From Hyalangium gracile (GTDB lineage Bacteria > Myxococcota > Myxococcia > Myxococcales > Myxococcaceae), in assembly GCF_020103725.1 (NCBI RefSeq), contig NZ_JAHXBG010000010.1:310001-374000 (forward strand): a stretch of 64,000 bases of DNA, read 5' to 3'. Numbering within the stretch: position 1 is the stretch's first letter; every line of letters begins with the position of its first letter. Below the pieces are notes generated by a model. The model saw only the letters and a program-made list of their open reading frames with translations, was not told the origin of the DNA and did not search any database. Made by a program: the position numbers and the translations under genes. This document shows positions 1 to 64,000 of this stretch, one piece after another.

Positions 1-40
1 CAACCAGCTCGGAGGAGGGCGACTTGTCGCGCTTGCTCAT
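1..40 (-). CDS. 5' end of a minus-strand gene, cut by window edge
   Basis: An ATG on the minus strand at 40-38 opens a frame that reads MSKRDKSPSSELV up to the window edge. Only 13 codons are visible, so no function can be given. The upstream sequence has no convincing ribosome binding site, and an alternative ATG at 54 hits a stop within six codons. The call rests only on the open frame and on its being divergent from the gene at 260. Confidence 0.25.
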   Translation of the reverse strand, partial: MSKRDKSPSSELV

Positions 41-259
41 AGGGCGGCCACCATGGCACGGCCCGTGCCCGTTGCCACTTCCGGAGCGAGCTGGGCGCAC
101 CGGGAGCGTTGCTGATGGACATCACCCGGAGCCGCCCTGCCAGCCACTCGACCCCAAGCAGCCCTGGCCTGCCTGCCTGCTCGGGTTGTACTTCCGGACA
201 AGGGGACTGCCTACCTTTCCTCCGGGGGCCTGCATGCCCCCCGCGACAAGGAGAGAGGC
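41..259. other. Intergenic region upstream of histone-like gene
   Basis: About 220 bases between a possible minus-strand start at 40 and the plus-strand start at 260. It ends in an AAGGAGAGAGGC ribosome binding site just before 260. I see no repeat or RNA gene here. Open frames through it on both strands look like by-products of high GC. Confidence 0.4.
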
Positions 260-1054
260 ATGCCCAGGAGCTATAGCTTCGACCACTTCACGGCAGTGAA
301 ACCGGACCCGAGCAAGGTCGGCACCACGCAGGACAGCCATCATCCTGTGAAGAGCGAGACACCTCTGCCCGAGCAGGAAGGCCTGCACTACGGCCAGCAC
401 CACGCGGAGACCATCATGAGAGCCCAGGCTCGACGGATGGACCGCGAGGCGGAGCAGCTCCTGGACGAGGCCTCCGAGGAGCTGGTCGAGCCTCCGGTGG
501 AGCTGGCGATGGAGCCCGAGTCCACGCCCCAGGTGGAAATGACGATGGAGGCCGAGCCCCCTGCTCAGGTCGAGCTCCCCATGACGGCCGAAGCGCCCGC
601 CCCGGAGCGTGCGGCCCCGGAGGCCACGCTGGCACCTGCCGAAGAGGCCACGCAGGAGCCCGAGCTGCCCGAGCCGCAAGCCGTGACGCCGGAGGTGGAG
701 CCGCCCCCACGACAGCGCATGGCGACGAAGCGTGGGGCCTCCAAGCGCACGCCGGCGAAGCGTGCGGCCTCCAAGCGCGAGCACCACACCACCGTGGCGC
801 GGCGAAGCCCGGCGAAGCGGAAGACGGCGAGCCCCCAGAAGGCCACGACCCGAGCCAAGGCCCAGGCCAGGGTCCAGCCCAAGGCGAAACCGTCGAAGCC
901 GGCACCCAAGCCGACCCGAGGAGCGAAGCGCATCGCCAGCACCACGGCGGTGGCGCGAACGGCGCGTGGAGTCAGCAAGCCCACCGCGAAGGCGAAGCCC
1001 ACCGCGAAGAAGACGACGCGCGGCACGGCTCGGCGCCCGACGAAGAAGCGCTGA
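260..1054 (+). CDS. Histone H1-like basic protein with acidic middle segment
   Basis: A 264-residue protein that I do not assign to a characterised family. Residues 1 to about 55 are mixed and polar. Residues 60-155 are rich in Glu, Pro and Ala. Residues 155-264 are almost entirely Lys, Arg, Ala, Pro, Thr and Ser with repeated AKR, SKR and TAK steps, like the C-terminal tail of histone H1 and bacterial AlgP/Hc1-type proteins. DNA or RNA compaction is therefore inferred, not shown. The DNA has a 30-base-period duplication at 726-778 encoding the KRxASKR motif. The start has an AAGGAGAGAGGC site directly upstream. Such composition makes homology hard to judge; it could also be a disordered linker-type protein. 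Confidence 0.7.
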   Translation: MPRSYSFDHFTAVKPDPSKVGTTQDSHHPVKSETPLPEQEGLHYGQHHAETIMRAQARRMDREAEQLLDEASEELVEPPVELAMEPESTPQVEMTMEAEPPAQVELPMTAEAPAPERAAPEATLAPAEEATQEPELPEPQAVTPEVEPPPRQRMATKRGASKRTPAKRAASKREHHTTVARRSPAKRKTASPQKATTRAKAQARVQPKAKPSKPAPKPTRGAKRIASTTAVARTARGVSKPTAKAKPTAKKTTRGTARRPTKKR

Positions 1055-1062
1055 GCCGAGCC

Positions 1063-2346
1063 TCAGGCGGACTGGGCCGGAGCGATCCGGAGCGTCCCCT
1101 CCAGGGGCGCTCCGAGGTCCAGCATGAGCCGCGCGAGCGCCTCGGCGGCGGACTCGGCGGTGTTGCCCAGGCGGACCAGCATGTCGCCCACCTCGTCCGG
1201 CGTGCGCGCGAGCGCCAGCGTCTGCAGCCCCACTTCGCCCTGCCAGAGTTCCATCGCCTCGGTCCGGGCCTCCCGCTCGAAGCGGGCCGGGTCCAGGCCG
1301 TTGCGCTCACACACGCGCAGGCGCGCCAGGTCCCGCCACAGCATGACCTCCTGGTCCGCCAGCAGCAGCTCGGCGTGCCACCGCCCCTCCAGGCCCTCCG
1401 CCTCGCCTCGCAGTCCCCGCGCCAGGGCCGCCACGGTCCGCGGCGACAGGTGGCTGAAGACCACCGACAGGTCTCCGCGCGTCTGCTGCCCCGCGGAGTC
1501 GATCACCACGTGCCAGAGCACCATGCGCCCGGTGAAGCGGGCCGAGGCGCGCACCTCCACGCTGCCGTCGTCGTACTCGGCCGACCACTGCACGTTCAGC
1601 ACGCTCTCGGCATCCAGCCGCCGGAACTGTCGCAGGTACGCCAGCTCCGCTCCCGGCGCGCGCTGCTGCGTGAACACCGCCACCCGCCCCGAGCGCAGCA
1701 CCCCGCCATCCGGATCCGCCAGCGGCACCGCGCCCGTGCTGATGAAGTGCTGGTAGGCCCCCAGCGTCCCCTCGCGGGACAGGTCCAGGTCCGCGGTCCG
1801 CCCCAGCGAGCGCTCCAGCACCGGCATCACGCGCTCCTGCGCCCCCTCACCCAGCGGCTCCAGCCCCGCGAAGGGGTCCTCCACCTGCCCGCGCATGGAC
1901 GTGGTGGTGACGCGCATGAGCTGCGAATCCAACCGGCTCACCTCGTGGAGCCGCCCCTGAGCCCCCTGCCCCTCGCCCGAGGCCTCCCAGCGCAGGGTGC
2001 TGCCCTCCGGAACCGTCATCGGCTCGGCGAGACTCAGCGGCGGCAGCTCTCCGGCCCGCAGCTGCGCGGCCACCGTGACGTTCGTCTCCAGGTAGCAGGA
2101 GGGCGGCACATCCTTCACCCAGGGCGTGCCTCGCCCGGCCGCCGCGTCGAGCAGCAGGACGTAGGTGTCCTGGAGGTCCTCGCTGACCAGCGTCTCGGCC
2201 GGCGCGGAGATGGGGCCGGTGCCCTCCGTCAGCTCGTCGACGGACTGCTCCTGTGGACGGCCCGAACCTGCCTGCCGTGGCGCGCCCGCTCCGTCGCCGT
2301 CGGCCGCTGCCACCCTCCTGGAGGACACCTCATCGGAAGTCGCCAT
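1063..2346 (-). CDS. Conserved hypothetical protein
   Basis: A 427-residue soluble protein of unknown function, converging on the histone-like gene with only 8 bases between stops. No signal peptide, membrane segment or catalytic motif is recognisable. The first 50 residues are low-complexity; the rest is mixed alpha/beta with a leucine/alanine-rich helical C-terminus (about residues 300-427). I chose ATG 2346 (MATSDEV), because the 39 upstream in-frame residues are arginine/cysteine-rich and look untranslated. The region 2400-2540 upstream, shared with the divergent gene at 2568, has lower GC and probably carries both promoters. Confidence 0.7.
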   Translation of the reverse strand: MATSDEVSSRRVAAADGDGAGAPRQAGSGRPQEQSVDELTEGTGPISAPAETLVSEDLQDTYVLLLDAAAGRGTPWVKDVPPSCYLETNVTVAAQLRAGELPPLSLAEPMTVPEGSTLRWEASGEGQGAQGRLHEVSRLDSQLMRVTTTSMRGQVEDPFAGLEPLGEGAQERVMPVLERSLGRTADLDLSREGTLGAYQHFISTGAVPLADPDGGVLRSGRVAVFTQQRAPGAELAYLRQFRRLDAESVLNVQWSAEYDDGSVEVRASARFTGRMVLWHVVIDSAGQQTRGDLSVVFSHLSPRTVAALARGLRGEAEGLEGRWHAELLLADQEVMLWRDLARLRVCERNGLDPARFEREARTEAMELWQGEVGLQTLALARTPDEVGDMLVRLGNTAESAAEALARLMLDLGAPLEGTLRIAPAQSA

Positions 2347-2567
2347 GCTGGAATCCGCCCAGGGTCTGTCCCTCACCACACACGCTCTCCCGGATGCTAT
2401 CCGCACATCCAAGCACCGCAGAGTTTCTTCTCCAGGGCAAGCCGGGTCGGCCAGGACTCCCACCTCTCCACCCTCGGCCGGTCAGCATCCAGGCATGACG
2501 CAGGTGCTCGCGGTCCCTCCGGTGCGCGCGCAGCTTACAGGGAACAGATGTGCCGGAGGCACTGCAC

Positions 2568-3482
2568 ATGGATTTCCCTCTCTCCGTGCTGGTGACGGGC
2601 GCCACGGGCCGCCAGGGTGGTGCGCTGGTCCGCCAGCTGCTCCACCGGGGCTACCGCGTCATGGCCCTCACCCGGAACCCGGACTCCGCGACGGCGCACG
2701 CCCTGGAAGGCCTGGGAGTGAAGCTGGCGCTCGGTGACTTCGATGATCCCGTCTCCCTGGAAGCAGCCATGCGCCGCGTGGACACCGTCTTCGCCATGGC
2801 CACGCCCTTCGAGGCGGGGCTCGAGGCCGAGGTGCGCCAGGGCATGAACCTGGTGGACGCCGCCCGGCGAGCGGGCGTGAGGCACTTCATCTACTCCTCG
2901 GTGGCGGGGGCCGACCAGCACACCGGCGTGCCCCACTTCGACAGCAAGCACCAGGTGGAGCTCTACCTGCGCCGCTCCAACCTGCCCTACACCATCGTGG
3001 GCCCGACGTTCTTCATGGAGAACTTCACCGGCTCCCTCATCCGCGAGGGCCTCGAGGCCGGCGTGCTCAGCCTGCCCCTGTCGCCCACCCGGGGCCTGCA
3101 GATGGTGGCCCTGGAGGACCTGGCCTGCTTCGTCGCCCACATCATCGGCAACGCTGAGGACTTCTATGGTGAGCGCATCGACATCGCCTCGGACGAGGTG
3201 ACGCCGCAGCAGGCGACGGATCTGCTCTCGTACGTGAGCGGCCACCGCATCCACTACGAGCAGCTGCCGCTGGACCTGCTTCGCGAGCGCAGCGAGGACA
3301 TGGCGCTGATGTTCGAGTGGCTCGAGCGCGTGGGCTACCACGCCGACGTGCTCACCCTGCGCCACGAGATCCTGGAGGTGCCCTGGCACACCTTCGAGGA
3401 GTGGGCCCGTAGCCAGGACTGGAGCTTCATCGGCGGCGCCGCCCGCGCCGACAGCGGGCTGGGAACGAGCTCGGGCCCGTGA
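2568..3482 (+). CDS. NmrA-family NAD(P)-binding oxidoreductase-like protein
   Basis: A 304-residue atypical short-chain dehydrogenase of the NmrA/HSCARG group. The dinucleotide-binding motif VTGATGRQGG lies near residues 8-17. SSVAGADQHTGVPHFDSKHQVE with a lysine in the usual catalytic region follows around residue 115, then YTIVGPTFFMEN, a hallmark of NmrA-like proteins. Such proteins act as NAD(P)-sensing regulators or as reductases; the substrate cannot be told here. ATG 2568 is preferred over GTG 2550 because GGAGG sits eight bases upstream of it. The gene is divergent from 1063-2346. Confidence 0.85.
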   Translation: MDFPLSVLVTGATGRQGGALVRQLLHRGYRVMALTRNPDSATAHALEGLGVKLALGDFDDPVSLEAAMRRVDTVFAMATPFEAGLEAEVRQGMNLVDAARRAGVRHFIYSSVAGADQHTGVPHFDSKHQVELYLRRSNLPYTIVGPTFFMENFTGSLIREGLEAGVLSLPLSPTRGLQMVALEDLACFVAHIIGNAEDFYGERIDIASDEVTPQQATDLLSYVSGHRIHYEQLPLDLLRERSEDMALMFEWLERVGYHADVLTLRHEILEVPWHTFEEWARSQDWSFIGGAARADSGLGTSSGP

Positions 3483-3511
3483 GACAATGAGCCGCTTCCA
3501 GGGAGGCTCTC

Positions 3512-4219
3512 ATGCGGACGCATTGGCTCGGAGTCGTCGCACTGCTGCTCACCGCTGGCTGCACCCATGATGGACAGCTGCGCCCCCAGACGGGCGCCAT
3601 CCCGCTGACGGAAGAGGGCACGGCCGCCGTCATCGGTGAGCATGGGGTGACGCTGGTAGCGTATGGCTCGAACTGGAAGGGCCGGCCGCGAAACCTCGAG
3701 CGCCACTTCACCCCCCTGGAGGTCCGGCTGGAGAACCGCAGCGGGCGGACACTGAGCGTGCAGTACGCGAGCTTCGAGCTCGAGGGCCGCAAGAGCTATG
3801 TCGCGCGCGCTCCGAAGGAGCTGGGTCAGCTCCTGGCCGCGCGGGACACCAGCTTCCGGCCGCCTGGGGACGTGTACGGCACCCGGCTGGTTCCTCGCGC
3901 CTATCAGGCACGCACCTCGAGCCGTCAGCCGGCCCCGTATGACATGACGTACACCTCCCACAACGGCGTCTCTCCCTACACCCCGCCGCCCTGCCTCACG
4001 TGTGCCTCGAGCGGCGAGCTCGGCGCCCTGCCGTCCCCGGACATGCTGCGCCAGGCCTTCGCGGAGGGCCCGCTGGAGGATGGGCAGAGCCGCCAGGGCT
4101 TCGTCTACTTCGAGGAGGCGCTGCGGATGGATGACGTCGTCACCCTGAAGGTGAAGCTGGTGGATGCCTCCACGGGCGAGCCGTTCGGCGCCCTGAGCAT
4201 CCCCTTCGAGGTCCACTGA
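3512..4219 (+). CDS. Hypothetical lipoprotein
   Basis: A 235-residue exported protein with a type II signal peptide: MRTHWLGVVALLL followed by the lipobox LTAGC, so the mature protein should start at Cys18. After the signal, residues 35-100 resemble a beta-rich domain (VRLENRSGRTLSVQYASFEL) of the kind found in proteins that bind or decorate envelope components, but no family is recognised. A GGGAGG site precedes the ATG. It begins 29 bases after the NmrA-like gene and may be cotranscribed with it. Confidence 0.75.
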   Translation: MRTHWLGVVALLLTAGCTHDGQLRPQTGAIPLTEEGTAAVIGEHGVTLVAYGSNWKGRPRNLERHFTPLEVRLENRSGRTLSVQYASFELEGRKSYVARAPKELGQLLAARDTSFRPPGDVYGTRLVPRAYQARTSSRQPAPYDMTYTSHNGVSPYTPPPCLTCASSGELGALPSPDMLRQAFAEGPLEDGQSRQGFVYFEEALRMDDVVTLKVKLVDASTGEPFGALSIPFEVH

Positions 4220-4284
4220 GCCAGCCCGAGCGCCGCGCCGCGAGCGCCCGGGAGCGGACTTCGCTAGTCTGCGCCGCCTCAGCG

Positions 4285-5205
4285 ATGCCTACCGAGTCCA
4301 AAGCCCTGTCCCGCACCACCTTCCTTGCCTCCTGCCCCATCTGCGGCGCCCGGGAGGCCAGCGAGGTGGTCACCTTCCCCGAGCTGCGCTTCGGCCGCTG
4401 CGCCGGGTGCGGCCTCATCTACAAGCAGGAGCAGCAGCCCGGGCTGGGCGACGGCTACGAGGAGAAGTACTTCCGCTTCACCCCCGCCGGCTACCTGGCG
4501 CGGTGGGATCACCGCGTGCGCAAGTGCCAGCGGCAGATCCTCGCGTGCCTGGAGTTCGCCCCGCATGCCCGCAGCCTGCTGGACGTGGGGTGCTCGGCCG
4601 GGTACGTGCTCGCGGCGGCGAAGTCGCTGGGCCTGTCCGAGATGGGGATGGACTTCTCGGACTTCGCCGTGCAGCTCTGCCGCGAGCGCGGCTTCCGGGC
4701 CGAGCGCGGCTCGCTGGACAAGATGCCCTTCGCGGACGAGTCATTCGACATCGTCACGGCCAAGCACACGCTGGAGCACATCCCGAGCCCCATCGACGGC
4801 CTGCGGGAGATCCACCGCGTGCTGCGGCCCGGGGGCGTGGCCTTCCTCATCGTCCCGGACGCGGCCTACTACAAGCACACCCTCATGCCGCGGCGCGGGA
4901 GCTCGTTCCGGCCGGACCGGCGCGGGTGGCAGCACCACGTCTACTTCTACGAGAAGAACCTGGCGGACGCGTCCGCGCGGGCGGGCCTCACGCCCGTCAA
5001 GGCGGGCAAGAGCATCTTCCGCAGCAGGCTGGCGCGGGGGCCACGCGCCGCGCTCGAGTACGCGCGCTATGCGTTCCTGGTGGGCTGGACCCACGGCTCG
5101 CGGGTGACGCACACGCGGCGGGAGATCCAGCTCATCTCCGTCAAGCCGGGCACGCCCCAGGCCCTGCCCGCGTCCCAGGCCCACGCCGAGAGCGCCGCGC
5201 GCTGA
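4285..5205 (+). CDS. Zinc-ribbon class I SAM-dependent methyltransferase
   Basis: A 306-residue methyltransferase. Residues 17-48 form a zinc-ribbon-like start with CPIC and CAGC pairs. The SAM-binding motif I LLDVGCSAGY is near residue 98 and the motif IV-like SFDIVTAKHTLEHI near 153. The C-terminal third is basic. This architecture (zinc ribbon plus Methyltransf_11/23-type fold) is common in enzymes modifying sugars, quinones or secondary metabolites, so the substrate is open. No strong ribosome binding site is seen before ATG 4285. The neighbours do not suggest a pathway. Confidence 0.85.
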   Translation: MPTESKALSRTTFLASCPICGAREASEVVTFPELRFGRCAGCGLIYKQEQQPGLGDGYEEKYFRFTPAGYLARWDHRVRKCQRQILACLEFAPHARSLLDVGCSAGYVLAAAKSLGLSEMGMDFSDFAVQLCRERGFRAERGSLDKMPFADESFDIVTAKHTLEHIPSPIDGLREIHRVLRPGGVAFLIVPDAAYYKHTLMPRRGSSFRPDRRGWQHHVYFYEKNLADASARAGLTPVKAGKSIFRSRLARGPRAALEYARYAFLVGWTHGSRVTHTRREIQLISVKPGTPQALPASQAHAESAAR

Positions 5206-5217
5206 ACCCTCCGTGGC

Positions 5218-5511
5218 TCAGTGCAGCATCATGCGGGCGCGCGGGGAGAGCCGCTCGTAGCGCGTCTTGAACAGGCGCAGCTCCTCGGGCATCCCCAGGC
5301 CGCGGCGGATGTCCGCGCCCTTGATGGAGCGTCCGAAGAGCGGGCCGAGCAGGCACAGGTCCAGCGCCCCCGCCACCAGCGGCCCCAACCCCACCAGGGC
5401 CACCACCGCGCCACGCGGTGAACTCGACGAGAGCCCTCCCAGCACCATCCCGGCGCCCGCCAGGATGCGGAGCCATCGCCCTGTCCGTGACGCCATGAAG
5501 CCAACGAGCAT
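5218..5511 (-). CDS. DUF2892 (YgaP-like) small membrane protein
   Basis: A 97-residue protein with two hydrophobic stretches, about residues 14-32 and 36-58. The sequence GRWLRILAGAGMVLGG followed by LDLCLLGPLFG matches the DUF2892/YgaP transmembrane module, including the conserved cysteine after the second helix. Such modules sit in the inner membrane, alone or attached to rhodanese domains; there is no rhodanese here. A GGAGGTGCCGC site precedes ATG 5511. It converges on the methyltransferase gene and is divergent from the PRC-barrel gene at 5728. Confidence 0.75.
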   Translation of the reverse strand: MLVGFMASRTGRWLRILAGAGMVLGGLSSSSPRGAVVALVGLGPLVAGALDLCLLGPLFGRSIKGADIRRGLGMPEELRLFKTRYERLSPRARMMLH

Positions 5512-5727
5512 GCGGCACCTCCAGGCAGAAGATGGGCACGGCCCCGCGCCACACCAGCACTCGCGACGCGCCGCGAGCCCCTACACGCCCCCTCGCCCTC
5601 CAGGCGCCCATCACTCCGAGCCCGGCGCGGAGCGAGCACCGTGTCGGATCGCCGGTGCACCCGAACTGTCCAGAGAACAACTTCCCACCAGGGCCGCGTC
5701 ACCACGGCGGCCCGGGGAGCGGAGCGC

Positions 5728-6018
5728 ATGTTCGACAGATCGGAGATCCAGAAGGGGATGACGGTGCGCAGCATCGATGGGCACAAGCTCGGGCGCGTCG
5801 TCGACATCCAGGACGAGGAGTTCATCGTGGAGAAGGGCTTCTTCCGCCGCAGGGACTTCGCCGTCCGTCTGTCCGACGTGCGCGAGGTGGCCCACGGCGA
5901 GGTGTTCCTCCAGCACGGGCAGGACAGCCTCTTCGCCGCCCCGCGCGAGGTGCCACACCGGCCCCATCCTCGTGTCAGCAAGCCCGTGGCGCACCTGCCC
6001 TCGCGTCAGCAGGGCTGA
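5728..6018 (+). CDS. PRC-barrel/DUF2171-like protein
   Basis: A 96-residue protein. MFDRSEIQKGMTVRSIDG, HKLGRVVDI, and FFRRRDFAVRLSDVREV form the small beta-barrel of the PRC/DUF2171 group, which often binds RNA or partner proteins or appears as a stress-related stand-alone protein. I start it at ATG 5728, where the PRC similarity begins. The preceding in-frame stretch from 5641 is arginine-rich and looks untranslated, and GGGGAGCGGAGCGC is a possible ribosome site. Confidence 0.75.
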   Translation: MFDRSEIQKGMTVRSIDGHKLGRVVDIQDEEFIVEKGFFRRRDFAVRLSDVREVAHGEVFLQHGQDSLFAAPREVPHRPHPRVSKPVAHLPSRQQG

Positions 6019-6064
6019 GCGCGCGGGGACCGCAGGGCGCGCCCTCGGCCCACGCGGGCGCGCC

Positions 6065-7027
6065 TCAGGCGCTGAAGTCCACCCGGCGCACGTCCTCGTC
6101 TCCCACCGCCGCCTGGTAGACGTGCCACGCGGCCGCCAGGTCCTGGAAGGGCAGCCCCACCGTGCAGAAGAGGGTGAGCTGCTCGGGCGACGTCCTCCCA
6201 GGGCGCAGCCCGGCGATGATCTCTCCCAGCTCCGCGTGGATGGACTCCTCCTTGAGCCCGGCGCTCCCCACGACACCACCTGACAGGGCCAGCCCCCGGT
6301 GATCACACACGAAGGTGGCGCGCTCGAGCAGCGCTGGCGACAGCTCCACGCGATCCTGCTCGTCCTCTCCCAGCGCGGTGATGTGCATGCCGGGGCGCAC
6401 CAGCTCCGCGGGGAGCGAGGCCTTGCCGCCCGTACTCGTCGTCACGACGATGTCGGCCTCCTCCACCGCCTCCGCCACCGAGCCCACCGGCCGCACGGGC
6501 AGGGACAGCTCCTGGTACATGCGCGTGGCCAGCGCGGCGGCCCGCGTGAAGTCCGCGTCATAGACGAAGGCCTGGGACAGCGAGCGCACCAGCCGCAGGG
6601 ACTTGAGCTGGAGCACGGAGCGGCTGCCCGCGCCCAGCAGCGCCACGCGGCTCGCGTCCGGCCGGGCCAGCACGTCCGTGCCCAGCGCCCCCACCACACC
6701 CGTGCGCACGGCCGTCAGCTGCGCCGAGTCCATCATCGCCAGCAGCTGTCCCGTGGCCAGATCATGCAGCTGCAGCATGCCCTGCAGCGGGGGCGTGATG
6801 GCCGGGAAGCGAGCGCTCACCTTGACCGAGTAGGCGGGCACTCCCGGCAGGCTGCCCGGGAAGAGCACCATGGTCGTGCCTTCGGTGTGCAAGGGTACAC
6901 GCGTGCGCTGGGGCGCCACCGTCCGCGCGAGCGCGTCCGCGCGGAACGCCTCGCGCATGTCCGTCAGCAAGGTGAGGGCCTGCAGGTTGCGGGACACATC
7001 CGAGCGGGTGAGGAGAAGGGTGCTCAT
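6065..7027 (-). CDS. Ornithine cyclodeaminase / mu-crystallin family protein
   Basis: A 320-residue NAD(P)-dependent enzyme of the OCD/mu-crystallin family. The substrate-binding half includes VKVSARFP and the MDSAQLTAVRTGVVGALGT stretch (about residues 95-120). The Rossmann part follows with VALLGAGSRSVLQ near residue 135 and the conserved ITALGEDEQDRVEL near 215. The nucleotide-binding loop has GAGSRS rather than the usual GxGxQA, so cofactor binding may differ. Family members deaminate ornithine, make alanine or lysine-derived imino acids, or act in siderophore-type pathways; nothing nearby decides. Divergent from the histidine kinase at 7297. Confidence 0.85.
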   Translation of the reverse strand: MSTLLLTRSDVSRNLQALTLLTDMREAFRADALARTVAPQRTRVPLHTEGTTMVLFPGSLPGVPAYSVKVSARFPAITPPLQGMLQLHDLATGQLLAMMDSAQLTAVRTGVVGALGTDVLARPDASRVALLGAGSRSVLQLKSLRLVRSLSQAFVYDADFTRAAALATRMYQELSLPVRPVGSVAEAVEEADIVVTTSTGGKASLPAELVRPGMHITALGEDEQDRVELSPALLERATFVCDHRGLALSGGVVGSAGLKEESIHAELGEIIAGLRPGRTSPEQLTLFCTVGLPFQDLAAAWHVYQAAVGDEDVRRVDFSA

Positions 7028-7296
7028 CTTCGACGAAACCTAACCGAGCGCGACGGAAGTCCGAAGGTTCACCGTCACATGCCTCTCCAAGACTCTCGGT
7101 CGTTCGCACACGACGTAACACCTGGCGGATGGTTCAGGCGGGCGAGCATGGGAGGCATCCCACCGAGGCCCTCGGAGGTCTCGGCCGCTCCGCCCCCGGC
7201 CCGCCCGCCCCGGAAATCCCGGTACGGGCGCGGTTGTCTCATCATGTCCAGAGTGAGGCTGGGCCTGAGCCAGAGGTCGTCGTCCCGGAGGTCACG
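7028..7296. promoter_or_regulatory. Divergent intergenic region, OCD-like gene and histidine kinase
   Basis: About 270 bases between the divergent starts at 7027 (minus) and 7297 (plus). The part near 7030-7130 has lower GC than its surroundings, as expected of promoters, but I see no clear inverted repeat or sigma-54 site. Its plus-strand end carries the GGAGG that defines the kinase start. Confidence 0.35.
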
Positions 7297-9351
7297 ATGC
7301 TGGAGCAGCAACCACGTCCCCAGGCTTGGGAGTCAGCGCGAGATCCCGAGGAGCCGCATCGGCTGGGGGCCTTCCTCCGCGCTCACCGAGAGGACATCCT
7401 CGCCGACTGGCGGCTGTCCGCCCATGCGCTCCACTCGCGCCGGTCCGGCGAGCTCCCGGTGCTGGACCACATCCCCGCGCTGCTGGACGGCGTCACCGAG
7501 GCGCTGGTGCACGAGGCGCACGGCATTCCACTCCAACTGCCGAGCGTCATCTCGGACGTGCATGCCCTGGCTCGGCTGAACCAGGGCTTCGGCATCCACG
7601 AGCTCACCTATGAGTACAGCGTGCTGCGCACCTGCATCCTCCGCCGGCTGGAGGCCTCGGCGGTCCACCCCGCGCCTGGCACCCTGCTGCTGCTGGACGA
7701 GCTGCTGGATCAGGCAGTCACGCGCTCGGTGCTGAGCTACTCGCGCCTGCGCGAGCGCACGCTCAACGCGCTCGACCGGATGATGCAGGCGGCCCTGGAG
7801 AGCCCGGACCTGGACACCCTGCTCCATCGGCTGCTCACCCTGCTGATGGAGTCCGCCATGCAGGTGAACTCGGCCACCATCCTGCTGCGCGAGGACGGCA
7901 TGCTGCGGGTGCGCGCGGCGATGGGGCTGGACGCGGAGCAGACGGTGGGCCAGCGCGTGCGCATCGGAGAGTGCTTCGCGGGCCGTGTCGCCGCCGAGCG
8001 CAAGCCGCTCGCGGTGCGCTCGGCCTCGACGGATCCGCTGCTGAAGGAGGAGGCGCTGGGCCAGCTGGGGCTTCACGCGCTGTATGGCGTGCCGCTGCTG
8101 GACGGAGAGCACCTGGTGGGCGTGGCGTACATGGGCTCTCGCACCGCCTATGCCTTCTCCGAGGCGGACACCCTGCTGTTCCGCATCATGGTGAGCCGGG
8201 CCACGGCCCTCATCGTCCAGGCGCAGCTGCGCGCGCGAGAGCAGGCCGCCCGCGAGGAGATGCAGCGCTCGCTGGCGATGATCGACACGCTGCTGGCCAC
8301 CTCGCCGGTGGGCATCGCCTTCCTGGATCGCGAGCTGCGCTACCTGCGCATCAACGACACGCTGGCCAGCATCAACCAGCTGCCCGTGGCGGCCCACCTG
8401 GGCCGCCCCATCCAGGAGGTGCTGCCCCCCCGTGTCGCCCAGCAGCTGGTGCCCATCCTCCGCTGCGTGCTCGAGACGGGCGAGCCGTCGGGGAGCTTCG
8501 AGTTCCCCACGCCGCCCGAGTTCTCCCGGTTCCAGGGGCACACGTGGCTGGCCAGCTACTACCCGGTGCGCTTCCAGGGCGGGGAGCTGATGGGGGTGGG
8601 CTGCATCGTGCTGGACATCACCTCGCACAAGCAGGCGGAGCAGGCCCTCGAGCAGGCCCTCACCTTCCGAGAGCAGCTGCTGGCGGTGCTCGGGCACGAT
8701 CTGCGCAACCCGCTGGGCGCCATCGGCGCCTCGGCCTTCCTGCTCTCTCGGGCGGAGGGCCTGAGCGAGCGCGAGCGCCAGGCCGTGGAGCGCATCCGCC
8801 GCAGCGGCGCGCGGATGGCCCGGCTGATCGACGACATCCTGGACTTCGCGCGCAGCCGTCTGGGCGGAGGCATCCCGGTGACGCGCCAGCGCATGAACAT
8901 GGAGGAGGTGTGCAGGACGACGCTCGAGGAGTTGCAGGTGACGTTCCCCGAGCGCCAGCTCCTCTTCGACGTGCACGGCCACACCTGGGGAGAGTGGGAT
9001 CCGGATCGCGTGGCGCAGGTGCTGAGCAACCTGGTGTTCAACGCCCTCCAGCACGGGCGGGAGGACACGCCCATCCGCACCACGCTGCGCGACGCGGGCG
9101 ACCACGTGCTGCTGGAGGTCTACAACCAGGGAGAGCCCATCCCGGAGGAGCTGCTGCCGCGACTGTTCGATCCGTTCAAGCGCCGCCCGGAGGATCAGCG
9201 CCCGCACGAGGGCCGGAGCGGCGCGCGGAGCCTGGGGCTGGGGCTGCACATCGTCCGGCAGATCGCCCTGGCGCACGACGGAGACGTGGTGGTGCGCTCC
9301 GACCCGCAGGGCACGTCCTTCACGGTCCGCTGGCCACGCGGCGCGAAGTGA
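7297..9351 (+). CDS. RsbRD-like / GAF / PAS sensor histidine kinase
   Basis: A 684-residue soluble sensor kinase. Domains in order: an RsbRD-N-like helical domain (about 20-155, starting LGAFLRAHREDILADW), a GAF domain (165-305), a PAS domain (330-445, LLATSPVGIAFLDRELRYL), HisKA with LGHDLRNPLG and phosphoacceptor His467, and an HATPase domain to the end with the N-box NLVFNALQHG. There is no membrane segment, so it senses a cytoplasmic signal. No response regulator is adjacent; it is an orphan kinase, as is common in myxobacteria. ATG 7297 is chosen because GGAGG lies five bases upstream. Confidence 0.92.
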   Translation: MLEQQPRPQAWESARDPEEPHRLGAFLRAHREDILADWRLSAHALHSRRSGELPVLDHIPALLDGVTEALVHEAHGIPLQLPSVISDVHALARLNQGFGIHELTYEYSVLRTCILRRLEASAVHPAPGTLLLLDELLDQAVTRSVLSYSRLRERTLNALDRMMQAALESPDLDTLLHRLLTLLMESAMQVNSATILLREDGMLRVRAAMGLDAEQTVGQRVRIGECFAGRVAAERKPLAVRSASTDPLLKEEALGQLGLHALYGVPLLDGEHLVGVAYMGSRTAYAFSEADTLLFRIMVSRATALIVQAQLRAREQAAREEMQRSLAMIDTLLATSPVGIAFLDRELRYLRINDTLASINQLPVAAHLGRPIQEVLPPRVAQQLVPILRCVLETGEPSGSFEFPTPPEFSRFQGHTWLASYYPVRFQGGELMGVGCIVLDITSHKQAEQALEQALTFREQLLAVLGHDLRNPLGAIGASAFLLSRAEGLSERERQAVERIRRSGARMARLIDDILDFARSRLGGGIPVTRQRMNMEEVCRTTLEELQVTFPERQLLFDVHGHTWGEWDPDRVAQVLSNLVFNALQHGREDTPIRTTLRDAGDHVLLEVYNQGEPIPEELLPRLFDPFKRRPEDQRPHEGRSGARSLGLGLHIVRQIALAHDGDVVVRSDPQGTSFTVRWPRGAK

Positions 9352-9381
9352 GCGTCCCGCCCAGTCCGGCCCGCGGGGGGC

Positions 9382-11166
9382 TCACCGGCCCAGGGGGGAG
9401 AGCGCCAGGGTGTGGATGGCCTCGGCGAGCATCTGGGTGATGAGGCCCAGGTGCTCCAGGGAGATGGACTCGTCGGGCGCGTGGCCGGTGTAGGCCCCCA
9501 TCTCCTTCAGGTCCGGTCCGAAGTCCACGGCGTTCGGGAAGAGGCGGGCATAGGTGCCGCCGCGGATGGAGACGGGAGCGATGGTGCCGCGGATGTTGCG
9601 GTGGCGCTGGTAGATGTCCATCAGGGTGGTGACGAGCGCACCGGAGGCATCCGCCACGTGCGGGTCTCCGACGAAGCGTCCCGGGCCCTCGATGACGCGC
9701 CCGTCCGTCTCCTGGGTGATGAGCGCCACGGCGTGGTCCAGCGCCTGATGGAAGTCCTCATTGCCCTCCTCGGAGCGAGGCCGGCGCAGGTTGATGCCCA
9801 GCGACACCTTGCCGTCCTTCACGCGCAGCAGGGTGGCGGCGGAGACCATGGGCCCCATCAGCTTGTCCTTGCCGACGAAGCCCAGGCGCTCGCCATGGTG
9901 GTCCTTGTCGAAGCGGCGCGACACCGTGCGCAGCACGGCCGTCAGCCCGTTCTCCGCCAGCGAGAGCTTGTCGGCGATGGCGGCCAGGTCCCAGAGCGCG
10001 TTGCGTCCCTCCTCGGGGATGGAGGAGTGCACGGCCTTGCCCTGGGTGGAGACGACGATGAGCGAGGTGCCCTTGGTGGCGCCGGGCACGGTCTTCACCT
10101 CGGCCTTGAGCTCGGGCCGCTCCTTGCGCACGGCCTCCATGGCGGCCTTCACGGCGGCCAGCCCCTGCTCCACCGACTTGCCAGCGAAGGGCGACAGCGT
10201 CAGCGAGGCGGCGCCGGGGACCTGGGTGAGGAACTCTCCGGCGCTGGCATCCACGGGCAGCAGGGTGGCGGAGTCGTTCGCCTCCGGAGTGTCCAGCGCC
10301 GCCTCCAGCGTCAGGGAGACGAAGCCGGACTGCGCCACCACCACCGGGTAGGACGAGTCCACGGAGATGGTGTGCGTGGGCAGCTGCTCGTTGCGCGCGT
10401 ACTCCTGCATGCCCGCCCAGGAGCTCTCCTCGTCGTTGCCGATGATGACGAGCACCTTGCCCTTCGGCGGCTCGATGCCGAGCTCCTGCGCCAGCGCCAG
10501 GGACACCAGCGCCGTGGCCAGCGGCCCCTTGTCATCCATCACGCCGCGGCCATAGAGCCGGCCGTTCACGACCTTGGGCTCGAAGGGCTTGTACTTCCAC
10601 TCGTGGGCGGGCGCGGGGACGACGTCTCCGTGGAAGACGAGGCCCAGCCGGGGCGCGCCCTGGCCCCAGGACAGCTCGAACACGTCGTTGCGGCCGGCCA
10701 CGCGGAAGCCGAAGCCCCGGGCCTTCGCCCACTGCTGAAGGAAGGCGCCCATGGCGGCGACGGCCGGGTTCTTCGCGGCGGGCTGATCGCTGTTCACCGT
10801 CTTGAAGCGCACGAGCTGCTGCGTCAGCTCCACCACGTCCCCGAGCCCGCAGGCGCCGACGTACAGCGCATAGCGGCCGGCGGGGGCAATGCCGGGCAGC
10901 GCCTCCTCGGAGAACTGGGCGGCGCGCTTGCCGGCCGGGAGCTTGCAGTTGACGGGCTTGGGCTCCGCCTCCTTCCCCTTGCCCCTCCTCTCGGTCTTCT
11001 CCACCTTCGCGGACTGGACGCCATACTTCTTGTTCTTCTCGGACTGGATGCGGGCCTGGCGCGCCTGCTCCTGGAGCTGGGCCGGCGTGGGCTTCGACGG
11101 AGCCTGGGCGAGCGCGAGGGCGGGAACGAGGAGGCAGAGGGTCAGAGAGTGCGGACGCGGGCGCAT
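9382..11166 (-). CDS. Secreted M20-family dipeptidase
   Basis: A 594-residue zinc peptidase with an N-terminal Sec signal ([15 protein letters not shown]). M20 metal-binding landmarks are present: [24 protein letters not shown] and [10 protein letters not shown]. The long lid domain and overall size resemble PepV/Sapep-type dipeptidases, which cleave short peptides. It probably acts in the periplasm or outside the cell in peptide scavenging. A lysine/glutamate-rich linker (residues 30-70) separates the signal from the catalytic part. It is divergent from msrA at 11287 and converges on the histidine kinase. Confidence 0.88.
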
Positions 11167-11286
11167 GACGTTGCGAACCCTACCCTACCGGGAGGAGCAC
11201 GGCATCGGTCGCCCGGGGAACAGCCGGGGCGCGGTCCGCTTCACGGAGAGGTGAAAACCGGCGGGCAGGTGGCTAAACAGCAGGGC

Positions 11287-11946
<660 letters not shown>

Positions 11947-11959
11947 GCCGCCCGAGCCC

Positions 11960-13567
11960 TCAGCGGCACTGCGGCTGTTCCGAGGCGCCGGCGCTGCTGG
12001 CGAGGACCTGGAGGAACTCGCTCGCCTGGGGCTCCTGCCCGCGCTCCCAGAGCGTGGCCTCCGCCCAGCACTGCACCCAGGCGGGGCCCCAGTCCTGGGG
12101 CAGCGCGCTGCACTGCGCCCGGCGAGCGGCGCCTCGGGCGACGCTGTCGGCCTGCACCGCCGCGAACACGGAGGGCGCCACGTTCCCGACGAAGGCGCTC
12201 GCGTAGGCCTCCGGGGGCGGAACGTTCAGCGGATCCGGCGCGAGCCCGCCCGGGGCGAAGCCCACGTGCTCCTGGTCCTCGAAGGCCAGGGCGCCCGTCT
12301 GTTCCGGCGTGGGGGCCGAGCCCGAGCTGCTCGACTGGAGCGAGTACTTGTAGTTCGACGTCCAGCGGTGGGTGAGCACGCTGTAGATGAAGTCGTCCCA
12401 CACCTCCTCGGTCAGCGTCTCCGGAGTGCTGTCGAGGATCCGGCGCGCCTCCCGGAGATCACTCCTGCGGCTCTTGAGCTCGTCGTCGAGCGCCGCGACC
12501 TCGTCGCAGGGCGACTTCTGCTCGGTGCAGCCCACGCAGGAGGCCGCGTGCGTCTTCTTGGCCTGCGCGCACGCCTTCTCCTTGTCGTCCTTCTGCGACG
12601 CGACGCGCTCCACCTCGTTCTCGGCGTACCGGTAGCGCTCCCGGACGGCCTTGTACTCGGGGTTGCGGACCTGGCGCGTGCCGCTGACGTAGCGCACGCT
12701 GCGCACGTCCTCGTGGACGCGCTCCACGACGCGCTCGATGAGCGCGTTCAAGCGAATCTCCAGCGGCTCCGGCTGACCGGCGGCCACGCTGCCCCCCGCG
12801 CACCGGGCCGCGGGCGCCAGGTTGGAGGCCATGCGCTCACACAGGCCGGAGAGCGAGTCGGAGATCTGCCGCGGAATCCGGCCCTCGAGGCGGATGCCCA
12901 CGGGGATGGCGCTCTGGGCGAGGAAGCCCTGGCGGGACTGCGCGGCGCGCGAGGCCGTGGGCTCGGCGGGCGCCAGGCACTGCGCGGCGGACCACAGCAC
13001 GGAGGCCGCGCCCTCGGAGCTCGGCCCCTGCGCGGTGGCGGCCAGCTGCGCGAAGCGCGAGGAGAGCTGGTTGGCGCGCTCGGTGAGCAGCGACTGGTAG
13101 CCCGGGACGGGGAGCTGCGCGGAGCGGGCCTGGAGGCAGCCGAGCTCGGCCGACGCCGTGGCCAGCGGGCCATCCGCCTTGTACTTGCTGGCGCAGCGCT
13201 CGGCATGGACCTGGCCGGCCTTCTCCAGCATCGAGTTCACCTCGGGGTGGTCGGGGATGAGATCGCGCGCCGCCAGGAGCGGCGGGAGGCACTGGTCCAG
13301 GTCGCCCGCATCGCACGCGGGGCGCGCGGTCGCGATGGCCTGGTCCGTCGCCTTCTGCGCGAAAACGGGGGCGCGGCTACAGGCCTTCTCGTCGTCGGGC
13401 GAGGCGGCACAGGCGTCGCGGTAGGCGCGGGCCGCCGTCATGAAGTCACCGGCGATGGCCGCATCCTCGGCGCGGGACATGGCCTGGCGGTAGGCGGAGT
13501 TGCAGCCGCTCAACACGAGGAGGGTGAGGAGCGAGGAGAGACGCGAGAACGGAGGCAGTGAGCGCAT
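11960..13567 (-). CDS. Large hypothetical lipoprotein
   Basis: A 535-residue exported protein. The signal SSLLTLLVLSGC is a clear lipobox, with acylation at Cys22. Residues 25-125 look like TPR-style helices with regularly placed cysteines (YRDACAASPDDEKAC, CDAGDLDQCLPP). The middle holds a charged, coiled-coil-prone segment near residues 290-375 containing a CVGC pair. The C-terminal region has two more cysteines and the ending QPQCR. No catalytic motif is seen, so an envelope scaffold role is only inferred. ATG 13567 is used, since the upstream alternative is a TTG. It converges on msrA with 13 bases between. Confidence 0.75.
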   Translation of the reverse strand: MRSLPPFSRLSSLLTLLVLSGCNSAYRQAMSRAEDAAIAGDFMTAARAYRDACAASPDDEKACSRAPVFAQKATDQAIATARPACDAGDLDQCLPPLLAARDLIPDHPEVNSMLEKAGQVHAERCASKYKADGPLATASAELGCLQARSAQLPVPGYQSLLTERANQLSSRFAQLAATAQGPSSEGAASVLWSAAQCLAPAEPTASRAAQSRQGFLAQSAIPVGIRLEGRIPRQISDSLSGLCERMASNLAPAARCAGGSVAAGQPEPLEIRLNALIERVVERVHEDVRSVRYVSGTRQVRNPEYKAVRERYRYAENEVERVASQKDDKEKACAQAKKTHAASCVGCTEQKSPCDEVAALDDELKSRRSDLREARRILDSTPETLTEEVWDDFIYSVLTHRWTSNYKYSLQSSSSGSAPTPEQTGALAFEDQEHVGFAPGGLAPDPLNVPPPEAYASAFVGNVAPSVFAAVQADSVARGAARRAQCSALPQDWGPAWVQCWAEATLWERGQEPQASEFLQVLASSAGASEQPQCR

Positions 13568-13668
13568 TCGAGAGGGAGCGGGCAAGAGTCGAGGGCAGCA
13601 GACGAGCGAGCAAGCCGCAAATTCACTGCCCCGGGGACGCGCCGCATCCTACAGCCTCCGGGCGCGGA

Positions 13669-14043
13669 TCAGCGAGAGGGGGCTGCCTGCGCCGCGCTCC
13701 CGGGGGCGGCGGGGCGGCCCGCCTGCGCGCGCTCCAGGTGTGGCCCCAGCTGGCCCGAGGCCATGAGCCCCAGCATCCGGAAGTCGGAGATCAGGGACCA
13801 GAGTGGGTACTTGAAGGTAGCGGGCCGGTTCTTCTCGATGCCGAAGTGGCCGATCCACGCCAGGCCGTAGGCGACGACGGGGAAGCCGATCGCCAGCGCG
13901 CCTCGGCCCAGCACGATGGCGCTGACGCCGATGCCCAGGCCCACGGTGGTGCCCACGAAGTGCAGCCAGCGCGTGGCGGGCCGGGAGTGCTCGCGGAGAT
14001 AGAACGGCCAGAACTCGGCATAGGTACGGATGCGCTCGGACAT
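13669..14043 (-). CDS. Mpo1-like (DUF962) membrane protein
   Basis: A 124-residue protein of the Mpo1/DUF962 family. RIRTYAEFWPFYLREHSRP at the start, WLHFVGTT and the GLAWIGHFGIEKNRPATFKYP motif carry the conserved histidines. In yeast the family relative Mpo1 is an Fe(II)-dependent dioxygenase of 2-hydroxy fatty acids; bacterial function is unproven. Two to three membrane helices lie between residues 25 and 75. I start at MSERIR (14043); an ATG six codons upstream (14061) would overlap the divergent start at 14060. Confidence 0.85.
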   Translation of the reverse strand: MSERIRTYAEFWPFYLREHSRPATRWLHFVGTTVGLGIGVSAIVLGRGALAIGFPVVAYGLAWIGHFGIEKNRPATFKYPLWSLISDFRMLGLMASGQLGPHLERAQAGRPAAPGSAAQAAPSR

Positions 14044-14059
14044 GGAATAGTTATCGCCC

Positions 14060-15166
14060 ATGGCCGACTGGACCCCCAAGCCCAACCTCTCGGTGGACCT
14101 CAAGCGCCTGACACTCAGCGCGGAGGAAGGGTTCGTCCTCTCGCGGCTGGATGGGCACACCTCCATCAGCCATCTGCCCGCACTCACAGGGATTTCTCCC
14201 GACCGGCTCCGGCCCATCCTCGACCGGCTCGTGGCGCAGGGCGCCCTACACCCCGCCCCGGGTGCCCCGAGCGCTCCGGCCCGGACCGCCCCCCCCGCTG
14301 CCCCTCGGGCTCCCGTGCCGACCGCCCCCGAGGTGCCGACGCTCGAGGCACTGCCCGATGAGCTCGACGGGGCTCCGCCTCCCGATGGAGGAGCGGACCC
14401 GGAGCCTTCCGAGGCCTCCAGCACCGAGGAGCCCGAGCCCACCGAGGACGAACCCACCGAGGCGCTGGGCAACTACCGCCAGCTCTTCGAGACGCGGCTG
14501 CACCCGCTCACCGAGGACGAGCGCGCCGCCCGGGCCCACGCGGCGGAGGATCCGGAGCTGTCCGCCTTCTGCTTCGATCCGGTGCCCGCCGTCATCAAGG
14601 CGGTGATGGAGAACCCGCGCACGGGCCTGGCGCACGCGCGGCTCATCGTCCGCCACCACCGCAACCCGACGGGGCTCGAGGCTGTGTGCGCCCGCGCGGC
14701 CTTCGCGGCGGATGGTGGGGTGCGCCGCTGGCTGGTGCGCAACCCGCAGCTCCCCTCGGGCCTGTTCCGGCGCCTGTGGAGCGGCCGGCGGCTGATGGAG
14801 CTGCACAAGGTGACGATCGATCGGGACATCCCCGAGGGCACGCGGCGCGCGGCCCGAGAGCTGCTGCGCCAGCGCTTCAGCACCGGCCCCGCCGAGGAGA
14901 AGGCGGAGCTCATCCTCAACACGGAGGGCCGCTCGCTGGTGGCGCTCACGGGGCTGCCGGTGGATGGGAAGACGGCGGCGCTGCTGTGCGGGCGCACCTA
15001 CCGCTCTCCACTGCTCATCCAGAACATCGCGCGGTGGAGCGCGGCGCCGCCGGCCCTCGTGGCCCACCTGCTCAAGCAGGAGGCGGTGCGACGGCAGCCG
15101 CAGCTCCGGATGCTGCTGCAACGTCACCCCAATGCCCCCGCGGACGCGCGCCGCGGGGAGCACTGA
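14060..15166 (+). CDS. Hypothetical protein with winged-helix-like N-terminus and HEAT-like repeats
   Basis: A 368-residue protein. Residues 8-68 (LSAEEGFVLSRLDGHTSI, then a predicted helix-turn-helix ending VAQGAL) match a small module that I recall at the N-terminus of several myxobacterial regulators. A proline/glutamate-rich linker covers 70-135. Residues 140-368 form repeated helical units with paired arginine/leucine patterns, resembling HEAT or leucine-rich-variant repeats. A protein-protein interaction role is inferred. The start codon has no ribosome binding site and lies 16 bases from the divergent start at 14043. Confidence 0.7.
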   Translation: MADWTPKPNLSVDLKRLTLSAEEGFVLSRLDGHTSISHLPALTGISPDRLRPILDRLVAQGALHPAPGAPSAPARTAPPAAPRAPVPTAPEVPTLEALPDELDGAPPPDGGADPEPSEASSTEEPEPTEDEPTEALGNYRQLFETRLHPLTEDERAARAHAAEDPELSAFCFDPVPAVIKAVMENPRTGLAHARLIVRHHRNPTGLEAVCARAAFAADGGVRRWLVRNPQLPSGLFRRLWSGRRLMELHKVTIDRDIPEGTRRAARELLRQRFSTGPAEEKAELILNTEGRSLVALTGLPVDGKTAALLCGRTYRSPLLIQNIARWSAAPPALVAHLLKQEAVRRQPQLRMLLQRHPNAPADARRGEH

Positions 15167-15181
15167 GGCAAGGCTCGCGCC

Positions 15182-16651
15182 TTACTGGCAGTCGCGCGCC
15201 TCGAAGTGGCCGAGCAGCGGGTGGCCACCCTCGGCCACCGTGTCGCGGCCCACCAGGCACTTGCCCGCGGGCACAGTCACGGTCGCGTCCTTGCCGTTCA
15301 GCGTCAGCTCACCGGACACCACCTGCAGACCGCCGGGGAAGCCCGTGGCCGTGTTGGCGTCCACCGGGCGGAAGCTCGGCGCGCTGGAGCCGGACAGCCG
15401 CACGCGGTAGGTCTGGTCCTCGTAGAAGGAGGGCACCTCGGCCGACGGGTCCGCCTTGAGCGGCGCCATGAAGGCCCCGGCGACCAGGTCGAACTCGGGC
15501 AGCACGCGCACCAGCGGCAGGCCGTCCGCGCCGCGGGCGAGGTTCAGGTCAAAGTGCCGACCGGACACGGCGTTCAGGTCCGCGGTGAAGACCTTCTTCC
15601 CATTCAGGCTCATGTAGCTCTGCGCCTGGCCCAGGCCCACGTGGGCGATGACGAAGTCGTCCTGGCCCTCCTCGGCGCTGAACTCGAAGGACAGGCCGGA
15701 CAGCGAGTACACCACCTGCTGGCTGGACAGCGCCGAGGTGCCGCCGTACGGCCCCTTGTACTCGGTGGTGCCCAGGTTCAGATCGAAGCTCACGCGCTTG
15801 GAGGCCGCGTTCATGCGCAGCTCGGACAGCGGGGTGGCCTTCGCGGTGGAGAAGGAGTGGGTGGCGCCGTCCTCATCCAGCTCGATCTGGATGGCGTTGA
15901 GGATGCCGGTGCTGAAGGTGATGTCCTGCTCGCCGTTCTTCGTCAGCCGCAGCTCCACCTTGCCCACCATCACGCGCGGCAGCTCCGCCGCGGCCTCGGG
16001 AGCCAGTAGCTGCACCACGTCCTTGCTCTCGCCCAGGTCCACGATGACCGCCGAGGTGTCCTTGCCGAGGCTCAGCACCACCGGCTCGTCGCGCTTGGAG
16101 CCGAGCTGGAAGCCCAGGTCCATGCCGTCCTTGTCGGTGCGGGTGGCGCGGATGCGGACCTCGAGCTGATCCACGGCCCGCACGCAGTCCGCGTCCGGCG
16201 CGGCTCCATCGATGGAGCACACGTCGTCACCGCTGATGCGGAAGATGGTGGAGTCTCCGTCGGTCTCCTCGACGTTGGCCTCGGTGAAGATGCGCTCGCG
16301 CAGCAGCTTCTCCATCAGGGCGATCTGCGCCTCGGTCGCCGCCGGGTCCGTCGGGATGGGGTTGCTCGGCGTCAACGGGGAATCGCAGCCCTCGGGGTCC
16401 TCGCAGGTCGCCGGGCTGCCCATGATGGGGACCTTGGCGAAGGCGTCCTGGAAGATGCTCGCGGCCGAGCCCAGGCTCTCGAAGGAGGACATCTCTCCCA
16501 TCACCCGGGCGCTGGCGCTCGCCGCGCGGATCATGTCGGCCGTGCGAGTGGCCGTCGTGTCCGAGACTTCCTTGGCCTCCGGCGCGTCGCTGCAGCCTAC
16601 GCCGCACAGCGCCATCATCATGGTTCCGGTCAGCCAGAACTTCGTCTTCAT
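15182..16651 (-). CDS. Hypothetical lipoprotein
   Basis: A 489-residue exported protein. MKTKFWLTGTMMMALCGVGC is a lipoprotein signal, with Cys20 as the acylation site. The mature protein is beta-rich with few cysteines (paired in TCEDPEGC and CSIDGAAPDADC, and a closing pair in KCLVG and ARDCQ). No family is recognised. ATG 16651 has the strong site AAGGAGAGTGC; the upstream 40 in-frame residues are discarded. It converges closely (15 bases) with the gene ending at 15166 and is divergent from the cupin gene. Confidence 0.75.
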   Translation of the reverse strand: MKTKFWLTGTMMMALCGVGCSDAPEAKEVSDTTATRTADMIRAASASARVMGEMSSFESLGSAASIFQDAFAKVPIMGSPATCEDPEGCDSPLTPSNPIPTDPAATEAQIALMEKLLRERIFTEANVEETDGDSTIFRISGDDVCSIDGAAPDADCVRAVDQLEVRIRATRTDKDGMDLGFQLGSKRDEPVVLSLGKDTSAVIVDLGESKDVVQLLAPEAAAELPRVMVGKVELRLTKNGEQDITFSTGILNAIQIELDEDGATHSFSTAKATPLSELRMNAASKRVSFDLNLGTTEYKGPYGGTSALSSQQVVYSLSGLSFEFSAEEGQDDFVIAHVGLGQAQSYMSLNGKKVFTADLNAVSGRHFDLNLARGADGLPLVRVLPEFDLVAGAFMAPLKADPSAEVPSFYEDQTYRVRLSGSSAPSFRPVDANTATGFPGGLQVVSGELTLNGKDATVTVPAGKCLVGRDTVAEGGHPLLGHFEARDCQ

Positions 16652-16794
16652 GCACTCTCCTTGGTGAAGCGGGACGCGGCGACAGGAGCAAGGGCTGCGC
16701 CAACGACTCGACGACGTAACCCCGCGAGATCCCGCATCCCGCACGCGTACTGTGGTCGAGCACCCTGACATGCTCGTCGTGCTAAGCCTGGGGT

Positions 16795-17277
16795 ATGACG
16801 CGACCTCGGAAGATGCTTCCCCTGTTGGGCGCCGCGGTGCTGGGCATCGCCGCGCAGGCCTGGGCCGGAGAGCCCGCCGCTGCGGCTCCTCGTCATCGCG
16901 TGCCCACGAAGGATGCGCCGCGCTACGTCATCGCGAACGGCAAGGGCGCGGCCACGCTGCTGCTCAATGCCTCCACGGGCGCCAAGGAAGCCTCGGTGAC
17001 GCTGCTGGAGCTGAACCAGGGCGCGGCGGTGCCCGAGCACGTGCACGAGTCGAGCGCGGAGATCCTCTATATCGAGGAAGGCGCCGCGGAGATGATGGTG
17101 GACGGCAAGAAGCTGCGCGTGGAGAAGGGGGACGCGGTGTACATCCCCCCGGGCGCGAAGCACTCGGCGCAGGTGGTCTCCCAGGAGACGTTCCGCGCGG
17201 TGCAGGTGTACGCGGGGCCGGGCCCCGAGCAGCGCTTCACCCAGGGCCCGCGCGCGGACAAGAAGGACGCGAAGTAG
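16795..17277 (+). CDS. Exported cupin-domain protein
   Basis: A 160-residue protein with a Sec signal (LLGAAVLGIAAQAWA, cleaved after about residue 24) and one cupin barrel. The metal-binding pattern is visible as PEHVHESSAEILYIEEG (His, His, Glu) and later IPPGAKHSAQV with the final His. Single-domain cupins act as dioxygenases, isomerases or sugar binders; export to the periplasm is the only added clue here. The tail is lysine/aspartate-rich. A GGGGT is found just before the ATG. Confidence 0.82.
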   Translation: MTRPRKMLPLLGAAVLGIAAQAWAGEPAAAAPRHRVPTKDAPRYVIANGKGAATLLLNASTGAKEASVTLLELNQGAAVPEHVHESSAEILYIEEGAAEMMVDGKKLRVEKGDAVYIPPGAKHSAQVVSQETFRAVQVYAGPGPEQRFTQGPRADKKDAK

Positions 17278-17287
17278 CGGAGGCGCC

Positions 17288-17752
17288 TCAGTCCCAGTCG
17301 AGGGGCGCGAAGCACTCGCCGCACTGACGCTGGGCGAGATCCAGCCACTCGAGCGCATCCTGCAGCACGGCCTTCGTGGGCCCGCTGTGGATGTTCACCG
17401 TGGCGTAGAGCATGCCGAAGCGGTTGGCGACGGCCAGCCGCGCCTCGCCCGGTGCCGCTCCGATGGCCTGGGCCAATTCGCGGGAGATGCGGCCCTCCGC
17501 GTCCCCGAGCGCTCCAGGAGGCAGCGGCTCGCCCTGCTGGCCCGACGGCACGATGGAGAAGACGTCGACCTCCTCCTGGCGCAAGCGCGGCGCCCGCTCC
17601 ATGAGGCTGCGGTGGAGCGCCTGGCAGATGTCGCAGCCCGGGTGCAGCAGGGCCACCAGCATCTCGCGCCGCTGCCAGGCATCCAGGGTGCCTCGCGGCT
17701 GCCCGCCCGGCACCGGAAGCTGGAACAAGGGGACCTCGGCTCGCTCTGCCAT
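17288..17752 (-). CDS. Thioredoxin-fold protein with two CXXC motifs
   Basis: A 154-residue cytoplasmic protein. MLVALLHPGCDICQAL matches a thioredoxin/AhpC-type active site with CDIC. A second pair, CGEC, sits ten residues from the C-terminus, which is unusual and could form a redox relay or bind metal. ATG 17752 has GGAGG seven bases upstream; the longer frame lacks this. It lies 40 bases downstream of the MocR gene in the same direction and is probably cotranscribed with it. Confidence 0.7.
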   Translation of the reverse strand: MAERAEVPLFQLPVPGGQPRGTLDAWQRREMLVALLHPGCDICQALHRSLMERAPRLRQEEVDVFSIVPSGQQGEPLPPGALGDAEGRISRELAQAIGAAPGEARLAVANRFGMLYATVNIHSGPTKAVLQDALEWLDLAQRQCGECFAPLDWD

Positions 17753-17792
17753 CCTCGCACCTCCCTGGGCTCTACGAGGATAACACCCAGGC

Positions 17793-19229
17793 TCAGGCGA
17801 GACTGCGCGCAAGGCTGCCCAGCGTGGACATGGCGGCCTCGATGCGCGGCGACCACGGATAGCCGCAACTCAGGCGGATGAAGTGCGAGTAGCGCTGGCC
17901 CTGCGCGGAGAAGATGGGCCCGGGCGCGATGCTGATCCCCGCCTCCAGCGCCCGCGCGTGGAGCACGAGCGCATCCACCGTGGCGGGCAGCTCCAACCAG
18001 AGCAGCGAGCCGCCCGTGGGGCGCGTGACGCGAGTGCCCTCGGGGAAGTGCTCGGCGATGGCCTCCGTCATGCGCTCCACCTGCGCGGCGAGCCGGCGTC
18101 GGAGCGCTCGCAGGTGTCGGTCATACCCGCCTCCCTGGAGGAAGCGCGCGAGGGCGAGCTGGGGCAGCGTGGGCGTGGCGCCCGTCTGCGCGAACTTGAG
18201 CAGCTCCACGCGCTCGCGGTAGCGGCCGGGCGCCACCCACCCCACGCGGTAGCCCGGCGCCAGCGTCTTGGAGAAGGAGCCGCACAGCAGCACGCGCCCC
18301 TCGGTGTCGAACGCCTTGCAGGGTCGCGGGCGCTCCGAGCCGAAATAGAGGTCGCCGTAGATGTCGTCCTCGATGAGCGGCAGGTCCCGCTCGGCCAGCA
18401 GCTTCACGAGCCGCTGGCGGTGCTCCTCGGGCATGCAGCTGCCGAGCGGGTTGCTGAAGCTGGGCACCACCAGCACGGCGGCCACGCGCCGCTTGTCGAG
18501 CATGGACTCCAGCGCCTCCAGCTCCAGGCCATGGCGCGGGTGGCTGGGGATCTCCAGGGCTCGCAGCCCGAGCGCCTCGATGGCGCGGAGGGTGCCGTAG
18601 AAGGCGGGGGACTCGATGGCGATGGTGTCTCCCATCCTGGCCACGGCCAGCAGGCACAGGTGGATGGCCTCGGAGCCGCCACAGGTGGTGATGAAGTCAT
18701 CGGGCCCCAGCGCGCAGCCCCACTCCATCGCTCGGCGGGCGAGCTGTCTGCGCAGCTCGGGGCTGCCGGGCGGCATGTCGTAGCCCACCGCCGCCTCTCC
18801 CGCCTCGCGCGCCAGGGTGGCCAGCTCCCGGTTGAGGCGCTGGGTGGGCAGCAGCTCCGGCGCGGGCATCGCGGCCCCGAGCTGCACGATTCGTGGATCA
18901 CTCGCGGCCCGGTACACGTGCGCCACCAGGGCGCTGACGCTCACGGGGCTCGCGCTCGGGGCGGGGCGGGACACCTGGGGCTCGGCGGGCAGGGGCCGCT
19001 CGCGCCGGCGCACGTAGTGGCCGGACTGGGGACGCGTCTCGACGAGCCCCAGGGACTCCAGGTGGAGGTACGCCTGCAGCACGGTGGAGATGCTCACCCG
19101 CTCCCGGGTGCTGAGCTCTCGCACGGAGGGCAGGCGCTCTCCCGGCCGGAGGGTGCCAGCGGAGATGGCATCGCCGATCCGCTCGGCGACCTGCTCGTAC
19201 AGCTTGGCTCTGTGCGCGGTGTCCATCAT
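17793..19229 (-). CDS. MocR-type GntR/aminotransferase transcription regulator
   Basis: A 478-residue MocR/PdxR-subfamily regulator. The GntR winged helix covers residues 5-75 (LYEQVAERIGDAISAGTL, then RLPSVRELSTRERVSISTV). From about residue 105 it carries a fold-type I aminotransferase domain, with GSEAIHLCLLA, VPSFSNPLG, LIEDDIYGDLYF and the PLP lysine in LCGSFSKTLAPGYRVG near 320. MocR proteins sense PLP or amino compounds and usually control a divergent transporter or enzyme gene. Here the divergent target is the transporter at 19433, with a strong inverted repeat between them. Confidence 0.92.
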   Translation of the reverse strand: MMDTAHRAKLYEQVAERIGDAISAGTLRPGERLPSVRELSTRERVSISTVLQAYLHLESLGLVETRPQSGHYVRRRERPLPAEPQVSRPAPSASPVSVSALVAHVYRAASDPRIVQLGAAMPAPELLPTQRLNRELATLAREAGEAAVGYDMPPGSPELRRQLARRAMEWGCALGPDDFITTCGGSEAIHLCLLAVARMGDTIAIESPAFYGTLRAIEALGLRALEIPSHPRHGLELEALESMLDKRRVAAVLVVPSFSNPLGSCMPEEHRQRLVKLLAERDLPLIEDDIYGDLYFGSERPRPCKAFDTEGRVLLCGSFSKTLAPGYRVGWVAPGRYRERVELLKFAQTGATPTLPQLALARFLQGGGYDRHLRALRRRLAAQVERMTEAIAEHFPEGTRVTRPTGGSLLWLELPATVDALVLHARALEAGISIAPGPIFSAQGQRYSHFIRLSCGYPWSPRIEAAMSTLGSLARSLA

Positions 19230-19324
19230 GCGTGCCTCGACTCCAGGCCTCCGCTGGCCCGTCCTGGATCCTGGTGAATAACCACGGGCGCTCTGGCCGC
19301 CCAGGTACAGCTACAGCCCTTCTC

Positions 19325-19361
19325 GACCGGCACAGTTTCTCCCATGACAACTGTACCGGTC
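19325..19361. promoter_or_regulatory. Candidate MocR operator (13-base inverted repeat)
   Basis: Arms GACCGGCACAGTT (19325-19337) and AACTGTACCGGTC (19349-19361) pair at 12 of 13 positions around an 11-base spacer. A further GTACAG half-site lies just upstream near 19304. The repeat sits between the divergent MocR and transporter genes, 96 bases from one start and 72 from the other, which is where MocR regulators normally bind. Binding itself is inferred. Confidence 0.6.
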
Positions 19362-19432
19362 ACAATTCCAACCTGCTGAATCTGTTCTTGTGCCCATCCG
19401 AGGCGCATCGTTGGCGGGACTGGAGGTGGTCG

Positions 19433-20701
19433 ATGAAGGGGTCTGTCGCCAGCTTCGGATGGCTGCGCGGGGCCGTGGCCCGGTGGCTGCCGGCGCGGTG
19501 TACCGGCGCGCCCGGCACGGTGTCGCTGAAGCAAGGCACGCTGTGGAGCCACCGGCTGCGCTCGTGCCAGCACGTGCTCACCTGCCACGAGGGCCAGGTG
19601 TGGCTCACCCGCGAAGGGGATGCCGTGGACCACATCCTCTCGGTGGGAGACAGCCTGCGGCTGGAACAGCCTGGACTGGTGGTGGTGCAGGCGCTGCGGC
19701 CCGGATGCGTCGCGCTGTCCCGGGATACCCGTCGCGAGGACAAGGGCGCACGTGTCCAGAGCGGACAGCCGGTGACGCCGGGAGCCCGGCTGGGAGAGGG
19801 AATCCTGCTGGGCGTGCTGGCGGTGATCGCGTTCAGCCTCTCCCTGCCCGCCACGCGGGTGGCGGTGCCGGAGCTGGGAGCCACCCTGGTGGGACTGGGA
19901 CGGGCGGTGGTGGCGGCGGGGCTCGCCGGAGCGCTGCTCCTCATCCGGCGCGAGCGGCTCCCCGAGCGGCGGTACTGGCCGCGCCTGGCGCTCGTGGCCG
20001 GAGGCGTGGTGGTGGGCTTCCCGCTGCTCTCGGCGATGGCGCTGCGGTCCATGCCCTCGGCGCATGGGGCGGTGCTGGTGGGACTGCTGCCAGCGACCAC
20101 GGCGGTGGCGGCCGTGCTGCGAGCCAGGGAGCGGCCCTCCACGGGCTTCTGGCTGGCCTCCGCCGCGGGGCTGGTGTGCGTGCTGGCCTTCGCGATGGCC
20201 CAGGGGGCGGGCCGGCTCACGGCGGGGGACGGGCTGGTGCTGCTCGCGGTGGCGGCGGGAGCGCTGGGCTACGCGGAGGGCGGAGCGCTCGCGCGCGAGC
20301 TGGGAAGCTGGCGCGTCATCTGCTGGGCCCTGGTGCTGGCGGCTCCCGTGCTCGCCCCCGTGGTGGCGCTCTCCGTGGGGCTGCACGTGCTGGAGGCCAG
20401 TCCGCGCGCGTGGCTCGGCTTCGGCTACGTCTCCCTGGTGAGCATGTTCCTCGGGTTCTTCGCCTGGTATCGAGCCATGGCTCTGGGCGGGGTGGCTCGG
20501 GTGGGGCAGCTTCAGCTGATCCAGCCGCTGCTCACCCTCCTGTGGTCCGCTCTGCTCCTCGGAGAAACCGTGAGTCGAGGAACTCTCGGCGCCGCGCTGC
20601 TCGTGCTGCTGTGCGTGGTGGCGGGAGTGCGGAGTCGCGTCCAGCTCCCGCCCTCGAGCCTCTTCAGCGCTCGAAGACAGCCTGTCCGCCCACATCCGTG
20701 A
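19433..20701 (+). CDS. DUF2917-EamA fusion: DMT-superfamily transporter
   Basis: A 422-residue protein joining two modules. Residues 20-100 match DUF2917, a small beta-sandwich (VWLTREGDAVDHILSVGDSL). Residues 125-405 form about ten membrane helices in two EamA repeats, typical of drug/metabolite exporters of amino acids or related compounds. In other genomes DUF2917 is, as I recall, a separate small gene beside an EamA transporter, so the fusion looks notable. The frame is open without a stop between modules. ATG 19433 has GGAGG upstream. It is divergent from the MocR gene, whose target it probably is. Confidence 0.85.
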   Translation: MKGSVASFGWLRGAVARWLPARCTGAPGTVSLKQGTLWSHRLRSCQHVLTCHEGQVWLTREGDAVDHILSVGDSLRLEQPGLVVVQALRPGCVALSRDTRREDKGARVQSGQPVTPGARLGEGILLGVLAVIAFSLSLPATRVAVPELGATLVGLGRAVVAAGLAGALLLIRRERLPERRYWPRLALVAGGVVVGFPLLSAMALRSMPSAHGAVLVGLLPATTAVAAVLRARERPSTGFWLASAAGLVCVLAFAMAQGAGRLTAGDGLVLLAVAAGALGYAEGGALARELGSWRVICWALVLAAPVLAPVVALSVGLHVLEASPRAWLGFGYVSLVSMFLGFFAWYRAMALGGVARVGQLQLIQPLLTLLWSALLLGETVSRGTLGAALLVLLCVVAGVRSRVQLPPSSLFSARRQPVRPHP

Positions 20702-20800
20702 GCATCATCTTCATGTCAGAGTAGGCTGCTATGTCCCAACCTCTGTGGTAGGATACATCCGCTCGTGAGCAAGCGGGCGGTACCAAGGAGGAAGGTGGAG

Positions 20801-21199
20801 ATGGCCAAGACAACGGGTGGGGATCTGGTGCTGCAGCTGCTCACGGAGTTCCGGGAGCACCAGCAGGACTACAAGCACTTCAAGCACGACATGCTTCAGT
20901 TCAAGCACGAGATGCTGGAGTTCAAGCAGGACTACAGGCACTTCAAGTACGAGATGCTGGAGTTCAAGCAGGACATGCTGGAGTTCAAGCAGGACATGCT
21001 GGGCTTCAAGCACGACATGCTGGGCTTCAAGCACGACATGCTGGGCTTCAAGCAGACCATGGAGAAGCGGATGGACCTGCTTCACCAGGCCAATGTGGAG
21101 ACCCTCAGCTACCTGAAGCACATCGTGAAGATCCTCCAGCCAATGCGGAGTCAGCTGGACGACCACGAGCAGCGCCTGGTGATGCTGGAAAAGGAATAG
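20801..21199 (+). CDS. Heptad-repeat coiled-coil protein
   Basis: A 132-residue protein of unknown function. Residues 27-89 are nine tandem heptads of the pattern FKxDMLx, with F and M in the core positions, predicting a long regular coiled coil. This is followed by a second, irregular helical region (residues 90-132). No signal peptide or membrane segment is present. ATG 20801 follows AAGGAGGAAGGTGGAG; a GTG at 20765 is possible but less likely. It may be an oligomeric scaffold. The repeats are nearly identical at DNA level. Confidence 0.75.
   Translation: MAKTTGGDLVLQLLTEFREHQQDYKHFKHDMLQFKHEMLEFKQDYRHFKYEMLEFKQDMLEFKQDMLGFKHDMLGFKHDMLGFKQTMEKRMDLLHQANVETLSYLKHIVKILQPMRSQLDDHEQRLVMLEKE
20879..21067 (+). 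repeat. Nine tandem 21-base repeats
   Basis: Nine copies of a 21-base unit of the form TTCAAGCAGGACATGCTGGAG, coding the heptads FKHDMLQ, FKHEMLE, FKQDYRH, FKYEMLE, FKQDMLE, FKQDMLG, FKHDMLG, FKHDMLG and FKQTMEK. Units 5-8 are almost identical, so the copy number may vary by slippage in steps that keep the frame. Confidence 0.85.
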
Positions 21200-21208
21200 C
21201 CGTACGGT

Positions 21209-21240
21209 CCGGCTCCTCCGCTCCTCAGTGGAGGAGCCGG
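21209..21240. terminator. Bidirectional hairpin terminator
   Basis: A perfect 11-base inverted repeat, CCGGCTCCTCC (21209-21219) and GGAGGAGCCGG (21230-21240), with a ten-base loop. It lies between the convergent coiled-coil and DUF819 genes and overlaps the last codons of the latter. There is no uridine run, as is common in high-GC genomes. Confidence 0.6.
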
Positions 21241-22427
21241 TGCACCTGCTCGAGCATCGCCGCGCTCAGCAGCCCGCCGTAGGTTCCCAGCACATACCCC
21301 AGCACCGCCAGCAGCACGCCCACCGGTGCCAGTGCCGGGTGGAAGGCCGCCGCCACCACGGAGGCTGACGCCGTGCCCCCCACATTCGCCTGCGAGCCCA
21401 CCGCCGCGAAGAAGATGGGCGCTCGCAGCAGCCGCCGCACGCCCAGTATCACCGCCGCGTGGAAGGCCATCCACACCATGCCCACGGCCACCAGCGCGGG
21501 TGCATCCAGCAGACGGCGGAACTCGGCCTGCGCGCCAATGGTGGCCACCAGCAGGTAGAGGAACACCGAGCCCATCCGACTGGCCCCCGCCCCCTCGAGC
21601 CGCCGTACCGGCGTGAACGACAGCACCACCCCCACCGTCGTCACCAGCAGCACCACCCACGTGAAGCCCGTCACCACACTGCCCAGATCCGGCAGCTTCG
21701 AGGCGAGCACCGTGCACCCCACGGTCACTCCGATGGCGATGGCCAGCATCCACAGCAGATCCGCCAGGCTCGCTGGCCTGGACGTCTCCGCCTGGAGGCG
21801 CGCCACCTCCTCTCGCACCGCATCCAGCGTTCTCCGGTCCGCTCCCAGCTTCGCGTCCATCCGCTGCTCGCGACCCGCGAAGGACAGCAGCACCGCCGTC
21901 CAGATGTTGGAGACGCCTACGTCCACCACCACCATCATGCTCAGGGTGCTGTCGAGCGCGCCCACGCTCTGGCCGATGGCCACGAAGTTCGCGCTGCCTC
22001 CAATCCACGAGCCGCTCAGCGCCGCCAGCCCCTTCCAGGCCTGCTCTCCCAGTTCCGCTGGCACCAGCCAGCCCAGCGCGAGGTACGCCAGCGGCCCGCC
22101 CAGGACGATGCCCGCCGCTCCCGCCAGGAAGATCACCACCGCGTTGCGCCCCAGCCGAGCAATGGCCGGCAGATCCACCGACAGCACCAGCAGCACCAGG
22201 CTGGACGGCAGCAGGTACACCCGGACGAAGCGGTACAGCTCGGATTGGAGCGGGATGATGCCCACGTTCGACAGCAGCGTGGGCACGAAGTAGATGAAGA
22301 CGAGCAGCGGCACCACGCGGAAGAACCGCTGCCCCAACGGGTGCCGGTCGGCCAGGAACAGCAGCCCCACCACGCCGAGCAGCACGGCGAGCACCGCCAT
22401 CGGATCCTGGATGAGCGCCGGGCTCAC
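21225..22427 (-). CDS. DUF819 integral membrane protein
   Basis: A 400-residue protein with about ten membrane helices. IQDPMAVLAVLLGVVGL at the start, FVPTLLSNVGIIPLQS, LSGSWIGGSANFVAIG and ASVVAAAFHPALAPVGVLLAVLGYVLGTYGG are characteristic of DUF819 (YjcL-type), a putative transporter group. The start is GTG 22427, which forms a GTGA overlap with the stop of the epimerase gene; ATG 22400 would cut off the conserved first residues. Coupling to the epimerase suggests a role in taking up or exporting peptides or their products. Confidence 0.85.
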   Translation of the reverse strand: MSPALIQDPMAVLAVLLGVVGLLFLADRHPLGQRFFRVVPLLVFIYFVPTLLSNVGIIPLQSELYRFVRVYLLPSSLVLLVLSVDLPAIARLGRNAVVIFLAGAAGIVLGGPLAYLALGWLVPAELGEQAWKGLAALSGSWIGGSANFVAIGQSVGALDSTLSMMVVVDVGVSNIWTAVLLSFAGREQRMDAKLGADRRTLDAVREEVARLQAETSRPASLADLLWMLAIAIGVTVGCTVLASKLPDLGSVVTGFTWVVLLVTTVGVVLSFTPVRRLEGAGASRMGSVFLYLLVATIGAQAEFRRLLDAPALVAVGMVWMAFHAAVILGVRRLLRAPIFFAAVGSQANVGGTASASVVAAAFHPALAPVGVLLAVLGYVLGTYGGLLSAAMLEQVHRLLH

Positions 22428-23449
22428 GCGCCCGCCACCGGCTCCACGCCGAGCCCTGCTCCATCCCCGAGCTGGATGCGCCCCTCCACCACCGGGTGCC
22501 CGCGGAACGGGTCCTCGGAGATGAGCAGGTTGCCGTCCAGGTCCAGCCAGTCCGCCAGGGGCCCCAGGTGCGCCGCAGCCGCGATGCCCACCGACGTCTC
22601 CACCATGCAGCCGATCATCACCTTCAGCCCGCAGGCCCGGGCCACGTCGATGATGCGCAGCGACTCGCGAATACCTCCGGCCTTCTGCAGCTTCACGTTG
22701 ATGCCGTGATAGCCCTCGGCCAGCCGCGGCACGTCCGAGGCGTGAATCAGGGCCTCGTCCGCCACCAGCGGCAGCGGCGAGCGGGCCCGCAGCCACTTCG
22801 CTCCCTCCACGTCCACCGCCGGCAGGGGCTGCTCCACCAGCTCCACGCCCTGGGTGGCCAGCCACTCGATGTGCTGGAGCGCCTCCTCCGGCTTCCACGC
22901 CTCGTTGGCATCCACGCGGATCACCTTGGACGTGGTGGCCCGCACCGCACCGAACACCTCACGCACCTTCTCGGCGCCGAGCTTCACCTTGAGGACGGGG
23001 TACGGCTCCGCCTCACGCACCTTGCGCGCCAGCGTCTCCGGCTCGTCGATGCCGATGGAGAAGGAGGTGAGGGGCATGCGCTTCGGATCCACTCCGAGCA
23101 GCCGGTACAGCGGCGCCCCGAGCGCCTTGCCCGCCAGGTCATGCACGGCGATGTCCAGCGCCGCCTTCGCCGCGCCATTGCCCGGCATCGCCCCCTGCAC
23201 CGCCTCCGACACGTCCCGGAACCAGCGCAGATCTCCCTCGAGCGCCGGTGACAGCGTGCGCAGGGCCTCCAGCACCGTCTCCGCCGACTCCTGGTAGCGC
23301 ACGTTGGGTGCGGCCTCCCCGAACCCCACGTGCGCTCCGGAGCGCAGCTCCACCAGGACGTTGCGCTTCGAGGTGCTGGTGCCTCGGGCGATGGTCCAGG
23401 CGTGACGCAGGGGCAGCTCGACGACTCGAGAGGTGAGGTGAGGGTGCAT
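22424..23449 (-). CDS. Dipeptide (L-Ala-D/L-Glu-type) epimerase
   Basis: A 341-residue enolase-superfamily enzyme. KVKLGAEKVREV supplies the KxK base near residue 150, RVDANEAW, LVEQPLPAVD and LVADEAL supply the three metal carboxylates, and NVKLQKAGGI supplies the opposite-face lysine near 250. This matches the dipeptide-epimerase branch of the muconate-lactonizing group, which acts on Ala-Glu from murein or on other dipeptides. ATG 23449 is the first Met of the family-like sequence and has AGGAG about ten bases upstream. Its last bases overlap the DUF819 start. Confidence 0.88.
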   Translation of the reverse strand: MHPHLTSRVVELPLRHAWTIARGTSTSKRNVLVELRSGAHVGFGEAAPNVRYQESAETVLEALRTLSPALEGDLRWFRDVSEAVQGAMPGNGAAKAALDIAVHDLAGKALGAPLYRLLGVDPKRMPLTSFSIGIDEPETLARKVREAEPYPVLKVKLGAEKVREVFGAVRATTSKVIRVDANEAWKPEEALQHIEWLATQGVELVEQPLPAVDVEGAKWLRARSPLPLVADEALIHASDVPRLAEGYHGINVKLQKAGGIRESLRIIDVARACGLKVMIGCMVETSVGIAAAAHLGPLADWLDLDGNLLISEDPFRGHPVVEGRIQLGDGAGLGVEPVAGA

Positions 23450-23539
23450 GAGGGGCAGGGCTCTCCTGGTGGGTTGGCCCTCTAGCACGACTTTCCTTCC
23501 AGGCGGCACCGCCCGGTGGATTCGGGATACAACGCCCGC

Positions 23540-24628
23540 ATGGACTTCAATTTCGCCGACGAGGTGAGGCGCCAGCTGGAAGAGGCCCTCCAGAAGCGGG
23601 GCCGCGTCAACATCGTCGTTGCCGGCCGCAGCGGTGTGGGCAAGAGCACGCTCGTCAACGCCGTCTTCCAGGGCGACCTCGCGGAGACCGGCCAGGGCCG
23701 CCCCGTCACCCAGAGCGCGCGCGAGTACTCCAAGGAGGGGCTGCCGCTCACCATCCTCGACACCCGCGGCCTGGAGATGGAGCAGTACGCCGAGACCACC
23801 CGCCAGCTCGAGAACGAGGTCCGCGCCCGCTCGATGGACCCCGATGCCAAACGCCACCTGCACGTGGCCTGGGTGTGCATCTCCGAGGACTCGCGCCGCG
23901 TGGAGCAGGGCGAGTCCGCCGTCGCGGAGATGCTCTCGCGCTACATGCCCGTCGTCGTCGTCATCACCAAGGCTCGCTCGGATCGCGGCTTCCGCGAGGA
24001 GGTGCTCCGCCTCATCCCCACGGCTCGCAACGCCATGCGCGTCCGGGCCCTGCGCGAGGAGGATGACGAGGGCCACGTGCTCGAGCCGCGCGGGCTCAAG
24101 GAGCTCGTGGACGTGACGATGGAGCTCGTCCCGGAGGCCCAGCGCAACGCCTTCGCCGCGGCCCAGAAGGTGAGCGTCGAGCAGAAGAAGAGCCGAGCCC
24201 ACTTAGCGGTAGGGAGCGCCGCCACCCTGGCTGCCGCCGTCGGCGCATCCCCTATCCCCTTCTCCGATGCGGCGCTCATCGTCCCCGTGCAGATCGGCAT
24301 GCTGGCGAGCATCAGCGCCATCTTCGGCCTCCCGCTGAGCCAGGCGTTCCTCACCACGCTGATCAGCTCGGCGGGCGGAGGGCTCGCGGCGACGCTCGCG
24401 GGTCAGACCATCGTGTCCGGGCTGCTCAAGCTGCTCCCTGGCGTGGGCACCATCGCGGGGGCCGCCATCTCCGGGACCACGGCGGCCACCATCACCACCA
24501 TCTTCGGCGAGGGCTACATCGCCGTGCTCTCGAGGCTCTTCATGCGCAACCCGGGCGTCCTCCCCTCGGAGGAGGAGATCGCCAGCGCCTTCCGAGAAGA
24601 GCTCAACGGACGGAAGTCCGCCGCCTGA
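23540..24628 (+). CDS. GTPase with C-terminal DUF697 membrane domain
   Basis: A 362-residue protein. The GTP-binding domain has G1 GRSGVGKST near residue 32, G3 LDTRG near 75, and a G4-like TKARSD near 145. From about residue 215 a hydrophobic DUF697 region follows (AAAVGASPIPFSDAALIVPVQ, and a Gly/Ala-rich helix pair). Era/YcjX-like GTPases with DUF697 are thought to act at membranes in stress or envelope homeostasis. ATG 23540 is used; an upstream GTG at 23516 is possible. It is divergent from the epimerase gene. Confidence 0.85.
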   Translation: MDFNFADEVRRQLEEALQKRGRVNIVVAGRSGVGKSTLVNAVFQGDLAETGQGRPVTQSAREYSKEGLPLTILDTRGLEMEQYAETTRQLENEVRARSMDPDAKRHLHVAWVCISEDSRRVEQGESAVAEMLSRYMPVVVVITKARSDRGFREEVLRLIPTARNAMRVRALREEDDEGHVLEPRGLKELVDVTMELVPEAQRNAFAAAQKVSVEQKKSRAHLAVGSAATLAAAVGASPIPFSDAALIVPVQIGMLASISAIFGLPLSQAFLTTLISSAGGGLAATLAGQTIVSGLLKLLPGVGTIAGAAISGTTAATITTIFGEGYIAVLSRLFMRNPGVLPSEEEIASAFREELNGRKSAA

Positions 24629-24637
24629 GTCCGCCCC

Positions 24638-26044
24638 ATGCGCTCCCTGCCCCTCTGTCTCACCCTGATTGCCCTGGGCTGCAGCCACGCCGCGGGCCCG
24701 GCCACCTCCTCCCGTCCCCGTGACGCCGAGGAGCTGCGCACGCTGCTCGCCGAGCTGATCGCCGCGGACACCTCCAACCCGCCCGGCAACGAGACCGCCG
24801 CCGCCCAGGTGGCCGCGCGGTGGCTGAAGCAGGCCGGCATCGAGGCGGAGATCCTCGAGCCCGCTCCCGGACGCGGCAACCTGTTGGCACGGCTGAAGGG
24901 CTCGGGGAAGGGCCGTCCCCTCCTCGTCCTGGCGCACCTGGACACGGTGCCCGCGAAGCGCGAGGAGTGGGTCACCGATCCGTGGAAGCTCACCGAGCGC
25001 GACGGCTTCCTTTACGGGCGCGGCGTGCAGGACAACAAGGGCATGGCGGCCGCGAGCGTCCTGGCGCTGCGTCGGCTCCAGCGTGAGGGCGGCAAGCGCT
25101 CGCGCGACATCCTCCTGTACCTCGGCGCGGATGAAGAGGTGGGCTCCGGCAACGGCCTGGAGTGGATGCTGGAGAACCGCCCGGAGCTGCGCGAGGCCGA
25201 GTTCGCCCTCAACGAGGGAGGCCTCACCGAGCTCTCCACGGACCGCGGCCGCGTGCAGTTCGTGGCCCTCCAGGCCGCCGAGCGCGTCTCCCGGAACGTG
25301 GTGCTGAAGGCCACGGGCCCCGGTGGGCACTCGTCCGCTCCGACCGCCGATCCCAACCCGCTGGTGCGCGTGTCCGCGGCGGTGGCTCGCATCGGCGCGC
25401 TCACCTTCCCCGCCCGGCTGACTCCCGCCGCCCGGCTGCACATCCAGGGTCGCGCGCCGAGAACCCCTGGCGAGCTGGGCGCGGCCCTCCAGCGCATCGC
25501 CGCGTCCCCCGACGCGCCTCCGCAGGACGCCGTGGACACCGTGGTCCGGATCGATCCGGCGCTGGCGGCGGTCATGCGCTCCACGTGCGTCCCCACCGTC
25601 TTCCAGGCGGGCACCCGCCCCAACGTCATCCCCGCCACCGCCGAGGCCACCCTCAACTGCCGCCTGCTCCCGGACGAGGACGCGAAGGCGCTCCATGACC
25701 GACTGGTCGCCGCGGTGGCGGACCCCTCCATCGAGGTGAGGATGGACACGAGCCCTCCGAACTCGCCCATGTCGCCCGTGGGAGACAACGCCATGTTCCG
25801 CGCCGCGAAGGCCGCCGCCGCCAAGGTATGGCCGGGCGCTCCCGTCATCCCCCGCCAGTCCACCGGCACCACCGAGTCCGCCATGCTGCGCCGCGCCGGC
25901 ATCCACGCCTACGGCATCGACCTGTTCGCGCTCACCCCCGAGGATGCGCGCACCGCGCACGCTCCCAACGAGCGCGTCCCGGTCGCCTCGCTCCAGCCGG
26001 GCGCCGAGTTCGTCTACCTGCTCCTCGAGGAGCTGACACGCTGA
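24638..26044 (+). CDS. M20-family peptidase lipoprotein
   Basis: A 468-residue zinc peptidase anchored as a lipoprotein: LCLTLIALGCSH gives acylation at Cys15. M20 motifs: LVLAHLDTVPA, FLYGRGVQDNKGMAA and LGADEEVGSG, with GPGGHSSAP in the dimerisation domain near 232 and TGTTESAMLRRAG near 412. Members include aminoacylases, carboxypeptidases and succinyl-diaminopimelate desuccinylase-like enzymes; the secreted location points to peptide degradation. It starts nine bases after the GTPase stop, perhaps in the same transcript. Confidence 0.88.
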   Translation: MRSLPLCLTLIALGCSHAAGPATSSRPRDAEELRTLLAELIAADTSNPPGNETAAAQVAARWLKQAGIEAEILEPAPGRGNLLARLKGSGKGRPLLVLAHLDTVPAKREEWVTDPWKLTERDGFLYGRGVQDNKGMAAASVLALRRLQREGGKRSRDILLYLGADEEVGSGNGLEWMLENRPELREAEFALNEGGLTELSTDRGRVQFVALQAAERVSRNVVLKATGPGGHSSAPTADPNPLVRVSAAVARIGALTFPARLTPAARLHIQGRAPRTPGELGAALQRIAASPDAPPQDAVDTVVRIDPALAAVMRSTCVPTVFQAGTRPNVIPATAEATLNCRLLPDEDAKALHDRLVAAVADPSIEVRMDTSPPNSPMSPVGDNAMFRAAKAAAAKVWPGAPVIPRQSTGTTESAMLRRAGIHAYGIDLFALTPEDARTAHAPNERVPVASLQPGAEFVYLLLEELTR

Positions 26045-26101
26045 CACCTCACCGGGGATGCGCGGTGCACCCATCCGGCTTTCGTGCTTTCTTCCGCCCC
26101 C

Positions 26102-27346
26102 GTGAACGCTCGCTCGTCGCTTCTCCCGGTGCTCCTCGCCGCCTCGACCCTGGTGGCCTGCGCAGGAACTCGTTCGTCTCAAGGGTCGGACTTCCCCGAG
26201 GAGGGACCCGTGTCACGCCTGTGGCGGATCAGCGCGCAGACGCGCCAGTTCGAGCCCTTCTCCCGTGAGGGCACCCTGCTCGCCGCCGATGGCGCGCTGG
26301 AGCTGGACGCGTCGGCGCTGACCAGCACCGAGCCCTTTCCCTCCGGCAAGGAGGGAGGCCCTCCTCCCGTCGCGAGCTACCGCTTCGGCAAGGCCATCCT
26401 GGCCGAGCAGCCCATCCCCACCGGCTTCAACAGCGCAGTGCCCTCCGTGGAGGCGCTCACGCCGCCGGGCACCTGGGTGCGGGTGATGCTCGCCGCGCGC
26501 GTGGACGGCACGTGGACCAAGGACTACGACTTCGGCCCCTGGGCCACCGACAAGAGCACCGTGTCGCGGCGCAGCGTGAACGGCCAGGAGGATGCCCAGG
26601 GCAACGTCTTCACCGACACGCTCGTCCTCAAGAAGCGCGCGGACGCGGTGCGCGTGACGCTGTGGCTCTACTCCGCCCAGTCGGGCGTCAGCCCTCGCGT
26701 GCGCGCCCTCTCGCTGGCGCTGACCGACGGCACGCGCACGCCCATGGACGAGCCCTCGGATCGGCTCGCCTGGGGCACGGTGCTGGCGGTGCCCGGCCGC
26801 TCGCAGATGATCTACCCGAACGGTGGTCCCGTGTGGTGCTCTCCCACGTCCACCACCATGCTGCTCGGCTACTGGGCCCAGAAGCTCAACCGCCCCGAGC
26901 TGGTCGAGGCCGTGCCCACCGCCGCCGCCAACACCTATGACGAAGTCTACGAAGGCACCGGCAACTGGAGCTTCAACGTCGCCTACGCCTCCGCCCAGGG
27001 TGGCGGCGCCCTCCATGGCACGGTGGCGCGGCTCGACTCCTTCGCCCAGGTGGAGCGGCTCATCGCCGCCGGCATCCCCGTGAGCATCAGCATCGCCTAC
27101 AAGGAGGGCGAACTCACCGGCGGCGCCTCTCGCAAGTCGGACGGCCACCTCATCGTCGTGAAGGGCTTCTCGCCCCAGGGAGACGTGGTGGTCAACGATC
27201 CGGCCTTCGCCGCCGATGAGCAGGTGGAGGCCATCTACAAGCGCGACGAGCTGTGGCGCGCCTGGCGCCACTCCTCGGGCGCCGTGTACCTGCTGTGGCC
27301 CGCGGGCACGCCGCTGCCCGAGGGCGCGCTGAGCCCCGTGCCCTGA
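26102..27346 (+). CDS. C39-like cysteine peptidase lipoprotein
   Basis: A 414-residue exported protein. LLAASTLVACAG is a lipobox. Residues 25-235 form a beta-rich domain. From about 236 a C39_2-type papain-fold domain follows: GPVWCSPTSTTMLLGYW holds the catalytic Cys, SDGHLIVVKGFS the His, and VVNDPAF the Asp. It probably cleaves peptides or cell-wall substrates outside the cell. GTG 26102 gives a standard signal length; GTG 26084 is the alternative and neither has a good ribosome site. Confidence 0.82.
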   Translation: MNARSSLLPVLLAASTLVACAGTRSSQGSDFPEEGPVSRLWRISAQTRQFEPFSREGTLLAADGALELDASALTSTEPFPSGKEGGPPPVASYRFGKAILAEQPIPTGFNSAVPSVEALTPPGTWVRVMLAARVDGTWTKDYDFGPWATDKSTVSRRSVNGQEDAQGNVFTDTLVLKKRADAVRVTLWLYSAQSGVSPRVRALSLALTDGTRTPMDEPSDRLAWGTVLAVPGRSQMIYPNGGPVWCSPTSTTMLLGYWAQKLNRPELVEAVPTAAANTYDEVYEGTGNWSFNVAYASAQGGGALHGTVARLDSFAQVERLIAAGIPVSISIAYKEGELTGGASRKSDGHLIVVKGFSPQGDVVVNDPAFAADEQVEAIYKRDELWRAWRHSSGAVYLLWPAGTPLPEGALSPVP

Positions 27347-27355
27347 GGCACGGCG

Positions 27356-28351
27356 TCACGGCAGCGTGAGAATCTCCGCGCCCTGCTCGGTGACGAGCAG
27401 CGTGTGCTCGAACTGCGCGCTGCGGCTGCCGTCGGCGGTGACGGCCGTCCACCCATCGTCCCACGAGCGGTGCTGCCAGTGGCCCAGGTTGATCATCGGC
27501 TCGACGGTGAACGTCATCCCCGGCTTCATGATCGTGTCGGCGCCCGCCTCGTAGTAGTGGGGGATCTGCAGCGGGCTGTGGAAGCGCTCGCCAATCCCGT
27601 GGCCGCAGTAGGCCCGCACCACGCTCATGCCGTTCTTCGTGGCATGCTCCTCGATGACGCGGCCGATGTCGTTGATGGGCCGGCCCGGCTTCACCGCCGC
27701 GATGCCCAGGTCCAGGCACTCGCGCGTCACGCGCACCAGGCGCTCGGAGTCGGGGTCCACCTTGCCCACGAAGAACGTGGCCGAGCAGTCGCCGTGCACG
27801 CCCTCGAGGAAGATGGTGATGTCCAGGTTGATGATGTCGCCTTCCTCCAGCGGCCGGCTGTCGGGGATGCCGTGGCAGATGACCTCGTTGACCGAGGTGC
27901 ACAGCGACTTGGGGTAGCCGTGGTAGTTGAGCGTGCTCGGATAGCCGCCGAGCTGGATGTAGGCCTCGTGGGCGATGGCGTCCAGCTCGTCCGTGGTGAT
28001 GCCCGGGCGCACGGCGGCTCCCGTCATCTGGAGCACCTTGGCGGCCGCCTGGCCGGCCCGCCGCATGCGGGCAATCACATCCGGGCTCTTCACCTCGGGC
28101 AGCTCCGGCGAGCGGACCGGACGGCCGGTCTCCGCGTAGTCCGGACGCGGGATGTGCGCGGGGACGCTGCGGCGCGGGCTGATGATGCCGGGGCTGATGC
28201 CTCGCCGCTGGACGTCCGCGCCCTTCTTGCGGGCCTCGACGGCGTCCGCGCCTCGGTGGCACTTCTTGTACTTGGAGCCGCTCCCGCACCAGCAGGGCTC
28301 ATTCGGCCCTGGCAGGACGGCGGGAGCCTGGCGCGCAATTTGAGTGGTCAT
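27356..28351 (-). CDS. map: Type I methionine aminopeptidase with SEC-C motif
   Basis: A 331-residue enzyme that removes initiator methionine. All five metal ligands are present: INLDITIF, DCSATFF, GHGIGERFHS, TVEPM and FEHTLLV. The N-terminal extension (residues 15-32) is a SEC-C zinc motif, NEPCWCGSGSKYKKCH, which is known from MAPs that dock on ribosomes and from SecA. A disordered 50-residue linker follows. The usual core is about 260 residues, so the extra length is this extension. It converges tightly with the C39-like gene. Confidence 0.95.
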   Translation of the reverse strand: MTTQIARQAPAVLPGPNEPCWCGSGSKYKKCHRGADAVEARKKGADVQRRGISPGIISPRRSVPAHIPRPDYAETGRPVRSPELPEVKSPDVIARMRRAGQAAAKVLQMTGAAVRPGITTDELDAIAHEAYIQLGGYPSTLNYHGYPKSLCTSVNEVICHGIPDSRPLEEGDIINLDITIFLEGVHGDCSATFFVGKVDPDSERLVRVTRECLDLGIAAVKPGRPINDIGRVIEEHATKNGMSVVRAYCGHGIGERFHSPLQIPHYYEAGADTIMKPGMTFTVEPMINLGHWQHRSWDDGWTAVTADGSRSAQFEHTLLVTEQGAEILTLP

Positions 28352-28458
28352 CGCACCCGTCTATAACCCGTGGACGCACCGCAGCGCACTGCTCTTGGTC
28401 ACGGAGCGTACTGGAATACAGCGGCTCCCCTGTCTGCTCGCCTGTAGCCCTCCCTCGC

Positions 28459-28740
28459 TCAGCGGACCACCAGCGTGCTGCACGTCAGGCAGTAGCGGGC
28501 CTCCGGGATGGCTCGCAGCCGGTGCCGGCCGATGGCGCCCCCACACCGCGAGCACCGGCCGAAGCCTCCCTCCCGCATCCGCGTCAGGGCGTCGTCGATG
28601 TCGCGCAGCTCCTTGTAGTCCCGCTCCGACAGCCCGCCCGCTGATTGCTCCGCCTGCGACGGCCCTCGAGCCCCCCTCGCGCGCAGACGGCTGCGCCGCT
28701 GCATCAGCGCCTCTCGCGCCTCGTTCTCCCAGATGTCCAT
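28459..28740 (-). CDS. TraR/DksA-type zinc finger protein
   Basis: A 93-residue protein with one DksA/TraR C4 zinc finger, CSRCGGAIGRHRLRAIPEAR then YCLTC, near residues 60-85, and a short helical N-terminus (MDIWENEAREALMQRR). Family members bind the secondary channel of RNA polymerase and modulate stringent-response promoters. Its short length and lack of the full DksA coiled coil make it TraR-like. ATG 28740 has GGAGGTCACC upstream; longer frames are rejected. Confidence 0.85.
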   Translation of the reverse strand: MDIWENEAREALMQRRSRLRARGARGPSQAEQSAGGLSERDYKELRDIDDALTRMREGGFGRCSRCGGAIGRHRLRAIPEARYCLTCSTLVVR

Positions 28741-28909
28741 GGTGACCTCCACGTTTCCCACCCCTCCTCTCCCGCTCATGGAGGGTATTTCAGGAAACGT
28801 GCCTTCCCTGTTCCGAGGGGGAAGGAGCGCGGGAGGAGGCCCCGGGAGACGCAGCCTTTGCACGCCCCTGCCTGGCTACGCATGGAATGCGCTGATCCGC
28901 CAGCGGCGC

Positions 28910-29578
28910 TCAGGGGGCCGTGGGAGCGGACGGCTTCGCCTTCTTGCGCTCCTCGCCCAGCTTCTGCGCGCGGTCCTGCACCGCCTTGAGCGTGTCCAGC
29001 ACGCCGTCCTTCTGACCGAAGCTGGCCAGCCAGCCGGGCACCGAGCCGCCCGGATCCACGCTGAACTTGTAGACGATGTGCGTCTTGCCCTCGCCCTTGG
29101 GGATGATCTGCCAGGTGCCCTCGTTGTGCTTGATGCGGACGATGTCCTCACGCACGGGCAGTGCGTCGGGCACAGCCTTCCAGCGCTGCACGTACTCGCC
29201 CGTCCCGTCCTCGGCCAGCTTCTTCTCGTCCACCACGGTGATGGCGTAGTCGCGGTCATCCACGACGGGCAGCTTCAGCCGGGCGTAGGCCACGCGCGAG
29301 CCATCCGGCTGGGTGGACACCACGCGGGACTCCTTCACGTACGGCATCCACAGCCGGAACGAGCCCGAGTCCATCAGCGCGTTCTGGACGTCCCGGGCGT
29401 CGGCCTCGACTTCCTTCTCGGCCCACACTTCCTTGCCGTTGCCGTCCGGGCGGGGGCGCACCTTGATGACGGCCTTCTTGCTCTCCACCGTCTCCCACTC
29501 CTCGGCGGCCTGCGCCACGCCCGCGACCAGCACCAGCGCCAGCGCTCCGCCCCACCACTGCCTCTTCCGCTCGTACAT
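28910..29578 (-). CDS. START-domain-like exported protein
   Basis: A 222-residue protein with a Sec signal (LALVLVAGVAQA, cut near residue 24). The mature part matches START/SRPBCC lipid-binding folds: KAVIKVRPRPDGNGKEVWAE, MPYVKESRVV, PVVDDRDYAITVV and GTWQIIPKGEGKTHIVY. START proteins bind lipids or sterols in a pocket. The tail is lysine-rich. ATG 29578 has the site GGAAGGAGACGAGC. Divergent from the 5'-nucleotidase gene. Confidence 0.83.
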   Translation of the reverse strand: MYERKRQWWGGALALVLVAGVAQAAEEWETVESKKAVIKVRPRPDGNGKEVWAEKEVEADARDVQNALMDSGSFRLWMPYVKESRVVSTQPDGSRVAYARLKLPVVDDRDYAITVVDEKKLAEDGTGEYVQRWKAVPDALPVREDIVRIKHNEGTWQIIPKGEGKTHIVYKFSVDPGGSVPGWLASFGQKDGVLDTLKAVQDRAQKLGEERKKAKPSAPTAP

Positions 29579-29779
29579 GCTCGTCTCCTTCCGAAAATGG
29601 GCACGCCACCCTCCCCTCCCCGGCCTGTCGGAGTGTGCGCACGCCAACGGAGCTTAACCCCAAGCCCGGACACGGCGGCAGGACGATGCCCGGGGAGTGA
29701 TGGCCCGTGGAGGATTGCCAGGCGGAACACCGTCTCGTCGCTCGACATTTGAGCAGGGGCAGGGCAGGAAGCGCTCCAT

Positions 29780-31270
29780 ATGAGTGGCTACCTCGCTGCC
29801 CCCCCGCCCGAGCGCGGCATCTTCTGCAACCGCACCCTCAACATGCGGGCCATCAAGGCCATCGGCTACGACATGGACTACACCCTGGTCCACTACCAGG
29901 TGGAGGCCTGGGAGCGCCGCGCCTACGAGCACATCCGGGATCGGCTCGTGGCCCTGGGCTGGCCGGTGGAGCAGCTCACCTTCGATCCGATGCTGGCCAT
30001 CCGCGGCCTCATCATCGACACCGAGAAGGGCAACCTGCTCAAGGCCAACCGCTTCGGCTTCGTGAAGAAGGCGCTGCACGGCACGCGCCCCATGGACTTC
30101 GACTCGCAGCGCACCGAGTACACGCGCACCATCATCGACCTGGCCGAGAAGCGGTGGATGTTCCTCAACACGCTCTTCTCGCTCTCGGAGGCGTGCATCT
30201 ACGCGCAGCTGGTGGACCTGCTGGACGCCGGCCGGCTGCCGGGCCCCATGGGCTACGCGGACCTGTACGCCGTGGTGCGCAGCACGCTGGATGCCGCGCA
30301 CATGGCGGGCAAGCTCAAGGCGGAGATCATCGCCGCCCCCGAGCGCTACCTGCAGCCGGACCCCGAGACGGCCCTGGCGCTGCTGGATCAGCGCAGCGCC
30401 GGCAAGAAGCTGCTGCTCATCACCAACAGCGAGTGGGCCTACACCCTGCCGATGATGCACGCGGCGTTCGATCCATACCTGCCCAAGGGCATGACGTGGC
30501 GCGAGCTGTTCGACGTGGTCATCGTCAGCGCGCGCAAGCCCGAGTTCTTCACCACGCGCTCGCCCCTGTTCGAGGTGGTGGAGAGCCAGAGCGAGGCGCT
30601 GCTGCGGCCGCACTCGGGGCCGCTCAAGGCGGGCACGCCGTACTTCGGCGGCAGCGCGCTGGAGCTGGAGCGCCACCTGGGCATGAGCGGGGACGAGATT
30701 CTCTACGTGGGCGACCACATGTTCGGCGACGTGCACGTGACGAAGAACGTGCTGCGCTGGCGCACCGCGCTCATCCTCCGCGAGCTGGAGGAGGAGGTGC
30801 GCGCCATCGCCGCCTTCCGCGCCACCGAGGCCCGGCTGGCCGAGCGGATGGTGGTGAAGGAGCGCCTGGAGGCCGAGTCCTGCCAGGTGCGCCTGGAGCT
30901 GCAGCGGCGCCGGCTCCAGTACGGCCCGCGCTCGGAGGTGCCGGAGGAGCAGCTGCTGGCACGCGGCGCCGCGCTGCGCCTGGAGCTGGAGGCCCTGGAC
31001 GCGGAGCTGGGGCCCATGGCGCGCTCGGCCGGCGAGCTGTCCAACCCGCACTGGGGCCTGTTGACCCGCGCGGGCAACGACAAGAGCCACCTGGCGCGAC
31101 AGGTGGAGCGCTACGCCGACATCTACACGTCGCGCGTCTCCAACTTCCTGTTCGCCACGCCCTTCGTCTACCTGCGCAGCCCGCGCGGCAGCCTGCCGCA
31201 TGATCCGAACGTGCCCGGCGGCGCCCCGGTGTTCCAGGCCACGGACGCCGCCAGCGGCCCCAACCCGTGA
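29780..31270 (+). CDS. HAD-family (cN-II-like) 5'-nucleotidase
   Basis: A 496-residue haloacid-dehalogenase superfamily enzyme of the cytosolic purine 5'-nucleotidase (HAD-IG) group. Motif I is IGYDMDYTLVHY near residue 33, motif II is LLITNSEW near 215, motif III is the lysine in ARKPEFF near 255, and motif IV is YVGDHMFGDV near 312. Such enzymes dephosphorylate IMP/GMP. Residues 340-440 form a charged helical region typical of the group. Bacterial copies are most common in deltaproteobacterial lineages. No ribosome site beyond GGAAG is seen. Confidence 0.88.
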   Translation: MSGYLAAPPPERGIFCNRTLNMRAIKAIGYDMDYTLVHYQVEAWERRAYEHIRDRLVALGWPVEQLTFDPMLAIRGLIIDTEKGNLLKANRFGFVKKALHGTRPMDFDSQRTEYTRTIIDLAEKRWMFLNTLFSLSEACIYAQLVDLLDAGRLPGPMGYADLYAVVRSTLDAAHMAGKLKAEIIAAPERYLQPDPETALALLDQRSAGKKLLLITNSEWAYTLPMMHAAFDPYLPKGMTWRELFDVVIVSARKPEFFTTRSPLFEVVESQSEALLRPHSGPLKAGTPYFGGSALELERHLGMSGDEILYVGDHMFGDVHVTKNVLRWRTALILRELEEEVRAIAAFRATEARLAERMVVKERLEAESCQVRLELQRRRLQYGPRSEVPEEQLLARGAALRLELEALDAELGPMARSAGELSNPHWGLLTRAGNDKSHLARQVERYADIYTSRVSNFLFATPFVYLRSPRGSLPHDPNVPGGAPVFQATDAASGPNP

Positions 31271-31295
31271 GGCCTGTGGCGGCTGTCCCCGCCCG

Positions 31296-31751
31296 CTAGT
31301 GCTCCGGTCTCCAGAGCGCCCGGAGGTCCGGCGGGAGATTGCTCGCCACGTCCTCGGCCTCGCCCTCGCTGATGAGCTCGCGGAACGCCTGGAACACCGC
31401 GCGCACCAGGGGCTCCACCTCCTCCACCGGCTTGCGCAGGTCCTCGGCCACCGTCCGCAGGAACTCCTCGCGACCGAAGCGGTGCGGGCGGGCGGGCCGC
31501 TGCTCCGGCGGCGGCAGGAACTCCACCAGCAGGCGCGGCAGCTGCGCCTCCAGGTCCCTCGCCTCCCTGGGAAGGATGCGCCGCTCCAGGGCGCTCAGCA
31601 CCGAGACCGCCGCGCACTCGGCCGTCTCCGCGTCCATCGGCCCCAGCTCACCCAGCTGCCGGATGAACGCGGCATAGGTCGCGTGGACGTGGGACTCGTG
31701 CCGCTGCATGCGGCGCTGCGTCAGCTCCTGCTCGTTCGTGGGACGTGTCAT
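31296..31751 (-). CDS. DUF2267 protein
   Basis: A 151-residue helical protein of the DUF2267 family, as judged by the repeated ERRILPREARDLEAQLP pattern and a second half with FLRTVAEDLRKPVEEV. Function is unknown; family genes are often stress-linked. ATG 31751 is supported by AGGAGGCCCCC. It converges with the 5'-nucleotidase gene. Confidence 0.75.
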   Translation of the reverse strand: MTRPTNEQELTQRRMQRHESHVHATYAAFIRQLGELGPMDAETAECAAVSVLSALERRILPREARDLEAQLPRLLVEFLPPPEQRPARPHRFGREEFLRTVAEDLRKPVEEVEPLVRAVFQAFRELISEGEAEDVASNLPPDLRALWRPEH

Positions 31752-31985
31752 GGGGGCCTCCTCTTCTCCCCTCAACCTGCGCATGGTCTCCCGCGCTCCC
31801 CGGCCGCCCGCCCCCTCCCTCTCCAGTCGTGCGTTCATGGGCTGGCGCACATCCACACACCCAAATAAGTAGATGAAATCCTTGGGTTATTGGCTGAACG
31901 GCCGCTGGGAGCGGGCGGCCGGCCCAGGGCTGATCCCAGCGCCTGATCCAAGCGATGTCAGACGTCCCCAGTATGAATTGTCCCC
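31752..31985. promoter_or_regulatory. Intergenic region with lower-GC segment
   Basis: About 230 bases between divergent genes. Around 31859-31895 the GC drops and an inverted repeat ACCCAA / TTGGGT surrounds a 17-base spacer. It may hold the promoters of the DUF2267 gene and the gene at 31986. Nothing else is recognisable. Confidence 0.3.
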
Positions 31986-32477
31986 GTGAGCCACTCGACC
32001 ACTGAGAGCGCGACGCAGGTCCTCGAGCAGGGCAACCTTCTGGGCGGAACCGATCTGGTCCCCGTCGTCGGAGGCAAGAAGGGCAAGCGCGCCCGCAAGT
32101 TCCACGTCGCCTCGGACCGGCCGCTGGGCTTCGCCAAGGCGCTGGCGCTCGTGGTGGAGCATGGACGCCAGAAGGCCAGGGAGCACGGCGTCACCTCGCT
32201 GAGCCGCTGCCCGCGCTGCGACCACGTGGGCCCCACCTCGAAGGATTTCGGCTACCGCGTCATCCGCGGCGAGCGCCGCCCCCAGTCCTGGTGCCGTGGC
32301 TGCCGGGCGCTGAACCTGCCGCCCTCCAACCCCTCGGCGCCCCTCAAGTGGTCCACCGGCGCAGCCCCCGAGCCCGCCGCCTCGCGTGACTTGGACGAGT
32401 CGGCCGACGGCTGGCTCTTCCCGCCGGAGACGCTGCGCGCCCGCCCCGGCAACAAGGGCGGCAAGGGCCAGCGCTGA
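31986..32477 (+). CDS. Small zinc-ribbon-like hypothetical protein
   Basis: A 163-residue protein. A lysine-rich segment GGKKGKRARKFHV (near 29-41) precedes a likely zinc ribbon with CPRC and CRGC pairs at about residues 75-107. The C-terminus is Gly/Lys/Arg-rich. The chain looks like a nucleic-acid-binding protein, but no family is recognised. The start is GTG with no ribosome site; other starts further in are possible. Confidence 0.6.
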   Translation: MSHSTTESATQVLEQGNLLGGTDLVPVVGGKKGKRARKFHVASDRPLGFAKALALVVEHGRQKAREHGVTSLSRCPRCDHVGPTSKDFGYRVIRGERRPQSWCRGCRALNLPPSNPSAPLKWSTGAAPEPAASRDLDESADGWLFPPETLRARPGNKGGKGQR

Positions 32478-32588
32478 GCCGCCTCCCCGGCTGCCCACCA
32501 CAGGCACGTACCGGGGCCCTCGTCCCGTTCCCCGCAGGGGGTTGGAAAAGCCGTGGCGTCGTCCCTACCTCTATCGAAGGAGGGCACC

Positions 32589-32885
32589 ATGGCTGTGCGG
32601 ACGAAACTGGCAGGAATCAAGAACAGACGACCTGTGGATGCGCGCTCGGCTCAGCCCAGCCAGCAGGCCAGCAAGGGACGCAAGACGCTGCCTCGTGACG
32701 AGGCCGCCGCGCTCCGCAGGCAGAAGGCGCTCGAGCGTGTGACGCTGGGGCCCGCCGCGGAGACTCACGAGCCCAAGAGCCACCGTCGCAAGACGTCGCT
32801 CAACGGCCGCAAGAAGGCGCCCAGCCAGATGCGCGTGAAGCGCGCGGGCGGGCCCGCCAAGCGGCTCCCGCTCCACGGAGGCTGA
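32589..32885 (+). CDS. Small highly basic, disordered protein
   Basis: A 98-residue, strongly basic (Lys/Arg plus Gln/Ser/Ala) protein with no hydrophobic core; motifs RRKTSLNGRKK and KRAGGPAKRL. The ATG has the strong site GAAGGAGGGCACC. I do not recognise it. Together with the gene at 35160 and the protein at 260 it suggests a set of nucleic-acid-binding low-complexity proteins. It converges with the DUF1361 gene. Confidence 0.6.
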   Translation: MAVRTKLAGIKNRRPVDARSAQPSQQASKGRKTLPRDEAAALRRQKALERVTLGPAAETHEPKSHRRKTSLNGRKKAPSQMRVKRAGGPAKRLPLHGG

Positions 32886-32904
32886 GTTCGCTGTCCCCCA
32901 GCGC

Positions 32905-32963
32905 TGAGGCCGGTGTGCCATGTGTCCGCGAAGAAGCGCGCGGCGCATGGTGCCCCGGCCTCA
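32905..32963. terminator. Large convergent hairpin
   Basis: Arms TGAGGCCGG (32905-32913) and CCGGCCTCA (32955-32963) are perfectly complementary. Pairing continues imperfectly inward through TGTGCCATG and CATGGTGC, with an inner CCGCG/CGCGG stem around AAGAAG. It lies between convergent genes and overlaps the DUF1361 stop codon, so it is a likely bidirectional terminator. Confidence 0.5.
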
Positions 32964-33644
32964 GGCCTGTGCATCCTCCGAGCGGCGCCAGCGGCGCAGG
33001 TGCTCGAAGGCGTAGTACGAGAGCAGCACCAGCACCGTGAAGAGCGCGGTGATGCCCAGCAGCTCCGGGTGCTCCGCCGGCTCACGCAGGTGCTCGAGGA
33101 TGGCCGAGAAGAAGGGCCGAGGCTCCGTCAGCACGTCCCAGCTGTTCCAGCGCTCCACCCGGCCCAGGTAGATGCCGTAGCCGCAGAGCACGGACACGAG
33201 CGCCACGCCCGCCCAGGCGCCCGCGCGGCCCACGCGCTCCTCCAGCAGCCGCTTCCACACGTCCAGGGACAACAGCCCCAGCATCCAGCCGGTGGCGGCG
33301 AACACGCCCAGCAGCGCCACGTCGAACCACAGCGGAATCCCCTGCCGGGGCCGCAGGTGGATGAAGTCCGTGAGCAGGTAGGGCGCGTTGGGGAAGACGA
33401 GCAGCCAGGCCACGCCCAACGGCGCCAGCATCCACCACCGCGCGCCTCGCGAGTGGAGCAGGCTCGTCACCAGCGCCAGGCCGTAGGGCACCCACGCCAG
33501 GAAGAGGTTCCAGAGCAGCCAGAGGTAGACGGTGTGCCGGGCCCAGTCGACCCGGGCCTTGATCATGACCACGCACACGGCGGTGCTCAGCAGCGCGGGC
33601 AGCAGTCCGTGGCGGTGCAGGAAGCGGAAGGGGAGGTGGCGCAT
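32961..33644 (-). CDS. DUF1361 integral membrane protein
   Basis: A 227-residue protein with about seven membrane helices. WLLWNLFLAWVPYGLA and WLLVFPNAPYLLTDFIHL are signatures of DUF1361, with RPRQGIPLWFD and the WNSWDVLTEP motif further on. Function of the family is unknown. ATG 33644 is used, since longer frames are antisense to the downstream plus-strand gene. Confidence 0.85.
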   Translation of the reverse strand: MRHLPFRFLHRHGLLPALLSTAVCVVMIKARVDWARHTVYLWLLWNLFLAWVPYGLALVTSLLHSRGARWWMLAPLGVAWLLVFPNAPYLLTDFIHLRPRQGIPLWFDVALLGVFAATGWMLGLLSLDVWKRLLEERVGRAGAWAGVALVSVLCGYGIYLGRVERWNSWDVLTEPRPFFSAILEHLREPAEHPELLGITALFTVLVLLSYYAFEHLRRWRRSEDAQA

Positions 33645-33860
33645 GGTGGACGCGTGGCTGGAGGCCCGCGCGCCGTGGCCAGCCGGCCACACCGCTCGGG
33701 CCCTGGGTTGAAAGGTATCCACGGCGCTCCAGGCCTCGGAGCCCGTGCCCTTCACGAGGAGCAAGTCCGGGGCCAGCCCCGCCGATTGCCCCGGAGCGGC
33801 TCGGGGCCTCTCATCGAGATGCTGCTCGAGGCGAGCGCTGGCATATGGTGCGCGCCGAGC

Positions 33861-35045
33861 ATGCCTCGCTCCACGTTGCCTCCCGCACAGACACTGAACG
33901 CCGATGAGGCGCGAAGCTGGCTCGTCAGCCACCTGGGCCTGGCCTCGAACCGCCTGCCTCCGGGCGCCGAGGGCACCCGCGCGCTGCTGAAGGCGCTGCG
34001 CTGCATCCAGCTGGACCCGCTGGACGTCATCGGCACCAACGCGGACCTCGTGGCCCTGGCGCGGGTGGACGGGCTGGTGCGCGGAGACGTGTACCGGCAC
34101 CTGATGCCCGGCCACGCCTTCGAGCACTGGGCCAAGGAGCGCTGCATCCTCCCCGCGTACGCCTTTCCGTACTACCGCGAGCACACCCGCGAGGCTCCCT
34201 GGTGGAACCTGGCCACGCGCCTGGAGCGGCTGCCCCCACGCGTGGTGGACGCCGTGCTGGAGGAGGTGGTCACGAGAGGCCCCATCTCCGCCGCCGAGCT
34301 GACCGACCATGGCGCGGTGAAGCCCCTGGACTGGAGCGGCTGGAAGGGCACCGGCAAGGCGACGTCCATGGCGCTGGAGGTGCTGTGGACCCGCTGCCAG
34401 GTGGTCATCTGCGGCCGGGGCCCGGGAGGCAAGCGCTACGACATTCCCGAGCGAGCGCTGCCGGAGGTGGCCGGAAAGCCGCGCGCCAGCGGACCGGAGG
34501 TATTTGATAGGTGGGCCGTGCTCGAGCGCGTGGAGGCCGCGGGGATGCTCTCGCGCGCGGCCGGCGCTCACTGGTCCATCCTCTCCAAGGTCCGCACCAC
34601 GGCGCTGCCGGACACGCTGGTGCGCGAGGGGCTGCTGGAGGAGGTGGGGCTGCCCGGTTCGCCCCGGCGCTACCTGGCCCCCGCGGGCTTCCGAAAGCGG
34701 CCCATCACCTCGCCTGACGCGCGCATGCGCATCCTCGGTCCGTTGGATCCGCTGCTGTGGGACCGGGGGCTGGTGAAGCTGGCCTTCGGCTTCGAGTACA
34801 TGTGGGAGGTCTACAAGCCCGCCGACCAGCGCCGGTGGGGTTGGTACGTGTGTCCACTGCTGCACCGGGGCCAGTTGGTGGGCCGGCTGGAGGCGCGCGT
34901 GGTGGAGGGCGTGCTGCGCGTGGACAACGTGTGGCGCGAGAAGGGCGTGAAGCTGGACGATGCGGCGCTGGATGAGGCGCTCGCCCGCCACGCGAAGGCC
35001 TGTGGCGCCACGGGGGTCCGCCGGCCTCGGGCCCGCGTGGGCTGA
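33861..35045 (+). CDS. Winged-helix DNA glycosylase, AlkX/YcaQ family
   Basis: A 394-residue protein of the HTH_42 family, which includes YcaQ/AlkX and AlkZ glycosylases that repair alkylated bases and interstrand crosslinks. CIQLDPLDVIGTNADLVA carries the QxD catalytic motif near residue 52; HAFEHWAKERCILP and LLHRGQLVGRLEARV follow as conserved blocks. Winged-helix units repeat through the chain. It is soluble and cytoplasmic. The N-terminal 15 residues vary; an in-frame ATG slightly upstream is possible. Confidence 0.88.
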   Translation: MPRSTLPPAQTLNADEARSWLVSHLGLASNRLPPGAEGTRALLKALRCIQLDPLDVIGTNADLVALARVDGLVRGDVYRHLMPGHAFEHWAKERCILPAYAFPYYREHTREAPWWNLATRLERLPPRVVDAVLEEVVTRGPISAAELTDHGAVKPLDWSGWKGTGKATSMALEVLWTRCQVVICGRGPGGKRYDIPERALPEVAGKPRASGPEVFDRWAVLERVEAAGMLSRAAGAHWSILSKVRTTALPDTLVREGLLEEVGLPGSPRRYLAPAGFRKRPITSPDARMRILGPLDPLLWDRGLVKLAFGFEYMWEVYKPADQRRWGWYVCPLLHRGQLVGRLEARVVEGVLRVDNVWREKGVKLDDAALDEALARHAKACGATGVRRPRARVG

Positions 35046-35159
35046 GGGCCCGGGGACGGATTCCCAGCAGACACCAGACATGGACTCCGGGGCATGCTCG
35101 GTCCTCTGCCCTCTGGCACCTCCGCCGAGCCATCCCTAACTGAGTTCCTGGGAGGCTCC

Positions 35160-35552
35160 ATGCCAGAGAAATCACATGCGGTTCGCGCCAAGAGCGCGAA
35201 GAAGAAGGGCACCACGCTGGCGCTCAAGGCTTCGGATGTCGAGGCGGGTGAAGGCCTGAGCACGCACCGCGCCAAGAAGATCGGCGGGCCTCGTGAGATT
35301 GGCGAGGTGGGGTTCACGGATCGCAGCGTCAGCCCGCGCAAGCCGCCCGGGCGCGGCCTGACGACGAGGAGCCGGAAGCTGCCTCTGCCGGAGACGGGCA
35401 GCAGCACCTCGCGCCGCAAGACGCTCCCGGCCGAGGCTGCGGCGGGCTACCGCAAGGAGGGGACTCGGAAGCGGACCACGGGTCGGGGAGACACGTCGCC
35501 GCTCAAGGCCGCCAAGGTCCTCACGAGGCAGAAGCGGAAGAATCCGCGGTAG
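35160..35552 (+). CDS. Small highly basic, disordered protein
   Basis: A 130-residue protein rich in Lys, Arg, Ser, Thr and Gly, with motifs RAKSAKKKG, RRKTLPAEA and RKRTTGRGD. No hydrophobic core and no recognised family. ATG 35160 follows GGGAGGCTCC; the 22 upstream codons of the open frame are excluded. It resembles the protein at 32589 in composition and the RRKT motif. Its last 32 bases overlap the end of the convergent protease gene. Confidence 0.6.
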   Translation: MPEKSHAVRAKSAKKKGTTLALKASDVEAGEGLSTHRAKKIGGPREIGEVGFTDRSVSPRKPPGRGLTTRSRKLPLPETGSSTSRRKTLPAEAAAGYRKEGTRKRTTGRGDTSPLKAAKVLTRQKRKNPR

Positions 35553-36708
35553 TTCGCACGCGACGGCGGTTGCGCGTCATCGGGAGCACCCACGCGAGCA
35601 GCCCGAGCAGGGCCGCTCCCGGTGCGCTCGCGCAGCCTCCCGACTCGGAGCGAGGCACCTCGTCACAGGGCGTGAAGCAGCGGCATGCTTCATCGCCTTC
35701 GGGCTCCAGCCGCGCGCACAGTCCCGCGGCTCCACACGCGGCGTCCTCCGTGCAGGGCGCGCCGTAGTCTCCCTGCTGCAGCGCGGGCAGGAGGCACCGG
35801 CGTGGGGCGCCGTCCACGGCGTCGCAGATGAGGCCCGAGGGGCAGTCCGCGTCCCGCTCGCAGGCGGCCCGACAGAGGTTCTCGGGCTCCAGCGTGGGCA
35901 CGGCGGGCTGGGGGAGCGTGGAGAGGAACGGCTGGAGGAAGGTGTCTCGCAGCACGTCCACTCGCACGTTGACGGCCTCCGTGCGGCAGGCCACGTCTCC
36001 GCTGACGGTGATGCCGACGAGAACCTCTCGAGTGCCGTCACTCACCAGCACCGGGCCTCCGCTGTCTCCCACGCAGCTCATCCCGGGTGCCGGGCCCGCG
36101 CTGAAGGCGCTCGCGGACACCTCCCTCACGGCGAGCATCCCCTGGCGGCGACGACCCGCGGGTGCGCTGGCGTCCTTCGTGTCTCCATAGCCGAGGACAC
36201 GCGCAGGGGTTCCGGGTGACAGGGAGAGGCGCGCGGGCTCGGGCAGCGGGAGGGGTGAGATGTCCACGGGGGTCGCGAGCCGCAGCAGCGCCACGTCGAA
36301 GGCATGGGTCTCGGGCACGTAGTCCGGATGGCGCAGGGCGCGGGAGACCCGGACGAACCGCCCCTGAGGCGCTGGCAGGAGGACCGAGCCGAGGAAGATT
36401 TCGTACGGCCCCTCTGGACCGAAGATGTTCAGACAGTGCGCCGCGGTGAGCACCACATCCGGCGCGATGAGCGCCCCGGAGCACAGCAGCGTCAGCGGCT
36501 CTCCCGAGCAGCGCGTCCGCCTCGCCACGAGCGCCACCACCGCCCCATCGTCCGGCGCGTCCGTGCCGTTCACCACGCGCTGTGACATCCGCGTGAGGGC
36601 GGGCGGATCCTCGGTGGACGTGCAGCCCGTGGCTCCCAGCGCCAGCAGGAGCCAGCCGATCCGGAAGACACCACCGTGAGGAGCGAGCGGGAACAGACGC
36701 CGCCTCAT
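35521..36708 (-). CDS. Trypsin-like serine protease with MYXO-CTERM-like tail
   Basis: A 395-residue S1-family protease. LTAAHC (His), FDVALLRL (Asp) and CVGDSGGPVL (Ser) form the catalytic triad in the first 250 residues. An EGF-like, cysteine-rich module follows (CRAACERDADCPSGLICD and CGAAGLCARL). The very end GGCASAPGAALLGLLAWVLP then RNRRR fits the MYXO-CTERM sorting tail: a cysteine motif, a hydrophobic helix and a basic cluster. The N-terminus WLLLALGATGC is also lipobox-like, an odd combination. ATG 36708 overlaps the upstream stop in ATGA, indicating translational coupling. Confidence 0.88.
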   Translation of the reverse strand: MRRRLFPLAPHGGVFRIGWLLLALGATGCTSTEDPPALTRMSQRVVNGTDAPDDGAVVALVARRTRCSGEPLTLLCSGALIAPDVVLTAAHCLNIFGPEGPYEIFLGSVLLPAPQGRFVRVSRALRHPDYVPETHAFDVALLRLATPVDISPLPLPEPARLSLSPGTPARVLGYGDTKDASAPAGRRRQGMLAVREVSASAFSAGPAPGMSCVGDSGGPVLVSDGTREVLVGITVSGDVACRTEAVNVRVDVLRDTFLQPFLSTLPQPAVPTLEPENLCRAACERDADCPSGLICDAVDGAPRRCLLPALQQGDYGAPCTEDAACGAAGLCARLEPEGDEACRCFTPCDEVPRSESGGCASAPGAALLGLLAWVLPMTRNRRRVRTTADSSASAS

Positions 36709-37286
36709 GGCAGCTCGGGCGGCTCGTTCTCCGCCTCGCGCGCGAGCTGCTGGAGCTCCTCTCGCAGCTTCTTCAGCCGAGCCTGGTGACGCTGGATCAG
36801 CGTATCCAGGCGCTGGCGCTCGGCCGCGTCTCCACGCGCCCCCGCCGCATCCCGGTCTCGCTCCAGCCGCTCCACGTCCCGAGCCAGCAGCGAGGTGATG
36901 CGCTCCGTCTTCCCGAGCCGCCACCGCGCCGTCTGGGGCTTCTCCGGCAGGATCGGATCATTCACCTGCGGCAGCGGGTTGGGCGACTCGGGCAGGGGCA
37001 CGTCGTCCCCGGGACCGATCGGCACAACCGTGGCCCGCCCGGATGCTTCGGGCGCGGGCTTGGACGCGGACGCCACCGGCTCAGTGGCGCGCGGCGCGGG
37101 CGGACGCGATGGAGCCGCGGGCGCTCGTAGCTCAGGCGTCACTGTAGCTACGGAGGCCGAAGGAGGCGGAGGTACCTCCGGTGACGGCGGAGCGGGCGGC
37201 GTGGGCCAGAGCACCACGGCGAGCACCGCCACGGCGAGCACCGCGGCACCCGCGAGCGGTAGGACGAGACGGGCGGAGACTTTCAT
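36705..37286 (-). CDS. Membrane-anchored coiled-coil hypothetical protein
   Basis: A 193-residue protein: one N-terminal membrane helix (LVLPLAGAAVLAVAVLAVVLW), a Pro/Ala/Ser-rich spacer to about residue 115, and a charged coiled-coil helix with many Arg, Glu and Leu at 128-193 (DVERLERDRDAAGARG). No enzyme motif. It sits in an operon between the NTF2-like lipoprotein and the trypsin-like protease and may help present or regulate the protease at the membrane; that is inference. The start has no clear ribosome site. Confidence 0.7.
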   Translation of the reverse strand: MKVSARLVLPLAGAAVLAVAVLAVVLWPTPPAPPSPEVPPPPSASVATVTPELRAPAAPSRPPAPRATEPVASASKPAPEASGRATVVPIGPGDDVPLPESPNPLPQVNDPILPEKPQTARWRLGKTERITSLLARDVERLERDRDAAGARGDAAERQRLDTLIQRHQARLKKLREELQQLAREAENEPPELP

Positions 37287-37317
37287 GGAGGGAGCGCTCG
37301 GGAGCGTACTTCAAGAC

Positions 37318-37719
37318 TCACAGCCTTAGCTTCCACCCGCCGCCCTGCTGCTCGACGCGCAGGATGAACGGCTCCTCGCGGACGGCGCCATCGCGGGCCA
37401 CCCTGGCCTGGACGAGCACCGCGTCGGGGGTGCGCCCGTCCACCTGCGCGCTCACGATGTCCACGAGCTCGATGCGATGCTCGAGCAGCTCGCGCACCGT
37501 GTCCTCGCAGGGCTTCGCGCTCCCACCGGTGGCCAGCATGGGCCCGAGCGTCCCACAGTCCGCGGACGGCAGCGCGGAGAAGAAGGCGCGCACGGTGCTC
37601 CGTGCGGCCTCCGTCTTCCGCGTCTCCGACGAGGAGCAGGCGAGCGTGGCGAGCGCCAGCCCGAGTCCCCAGGCCCTCGCCGACCTCACAGCGCCCCGGT
37701 TCAAGGGGGAACGGACCAT
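37318..37719 (-). CDS. NTF2-like small lipoprotein
   Basis: A 133-residue exported protein with a lipobox ALATLACSSS. The mature sequence RKTEAARSTVRAFFSAL, then the hallmark VREEPFILRVEQQGGGWKLRL, fits the NTF2/SnoaL-like cone fold of small ligand-binding lipoproteins. Two cysteines, in SADCG and AKPCED, may form a disulfide. It lies five bases after the cysteine-rich lipoprotein gene and is probably cotranscribed. Confidence 0.65.
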   Translation of the reverse strand: MVRSPLNRGAVRSARAWGLGLALATLACSSSETRKTEAARSTVRAFFSALPSADCGTLGPMLATGGSAKPCEDTVRELLEHRIELVDIVSAQVDGRTPDAVLVQARVARDGAVREEPFILRVEQQGGGWKLRL

Positions 37720-37724
37720 CGCGC

Positions 37725-38639
37725 TCAGTAGCAGTTGGGAGCGAACAGCTCGTCGTCGCTGGCGGACGCGAACTGGTCGTCGCAGTAGCCGCTGGCCAGC
37801 ATGTGGCCGTTGCGCACGCAGCCGTCGTGGTTGGTGGCGTCCAGCGTGTACTGGTTGTCACCGCCGCAGCCGCCGCCGCAGCGACCGAAGCAGTTGCCGA
37901 TCACCTTCGGACGGCTCCAGTGGTCCGGCTCGCCGCACACCCACGAGCCGTTGCTCATGTAGAACTCATCCCCGCTGCACGTGCTGTGGTTGCCGAGCTG
38001 GGCGATCTGCTGGTTCACCGCGAGATCGAAGCCGCCCTTGTTGCAGTCGTGCTTGGCGTACGAGTACCAGTTGTAGGAGCTGCCGCAGCTGCCGGTCCAG
38101 CTGCCGTTGCACTTCGCATAGCTGCACAGCATGGTGTAGCCGCGGCCCTGCTCGCCCATCACCGTGCGCTGCATCTTCACGGTGCTCGGGTGCTCGGCCC
38201 ACAGGCCCACCGCGCGCCGCAGGTACTTCGTCTCCGGCGTGGCCGCGTCACTGGAGGGCAGCTGCTCGTTGAGCGCGCCGTAGAAGGCCGTGGCCACGTC
38301 GCGGTCCGCGTCCGTCATCTGCGTGTCCTGGCCGTTGGCCTCGGCGAAGCCGTCCAGCGTGGACACTCCGTTCTCCGCGTCCACCAGGCCGGTGAGCGTC
38401 ATCCCGCTGTAGCGCACCTCGATGCGGTACACGCCCGGCTCCACCTCGCGCGAGGAGAACGTCACCTCGGCGCCGCCCTGGCTGTTCCCGGCGATGAAGG
38501 TGCCGTGCGTGGCGCCCTGCTCCACGGTGACCGACAGGCCCTCCGCGGGCTGATCAACTCCCGGCTCCGTGGGGGCACCGCTGGGGTTCCCACAGGCACA
38601 CAGCACCACTGCCACCACTGCTCCCAGAATCTTCCGCAT
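37725..38639 (-). CDS. Cysteine-rich secreted lipoprotein
   Basis: A 304-residue protein. The signal RKILGAVVAVVLCACG gives a lipoprotein. Residues 25-130 form a beta-rich, cysteine-free domain; residues 175-304 hold at least twelve cysteines with motifs CSYAKCNGSWTGSCG, CFGRCGGGCGG and NHDGCVRNGHM. The HDGC segment recalls the histidine-aspartate pair of phospholipase A2-like folds, but I cannot assign the fold. It opens a four-gene operon ending in a secreted protease. ATG 38639 with GGGAGGG upstream is preferred. Confidence 0.75.
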   Translation of the reverse strand: MRKILGAVVAVVLCACGNPSGAPTEPGVDQPAEGLSVTVEQGATHGTFIAGNSQGGAEVTFSSREVEPGVYRIEVRYSGMTLTGLVDAENGVSTLDGFAEANGQDTQMTDADRDVATAFYGALNEQLPSSDAATPETKYLRRAVGLWAEHPSTVKMQRTVMGEQGRGYTMLCSYAKCNGSWTGSCGSSYNWYSYAKHDCNKGGFDLAVNQQIAQLGNHSTCSGDEFYMSNGSWVCGEPDHWSRPKVIGNCFGRCGGGCGGDNQYTLDATNHDGCVRNGHMLASGYCDDQFASASDDELFAPNCY

Positions 38640-38926
38640 ACGACGAGACCCTCCCGGCCCAGGCTCCCTCTCGGATTCCGAGAAAGTGCGGGGATGTCGC
38701 GTGTACCGGAGTCGTTGCGACTCGTTCAAGACGGGGCGCGTCAATCCGCTGGGGTCAATTCCGACGCGCGGCGACGCCATGCCGCGCGCTGGGTAACGGC
38801 GGACCTCAGCCGCGCATCAACGTGAGGTTTTCCGGAAGGTGGGCGCCACAAGGCGAGGCCCTGTTGCCTTCTTCGGGGGGTACCATGAGCCAACCTGGAC
38901 AATGAAGGCTCGTGGAGACCCATCAC
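38640..38926. other. Intergenic region before the accessory island
   Basis: About 290 bases between the divergent starts at 38639 (minus) and 38927 (plus). It carries the GGGAGGG site for the operon leftward and GGAG for the lipoprotein rightward. I see no inverted repeat, tRNA or attachment-site-like sequence that would mark an island edge. Confidence 0.35.
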
Positions 38927-39421
38927 ATGAGAGCAGCCTCGGTGCGACTGCGGGCGATGGCGGTGGGCCTTGCGCTCATGCTCGTTTCCTGTAGTGCGAC
39001 TCGCTCCTCGGCTGTCGGACCTTCGGGACCCCAGGACCTGGCGAGGTACGCCATTGTCTTCGAGCAACAAGCGGATGGGCAGCTCGCACACGCCTGGGTC
39101 CCACTGACGGAGTTCGACCTGACGAGATTCCAGCACACCTTGAGCACGGTCAACATCCGCCGAGATATCGTGCGTGTCTCCTCCTCGGGTCTGAATGCTT
39201 ATTGCGACGGTCGACATGACCAATGCGTGAATGACTGCCTCAAGAGCAGCAGGCCATTCGTGGTTGGTGGCCGCACTGTCGTGGTCATTGCCGGTGTGGC
39301 TTTCGCGGTCGTGGTCGCCGGCTCAGGCGGAGCGGCCCTCGCGCTGGCTCCACTCCTGGTCGTGGCTGAAGCCTCGCCAGCGTTCTCACCCGGAGTCCAA
39401 CTGGCGGAGGCATGCAGGTGA
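38927..39421 (+). CDS. Lipoprotein with C-terminal hydrophobic segment, possibly a truncated toxin carrier
   Basis: A 164-residue lipoprotein: the signal MAVGLALMLVSCSA gives acylation at Cys22. The core has the cysteine motif YCDGRHDQCVNDCLKS near residues 87-102, which I associate with a family of myxobacterial secreted lipoproteins. A long hydrophobic Val/Gly/Ala stretch (VVVIAGVAFAVVVAGSGG and on, to about residue 145) follows, then the chain ends. In SitA-type lipoprotein toxins a toxin domain would come after such a region; none is present. GC is lower than in neighbours. ATG 38927 with GGAG nine bases upstream is used. Confidence 0.6.
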   Translation: MRAASVRLRAMAVGLALMLVSCSATRSSAVGPSGPQDLARYAIVFEQQADGQLAHAWVPLTEFDLTRFQHTLSTVNIRRDIVRVSSSGLNAYCDGRHDQCVNDCLKSSRPFVVGGRTVVVIAGVAFAVVVAGSGGAALALAPLLVVAEASPAFSPGVQLAEACR

Positions 39422-40233
39422 ATACGCTCGAAGCTCTTGCAGATGCCGCCGTCTTCATCGCGTCCAGGCGGCAGGCCGCGCACCTGGATGGCAACGAGGA
39501 GGAGGAGAGAATCTGGCTCTATTTGCGCGCACTCACCCACTTCGTCCGCGCCACTGGCCAAGTCTACCGGTTCGAGGATTCTCTCGAGATGGCTACTCCA
39601 GCTGGCGCACACAGAGGCGGGTTCGCGCGGCTGGCCGGAGAGTTGCTGCTCAAGGTCCTAGACGAGACAGCGGAGCCCCAACAGAAACAGCAAGTGCTCC
39701 TGCCCACTGCCCTCATCCATTTCATTGTCGATACCGGGCAGTCCGACGCCGCCGAGGACTTCTTCGTCCATCAACTGGAGTACGCCCCAGTGGCCATCGC
39801 GCACTTCGCAAGCATCGAGGAGGCAGACGCATGGCTGAGGAGTGTCGCGGAGCCTCCAAGCCCGGCCTACATCCTCATCGGCGATGAATATCATCAATTC
39901 TGGTACAGGCGTGAGGACAGCACGCGCGGCATGTATCGCGACTATCCCATCGAGACGGAGATGGAGGCGCTGACTGCCAGAGGAATCCCTCCACGGCCTC
40001 CCTCATTTGCCACACGAGCAGAGGCAGAGGCATGGCTGACGGACCACCCTGCCAATCCCTATACTTTTGTGCGGATCGCTGGGGAAGACTACTTCGCGGT
40101 CAACCACCGGAGGCTGAAACGCCATTCTCTCCACCACGTGGCGTCAGCCCTGAAAGCCTGGGAGGAGCGCAAGAGGGCTGTCGCGCAAGAGGACTCCCTG
40201 GAGGCGGCCCAGTCTGGCAAAGCCCGTGTGTAG
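39418..40233 (+). CDS. Repeat-containing hypothetical protein, partner of the lipoprotein
   Basis: A 271-residue cytoplasmic-looking protein. Two internal repeats match each other: FASIEEADAWLRS then AYILIGDEYHQFWY (near 125-165), and FATRAEAEAWLTD then YTFVRIAGEDYFAVNH (near 200-232). No enzyme motif. The preferred GTG start makes a GTGA overlap with the lipoprotein stop, with GGAGG seven bases upstream; ATG 39412 is too close to that site. Such pairing is typical of toxin-immunity or carrier-partner genes in myxobacteria, which is inference. Base composition is lower in GC than flanking genes. Confidence 0.6.
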   Translation: MNTLEALADAAVFIASRRQAAHLDGNEEEERIWLYLRALTHFVRATGQVYRFEDSLEMATPAGAHRGGFARLAGELLLKVLDETAEPQQKQQVLLPTALIHFIVDTGQSDAAEDFFVHQLEYAPVAIAHFASIEEADAWLRSVAEPPSPAYILIGDEYHQFWYRREDSTRGMYRDYPIETEMEALTARGIPPRPPSFATRAEAEAWLTDHPANPYTFVRIAGEDYFAVNHRRLKRHSLHHVASALKAWEERKRAVAQEDSLEAAQSGKARV

Positions 40234-40234
40234 C

Positions 40235-40303
40235 ATCGAAACATTGCAGCCAAAGGCCCTGCAGATTCCTCCCCCATCCCTTCCGTACATCAGCTCAGTC
40301 AAT
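40235..40303 (-). pseudogene. Remnant of a paralogue of the JAMM-like gene
   Basis: On the minus strand, 40278-40248 encodes DGGGICRAFGC, nearly identical to DGGGVCRAFGY of the protein at 40734-41402; the DNA agrees at 26 of 31 bases with 40853-40883. The preceding codons (ELTELMY) also match ELYLLYL. No start or full frame surrounds it. It is either a decayed second copy or the shifted tail of the gene at 40304. It lies against the end of the convergent gene at 40233. Confidence 0.45.
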
Positions 40304-40732
40304 TCACAGCTCGCCGAGAATCCGGCCACGTCTGTCGATCGCATATGTGGCCCCCGCATCCATGATGGGAGTCTCAAGCTCGATGCCACACCTGGAAAAC
40401 CTGGGAAGGAAGCTGACAAAATAGAGATCATCGTTGGCCTTCAACACCGTGACGTCATACGTGTCCCGGCTTGCAAGGCAGCGCGCGAGTTTCTCATCAC
40501 GAGCCGTCGACGTTACGCCCGGTGGCATGAACTCATTCCTGGCCACCTCGAGCACCGCCATCGTGGGACCATCCAGGTGGATGCCACCCTCATATGAATT
40601 CGGGAAGACGACCTTCTCGGCCTCCGCCAGCGGCGCTCGCTCCGCCTTGTCGATCTTGTAATATCCAAAACGCGCGCAACCGCTCACCAAAGCAACACAG
40701 GCGATGCTCGCCATGAAGAGGGAGGTCCTCAT
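40304..40732 (-). CDS. Small hypothetical lipoprotein
   Basis: A 142-residue exported protein with a lipobox VALVSGCA. The mature protein is alpha/beta with a cysteine pair around RCLASRDTYDV and FSRCGIEL and the ending YAIDRRGRILGEL. Family unknown. The ATG is one base after the stop of the JAMM-like gene, so the two are translationally coupled. ATG 40732 is the first Met of a good signal. Confidence 0.65.
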   Translation of the reverse strand: MRTSLFMASIACVALVSGCARFGYYKIDKAERAPLAEAEKVVFPNSYEGGIHLDGPTMAVLEVARNEFMPPGVTSTARDEKLARCLASRDTYDVTVLKANDDLYFVSFLPRFSRCGIELETPIMDAGATYAIDRRGRILGEL

Positions 40733-40733
40733 G

Positions 40734-41402
40734 TCAAGGCAACCAATCCTTTCCCTCGAACATCTGGATGTTGCCAGATTCATCATAGACTCGACCAATC
40801 TGAACCCACTGGCGCTCACGAAGCGCCGAAACGATGCGCGTCACATAGTTATAACCAAAAGCCCTGCATACCCCTCCCCCATCTAGATACAATAAATACA
40901 ACTCGCGATGAAACACCCGCCCGGTCTTCTTGTCCACGACACGGGAAGGGCGCCAGGTGCCGCTCAAGTCCCCAGGTGAAAACCGTATGTTGTGCGGGTG
41001 AGTGTGGTCACCTCCGATGATGATGGCATCCGAATGACTTGGGTCATTGAGCGCTTGCGGCATCGAACAAGTCTTCGAACCCTTCGTATCGAGCTTCTCT
41101 CTGACATCGGAAAGATAGCTGAGATAAAAGGCATCCTCGCCCGGTGCGTAATAGCTTAGCGCGCAGTATTCACTTCCATGCACGCCACCGGTTGCCCCAC
41201 CCTGGCTCGTCATGATCTTGCACGCATTCGCGGCCAACTCTTCCGTATTCCTGAAGGGGCCCGCCAGGGGCCCGGCGACCTCAAGGAGTCCATCGGGGCG
41301 ACGGTACACTCGGACATTTGGGTTGGTCCCACACCCCATGGTGATTCCCAGCACTACAAGCGCGGCGACCCGCAGCAACCTTATAGGACGGTCGTGCGCC
41401 AT
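40734..41402 (-). CDS. JAMM/MPN-like lipoprotein
   Basis: A 222-residue exported protein: the signal LLRVAALVVLGITMGCG gives a lipoprotein. The centre has GGDHTHPHNIRFSPGDLS, which fits the His-x-His ... Ser-x-x-Asp zinc motif of JAMM/MPN isopeptidase-like proteins, but with one residue fewer between the second His and the Ser than in the usual motif. The C-terminus has LYLDGGGVCRAFGYNYVTRIV. A catalytic role outside the cell is therefore possible but unproven. AGGAAGCC precedes ATG 41402. It leads a two-gene operon with 40304-40732. Confidence 0.6.
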   Translation of the reverse strand: MAHDRPIRLLRVAALVVLGITMGCGTNPNVRVYRRPDGLLEVAGPLAGPFRNTEELAANACKIMTSQGGATGGVHGSEYCALSYYAPGEDAFYLSYLSDVREKLDTKGSKTCSMPQALNDPSHSDAIIIGGDHTHPHNIRFSPGDLSGTWRPSRVVDKKTGRVFHRELYLLYLDGGGVCRAFGYNYVTRIVSALRERQWVQIGRVYDESGNIQMFEGKDWLP

Positions 41403-41569
41403 GCAGGCTTCCTCATTCCTGGGCTCCCCTCAGCATCTCTGCCCGCAATGCTCTCACGAACATCCAAGATAGATGACACCAAACGGTGGGGGAAGAGCTG
41501 GGAGAACCAACCCACCACGCAACCTCACGGGTCGCGAGTTCCCGGAACAGATGCCACGGCAGGAGTACG
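41403..41569. other. Intergenic region upstream of JAMM-like gene
   Basis: About 170 bases between the JAMM-like gene (start 41402) and the stop of the CheR-like gene. It probably carries the island promoter for the minus strand. No repeat or hairpin is clear. Confidence 0.3.
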
Positions 41570-42394
41570 TCAGCGTGAGGGCTTGCGGAAGATAGGCGCT
41601 GCTCCAGCGGCCCGCTCGAGCCCGAACGCGCCTTCGGGAAGCGACTCGTGCCCGCCGATGACGAGCAGCCCTCCGGGAACGAGCCGCTCCACCAGTCGCT
41701 CGAGCACCTCTCGCTGGAGCGGCGGGGCGAAGTACGTGAAGGCCACGTTGCGGCAGAGCACGAGGTGGAATGGCCCCGCCGGCAGCTCCGCGCGCAAGTC
41801 CTGACAACGGAAGGTGAGGTCCTCGCGGAACTCCGCGGCCAGGCACTGCTCTCCCTCCTCCGTGAGCGTGAAGGCCCGAGCAGCCCACTCGGCTGGCAGC
41901 TCGCGCAGAGTGCCCGGCGGATAGCAGCCTCGACGCGCCCTTCCGAGCAGGGCCTCATCCGCGTCGGTAGCCAGCAGCTCCAGCCTCAGCTCCGTGAAGG
42001 CTGGCGCGAGCCCCAGCCGGAAGAGGACGGCCACGGTGTAGGGCTCCTCGCCCGAGGCACACCCCGCGCTCCACACGTGGAACACGCTCTCACCTCGAGC
42101 CCGCGCCTCGCGCAGGAGCACGGGCAGCAGCTCCTCGCGCAGCACATCGAACACGTGCCGGTCCCGGTAGAAGCGGGAGATGGTGACACGGCAGAGCGCG
42201 TCGAGCACCGCCCACTCGGCCTCATCCGTCTCCAGGCGCTCACGGTAGGCGGCGGCCCCCTCCAGCCCGAGCCCCTTCATCCGCCGGCCGATGCGCTTGC
42301 ACACCTGCCCTCGCACCCGACGAAACCCCTCCCAGCGCAGGCGCAGGCGCGGCGCGGCCCACCGCAGCAGCTCCACGCACTCGCGGTCCGTCAT
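41570..42394 (-). CDS. CheR-family methyltransferase
   Basis: A 274-residue methyltransferase of the CheR type, which uses SAM to methylate glutamates of chemoreceptors. VWSAGCASGEEPYTVAVLF is the SAM-binding motif near residue 107; LVLCRNVAFTYF (normally NVLIYF) near 209 and ERLVPGGLLVIGGHESL follow. The N-terminal helical domain is short. No receptor, CheA or CheB lies nearby, so it may serve a distant Che cluster. GGCGGAGGCC precedes the ATG. It is 33 bases downstream of the GT39 gene. Confidence 0.87.
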   Translation of the reverse strand: MTDRECVELLRWAAPRLRLRWEGFRRVRGQVCKRIGRRMKGLGLEGAAAYRERLETDEAEWAVLDALCRVTISRFYRDRHVFDVLREELLPVLLREARARGESVFHVWSAGCASGEEPYTVAVLFRLGLAPAFTELRLELLATDADEALLGRARRGCYPPGTLRELPAEWAARAFTLTEEGEQCLAAEFREDLTFRCQDLRAELPAGPFHLVLCRNVAFTYFAPPLQREVLERLVERLVPGGLLVIGGHESLPEGAFGLERAAGAAPIFRKPSR

Positions 42395-42427
42395 GGCCTC
42401 CGCCTCGGGCTCACTCCGGGAGCGCCG

Positions 42428-43951
42428 TCACTGCTGGATCTGCTCCCACAAGTCCGGCCCGCCATGCCCCTCCGGCGGAAAGCGCCGCGTGAAGCGGGAC
42501 CGGAACCACTGCTTGCTCTCCTCGGTGAGCTGCCAGTCTCCACGCCACCCCAGCACCACGAAGCGACTGCGCTCCAGCAGCTCGCGGATCGCCTGCTGCG
42601 AGGCCGGCGTCCGGAAGGCCTCCGCCGTCTGCGTGAACTCCCGGCCCGTGGACATGGCTCCCCGAAGCATCAACGCATAGGAGTCCACCACCAGCGGCGC
42701 ATCCGGGATGCTCGGTGGCAACAGGCCTCCCGCAAGCCCCCAGGCCGGCTCGAACGCGAAGAGCGATGCGCCTCGCGGCACCGACTGGCGGATGTACTTG
42801 CCGAGCAGCACCGTCTCGCGCTCCTTCATGCGCAGCCCCCCGCGCAGGAACGACACGGTGGGCGTCACCACCGCCACACACAGCACCAGCCACACGGACA
42901 GGGCCCAGTGCGGACGCCACGTCGTGAGCCACTGATAGACGGCCGCGGCCCCCATCCCCGCCAGGATCGCCTCCGAGGCGGCCAGGTAGGTGTTGTACTG
43001 GTTCCAGTAGCTGGGGGACGTCAGGAACGCGGTGATGGTCAGGATGTATGCCACCGCGCCGAGCCGCTCCGCCGGCCGCGTCGGCTCCGCCGTCCGGAAC
43101 GCTCGCACCGCCACCAGGATGAGCCCCAGCAACGCCAGCGCCATGCCCACCAGGCGACGCTCATGGAAGAGCTCGTGCATGCGGCCGAGCTGGCTCAGCT
43201 CGCCATCCGCGGGGCGCATCGCGTGGAACATGAACACCTGGGAGAAGAACTCCGTGGGCGCCTTCCACACGAAGGGCCCCACCAGCAGCGCCACCGTCCC
43301 CCCCGCCGCGAGCACCAGTCCCAGGTGGGCTCGCCAGTTCGGCCACGGCGGACGCGAGATCAACGCGGCGAAGAGCCAGATGCCGCCCAGCACCTTCACC
43401 GAGATGGCCAGCCCGAAGAACACGCCCGCCAGCAGCCACCGCGGCTCCTCGCGCCCCGAGCGCGGCTCCGCCAGCCACGCATTCGCCCCCGACAGGCATG
43501 CGAGGTTCAGCAGCGGCTCCAGGAAGGGGCCTCGCTCGACGAGCACCGCCTCGGGATAGGTGGCGTAGGCCAGCGCCGCCACCACGCCCGCCACCGGCCC
43601 CCACACGCGCATCGCGAGCCGGCCCACCAGCAGCACGCTGAGCGCCCCGCTCACCGCGGCCATCCACCGGGCCAGCGCGAAGCCGCCATCCATGCCCACC
43701 TGCGAGCCGGCCAGGGCCGCCGGCCCCCAGAGCCACACCGAGCCCGGAGGGTGCACGAAGATGAAGTCCCGGTACGGCCAGTGCCCCTGGAAGAAGAGCG
43801 CCGAGGCCGAGAAGTAGACGCCCTCGTCATAGTCGATGGGGTAGCCGAAGGCGCCCCCAGACCGGAGCAACGGGATGAGTCGCAGCACGCCGGCGGCTAC
43901 CGCCACGAGCGCCAGCGCCCATACCCCTCGTCGTTCCCAGCCACGCTCCAT
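42428..43951 (-). CDS. GT39-like (PMT/ArnT) membrane glycosyltransferase
   Basis: A 507-residue protein with about eleven membrane helices. The first periplasmic loop has DYDEGVYFSASALFFQGHWPY with the acidic GT-C motif, then FVHPPGSVWLW. Such enzymes transfer sugars from polyprenyl phosphate onto proteins or lipids. The C-terminal soluble part (residues 380-507) is predicted periplasmic. ATG 43951 starts the hydrophobic first helix; longer frames upstream are arginine-rich and excluded. Likely cotranscribed with the CheR-like gene. Confidence 0.85.
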   Translation of the reverse strand: MERGWERRGVWALALVAVAAGVLRLIPLLRSGGAFGYPIDYDEGVYFSASALFFQGHWPYRDFIFVHPPGSVWLWGPAALAGSQVGMDGGFALARWMAAVSGALSVLLVGRLAMRVWGPVAGVVAALAYATYPEAVLVERGPFLEPLLNLACLSGANAWLAEPRSGREEPRWLLAGVFFGLAISVKVLGGIWLFAALISRPPWPNWRAHLGLVLAAGGTVALLVGPFVWKAPTEFFSQVFMFHAMRPADGELSQLGRMHELFHERRLVGMALALLGLILVAVRAFRTAEPTRPAERLGAVAYILTITAFLTSPSYWNQYNTYLAASEAILAGMGAAAVYQWLTTWRPHWALSVWLVLCVAVVTPTVSFLRGGLRMKERETVLLGKYIRQSVPRGASLFAFEPAWGLAGGLLPPSIPDAPLVVDSYALMLRGAMSTGREFTQTAEAFRTPASQQAIRELLERSRFVVLGWRGDWQLTEESKQWFRSRFTRRFPPEGHGGPDLWEQIQQ

Positions 43952-44078
43952 GGACCCTGGACGGTACCCATGGACGCGGGAAAGTAAAAGGACGCTTCCC
44001 ATTCGTGACAACGCGCGGAAGGCTGGAAATCGCGGACTCGCGACGAACGCCCTTGACGCCGGACGACGAACGGTCTGC

Positions 44079-45659
44079 TCAGGCGCTACCCTCGGCCTCG
44101 CTCTCGTGGAGCGCGGCCTCCACCTCGGCGCCCAGCGGATAGATGGTGAGGTGGCGCACCGGCTCACTGCCCTGGCTCACCGTCTCCAGGTGGTATCGGC
44201 TCACGAGCCGGTGCTGCAGCTTGCGCAGCCGGGGCGGACGCGGCGCCAGCGGCACGGCCACGCCCTCGCTCAGCACGCGCTGGATGGCGTGCTCGGCCTC
44301 CGCCACGGCCTCGCGCACCAGGTCCTCGTCCACGCCCTCCACCATCAGGAAGGCCCCGCGCAGCGCCCGCCGCAGCTCCGCCCCGCTGTTGCGCTTGAGC
44401 ACCTCCACGCGCGCGCCCGTCCGCTCCACCGTGCGCCGCATCTTCGGATCGTTCGCCCGTGAGCGCAGCGTGAGGATGAGGTCCGCCGACTCCAGCCGCC
44501 CCACCACCCGCGCTTCCACCTTCAGCTCGCGCAGCACGCGGTCCAGCAAGTCCCGGCTCACCGCGTGCGCGTAGACACGCGTAGGCCCGCTGTACGGCGC
44601 GGGTGCCGCCGGGGCCGCCTTGCTCCGAGGCGCCGGCAGCGGCGCCACCGACTGCGGCACCGCCTCCACCTTCAGCTCTCCCCCGTCCAGCCGCCGCCGC
44701 TCGCCGCCCACCTCCTGGCCCGCCAGCAGCCGGTCCACCGCCTCCGCCGTGTCCAGGTGCACCAGCACCTCGTCCCGGCCCACCATCTCCACCACCATGT
44801 CGAAGGTGGGCGGTGCCTTGCGCTCGCTCACCGTCTTCTGCGTGTTGCGCCGGCGGGCCTCCTCGTCACTCAGCGTCACCGTGTGCACCCCGCCCACCAG
44901 GTCCGAGAGCGTGGGGTTGAGCACCAGGTTCTCCAGCGTGTTGCCGTGCGCCGTCGCCACCAGCTGCACGCCGCGCTCGGCGATGGTGCGCGCCGCCGCC
45001 GCCTCGGCCGAGGTGCCGATCTCGTCCACGATGATGGCCTCGGGCATGTGGTTCTCCACCGCCTCGATCATCACGTCGTGCTGACGGTCCGGCCGCGACA
45101 CCTGCATGCGCCGCGCGCCGCCGATGCCCGGGTGGGGGATGTCTCCGTCTCCGCCAATCTCGTTGGAGGTGTCCACCACCATCACCCGCTTGCGCAAGTC
45201 GTCCGCGAGCACGCGCGCCACCTCGCGCAGCTTCGTCGTCTTGCCCACGCCGGGCCGGCCCAGCAGCAGCAGGTTGCGCCCGGTGCCGATGAGGTCCTTC
45301 AGCATGTCGATGGTGCCGAACACCGCGCGCCCCACGCGCAGCGTGAGCCCCACCACGCGGCCCTTGCGGTTGCGGATGGCGGAGACGCGGTGGAGCGTGC
45401 GCTCGATGCCGGCGCGGTTGTCCTCGCCCGGCGGCCCCACCTGCGCCAGCACGTGCTCCAGGTCCGCCTGCGCCACGGGCTCGTCCCGCAGCCGCTGGGA
45501 GCCCTGGGTGAGCCGGGCCTCGGGCGGACGGCCCAGGTCCATCACCACCTCCAGGACTTCGCCCGGCGTCAGCTCGCGCACCACGGCCCGCAGAGCGGGA
45601 GGGAGCACATTCACCAGGAGCAGGAAGTCGTCATCGGGCTCGAGGCGCGTCTGTTCCAT
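44079..45659 (-). CDS. AAA ATPase with C-terminal R3H domain
   Basis: A 526-residue protein of the Ycf45/SpoIIIAA-like group. Walker A GRPGVGKT is at residues 134-141, Walker B AIIVDEIG near 210, with VATAHGNTLENL as a sensor region. The C-terminal RLRKLQHRLVSRYHLETVS then RHLTIYP is an R3H domain, which binds single-stranded nucleic acid. Between them lies a KH/DUF-like stretch. Chloroplast and cyanobacterial relatives suggest a role in RNA or DNA handling. ATG 45659 has AGGAGGTCACTCT; longer starts are excluded. Confidence 0.88.
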   Translation of the reverse strand: MEQTRLEPDDDFLLLVNVLPPALRAVVRELTPGEVLEVVMDLGRPPEARLTQGSQRLRDEPVAQADLEHVLAQVGPPGEDNRAGIERTLHRVSAIRNRKGRVVGLTLRVGRAVFGTIDMLKDLIGTGRNLLLLGRPGVGKTTKLREVARVLADDLRKRVMVVDTSNEIGGDGDIPHPGIGGARRMQVSRPDRQHDVMIEAVENHMPEAIIVDEIGTSAEAAAARTIAERGVQLVATAHGNTLENLVLNPTLSDLVGGVHTVTLSDEEARRRNTQKTVSERKAPPTFDMVVEMVGRDEVLVHLDTAEAVDRLLAGQEVGGERRRLDGGELKVEAVPQSVAPLPAPRSKAAPAAPAPYSGPTRVYAHAVSRDLLDRVLRELKVEARVVGRLESADLILTLRSRANDPKMRRTVERTGARVEVLKRNSGAELRRALRGAFLMVEGVDEDLVREAVAEAEHAIQRVLSEGVAVPLAPRPPRLRKLQHRLVSRYHLETVSQGSEPVRHLTIYPLGAEVEAALHESEAEGSA

Positions 45660-45787
45660 AGAGTGACCTCCTGGAAGAATGGGGTCTCCCCTCCCGAACG
45701 GCACTGCACGGAGGGACACCTGCTGGCGGGCAGGCGGGCGCTCCTTCCTAGCCCCGCCCGGGCCCGGTCCGCGATACAGATCGCCTC

Positions 45788-46402
45788 ATGCGCCTCCTGA
45801 CCTCCTTGCTCTCCCTCACCCTCCTCTGTGTCACTCCCCTCGGCCTCACCGGCTGCGACTTCGGCGACGAGGACTCGCAGGAGCCCGATGGCGGCTCGCC
45901 CGATGGTGGCTCACCCGATGGCGGTTCGCCGGACGGTGGCTCGGCGGACAGCCCGTTCGCGCGGGAGATGCTCTCCGCCCACAACGCGGTCCGCATCAAT
46001 CCCTTGCCCACGCCCAACCCGGCCCTGCCCGTGCTCACCTGGTCCGAGACCGCCGCGGCCAAGGCCCAGGCGTGGGCGAACCAGTGCAAGTTCGCCCACA
46101 ACCCTGACCTCAAGGGCTACGGCGAGAACATCTTCGCCGCGACGCCCAACTCCGTGACCACCGCGGGCGTCGTGCAGGGCTGGGCCTCCGAGGCGAGCTT
46201 CTACGACTACGGAAGGAACACCTGCGCCGCGGGCAAGCAGTGCGGCCACTACACGCAGATCGTCTGGAGGGACACCACGCAGGTGGGCTGCGCCTTCAAG
46301 GACTGCAACCAGAACTCGCCCTTCGCTGGCTTCCCCCAGTGGCGGTTCTGGGTGTGCGACTACACGCCTCCGGGCAACTTCGTCGGCGAGCGCCCGTACT
46401 GA
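45788..46402 (+). CDS. CAP (SCP/PR-1)-domain lipoprotein
   Basis: A 204-residue exported protein. LLCVTPLGLTGC is a lipobox. A spacer of four pentapeptides DGGSP/DGGSA follows (residues 34-53). The CAP domain occupies 56-204 with HNAVR, GYGENIF, HYTQIVWRDTTQVGCA and VCDYTPPGN, which hold the four conserved acidic/histidine residues. Bacterial CAP proteins bind lipids or act as proteases or toxins; function is not known here. Confidence 0.9.
   Translation: MRLLTSLLSLTLLCVTPLGLTGCDFGDEDSQEPDGGSPDGGSPDGGSPDGGSADSPFAREMLSAHNAVRINPLPTPNPALPVLTWSETAAAKAQAWANQCKFAHNPDLKGYGENIFAATPNSVTTAGVVQGWASEASFYDYGRNTCAAGKQCGHYTQIVWRDTTQVGCAFKDCNQNSPFAGFPQWRFWVCDYTPPGNFVGERPY
45887..45946 (+). repeat. Four 15-base repeats in CAP lipoprotein linker
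   Basis: Four tandem units of GATGGCGGCTCGCCC type coding DGGSP, DGGSP, DGGSP, DGGSA. They form the flexible spacer between the lipid anchor and the CAP domain. In-frame expansion or loss would only change spacer length. Confidence 0.8.
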
Positions 46403-46405
46403 GGC

Positions 46406-47800
46406 TCAGCGCTGCACGGACAGGAGCGCCTCGCAGCGACGCGAGAGCTCCTCCGTGTCGTCTCCCCGGAAGCCGAAGCCTGACCAGCGGTAGGCGGCCA
46501 TCCGCGTCCCGGATGCACTGGGGCGCGGCGCCACGAAGGAGTCCGTCCGGTGCAGCGCGCACAGCACCCCGGGCTCCTCCGGCAGGAGCCGGGCGTCGAT
46601 CAGCGGCCAGGCCAGCCCGGACCCACGCCACCTCGCCACGAGCCTCCCTCCCCGGCCCTCGTACACGTAGGGCCGCAGCGCCTCTTCCCCATCCAGGGGA
46701 GAGAAGCGCCGCTCCAGCGTGAACAGCCGTGGCTCGCCCGAGGCCTCGAGCCGTCCAACTTCGAGCGCCGTGAGCGCTCCCGAGCCGACCCGCATCGTCA
46801 CCTGCTCCCCCTGCACCACCTCCACCTGCGCCACGGGGAGCTCTCCCTGCACCGAGCGCGCCTGGAGCCTCAGGGCTCCCAGCTTCACCGGCTCGTGCAG
46901 CGGCACTTCGCAGCCCTTCAGCCGTGCCTCCGTCTCGGGACTCGCAGCGACCTCCGGCCAGCCCCTCCCAAAGGGGAAGGAGGTCTCCAGCCCTCCACAG
47001 CGCAGGATCCGCTCCACGATGCGGCAGTCCGCCGCGAGGCCCACTCGACCGGCCGGGTACTTGTCGCGGAAGCGGAAGTTCCCCACGGAGAAGTAGACGG
47101 GCCGTCCGTCCACGCACTCGGGCGCCTGCACCACGTGCGGGTGGTGCCCGACGATCAGATCCGCCCCCTGCCTCACGAGCCACTTCGCCGCCTGCCGCTG
47201 CGCGGGGTGCGCCCAGTCGAACAGCTCCTCTCCCCAGTGCACGTACACGACGACCAGATTCGAGAGCGCTCGCGCCAGCCGCAGCTTCCGCGCCAGCTCC
47301 ACCGAGGGCAGCTCCCGCACCGGCCCCGTGCCCTTCGTGACTCGAGAGAGCGACACCACCCCCACCGTGACGTCCCCCACCCTCAGGAACGTCGGAGACG
47401 ACTCGTACCGCAGCGGGAAGACTCCCGACTCGGACAGCACCCGCGCCGTCCGCTCCAGGGCCTCGGGCCCCAGGTCTCGCGAGTGGTTGTTCTCCAGCCC
47501 CAGCGCGGTGAACCCCGCCCGGGCCATCAGCGCCCCCGTCGTCTCCGGCATGGCGAAGCAGGGCGACTCCGGCGTGGGCCGGACACAGGCGGACGCCTCG
47601 CCCATCGAGCCCTCCAGGTTCCCCACCACGAGCTGGGACGCCCGCGCCTCCGTGAGCCAGGAGCTGCTGGCCGGCGGCTCGGGCGTGCCTCGCTCCGCGA
47701 CGATGTCTCCCACGAAGAGCAGGCGCGGCGCCTCCGCCCTCGCCGGCCCGAAGGCCGAGAGGACCACCAGCGCCGCGAGGATGAAGGGCCGCGCGCTCAA
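46406..47800 (-). CDS. CapA-family (metallophosphatase-fold) exported protein
   Basis: A 464-residue protein. The predicted signal MSARPFILAALVVLSAFGPARA is followed by LLFVGDIVAE, NLEGSMG, ALGLENNHSRDLG, VHWGEELFDWAHP and GADLIVGHHPHV, which are the metal-binding blocks of the CapA/PGA-synthesis family. The C-terminal half is beta-rich. Family members act in polyglutamate synthesis or on phosphate compounds. I start at TTG 47800, which overlaps the stop of the DUF3160 gene as TTGA; no other start fits a signal peptide. It converges closely with the CAP gene. Confidence 0.8.
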   Translation of the reverse strand: MSARPFILAALVVLSAFGPARAEAPRLLFVGDIVAERGTPEPPASSSWLTEARASQLVVGNLEGSMGEASACVRPTPESPCFAMPETTGALMARAGFTALGLENNHSRDLGPEALERTARVLSESGVFPLRYESSPTFLRVGDVTVGVVSLSRVTKGTGPVRELPSVELARKLRLARALSNLVVVYVHWGEELFDWAHPAQRQAAKWLVRQGADLIVGHHPHVVQAPECVDGRPVYFSVGNFRFRDKYPAGRVGLAADCRIVERILRCGGLETSFPFGRGWPEVAASPETEARLKGCEVPLHEPVKLGALRLQARSVQGELPVAQVEVVQGEQVTMRVGSGALTALEVGRLEASGEPRLFTLERRFSPLDGEEALRPYVYEGRGGRLVARWRGSGLAWPLIDARLLPEEPGVLCALHRTDSFVAPRPSASGTRMAAYRWSGFGFRGDDTEELSRRCEALLSVQR

Positions 47801-50634
47801 GGCCAGGCGATGAACGGAGCAATCCAGGTCGGCCGGGGCGTCCGGGCCTCCATGGCCTGCCACTCCTCGTCCGAGATGGGCTCGTCCTGGATGACCTCGT
47901 AGTACGAGTACACCGCCCCGCGGACGATCTGCCGGCGTCCCAGGTGGGGCACGACCAGCTTCCACTCCAGCGGCTTGCCCACCGCCACGTGCAGCAGCGG
48001 CTTGGGCCCGCCATCCGCCACGTCGGCGATCTTCGAGATGGGCTTCGGCTCCGAGAGCGCCAGCTTCGGATCCCCCAGGCTCTTGAAGATCAGATAGGTG
48101 TGCTCGAAGTTCCGGCCCACGTAGAGGATCTGCTCATACTCCGTGGACGTGAGCGCCTCGCCCCGGAGCTGCTTCTCCGCCATCGCCTTGAAGGCGCGCG
48201 CGGCCTGCGCCGAGCTCGTCAGCCGCTTGAGCACTCCCTCCACCACCGCCTCGCGCTCCTCCCCGACGTCGCTGGTGAACTGGCGGTTGCCCAGCGAGGC
48301 GCTCGCGCGACGGAAGGCCTCGGCCGTGCCCTCGAAGAGCTGGGCGATGGCCTCGAACGTCTTCGGATCCGGCTCGACGAACCCGCGCGGCTGCTCCGGC
48401 CAGACCCGCTCGAACTCACCGCCCGAGCCCAGCTCGGCGGCGACGCGCTCGTTCACCAGCACCGTGGCGTGCCGCAGGGTCGCCCAGCTCCCCAGCCCCG
48501 TCTGCAGGCGCTTGGCCTTCCACAGCTTCGCGTCCACACCCTTGGGAGGCGCCACGTCCTCGGCCCACTGCAGGGCCAGGGCACGCAGCCACCTGTCATA
48601 GAGGCTCGTCGAGGCCTGGGCCGCCGTGTACTTCTTGAACCGCGCGCCCAGCTCGTCGAGCGCCCGCCCCAGCGGCGGGAACTGCTCGAGCTCCGAAGCC
48701 ATCAGCTCCCGAGCCCTCTGGCTGCCCATCGCCGCCGCCACATCCAGCCCGGTGGGCAGCAGGCGAGGCACCCGCGGCTCCGGGGCCTTCTCCAAGCACC
48801 GCTCCGCCACGAAGAGGAGCTCCGGGTCCACCTTCATGCCCGGCGGAACGGGCCCCTGCATGCGCTCGGGAAGCGGCGTCTCGCAGTGGAACACATCCGT
48901 GAGCATCACCTCGTTGTCGAAGCCCCACGAGAGCGGGAACACCATGGCCGTGCTGCTCGGCGCGCGCAGGTACGGCGGCGGAGCGAACGCCTCCTTCGAC
49001 CAGATCAGCGGCGCTCGGGCCGGCGCGATGTAGCCGTCGTAGGCGGCGATCCACGCCCGCGCCAGGTCCTGCGTCCTGGGAGGCAGCCTTCCCAGGAGCT
49101 TCGTATCGAGGCCTCTCGACACGTACGTCAGGTAGCGCATCGCCTGGAAGTAGCGCTTCAAGTCATCCGAGGCGGTGTAGTGGCCGCGCGGCTTCAGCTC
49201 GCCGAAGTCGAAGTTGCCGTTCAGCGCCTGGGAGCGCTCCGGGCCCTTGGCCGCGATGATGCGCTGGGCCTCGGGGTGCTTCGGCGCCGGCTCCGCGCGC
49301 AGGGACTCGAGCGCCGCGAACACCACGTCCCAGCCCTCGGCCAGCTTCTTCCCGTCCTGGTTCGCCTCGCGGACGAAGTCCCAGAAGCGCGGCATGGCCT
49401 GGTAGCGCTCGGCCAGGATGAACGAGCCCTCGTACGCCGCCGCGAACAGCTCCCAGAAGCCATCGGTGGTGACGAGGTACGGCACCGCCTCGGAGGTCTC
49501 CTCGCGGTACAGCTCCTCCTCATAGAGGTGGTAGAGCTGGGTGTACCGTCCGGGCACGAACGCCCCCGCGTGGCGCCCGAGCTTCTCCAGCTCCGCCTTC
49601 GACTTCACCGCCAGCCACCCGTTGGACACGTCCCCCAGCGGAATGGAGACGGGCTCGAAGACCACGGCGGGCCGCTCGCCGCCGACCACGCCCACCAGCC
49701 CCTTACCGTCCACCGTCAGCGCCGGAGGCGCGAGGAAGCGCTGGCCCTCCACGATGGGCCGGGGCTTCTTCTCGAGCGACAGCTGCACCCGCGCCCCGGG
49801 CTTCCCTGGCTCCCAGAGCAGCAGGCCCAGGCCATTGGGCAGGAAGGCCACGGCGGTGGCGGGCGCGGACGAGCTCTTCTCCCTCAGCTCCCAGGGCGGG
49901 GAGTAGTCCGCGATGCGTGCGCTCCCCTTCGCCTCGGTGAAGAGCAGCCGCTGCCCGTTGGGGTGCACCGCCACCGGCAGGGCGCTCGGCAGGTTGAGGG
50001 GCTCCGGCACGTCGTACTCATCCATGTCGCGCGGCTCGAGCTTCTCCGAGGCCGGGCCAATCACCAGGTACTCGCGCGTGCCCAGCTCCGTGAGCGTGCG
50101 CAGGGCGTAGCCGCCCGCGTACCGCACCCCGAAGAAGAGCCGATAGCCTCGCACCTCCTTCTTCCCGTCGGAGAACAGGAAGGGCCGCGGGCTCACCACC
50201 AGCCCCTTCAGCTCGCGGTCGCTCGAGTAGAGCTCCGAGCGCTCCAGGAGGTCGCCCTCGCCCGGCGGCGTCAGGAGGCTGATCCCCGAGCGGCTCCCCT
50301 GTCGCGTGAGGGCGAACACCTTCCCGCCACCCGGGTGCCAGGCCACTGCCTCGACCGAGACCCCCGCCGGGGCCTTCCACGCCATCGACGGCCTCGCCTT
50401 CCCCACCGTCCAGAGCGCCACCCAGGAGCCGCCGTCAGGCGCGCGCACGGCCACGGCCACGTCGGGCCCCAGCGGGGAGACCGCGGTCGCGAGGACCTGC
50501 TCCCCGGCCGCCAGCTCATACCGCGCCGGTTTCGAGGCAGAGGCGACGACTACCGGCTCGGGCGTGTCGAAAGGAGAGACAGCGGCTGCAACCCCGGTTA
50601 GTAGGCAGGCGAGTGTGGCCAGGAGACGTGTCAT
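47797..50634 (-). CDS. DUF3160 exported protein
   Basis: A 945-residue protein with a Sec signal (LLATLACLLTGVAAA). Residues 25-300 resemble a beta-propeller-like domain (SPLGPDVAVAVRAPDGGSW and WHPGGGKVFALTRQG). The remainder matches DUF3160, with YLVTTDGFWELFAAAYE, YASDDLKRYFQAMRYL-like text (ASDDLKRYFQAMRYL), and helical repeats to the end. DUF3160 proteins occur in many bacteria and archaea with unknown function. Coupled by overlap to the CapA gene, so the two probably work in one envelope process. Confidence 0.82.
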   Translation of the reverse strand: MTRLLATLACLLTGVAAAVSPFDTPEPVVVASASKPARYELAAGEQVLATAVSPLGPDVAVAVRAPDGGSWVALWTVGKARPSMAWKAPAGVSVEAVAWHPGGGKVFALTRQGSRSGISLLTPPGEGDLLERSELYSSDRELKGLVVSPRPFLFSDGKKEVRGYRLFFGVRYAGGYALRTLTELGTREYLVIGPASEKLEPRDMDEYDVPEPLNLPSALPVAVHPNGQRLLFTEAKGSARIADYSPPWELREKSSSAPATAVAFLPNGLGLLLWEPGKPGARVQLSLEKKPRPIVEGQRFLAPPALTVDGKGLVGVVGGERPAVVFEPVSIPLGDVSNGWLAVKSKAELEKLGRHAGAFVPGRYTQLYHLYEEELYREETSEAVPYLVTTDGFWELFAAAYEGSFILAERYQAMPRFWDFVREANQDGKKLAEGWDVVFAALESLRAEPAPKHPEAQRIIAAKGPERSQALNGNFDFGELKPRGHYTASDDLKRYFQAMRYLTYVSRGLDTKLLGRLPPRTQDLARAWIAAYDGYIAPARAPLIWSKEAFAPPPYLRAPSSTAMVFPLSWGFDNEVMLTDVFHCETPLPERMQGPVPPGMKVDPELLFVAERCLEKAPEPRVPRLLPTGLDVAAAMGSQRARELMASELEQFPPLGRALDELGARFKKYTAAQASTSLYDRWLRALALQWAEDVAPPKGVDAKLWKAKRLQTGLGSWATLRHATVLVNERVAAELGSGGEFERVWPEQPRGFVEPDPKTFEAIAQLFEGTAEAFRRASASLGNRQFTSDVGEEREAVVEGVLKRLTSSAQAARAFKAMAEKQLRGEALTSTEYEQILYVGRNFEHTYLIFKSLGDPKLALSEPKPISKIADVADGGPKPLLHVAVGKPLEWKLVVPHLGRRQIVRGAVYSYYEVIQDEPISDEEWQAMEARTPRPTWIAPFIAWP

Positions 50635-50839
50635 CGCGCGGGAGACTCCTGAGAGAGGCCGGAAGCCAAGCCCGGCCGGGCTTGTGGCTGCGCAAGCTAG
50701 CAGTGCGGATACCCCATCGCACAGGCCACCACTCCTGAACCGGGTAGGTGTCTACCCGGCGCGCTTCCTTCGGGCCGGTTGGGAGCGCGGAGGGCACCCG
50801 GTCTAGGCTCGTCTCACGCAGTCGAGGCTTCCTTCCGTC

Positions 50840-53800
50840 ATGAAAGAGTCCGTCAACGCCGCTTCTCCCCTCTCCGAGGGGGAGGCCTCCACCCTCCACC
50901 GAGCCCCGAGCCAGAACACCCCGGCCTCGGACGAGTTCGCCACCACGCTGCACCCCAGCCAGCGGACGCCCTCCCAGGCGGGAGTGGACCCGCTCAGCTG
51001 GAACCTGCCGCTGGTGGATCGCGAGCGCTACCTGCTCGAGGGCGTCGTCGCCGAGGGCGGCCACGGCCGCATCCTCCGCGCGCAGGACCTCCACCTGGAG
51101 CGCGTGGTGGCGCTCAAGGAGCCCATCTCCACCGGCACCTCCACCCAGGGCCGCTTCCTGCGCGAGGCCCGCATCACCGCGCGCCTGCAGCACCCCTCCA
51201 TCGTCCCGGTGTACGAGGCCGGCCGCTGGCCCGGGGGCGAGCCCTTCTACGCCATGAAGCTCGTCTCGGGGCGCTCCCTGGCCCGGCTCATCGAGTCGAT
51301 GACCACCGTGGACGAGCGCCTGGCCGCGCTGCCCCACGTGCTCGCCGTGGCCGAGGCCATGGCGTACGCCCACTGCGAGCGCGTCATCCACCGGGACCTC
51401 AAGCCCTCCAACGTGCTGGTGGGGGAGTACGGCGAGACGGTCGTCATTGACTGGGGCCTGGCCAAGGAGCTCGACGCGCCGGAGCCGGCCATCGAGGAGG
51501 AGGCCAGCCGCGCCGGCTCGCCGGAGACCGAGCGCACCCAGCTGGGCACGGTGATGGGCACGCCGGCGTACATGCCACCCGAGCAGGCCGCGGGCCAGCC
51601 CGTGGACGAGCGCGCGGACGTCTACGCGGTGGGCGCCATCCTCTACCACCTGCTGGCGGGCCGGGCGCCCTACCTGGGCACCACCTCGCAGGAGGTGCTC
51701 CAGCACGTGCTCCACGAGGAGCCCACGCCGCTGGGCACGCTCCAGCACTGTCTGCCCCAGGAGCTGCTGGACATCGCCTCCCGGGCCATGGCGAGAGATC
51801 CGGCGCGGCGCTACCCCAGCGCTCGCGAGCTGGCCGAGGACCTGCGCCGCTTCCAGGCGGGCCAGTACGTGCGGGCCCACCAGTACACGCTCTGGGAGAA
51901 GCTGGTGCGCCTGGTGCGCCAGCACCGCGGGGCCTTCGCCGTGGGCGGGGTGATGCTGGTGGTGCTGCTCCTGATGGCGGCCAGCGCCCACCGCCACATC
52001 ATCCACGAGCGCGACATCGCCCAGCAGGAGCGGGATCTCGCCCGGCAGCGCCAGGCGGAGCTCACCCAGCGCGCCGACGAGCTCGTGCTGCTGCAGGCCC
52101 GCCACGCGTTCGAGGAGTCCCCGGACGGCGTCCTCGTCCAGCTCGACTCGCTCTCGCCCGACTTCCAGGACTGGGGGCGGGCTCGCATCCTCTCGGGTGA
52201 GGCTCAAGCGCAGGGCCTGCCCATGCGCCTGAAGGGCCACACCCACGCCATCAACCACATCGAGCTGTCTCCGGATGGCCGCGAGCTGGTCACCGCCAGC
52301 GACGACAAGACGATCCGGCTGTGGGACGCGCGCTCGGGGCAGGACCGCGTCGTGATGACCTTCGACGACGAGGTGTGGAGGAGCTCCTTCTCCCATGACG
52401 GGCGCTACGTGGCCGCCGGTGGCAAGCAGGGCCTGGTGAAGGTGTGGGAGCGCTCCACGGGCACCATCCGGGAGTTCGCGGGCCACAAGCTGCCGGTCAT
52501 CTTCACCGCCTTCACTCCCGACGGGCGCTACCTCCTCTCGGCCGGCTACGACGGGAAGCTCCTCCGCTGGGACCTGGCCACGGGCACCTCCTTCCTGCTG
52601 GGCAGCCACGAGGGCGGCGTGCTGGACCTCCGGCTGATGCAGGGCGGAAGGTACCTGGTCTCCGCGGGGATGAAGGACCGGAGCGTCCGGCGCTGGGAGG
52701 TGGAGACGGGCGCGAGCGAGCTCCTCCTCGCCCACACGCGCTACCTCACCGCGCTGGCCACCTCCACGCGGGCCGAGGCCTTCGCCGTCGGCACCGACAA
52801 CGGGAAGATCCTGCTGTGGGACTCGCCCACGGCGGCACCCCGGACGCTCGACAGCGGGAGCAGGTCCGTGAGCGTCGTGGCGCTCTCGCCGGACGGGCGC
52901 TACCTGGCGGCCCAGGCCTCCATGGACCCCATCCTGCTGTGGGACTTGAAGAGCGGCGGACCTCCGCGCTCGCTGCCGAGCGCCCCGAGCTGGAAGTGCA
53001 CGCTCACCTTCTCCGAGGATGGCCGGTGGCTGGCGGCGGGCGGCAAGGACACCAAGGCCCGGGTGTGGGAGGTGGCCACCGGGCGGCTGCGCGTGCTGCA
53101 TGGGGCACGGTCCACGGTCAGCTCGGTGGCCTTCTCGCAGGACGGCCAGTGGCTGGCGGCCGCCAGCCATGACGGGACGACGCGGCTCCACGAGCTGGCG
53201 GAGCGCTACCCGCTCACCGTGGCGAGCCACGGCGGGGCGCTCCCGGAGGAGGCCGTCTCCCTGGACTGGCGCCACGTCACCCCGTGGGAGATCCGCGAGC
53301 TCATGCGCGGCGTCGTCTCCGCCGCGGCCTTCACGCCGGATGGCCGCCACGTGCTCTCCGCCGGCAAGCGAGATGGCACGGTGCGCCTGTCCGCCCTGGA
53401 CGGCACCCCGGCCCTGGTGACGAAGGCCCACGCTGGCGACATGACGGCCGCCTTCGTGCTGGAGGACGGCAGCCTGCTGGCCACGGCGGGACAGGACGGC
53501 TCGGTGGCGCTCTGGAACAGCCAGGGCCAGCGGACCCAGGAGCTGAAGGGCCCCACGGGCCGCATCGAGGCACTGACGCTCTCGGCGGACAGGGCGTGGG
53601 TGGCCGCGGGCCTCGCCGACGGCGAGCTCTGGCTGTGGAGCACGGCCACCGGCCAGGGGCGCTCCCTGGGCAGGCACGCCAAGAGCCCGCGCGCGCTGGC
53701 CTTCTCACCGGACCACCGCTCGCTGGCCTCGGGGAGCACGGATGGAGAGGTGCGCCTCTGGGAGCTGGCGAGCGGTGAAGGCCGCCACGTCTACAGCCAC

Positions 53801-54343
53801 CAGCTGGAGGTGGTGGACGTGGAGTTCTCGCGGGATGGCCTGCAGCTGGCCTCCTCGAGCTCGGACCACACCGCCTGGGTGCAGCCGCTGCCCCTCGAGC
53901 TGGAGGGCAAGCCGCGCCCGGGCATCAGGAAGGACCTGAGCGGCACCGGCGTCGTCACGATGCGCTTCTCTCCGGATGGGCGTGAGCTGCTCACCAGCAG
54001 CCTGGGCGATCACCTCGTGATGCGCACCCACCTGGCGGAGGACAGGCCGACTGGACACCTGCTCGGCCACGCCGGCACCGTGCTGAGCCTGGCCTTCTCC
54101 CCGGACGGCCAGCGCATGGCCACCGCCAGCGCGGACGGCTCGGCACGGCTGTGGGACTTGCGCAGCGGCGAGAGCCGGGCCCTGCATGGACACCAGGGCC
54201 CCGTCCTCTGGGTGGCCTTCTCGCCGGATGGGCGGCAGGTGCTGTCGGCCGGCCAGGACGGCACGGCGCGCGTGTGGCCGGATGATCTGCCGCTGGAGCC
54301 CCAGGCGCTGCGCGACTGGGTGCACGCTCAGGCCACGCGCTGA
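50840..54343 (+). CDS. Ser/Thr protein kinase with transmembrane helix and about 16 WD40 repeats
   Basis: A 1167-residue PknB-type kinase. The N-terminal 60 residues are low-complexity. The kinase domain (about 65-345) has the glycine loop EGGHG near 72, Lys93 in VALKE, HRDLKPSN with Asp186, and DWG instead of DFG at Asp204, then GTPAYMPPEQ. A membrane helix lies at 365-385. The outer part (from about 465) carries roughly 16 WD40 units (PDGRELVTASDDKTIRLWD is the first), enough for two propellers. It probably senses or binds a partner via the propellers. Myxobacteria have many such kinases. Confidence 0.93.
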   Translation: MKESVNAASPLSEGEASTLHRAPSQNTPASDEFATTLHPSQRTPSQAGVDPLSWNLPLVDRERYLLEGVVAEGGHGRILRAQDLHLERVVALKEPISTGTSTQGRFLREARITARLQHPSIVPVYEAGRWPGGEPFYAMKLVSGRSLARLIESMTTVDERLAALPHVLAVAEAMAYAHCERVIHRDLKPSNVLVGEYGETVVIDWGLAKELDAPEPAIEEEASRAGSPETERTQLGTVMGTPAYMPPEQAAGQPVDERADVYAVGAILYHLLAGRAPYLGTTSQEVLQHVLHEEPTPLGTLQHCLPQELLDIASRAMARDPARRYPSARELAEDLRRFQAGQYVRAHQYTLWEKLVRLVRQHRGAFAVGGVMLVVLLLMAASAHRHIIHERDIAQQERDLARQRQAELTQRADELVLLQARHAFEESPDGVLVQLDSLSPDFQDWGRARILSGEAQAQGLPMRLKGHTHAINHIELSPDGRELVTASDDKTIRLWDARSGQDRVVMTFDDEVWRSSFSHDGRYVAAGGKQGLVKVWERSTGTIREFAGHKLPVIFTAFTPDGRYLLSAGYDGKLLRWDLATGTSFLLGSHEGGVLDLRLMQGGRYLVSAGMKDRSVRRWEVETGASELLLAHTRYLTALATSTRAEAFAVGTDNGKILLWDSPTAAPRTLDSGSRSVSVVALSPDGRYLAAQASMDPILLWDLKSGGPPRSLPSAPSWKCTLTFSEDGRWLAAGGKDTKARVWEVATGRLRVLHGARSTVSSVAFSQDGQWLAAASHDGTTRLHELAERYPLTVASHGGALPEEAVSLDWRHVTPWEIRELMRGVVSAAAFTPDGRHVLSAGKRDGTVRLSALDGTPALVTKAHAGDMTAAFVLEDGSLLATAGQDGSVALWNSQGQRTQELKGPTGRIEALTLSADRAWVAAGLADGELWLWSTATGQGRSLGRHAKSPRALAFSPDHRSLASGSTDGEVRLWELASGEGRHVYSHQLEVVDVEFSRDGLQLASSSSDHTAWVQPLPLELEGKPRPGIRKDLSGTGVVTMRFSPDGRELLTSSLGDHLVMRTHLAEDRPTGHLLGHAGTVLSLAFSPDGQRMATASADGSARLWDLRSGESRALHGHQGPVLWVAFSPDGRQVLSAGQDGTARVWPDDLPLEPQALRDWVHAQATR

Positions 54344-54353
54344 GGCGAGCGGC

Positions 54354-54821
54354 TCAGGCCATGGCCTGGGGCTGCTCCAGCTCCAGGGGCATGGCGGGCT
54401 CGCGAGTGCCCGGCTCCTCCAGGCGCCGGACCCGGCGGATGCGCGAGACGATGCGCAGCGCCTCCAGCTCCGTCTCGGCGAACTCCACGTCCACGCGCCA
54501 CGCCCCGGTGAAGTAGAGCGCGATGACGATCGCCTTGGTGATGGCGCGCTGGAGCGCGTCGGCCCCCACGTAGATGAGGCCGTGGAACCACTCCGCGCGC
54601 AGGTTCTGGGAGAGGTGCTCCCGCGCCGCCTTGTCGATGGTGGAGCCGGAGACATCCGAGATGACGAAGATGGGTCGCTCCGCGGCGGCCTCCTGGAAGA
54701 TGGTCAGCACGTTGTCGACATCCTCGATCCGAGTGGGGCCGCGCCACGTCAGGCGCAGCAGGTCCGGAGCCTCCCAGCGAGCGCTGTGGGTGCCGAACGT
54801 CCACTCCTTGATCACGCTCAT
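54354..54821 (-). CDS. STAS/SpoIIAA-like protein
   Basis: A 155-residue protein with a fold resembling SpoIIAA/STAS: EWTFGTHSARWEAPDLLRL, FVISDVSGSTIDKAAR and FHGLIYVGADAL. Such proteins act in partner-switching with anti-sigma kinases. No serine kinase partner lies nearby except the kinase at 50840. ATG 54821 has GGAGGGATGCG upstream. It converges with the kinase gene. Confidence 0.65.
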   Translation of the reverse strand: MSVIKEWTFGTHSARWEAPDLLRLTWRGPTRIEDVDNVLTIFQEAAAERPIFVISDVSGSTIDKAAREHLSQNLRAEWFHGLIYVGADALQRAITKAIVIALYFTGAWRVDVEFAETELEALRIVSRIRRVRRLEEPGTREPAMPLELEQPQAMA

Positions 54822-55023
54822 CGCATCCCTCCCCGTCAGTCCCAGGAATCTAGGAATGAGGCGCAAGCCTCCAAGGGGGGCCCCCGCGGGACAGTGGATC
54901 CGCCTTCTCCGGTGTGGAGTGCTGGAGGATCCAGGTGCTCAGCCCATGACAGAAGGGCTCGGGCCTTCACGAGGAGTGAGGAGGACTGCGACGCGGCGGG
55001 AGCCCGCCAGCGCCCGCATGAAC

Positions 55024-55067
55024 GAAGCCCCCGCGCCAGACCTGGGGACAGGTCCGACCGGGGGCCT
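55024..55067 (-). terminator. Nested hairpin terminator after FKBP gene
   Basis: Read on the minus strand, an outer stem CGGGGGC/GCCCCCG (55065-55059 and 55033-55027) encloses an inner stem GACCTG/CAGGTC with a four-base loop. The minus-strand tail GGGGGCTTCGTT is typical of high-GC terminators. It lies just after the FKBP-lipoprotein stop at 55121. Confidence 0.55.
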
Positions 55068-55120
55068 CGGGGACTCGGCGCCGGCTGACGCTCAGGGGCG
55101 GCGGCGGGCGCGGAGGGCTG

Positions 55121-55978
55121 CTACTTGGTGGGCGCGCCCGCGGGCTTGCCCTGGGCCGGCGGGGTGGCCGACTTGCCGGGGGGCGGGGTGCCCGGGGTGT
55201 TCATCGGCATGGGCGAGGTGGGAGGCGCCATGCCCTGGGTGACGTCCAGCAGCTCCACCTCGAAGACGAGCGTGGATCCGCCCGGGATGTTCGGCGGAGC
55301 GCCGCGGTCGCCATAGGCGAGATCCGACGGGCACACCAGGCGGGCCTTGGTGCCCACCTTCATCATCTGCACACCCTCCGTCCAGCAGCGGATGACGCCG
55401 TTGAGCGGGAAGGTGGCGGGCTCGTTGCGCTTGTAGGAGCTGTCGAACTCCGTGCCGTCGATGAGGGTGCCCCGGTAGTTCACCTTCACGATGTCCGAGG
55501 ACTTGGGCTGGGCGCCGGTGCCGGCCGTCAGCTCCTTGTAGACCATGCCGGACTCGGTCTTCTTGGCGCCCTCCTCCTTGGCGGCCTGCTCCAGGAAGGC
55601 CTTGCCCTTCTCCTTCTCACCGGAGGCCTTGGCCGACTGGCGGGTGGTGTGGAGCGCGGAGATCTTCGGCCCGTACTGCTCGATCTCCACGGCGGGCTTC
55701 TCGCCCTTGACCTGGGCGGAGATGCCGGCCTTGACGTACTCGAGCTCCTCGGCGCTCAGGCCGAAGCCGGTGATGCTCCGGCCGATGGAGAGGCCCAGCG
55801 CGTACAGCGTCTTCTGGTCCTCGGTCTGCGGGTTGGCGGCCGTGCCCGAGCCACCGCTCGCGCTCGCGCTCGCGCCCGTGGTCGCACCCGCCGAGCCACC
55901 CTCGGCGCCTTTGTTCTCCGCGGGCTTGTTGCAGCCGGCCAACGCCAGCGCACCCGCCAGTATCCAGATCTTCCGCAT
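55121..55978 (-). CDS. FKBP-type peptidyl-prolyl isomerase lipoprotein (Mip/FkpA-like)
   Basis: A 285-residue envelope isomerase. IWILAGALALAGC is the lipobox. An Ala/Ser/Gly-rich linker is followed by an FKBP_N-type dimerisation region (TLYALGLSIGRSITGF, about 58-145). The catalytic FKBP domain (150-255) shows VKVNYRGTLIDGTEFDSSY, GVIRCWTEGVQMM and YGDRGAPPNIPGGSTLVFEVEL. The tail is Pro/Lys-rich. It folds exported proteins by prolyl isomerisation. Confidence 0.93.
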   Translation of the reverse strand: MRKIWILAGALALAGCNKPAENKGAEGGSAGATTGASASASGGSGTAANPQTEDQKTLYALGLSIGRSITGFGLSAEELEYVKAGISAQVKGEKPAVEIEQYGPKISALHTTRQSAKASGEKEKGKAFLEQAAKEEGAKKTESGMVYKELTAGTGAQPKSSDIVKVNYRGTLIDGTEFDSSYKRNEPATFPLNGVIRCWTEGVQMMKVGTKARLVCPSDLAYGDRGAPPNIPGGSTLVFEVELLDVTQGMAPPTSPMPMNTPGTPPPGKSATPPAQGKPAGAPTK

Positions 55979-56160
55979 GTCCTCGCCTTTCCTTGCTGCA
56001 GGGGCAGCGTGGGAACGCTGCCAGCAGGGGCCACTTACTACAGAACGAGGCGAGGCTCGCGCTTTCCGACCATCTTCCTGTCGGGTGTGCTGCCCTCCGG
56101 CTGGCCGGGAGCCGCCGCCCTGGCAGGCCCACCCCGGGCTCCTCGGGGCGGCTGGGGCGC

Positions 56161-56418
56161 TCAGCGCTTGGAGGAGAGCGCCTGGGAGATCAGCAGCAGG
56201 ACGATGGCGCCGACGATGGAGCCGATCCAGCTGGAGGGGGAGGGGCTCTTCCAGTTGCCGCCCCAGATGAGGGCGGACATGACGCCGCCGACGAAGGAGC
56301 CACCGACGCCCAGCAGGGTGGTGCGGATGAAGCCCATGTTCTGCTGGCCGGGCATGACGAAGCGGGCGATCAGGCCCACGATGAAGCCGAAGACGACCCA
56401 GCTACACAACGACATCAT
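56161..56418 (-). CDS. GlsB/YeaQ/YmgE-family stress-response membrane protein
   Basis: An 85-residue protein with three hydrophobic helices. FGFIVGLIARFVMPG, LGVGGSFVGG and SWIGSIVGAIVLLLISQ fit the transglycosylase-associated (GlsB/YeaQ/YmgE) family of small stress-induced inner-membrane proteins. It is complete; its start has GGAGG upstream. Function in the family is not well known. Confidence 0.88.
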   Translation of the reverse strand: MMSLCSWVVFGFIVGLIARFVMPGQQNMGFIRTTLLGVGGSFVGGVMSALIWGGNWKSPSPSSWIGSIVGAIVLLLISQALSSKR

Positions 56419-56487
56419 GACGTCTCCTCCCAGGCGCGGGGACAGCCCGCACGGGTGCTTCCACCCACAGCCACCGAGTCTGCCCCA

Positions 56488-56513
56488 CTCTCCCCCGCGG
56501 TGCGAGGGGAGAG
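56488..56513 (-). terminator. Hairpin between nucleotidyltransferase and GlsB genes
   Basis: A perfect 8-base inverted repeat, CTCTCCCC (56488-56495) and GGGGAGAG (56506-56513), with a ten-base loop. It follows the nucleotidyltransferase stop on the minus strand. There is no T run. It could alternatively be a dispersed intergenic hairpin. Confidence 0.4.
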
Positions 56514-56561
56514 GTCCAGCCCGGGTGGCACAGGCTGAACGAAAAGCGTGAGCCCATCGAA

Positions 56562-57050
56562 TCAGGGCTTGCCTGCTTGCTGCCGGGCACGAAGTGCCAG
56601 CAGCTCACGTTCGACGAGGCGGTCCTTGTCTCGCCCGAGGTGATGCTTGACGGTGATGAGATCGTCCAGGCTGATGATGCGGCAGGGACGTCCATAAAGC
56701 TCCAGGGTGGTCGCTCTGGCCGCTACCTGTTCATAGGAGCCCACGGGTACGACCTCCGACAAGACGTCCAGACGGCCCAGGTCCGTCAGCAGGTACAGGT
56801 TGCGGTTCGCGGAGAGCTCCGCGGCAGTCTCCGTCACGGGGCGCTTCGGTACGGCGAGCGCATACCTTGGATGGAGCGAACCGAGTGCAGTCAGCAGTCG
56901 CGAGAGGTTCTCCTCCCGGAAGGAGGCCGTGACGTCGAAGTCCTGTGTGAAGGTCGCCGAGCCATAGGCGATGGCGGCCACGCCCCCGATGATGACGAAC
57001 TCCACCTCCGCATCGAGCAGCAGGCGAAGGAGCTCAGGAGTCCGTTGCAT
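56562..57050 (-). CDS. Nucleotidyltransferase-fold protein, possible toxin
   Basis: A 162-residue protein with the nucleotidyltransferase signature GGVAAIAYGSATFTQDFDV near residue 22 (Gly-Gly ... Asp-x-Asp). The C-terminus LDDLITVKHHLGRDKDR resembles AbiEii/DUF6036-type enzymes. Such proteins are toxins of toxin-antitoxin pairs or modify tRNA and proteins. The preceding gene overlaps it by 17 bases, fitting a two-gene unit. Confidence 0.75.
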   Translation of the reverse strand: MQRTPELLRLLLDAEVEFVIIGGVAAIAYGSATFTQDFDVTASFREENLSRLLTALGSLHPRYALAVPKRPVTETAAELSANRNLYLLTDLGRLDVLSEVVPVGSYEQVAARATTLELYGRPCRIISLDDLITVKHHLGRDKDRLVERELLALRARQQAGKP

Positions 57051-57240
57051 CGTCAGGGACTCCCTTGGGGCGCAGCGCCTCGTACAGCTCCGTCATCCGC
57101 TGCAGCTGCTCGATTCGCTCGGTCGGAGTCAGGCGTAGGTTCTCCTCGAGCAGCGAGACGTCCACTCCCTCCTCGATGGCGGCGTCCCAGTCCGGCCCAT
57201 AGCTTGGAAACGCTTGCCGAAGCATCTCGCGTGCATCCAT
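57034..57240 (-). CDS. Small partner of the nucleotidyltransferase (possible antitoxin)
   Basis: A 68-residue helical protein, MDAREMLRQAFPSYGPDW followed by VSLLEENLRLTPTERIEQLQ. The ENLRLTPxERIxxLQ motif occurs in small proteins encoded just upstream of nucleotidyltransferases, where an antitoxin role is proposed. ATG 57240 is preferred; the longer frame upstream is arginine-rich. It overlaps the next gene by 17 bases, so expression is coupled. Confidence 0.6.
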   Translation of the reverse strand: MDAREMLRQAFPSYGPDWDAAIEEGVDVSLLEENLRLTPTERIEQLQRMTELYEALRPKGVPDDATDS

Positions 57241-57293
57241 CTGAAAAGTGTAAGTCGAAGTGACCGGCCTGCTCCACAGGAAGGCCTCCCTCC

Positions 57294-60038
57294 TCAGTAA
57301 CGACGGAGGAAGGCGGTGATTGCAGGACCGTTGCGCTCCCACATGGCGGCGCACAGCTCCGCGCGCTCCAGCGCCCGGGCCAGGACCAGCGGCCCTCCAT
57401 CCACGCGGCTCGCTCGCGGAGTGAAGAAGGCCCGGGCGTCCTCCACCGAGGCCTTGTCACAGAAGAAGCCCGGCGCTCCGAACAGCAGCTGCGAGGCCTC
57501 CATCGACGTGAGCTGCCCGGCCAGCGTGTCGAAGTGCTCCTTCACGAAGACGTAGGCCAGCGCTCGCGTCTCGCGCGAGGCCAGGGCGGTGAACAGCAGC
57601 CCTCGGCCATCGCGTGGCGCGAAGCTCCCATCCACCAGCAGCGTCAGCGCCTGCTTCGCCAGCGCCGGCTCCCGGAAGCTCCCGAGCGCGGAGAGCAGCT
57701 GTGCCCGATCCTCGGGCTGCTCCGCCTTCCGGGCCTGCGCCACCAGGGCATCGAAGAAGGCCTTGTCTCCGGCGGAGGCCGCCACGTGCAGCACCGGCGA
57801 CACGAGATCCGGATCCACCTTCGTGCCGTCCTTCAGCCACGCCTTCGCCAGCGAGAGCGCCTCGGAGACGAGCACCGGATCCTCGCCTCCCATGGCCGCC
57901 ATGGTGACGAGCATGCTCCGGAGCTCCCGGGTGTCCTCGCTCTCCCCGGGCCGTGTCCTCCAGCCCAGCGCCCGCGCCCGCTCGCTCAGCAGCGTGCGCA
58001 CCAGTCGCCGGTAGCGCGGGAGCCACTCGTCCGGCAGCGCGTCGGGGCGCAGCAGGCCCAGCATCGACAGCCCGGCCTCCGTGGAGGAGCGGTCCGGCTC
58101 CTTCAGCAGTCCGGGCATCATCCCGAGCGCCTCGTCCAGCGGCAGCCGGCCCGTGCTGGCGAACGCGCGCAGGTCGGCGAGGAAGGCGCCGCGCTCGCGG
58201 GCCGTGAGCGGCTTCAGCTGTGCCTTCACGAGCTTCTGACGGAGCGGCTCGCTGTAGGCCACGCGGTAGTAGCCCCGCGCCTCCTCGTTGGCGGAGACCC
58301 AGGCGGGGCACGCCTTCGCCTCGGACAGGACGAGCTCTCCCGCGGGCTCGGTCAGCAGCGTGCACGCCCGGCCCTGGGCGCTGCCCGTGCCGTAGCGGAC
58401 ACAGACGGGGATGTGCCACCGCTGCGCCGGAAGGGTGGTGCCCCGCGGAGCCTCGCGGGTGAAGAAGCGGGACTGGGAGAGCTTCAGCCGCGGCACCTGC
58501 CCCTGGGCACACTCCAGCTCCACCGAGACGAGCGGAGCGCCGGGCTGTTCGAGGAAGGTGCTCATCGCGGCGCCCACGTCGCGCCCGGCCTCCGCGCTGA
58601 GCGCGGCGAACAGATCCGCGGCGGTGGCGGTGCCCCAGGCGTGCTCCCGCACGTAGCGTCGGATGCCGCGCCGGAAGGCCTCCTCGCCCATCCACCGCTC
58701 GAACATGCCGAGCACGGCAGAGCCCTTGAAATAGGTGGTGGTGGTGTCGAAGGCGCTCTCGAAGTCGGTGCGGGAGGTGACGGGCTGGCGGAGCGCGCGG
58801 GAGGAGGCGAGCCCGTCGGTCCCCAGGGCCGCGATGAGCTCCCACAGGCGCTCCTGGGACTCCTTCCACGTGGGCTCCAGCTGGTCGATGAGCTTCGCCT
58901 CGAGCCAGCTGGCGGAGGCCTCGTTGAGCCACAGGTCGTCCCACCACGCCATGGTGACGTAGTCACCGAACCAGTAGTGGGCCAGCTCGTGGATGGCGAT
59001 ACGCGAGTAGTTCTGCCGCCGCGCGAGCGTCTCCTCCCCGGGAGGAATCAGCGTCAGCGTCCGATCGAGCGCCACGATTCCCGGGTGCTCCAGCGTCCCC
59101 TCGGGCCGCGGCACCACGGCGACGTCGAGCTTGCCGAAGGGGTACTCCATGTCGAAGTAGTCCTCGAGCGCGGTGACGAGGCGCGGTGTGGCCTTCAGGG
59201 CATAGCCCAGCTCCTCGCGGTGGCCCTGGGGGAGGACGAAGCGCAGCGGCGTGCGAGCCCGGCCGAAGGTGCCCCCGTCCACCACGTCGAAGGGCCCGAC
59301 GACGAAGGCGACCAGGTAGCTGGGCAGCGGCTTCGACTCGGCGAAGGTGACGGTCTTCAGCCCCTCGGCGCTCGGAGGGCTCTCGGACTCGATGGGCGGG
59401 TTGGCGAGCGCCACGTCCCCCGCGCGCACTCGCAGCGTGAGGCGCCAGGGTGTCTTGAACTGGGGCTCGTCGAAGCACGGGAAGACGCGGCGGGCATCCA
59501 CGGGCTGGAAGTAGGTATAGGCGTACCAGACACCCTTCTCCTGCTCGCGGTAGAGGCCCCGAGAGCGCTCCTTGTCGATGAGGCCCTCATAGGAGAGCGA
59601 GAGGCGGGCGGGCCCGGGCCCCACGGGTCGCTCGAAGGCGAAGCCCACGAAGTCGGCACCACCGGGCACGACACGAGCGGCCACAGTGGCGCCTCCGAGC
59701 GACAGCCGCGCGGAGGACACCTTCAGGTCGGTGGCATTGAGCCAGAGCAGCGAGCTGGCCTCGGTCAACTCCAGGTCGATGTCGATCTTCCCCTGGAAGG
59801 TGTCCTGGGTGGGAACGACGGTGAGCTCGACGCTGTAGCGCAGGGGACGCGCGTTCTTCGGCAGGCGCAGTTCGGGCGGAGTGGGCGCCGCGGGTGGCTC
59901 GGCCGGAGCGGGCGTCTTCTCCGCGACGAGAGCCTGAGGGCCTGCGGACTCGGAAGCGGGCGCCGTGGTGGCGCAACCCGTCCACCCGAGGGCAAGCAGG
60001 ATCCACAGCAGGAGTCGAAACGAAGGGAGCGTCCTCAT
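57294..60038 (-). CDS. M1-family aminopeptidase lipoprotein
   Basis: A 914-residue zinc metallopeptidase. LLLWILLALGWTGC is the lipobox. The N-terminal beta domain precedes the catalytic domain with HELAHYWFGD (near 350, HEXXH) and WLNEASASW (third zinc ligand). The aminopeptidase motif, usually GxMEN, reads GTLEH in PEGTLEHPGIV. The C-terminal half is helical (ERAP-like arm). It trims peptides at the cell surface. ATG 60038 gives the signal directly. Confidence 0.9.
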   Translation of the reverse strand: MRTLPSFRLLLWILLALGWTGCATTAPASESAGPQALVAEKTPAPAEPPAAPTPPELRLPKNARPLRYSVELTVVPTQDTFQGKIDIDLELTEASSLLWLNATDLKVSSARLSLGGATVAARVVPGGADFVGFAFERPVGPGPARLSLSYEGLIDKERSRGLYREQEKGVWYAYTYFQPVDARRVFPCFDEPQFKTPWRLTLRVRAGDVALANPPIESESPPSAEGLKTVTFAESKPLPSYLVAFVVGPFDVVDGGTFGRARTPLRFVLPQGHREELGYALKATPRLVTALEDYFDMEYPFGKLDVAVVPRPEGTLEHPGIVALDRTLTLIPPGEETLARRQNYSRIAIHELAHYWFGDYVTMAWWDDLWLNEASASWLEAKLIDQLEPTWKESQERLWELIAALGTDGLASSRALRQPVTSRTDFESAFDTTTTYFKGSAVLGMFERWMGEEAFRRGIRRYVREHAWGTATAADLFAALSAEAGRDVGAAMSTFLEQPGAPLVSVELECAQGQVPRLKLSQSRFFTREAPRGTTLPAQRWHIPVCVRYGTGSAQGRACTLLTEPAGELVLSEAKACPAWVSANEEARGYYRVAYSEPLRQKLVKAQLKPLTARERGAFLADLRAFASTGRLPLDEALGMMPGLLKEPDRSSTEAGLSMLGLLRPDALPDEWLPRYRRLVRTLLSERARALGWRTRPGESEDTRELRSMLVTMAAMGGEDPVLVSEALSLAKAWLKDGTKVDPDLVSPVLHVAASAGDKAFFDALVAQARKAEQPEDRAQLLSALGSFREPALAKQALTLLVDGSFAPRDGRGLLFTALASRETRALAYVFVKEHFDTLAGQLTSMEASQLLFGAPGFFCDKASVEDARAFFTPRASRVDGGPLVLARALERAELCAAMWERNGPAITAFLRRY

Positions 60039-60327
60039 GAGGACCTGTTCTACCCCTCTGCCCATGTCATTCCGAAAAGTTCATCCCCCTGGAGGGAGGC
60101 TCCTGTGCCAGGGAACGGCCTGGCCAGGGAGGCGCCCTGTGCGCGAACCAGTAGCCAACTGGTATGACAAGTAGACCAGTTCGGAAGAACCGCGCCCGAC
60201 AGGAGGGTGGACCGGCCGCGGGGGGGCCTGAACCCTCTGCTCGTTTCAGGTTGAGCAGCCTTTTACGGGAGACGTGAAACCTGGCCCGGGGCGAACCCGA
60301 CCGCCGCCTATATAAGGAGGCGATACC
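60039..60327. other. Intergenic region between M1 peptidase and CARDB genes
   Basis: About 290 bases upstream of the M1 gene and downstream of the CARDB gene on the minus strand. It holds a 7-base perfect inverted repeat at 60157-60181 and a CTGCTC/GAGCAG hairpin near 60238-60259 followed by CCTTTT. Otherwise nothing is recognisable. Confidence 0.4.
60157..60181. promoter_or_regulatory. Inverted repeat upstream of the M1 peptidase gene
   Basis: AACTGGT (60157-60163) and ACCAGTT (60175-60181) are perfect inverted copies with an 11-base spacer. The pair lies 119 bases upstream of the peptidase start and could be an operator. Its regulator is unknown. Confidence 0.4.
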
Positions 60328-62304
60328 TCAGTTCCGCGTGGCGACGGTGGCAGTGAAGGACGGCGCCGACGGGAACCGGGCCGGCGCGTGCAGGGCGGCC
60401 AGCGTGGAGCCCGCCGCCAGCGAGCCTCCCACCCGGCTGTTGTTGTCCTTCAGCAGCTCCGGCTCTCCGCCGTACACGTCGGCGATGGCGCCCAGGAACC
60501 ACGTGCCCTGCGGAACACCAGCGCCACTGGAGATGGAGACCGTGGTGCACTCCCCCGCCGCGAGCGCCGGCAGGCTCACGTCTCCCAGCAGCGTGTCCGA
60601 GACCGTGACGGTTGCATCGCTCGACACGAAGAGGCCGACCCGAGCGCCCTCGCCGCTGCTCCGCGTGCCCTCGTTGCACACCTCCACCTGGCCCATGAAG
60701 GCCTGCGCGTCCCGCAGGTAGGCCGGACCGGCGACGCGCGAGACGGACAGGTCCGCCCGGTCCCCCACTCCGACGAGGCTCCCCGCCCGGAGGTTGTTGC
60801 TCTCGGACAGCTCCGCCACGGCGTTGTCGCCATCCACGTAGGCGCCCACGTACCAGGCTCCCTCCCGCACGTTGGCCAGGCCCGTCAGCTCCACGGGCGT
60901 GCACTCGCCGGCCCGCAGCTCGGACACCGGCGCGAGGCCCAGCAGGGCGTCGGCGGTGGTGATGGTCGCATCCAGCGACAGGAAGAAGGCCACGGCGGTG
61001 GCGGCGCTCCGGGCCGTGCCCTGGTTGCACACCGTCGCGGTGGCTCGCACCGACTGCGCGACCGCCACGCTGCCAGGCCCGCTCACCGAGGAGACCGCGA
61101 GGTCCGGCGCGCTGCCCGCCGGAGTCCGCTGGCCGAGCCGAACGTTGTTGCCCTCCACCAGCTCCGACACGGTGTTGGCCCGGTCCACCCACGCCGCCAG
61201 GTACCACAGCCCGCTGCCCACGCTCGCGGAGCCACGGATGCTGACCGGAGCGCACTGGCCCGGCGCCAGGGACTCGACCGGGGCGCTGCCCACCAGGATG
61301 TCCGCGGCGGAGAGCGCGGAGTCCGCCGTCAGGTACGCCTCCACCTGGGTGGACGCCGCCACGTTGCCCTGGTTGCACACCGTGGCCGTCAGCGCGATGG
61401 GCTCGGAAGAGCCGCTCGGCAGGCTGGACGGGCCGCTCACGGCGGACACGGTGAAGTCCGGCCCGTCATCCACCACCACGCGGCTGCCGAGCCGGATGTT
61501 GTTCTGCTCCTCCAGCTCCGGCACGGCGTTGGCGCGGTCCACCCACGCCGCCACGTGCCACGGGCCGCGAGGCACTCGCGCCGAAGAGGAGACCACCACC
61601 GTGGTGCACTGGCCCTCGGACAGCGGGCCCGAAGAGGCACTGCCCACCCACGTATCATCCGCGGCCACGGTGGTGTCCGCCGACAGATAGACGTCCACGT
61701 CCGCCGAAGCGGCGACAGTGCCCGGGTTGCACACCTGGACGCTCGTCTCGAAGCGAGCGGACGGAGACACGCTGGCCGGAGCGCTCACCTGCGCCACCTG
61801 GAGCTCCGCGCCGGAGCCGATGGCCATGCGCGTCCCCACGCGGGTGTTGTTCGTCTCGGACACCTCGCTCACGGCGCCGTCGGAGTCGATGACCGCGCCC
61901 AGGTACCAGAGCCCGTTGGCCACGCTCACCGGGCCCCGCGTCCGCACGTTCAGCGTGGCGCACTGCTTCGAGTGCAGCGTCCCCGTCGGCGCGCTGCCCA
62001 CCAGCGTGTCCTCGGCGGTGATGCTCGGGTCCGCCGACAGATAGAGCTTCACCTGCGAGTCGGCGCTGCCCGCGCCCTGGTTGCACGCCGCCACCGTGAC
62101 GAAGTAGCCGCTGCCGGACGTGGCGCTCGCGGGCCCCGTCACCGAGGCCACCCACAGGTCCGCCTTGCCGGAGGTGGTGATGGCACCCACCACCGAGTCC
62201 AGGAAGAGCTCCGCCGGACCCGAGCTCCCGCCCGTGCACCCGGCGGCCATCGCGCTGGCCATCAGCAGGGAGACCCACCAACCCTGTCGATGTGCTGCCC
62301 TCAT
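60328..62304 (-). CDS. Lipoprotein with five CARDB-like repeats
   Basis: A 658-residue surface lipoprotein: the signal SLLMASAMAAGC. Five tandem repeats of about 118 residues each start with a DLxVxxVxGPxS-type strand, contain CNQG/CNPG/CNEG and a QC/EC cysteine, and end with GLWYLGAVIDSDGAVSEVSE-type text plus NNxRxG. They fit the CARDB beta-sandwich, a cell-adhesion fold found in surface proteins and proteases. Each repeat holds one cysteine pair, so each may have its own disulfide. ATG 62304 has GGGAGGCAGTCC. Confidence 0.87.
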   Translation of the reverse strand: MRAAHRQGWWVSLLMASAMAAGCTGGSSGPAELFLDSVVGAITTSGKADLWVASVTGPASATSGSGYFVTVAACNQGAGSADSQVKLYLSADPSITAEDTLVGSAPTGTLHSKQCATLNVRTRGPVSVANGLWYLGAVIDSDGAVSEVSETNNTRVGTRMAIGSGAELQVAQVSAPASVSPSARFETSVQVCNPGTVAASADVDVYLSADTTVAADDTWVGSASSGPLSEGQCTTVVVSSSARVPRGPWHVAAWVDRANAVPELEEQNNIRLGSRVVVDDGPDFTVSAVSGPSSLPSGSSEPIALTATVCNQGNVAASTQVEAYLTADSALSAADILVGSAPVESLAPGQCAPVSIRGSASVGSGLWYLAAWVDRANTVSELVEGNNVRLGQRTPAGSAPDLAVSSVSGPGSVAVAQSVRATATVCNQGTARSAATAVAFFLSLDATITTADALLGLAPVSELRAGECTPVELTGLANVREGAWYVGAYVDGDNAVAELSESNNLRAGSLVGVGDRADLSVSRVAGPAYLRDAQAFMGQVEVCNEGTRSSGEGARVGLFVSSDATVTVSDTLLGDVSLPALAAGECTTVSISSGAGVPQGTWFLGAIADVYGGEPELLKDNNSRVGGSLAAGSTLAALHAPARFPSAPSFTATVATRN

Positions 62305-62498
62305 GGACTGCCTCCCAGCGCGAACACCCGGAAGTGAACAGGAATGCTTCACTAATCCGCTGAGAGAGAACTTTCAGCCATCCTTCCCAGAAAATCCAGC
62401 TTAATACGCCTTCAAAGATGAAAAGGCGAACTCTGGCAGGTCGAATTGGACTCGCACTGTCCGAAGATAGGCAGGAGGAGGCTCTTCCCGTGTGCGCT
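62305..62498. other. Intergenic region, lower GC
   Basis: About 195 bases between the CARDB gene start and the stop of the next minus-strand gene. The middle part (62320-62420) is A/T-richer, so it likely carries the CARDB promoter. No hairpin or repeat is clear. Confidence 0.35.
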
Positions 62499-64000
62499 TC
62501 AGGGCGCTGCTGAGGGCGGAGGTGCGCTGGAAGGAGAAGGAGTCGCGGTGCCAGGGGGTGGCGTCTCGGCGGGCAGCAGCGCGCCGCACGTCTGGGAGGA
62601 CAGCCACTGGTGGCCGCAGGCGAAGCGGGCCAGCGGGGCGCGGGCCTGCCAGAAGAGGGCTCCGAGGATGAGGACCACCACCAGGAGCTTCACGAGCCCT
62701 GGGATGCCCTCCTCCTGCTCCGCCTCCTCGTCGCCGCGCAAGGCGGAGACGGTGGAGCGCAGCGAGTCGGTGCGATCGATGGTGGAGCCCTTGGGCAGCC
62801 GCGGCTTCCGGGTGACGAGCGCGGCCAGGTCCGGCGTGAGCATCAGCCGATCGTTGAGCGCCCAGCCCGAGCCCTCCAGCAGCAGCGCGAGGTTGCGCCG
62901 CCGCAGCTTGAGCCACCCGAACAGCCCCGCCGGGAGCATGACGGCCGCGGCGATGGTGATGGCCGCCGAGAGGACGTCCACCAGGGTGAGCGACCTGGCC
63001 TGCGACACGATGAAGGCCAGCGACGAGCCCAGGGCGGCGAACGCGATGCCCCCCGCGGCGATGAGGCCCGCGAGCCCTCCGCCTTGCGCCGGAGCCGCGG
63101 CGGGAGCGGCCCCGGGCGCGGTGGCGGCGGCGGTCGCCGCGGCGGTGGTGCTGGCATAGCCCTTCTCGAGCTGCTCCTCGAAGGCCTTGTCCCCGGAGGA
63201 CGCGAAGGCCTCCACCTTCGAGGAGATGAAGCGGCCGATGCGCTGGAACGGCATGGTCATCGCTTCCCAGAGCGAGACGGGCTGGCGGAAGACATGGGTG
63301 ACCAGGGCGTCGTACTCCTTGCCCTCGACGTCATGGAAGATGCCGCGCTTGCCCACCTCGAGGTAGGCGCTGCGCCCGCGCGTGACGGGGACGGCCACCT
63401 CGTAGCCCGGGCCACCCTCCCTGGGCGTCACCTGCACATAGAGGATGCAGGTGGTGCCCTGGCTGGTGAGCGCGGCGTGAGCGGCGCGAGGCTGGGCCAG
63501 CACCGCCAGCGTGTACTTGCGGCCACCGAGGATGAGCGTGCCCTTCTCGAAGAGGGCGCGCTTCTTCGCGGTGTAGAGGTCCGGCATGCTGATGAAGTTG
63601 TTGGCGAACGGCAGCAGCCAGCGCTGGAAGAGGATGAGCCGCTCCAGCTCGGTGATGGCGTCCAGCTCCTCCTTGAGCGCCAGGTCCGCCTGGCTGGCGG
63701 CCTCGAGCGTGGCCAGGTCCCCATCGGCGATGGAGGGCAGCTCGGCCACCATGCCGCGCACGGGGCTGGCGTCGAACGTGGCCTGCCAGGCCAGCACGGC
63801 GTCGGCCTTGGAGGACAGCTCCTTCCAGGCCGCGTCGCTCAGCTTCTCCGCGTCTGCGGTGACGGGCGCGGCCACGTCCTTGCGGAACGCCTCCAGCACC
63901 TCGAAGGCAGGCCCTCGGTACAGCTCGGCCCAGGTGAGCCCCCCCGAGGGCTTCGGCGGGGCGATGGGGAGCACCGCCGCGGCCTTCTCCAGCGCGGCGG
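62499..64000 (-). CDS. Membrane protein with large cytoplasmic part, 5' end outside window
   Basis: At least 500 residues are visible, and the frame runs on past 64000, so the N-terminus is missing. The part seen has a conserved block near KKRALFEKGTLILGGRKYTL, similar to a large hypothetical protein family that I recall from Planctomycetes. Then come charged and Ala/Pro-rich stretches, two hydrophobic segments (AGGIAFAALGSSLAFIVS and SAAITIAAAVMLPAGLFGWL), and a further one near the C-terminus (LLVVVLILGALFWQA). The end is Pro/Ser-rich. Function unknown. Confidence 0.65.
   Translation of the reverse strand, partial: AALEKAAAVLPIAPPKPSGGLTWAELYRGPAFEVLEAFRKDVAAPVTADAEKLSDAAWKELSSKADAVLAWQATFDASPVRGMVAELPSIADGDLATLEAASQADLALKEELDAITELERLILFQRWLLPFANNFISMPDLYTAKKRALFEKGTLILGGRKYTLAVLAQPRAAHAALTSQGTTCILYVQVTPREGGPGYEVAVPVTRGRSAYLEVGKRGIFHDVEGKEYDALVTHVFRQPVSLWEAMTMPFQRIGRFISSKVEAFASSGDKAFEEQLEKGYASTTAAATAAATAPGAAPAAAPAQGGGLAGLIAAGGIAFAALGSSLAFIVSQARSLTLVDVLSAAITIAAAVMLPAGLFGWLKLRRRNLALLLEGSGWALNDRLMLTPDLAALVTRKPRLPKGSTIDRTDSLRSTVSALRGDEEAEQEEGIPGLVKLLVVVLILGALFWQARAPLARFACGHQWLSSQTCGALLPAETPPPGTATPSPSSAPPPSAAP

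Follow-up and report, generated by a model that had tools for sequence, protein, structure and literature searches.

A recurrent fusion of DUF2917 to an EamA exporter beside a divergent MocR-type regulator gene in Hyalangium gracile

In a stretch of 64,000 nucleotides of the Hyalangium gracile genome (the window) we analysed a gene that carries a DUF2917 domain and an EamA transporter part in one continuous frame (Table 1). The open reading frame has no internal stop, including around residue 105, and both parts score above the Pfam gathering cut-offs: 51 bits for DUF2917 (PF11142, cut-off 25.5) and 92.4 bits for EamA (PF00892, cut-off 28.2), the latter matched as two stretches, one per repeat. 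The single frame proposed in an earlier sequence-only reading was thus borne out. The sole NCBIfam match of the protein was to TIGR00950 (46.6 bits, far under the cut-off of 230.2); the YedA model (NF008432) gave no match at E 0.001. Across the genome of the window (81 contigs, 11.7 Mb) DUF2917 is matched above the cut-off once, and EamA in 27 stretches, situated by our own count in 15 places. A minus-strand shadow ORF of 489 aa (19226–20695) was taken as a mirror ORF of GC-rich DNA. Downstream, at 20765–21199 on the plus strand, a small protein without Pfam match shows heptad-like repeats, FKxDMLxFK; it is probably a coiled coil.

The gene divergent from the fusion gene codes for a MocR: its product combines a GntR helix-turn-helix with a fold-type-I aminotransferase domain. 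The NCBIfam models that fitted it best were the MocR-like YczR and PdxR, neither reaching its cut-off. Beyond the MocR gene, as seen from the fusion gene, a Cupin_2 protein is encoded (16795–17274, plus strand), a relative of which is situated near MocR in two other genomes, G041 and G042.

Table 1. Features of the locus in the window
Feature	Position	Strand	Remarks
Divergent MocR-type regulator, GntR and aminotransferase domains	17793..19229	-	PF00392 and PF00155 above cut-off
Possible operator box 1, direct, CCCAGGTACAG	19300..19310	.	strict pattern
Candidate operator, boxes 2 and 3 as an inverted repeat, ACCGGCACAGTT-N11-AACTGTACCGGT	19326..19360	.	strict pattern
Shine-Dalgarno sequence of the fusion gene, GGAGGTGG	19422..19429	+	read from sequence
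DUF2917-EamA fusion gene	19433..20701	+	422 aa plus stop, single ATG ORF
DUF2917 domain, predicted RmlC-like cupin fold	19526..19699	+	residues 32-89, PF11142
Linker (fusion junction)	19724..19795	+	residues 98-121
EamA transporter part, ten predicted helices	19778..20629	+	residues 116-399, PF00892

Considering the family of the window (Myxococcaceae), we found DUF2917 in 47 of 96 genomes, in 46 of them above the cut-off. An orthologue of the EamA part adjoins DUF2917, or is fused with it, in 14 of these 46; the orthologue was also seen without DUF2917 beside it in G081 and G082, and a 41% copy lies elsewhere in G033. Seven of the 14 genomes have the fusion, and they belong to two genera: Hyalangium, with the window's own genome (G000) and H. 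versicolor H56D21 (G041), and Archangium (G003–G007, among them A. lansinium, G003, and A. violaceum Cb vi76, G005). Both Pfam domains are above cut-off in each of the six other fused proteins, and Shine-Dalgarno-like sites precede all six genes. Five of six Archangium genomes searched have the locus, and all five have it fused. As the same fusion is present in six further genomes, a sequencing error can be discarded as the general cause. A frameshift or an assembly error that deleted a stop, a concern raised earlier for the region near residue 105, is extremely improbable: we found no point in its support, and in addition to the six genomes of the family an independent fusion exists in 12 Polyangiaceae genomes (see below). 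The outcome that would have spoken against the fusion, two genes in all relatives, was not obtained; two genes are present in the other seven of the 14 genomes.

In two of the unfused genomes (G042 and G067) the stop of DUF2917 shares an ATGA with the start of EamA, and the position is identical in both. In a third one, G079, an ATG in the EamA frame overlaps the DUF2917 stop, though the true EamA start may be further in; the remaining four have a spacer between the two genes. By eye, the spacers of G068 (L050) and G053 (L075) contain repeated copies of the ATGA junction, as if made by tandem duplication. Fused genes differ from overlapping ones by frame-restoring indels. Judging by these junctions, the ancestral state in the family seems to be an overlapping gene pair; with such a beginning a fusion is mutationally easy.

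One could ask if the fused genes still produce a free exporter. In G004, G005, G007 and G041 the stretch from DUF2917 to the first helix has no ATG, GTG or TTG (in G005 a TTG coincides with the final residue of the domain), which makes it impossible for these four genes to yield a free exporter whose first helix is complete. One GTG is in frame in the window, at about residue 114, and an ATG or GTG is present in this stretch in G003 and G006; internal initiation may occur in these three genomes. The linker of the window protein is 14–15 residues longer than the linkers of its six fused relatives. For the five Archangium copies we obtained dN/dS values of 0.28 for DUF2917, 0.89 for the linker (only 10 codons) and 0.24 for EamA; for the window versus G041 the values were 0.45, 0.25 (9 codons) and 0.14, respectively. 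Both domains are under purifying selection. The nearly free evolution of the linker, as measured in the 10 Archangium codons, and its varying length argue against a strict mechanical gate.

In a tree of MocR proteins (48 rows) the unfused G042 groups with Hyalangium and separately from Archangium (90/93); this points either to two fusions in the family or to one fusion and one split; in the weaker EamA tree G042 pairs with the window (85/86). A single clade of fused rows was not rejected (AU p 0.178, with 28 of the 48 MocR rows), so one and two fusion events within the family are indistinguishable.

A serious rival to any functional reading is a neutral fusion: small indels would have linked co-expressed neighbours, overlapping by ATGA and under MocR control, into one frame, while the cupin does its work independently in the cytosol and the tether is without effect on transport. 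Such a history agrees with the overlap in G042, G067 and possibly G079, with the free evolution of the linker, with the frequent absence of EamA beside DUF2917 (see below) and with the inseparability of one and two fusions in the family. It accounts poorly for selection maintained on both domains within one chain, for the fusion in every Archangium genome with the locus and for a fusion to a different EamA subfamily that is intact at all 12 Polyangiaceae loci. We consider neutral fusion a real possibility, somewhat less likely than the reading preferred below.

The Polyangiaceae fusion deserves a closer description. DUF2917 was matched in 15 of 108 genomes of that family, in 14 of them above the cut-off. 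In 12 genomes the domain is within an open frame of 432–526 residues, which in every case runs stop-free into an EamA part and has a divergent MocR gene. The other two genomes above the cut-off (G930 and G904) have short frames; at the locus of G918, below the cut-off, neither EamA nor MocR was found. All four Polyangiaceae proteins scanned have an EamA part of the YedA type (NF008432; 318.7–345 bits, cut-off 270), and the remaining eight are 61–94% identical to a YedA-scanned one used as query. Since the window protein has no match to YedA, the Polyangiaceae fusion is independent; the window protein is closer to EamA proteins of cyanobacteria (41–55%, best segment) and Burkholderiaceae (43–46%). 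Linker length varies among the fusions. By eye, the Polyangiaceae linkers (L117, L129–L136) are Ala/Arg-rich and helix-like, with length varying apparently via short repeats.

Judged from these comparisons, DUF2917 has been joined to an exporter on at least two occasions, each time to a different one. That fusions recur across two EamA subfamilies favours a working link between the two parts. The earlier argument that the fusion indicates a direct link therefore gained ground: the fusion is real, it recurs, and a second, independent one joins DUF2917 to YedA.

How general is the association with a transporter? In the window's family a divergent MocR gene is present at all 46 primary DUF2917 loci, one per genome (45 identified by tblastn, that of the window by Pfam); in the 47th genome, G080, with DUF2917 below the cut-off, the arrangement is non-standard. 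Four genomes (G065, G075, G076 and G078) have second copies of DUF2917 (L207–L210), two of which contain a stop; no MocR, LysR or EamA match was found within 3 kb of any of the four. In Burkholderiaceae, at least 278 of 399 genomes searched have a DUF2917 match. We inspected 50 loci from 48 genomes of this family (L140–L169 and L171–L190), 30 chosen as best matches and 20 for long open frames, and a divergent regulator was present at all 50: MocR at 17 and LysR at 33 (12 of the 33 LysR genes confirmed by Pfam). Of 16 Anaeromyxobacter-like loci, six had a MocR gene on the opposite strand, six a LysR gene and four neither of these. At 15 further loci (L116 and L118 being the same place) a MocR or LysR match was seen in 12 and neither of the two in L124, L138 and L139. 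DUF2917 is rare in samples of the Polyangium phylum (2/282) and of the Burkholderiaceae class (7/369), and a plasmid search with one 58-residue DUF2917 query gave zero matches.

Five of the 50 Burkholderiaceae loci (L141, L142, L144, L160 and L171) have a relative of the EamA of the window beside DUF2917, never fused; at these five the MocR gene is divergent from EamA, which is followed by DUF2917. An Asp/Glu racemase gene is next in the four loci read at this point, L141, L142, L144 and L171 (by Pfam in L144 only), and an aminotransferase-like match was observed further downstream in L141, L160 and L171. Racemase and aminotransferase neighbours hint at an amino acid cargo. An adjacent EamA relative is absent from 32 of the 46 genomes of the window's family, from 45 of the 50 Burkholderiaceae loci and from all of 20 further loci (the 16 Anaeromyxobacter-like ones and the four second copies). 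No more fusions were detected among the 50 Burkholderiaceae and these 20 loci in a search that detects only relatives of the EamA queries used. A downstream gene common to stand-alone DUF2917 genes was not evident at 15 loci viewed through a crude coding filter, which was empty for four of them. At L044 and L081 (G017 and G018) the stand-alone DUF2917 gene is followed by genes that, on reading of the sequence, resemble a methionine-type ABC transporter.

As most of the DUF2917 genes inspected lack such an EamA neighbour, the domain is no obligate transporter part; the neighbour counts indicate that its usual partner is the regulator and that the exporter is an occasional third member. This changes part of the sequence-only reading. 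DUF2917 and EamA as separate neighbours beside MocR do exist in Burkholderiaceae, but at only five of 50 loci and in the order EamA, then DUF2917; the picture of DUF2917 as mainly a partner of transporters has to give way to one where a divergent MocR or LysR is usual and EamA neighbours are few.

With these counts at hand, one could speculate that DUF2917 is a co-sensor of the divergent MocR or LysR, which in the fused form would report export load or hold MocR at the membrane, as in trigger transporters. One of these regulators is indeed present at 46 of 46 primary loci of the Myxococcaceae, at 12 of 12 fusions in Polyangiaceae, at 50 of 50 inspected loci in Burkholderiaceae and at 12 of 16 Anaeromyxobacter-like ones, and it stays while the downstream genes vary. 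Still, one would expect any gene that a local regulator controls to lie divergent from it, and neither regulator was seen at the four second copies, at four of the 16 Anaeromyxobacter-like loci and at L124, L138 and L139; we think a co-sensor role unlikely. A bolder version takes the whole DUF2917 family as ligand-binding cupins that partner with regulators and modulate MocR or LysR across phyla, with the fusion being a one-protein trigger exporter that reports load; this appears slightly less likely still.

The region between the MocR and DUF2917 genes contains candidate operator boxes. We compared 42 MocR-DUF2917 intergenic regions, nine of them from Polyangiaceae. The strict inverted pair, ACYRGYRCAG followed by CTGTRCYRG, is present in 32 of the 42, including all nine from Polyangiaceae; in eight of the 10 regions without it, one half or more can still be recognised, at up to two mismatches from the first or second box on one or both of the tested sides, and G063 and G137 retain the second box alone. 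The upstream third box (box 1 of Table 1) follows the strict pattern in 21 of the 42 regions and in none of the nine from Polyangiaceae. A degenerate pattern of the inverted pair matched at one place in the 11.7-Mb genome, on both strands because the pattern is palindromic; the reversed control gave zero matches. Two direct boxes and an inverted one, with TGT, are the commonest MocR layout as described in PMC5320631, where DMT-superfamily transporters are also noted in MocR (PdxQ) regulons. In PMC8707732 an EamA-like gene is shown to be repressed by a divergent regulator of the Lrp type.

A model of the full-length protein had a mean pLDDT of 80.6 and a pTM of 0.67; the ends and the linker (101–115, pLDDT <50) were modelled poorly, and the residue blocks of DUF2917 (31–90) had pLDDT values of 86–95. 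The model has the ten-helix DMT fold with both N and C termini inside. Predicted inside loops contain 21 Lys and Arg residues versus four in the outside loops (loops padded by five residues). Fold comparison (VIA-align) of the predicted transporter part gave LicB (7paf, Z 25.7) and YddG (5i20, Z 23.4). The full-length fusion protein had no sequence relative in the PDB at E 0.01.

For the DUF2917 part of the window model the fold matches were small cupins (3fjs, Z 11.0; 5j4g, Z 10.6) and a beta domain from vitamin K carboxylase (Z 11.8). The same two groups, with Z of 11–12.5, were matched by the DUF2917 part of a Polyangium fusion; in that AlphaFold model the membrane part had a mean pLDDT of 48.4, and the DUF2917 domain alone was used. 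An RmlC-like double-stranded beta-helix is thus seen on predicted models only, with Z of 10–12 to small cupins. A PDB profile search with DUF2917 alone returned 13 designed 'Pizza' propellers over ~24 residues; no stretch passed by itself, and we took these matches as chance. DUF2917 is modelled as a cytosolic RmlC-like cupin joined to a ten-helix transporter. Full-length model and charge distribution both fit the cytosolic beta domain that had been proposed from the sequence.

The invariant residues in 18 DUF2917 sequences are C, G, W, T, E, D, D and G, and no conserved histidine was found among the invariant or nearly invariant columns. Metal-binding cupins have conserved metal-binding histidines in their cupin motifs; DUF2917, judged by these 18 sequences, lacks this mark of theirs. 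Small cupins are often dimers, and several of the fold matches are small cupin proteins; the domain could then be a structural tag that merely dimerises or stabilises the exporter. Such a tag would leave unexplained both the pairing with a regulator and the invariant polar residues C, T, E, D and D, and we rate it as improbable.

The reading we prefer, tentatively and with somewhat less than even confidence, is that the protein exports an amino-type metabolite under MocR control and that its built-in cytosolic cupin senses this cargo or holds it. The gene would produce a single inner-membrane EamA exporter with an N-terminal, cytosolic, cupin-fold DUF2917. The divergent MocR, of a PLP-binding family and probably a sensor of amino compounds, would act at the inverted-repeat operator between the genes and turn the exporter on as the compound accumulates. 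The cupin, loosely tethered at the cytosolic face, would bind the same class of compound and either pass it to the transporter or tune transporter activity. Here the action of MocR at the operator, the amino type of the cargo and the modulation of transport by the cupin are what we infer. The exporter-with-cupin reading draws on the fusions of seven genomes and the independent one of 12 Polyangiaceae, with intact frames; on purifying selection, the confident cupin model, the inside charge and the conserved inverted pair; and on the MocR layout and DMT regulons of PMC5320631 together with the EamA-DUF2917-racemase loci of Burkholderiaceae. Weighing against it are the many DUF2917 loci devoid of EamA, the nearly free linker, the apparent ancestral overlap, the lack of a conserved histidine and the absence, by strict pattern, of the third box from 21 of the 42 regions.

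No function is known for DUF2917, and our literature search found it named in a single paper, PMC6520446, where a table puts the Geobacter gene GSU3506 (DUF2917) first among those upregulated in strain ACLHF versus ACL, 17-fold, with RarD third. Our literature search found no paper joining MocR with EamA and none joining a cupin domain with a drug metabolite transporter; a looser search gave nothing on point among the matches listed. Pairing with a regulator and fusion to an exporter hint that DUF2917 ties regulation to export. Taken together, the cupin prediction, the frequent pairing with a regulator and the independent fusions to exporters of two kinds give DUF2917 its first testable role and a predicted fold. 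If the domain senses cargo for the exporter or for the regulator, it would provide a simple and soluble tool for identifying the substrates of EamA exporters and MocR regulators.

Among known systems, the EamA/DMT relatives (PF00892; 5i20, 7paf) share with the window protein the ten-helix fold and the N-in topology; the window protein differs by its N-terminal cupin-fold domain. Exporters of the YedA type (NF008432) are joined to DUF2917 beside MocR in Polyangiaceae, while the EamA part of the window is not YedA. In the PdxQ MocR regulons MocR adjoins a DMT gene, as in the window, and operator boxes with TGT are present (PMC5320631); DUF2917 and a fusion are unmentioned in the parts of that paper drawn on here, and the window has, by pattern, one local target. 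RmlC-like cupins (3fjs, Reut_B4087; 5j4f/5j4g, HP0902; 7eyj, ppnP) have a fold like that predicted for DUF2917 (Z about 10–12, rmsd 1.9–3.8), but DUF2917 has no conserved histidines and is tethered to a membrane protein; against DUF2917 a vitamin K carboxylase beta domain reaches scores equal to those of these cupins (Z 12.5 and 11.8). Finally, stand-alone DUF2917 proteins (PF11142) have the same domain and mostly the same kind of divergent regulator as the window; they are usually small, free and without a transporter, whereas the copy in the window is fused to one.
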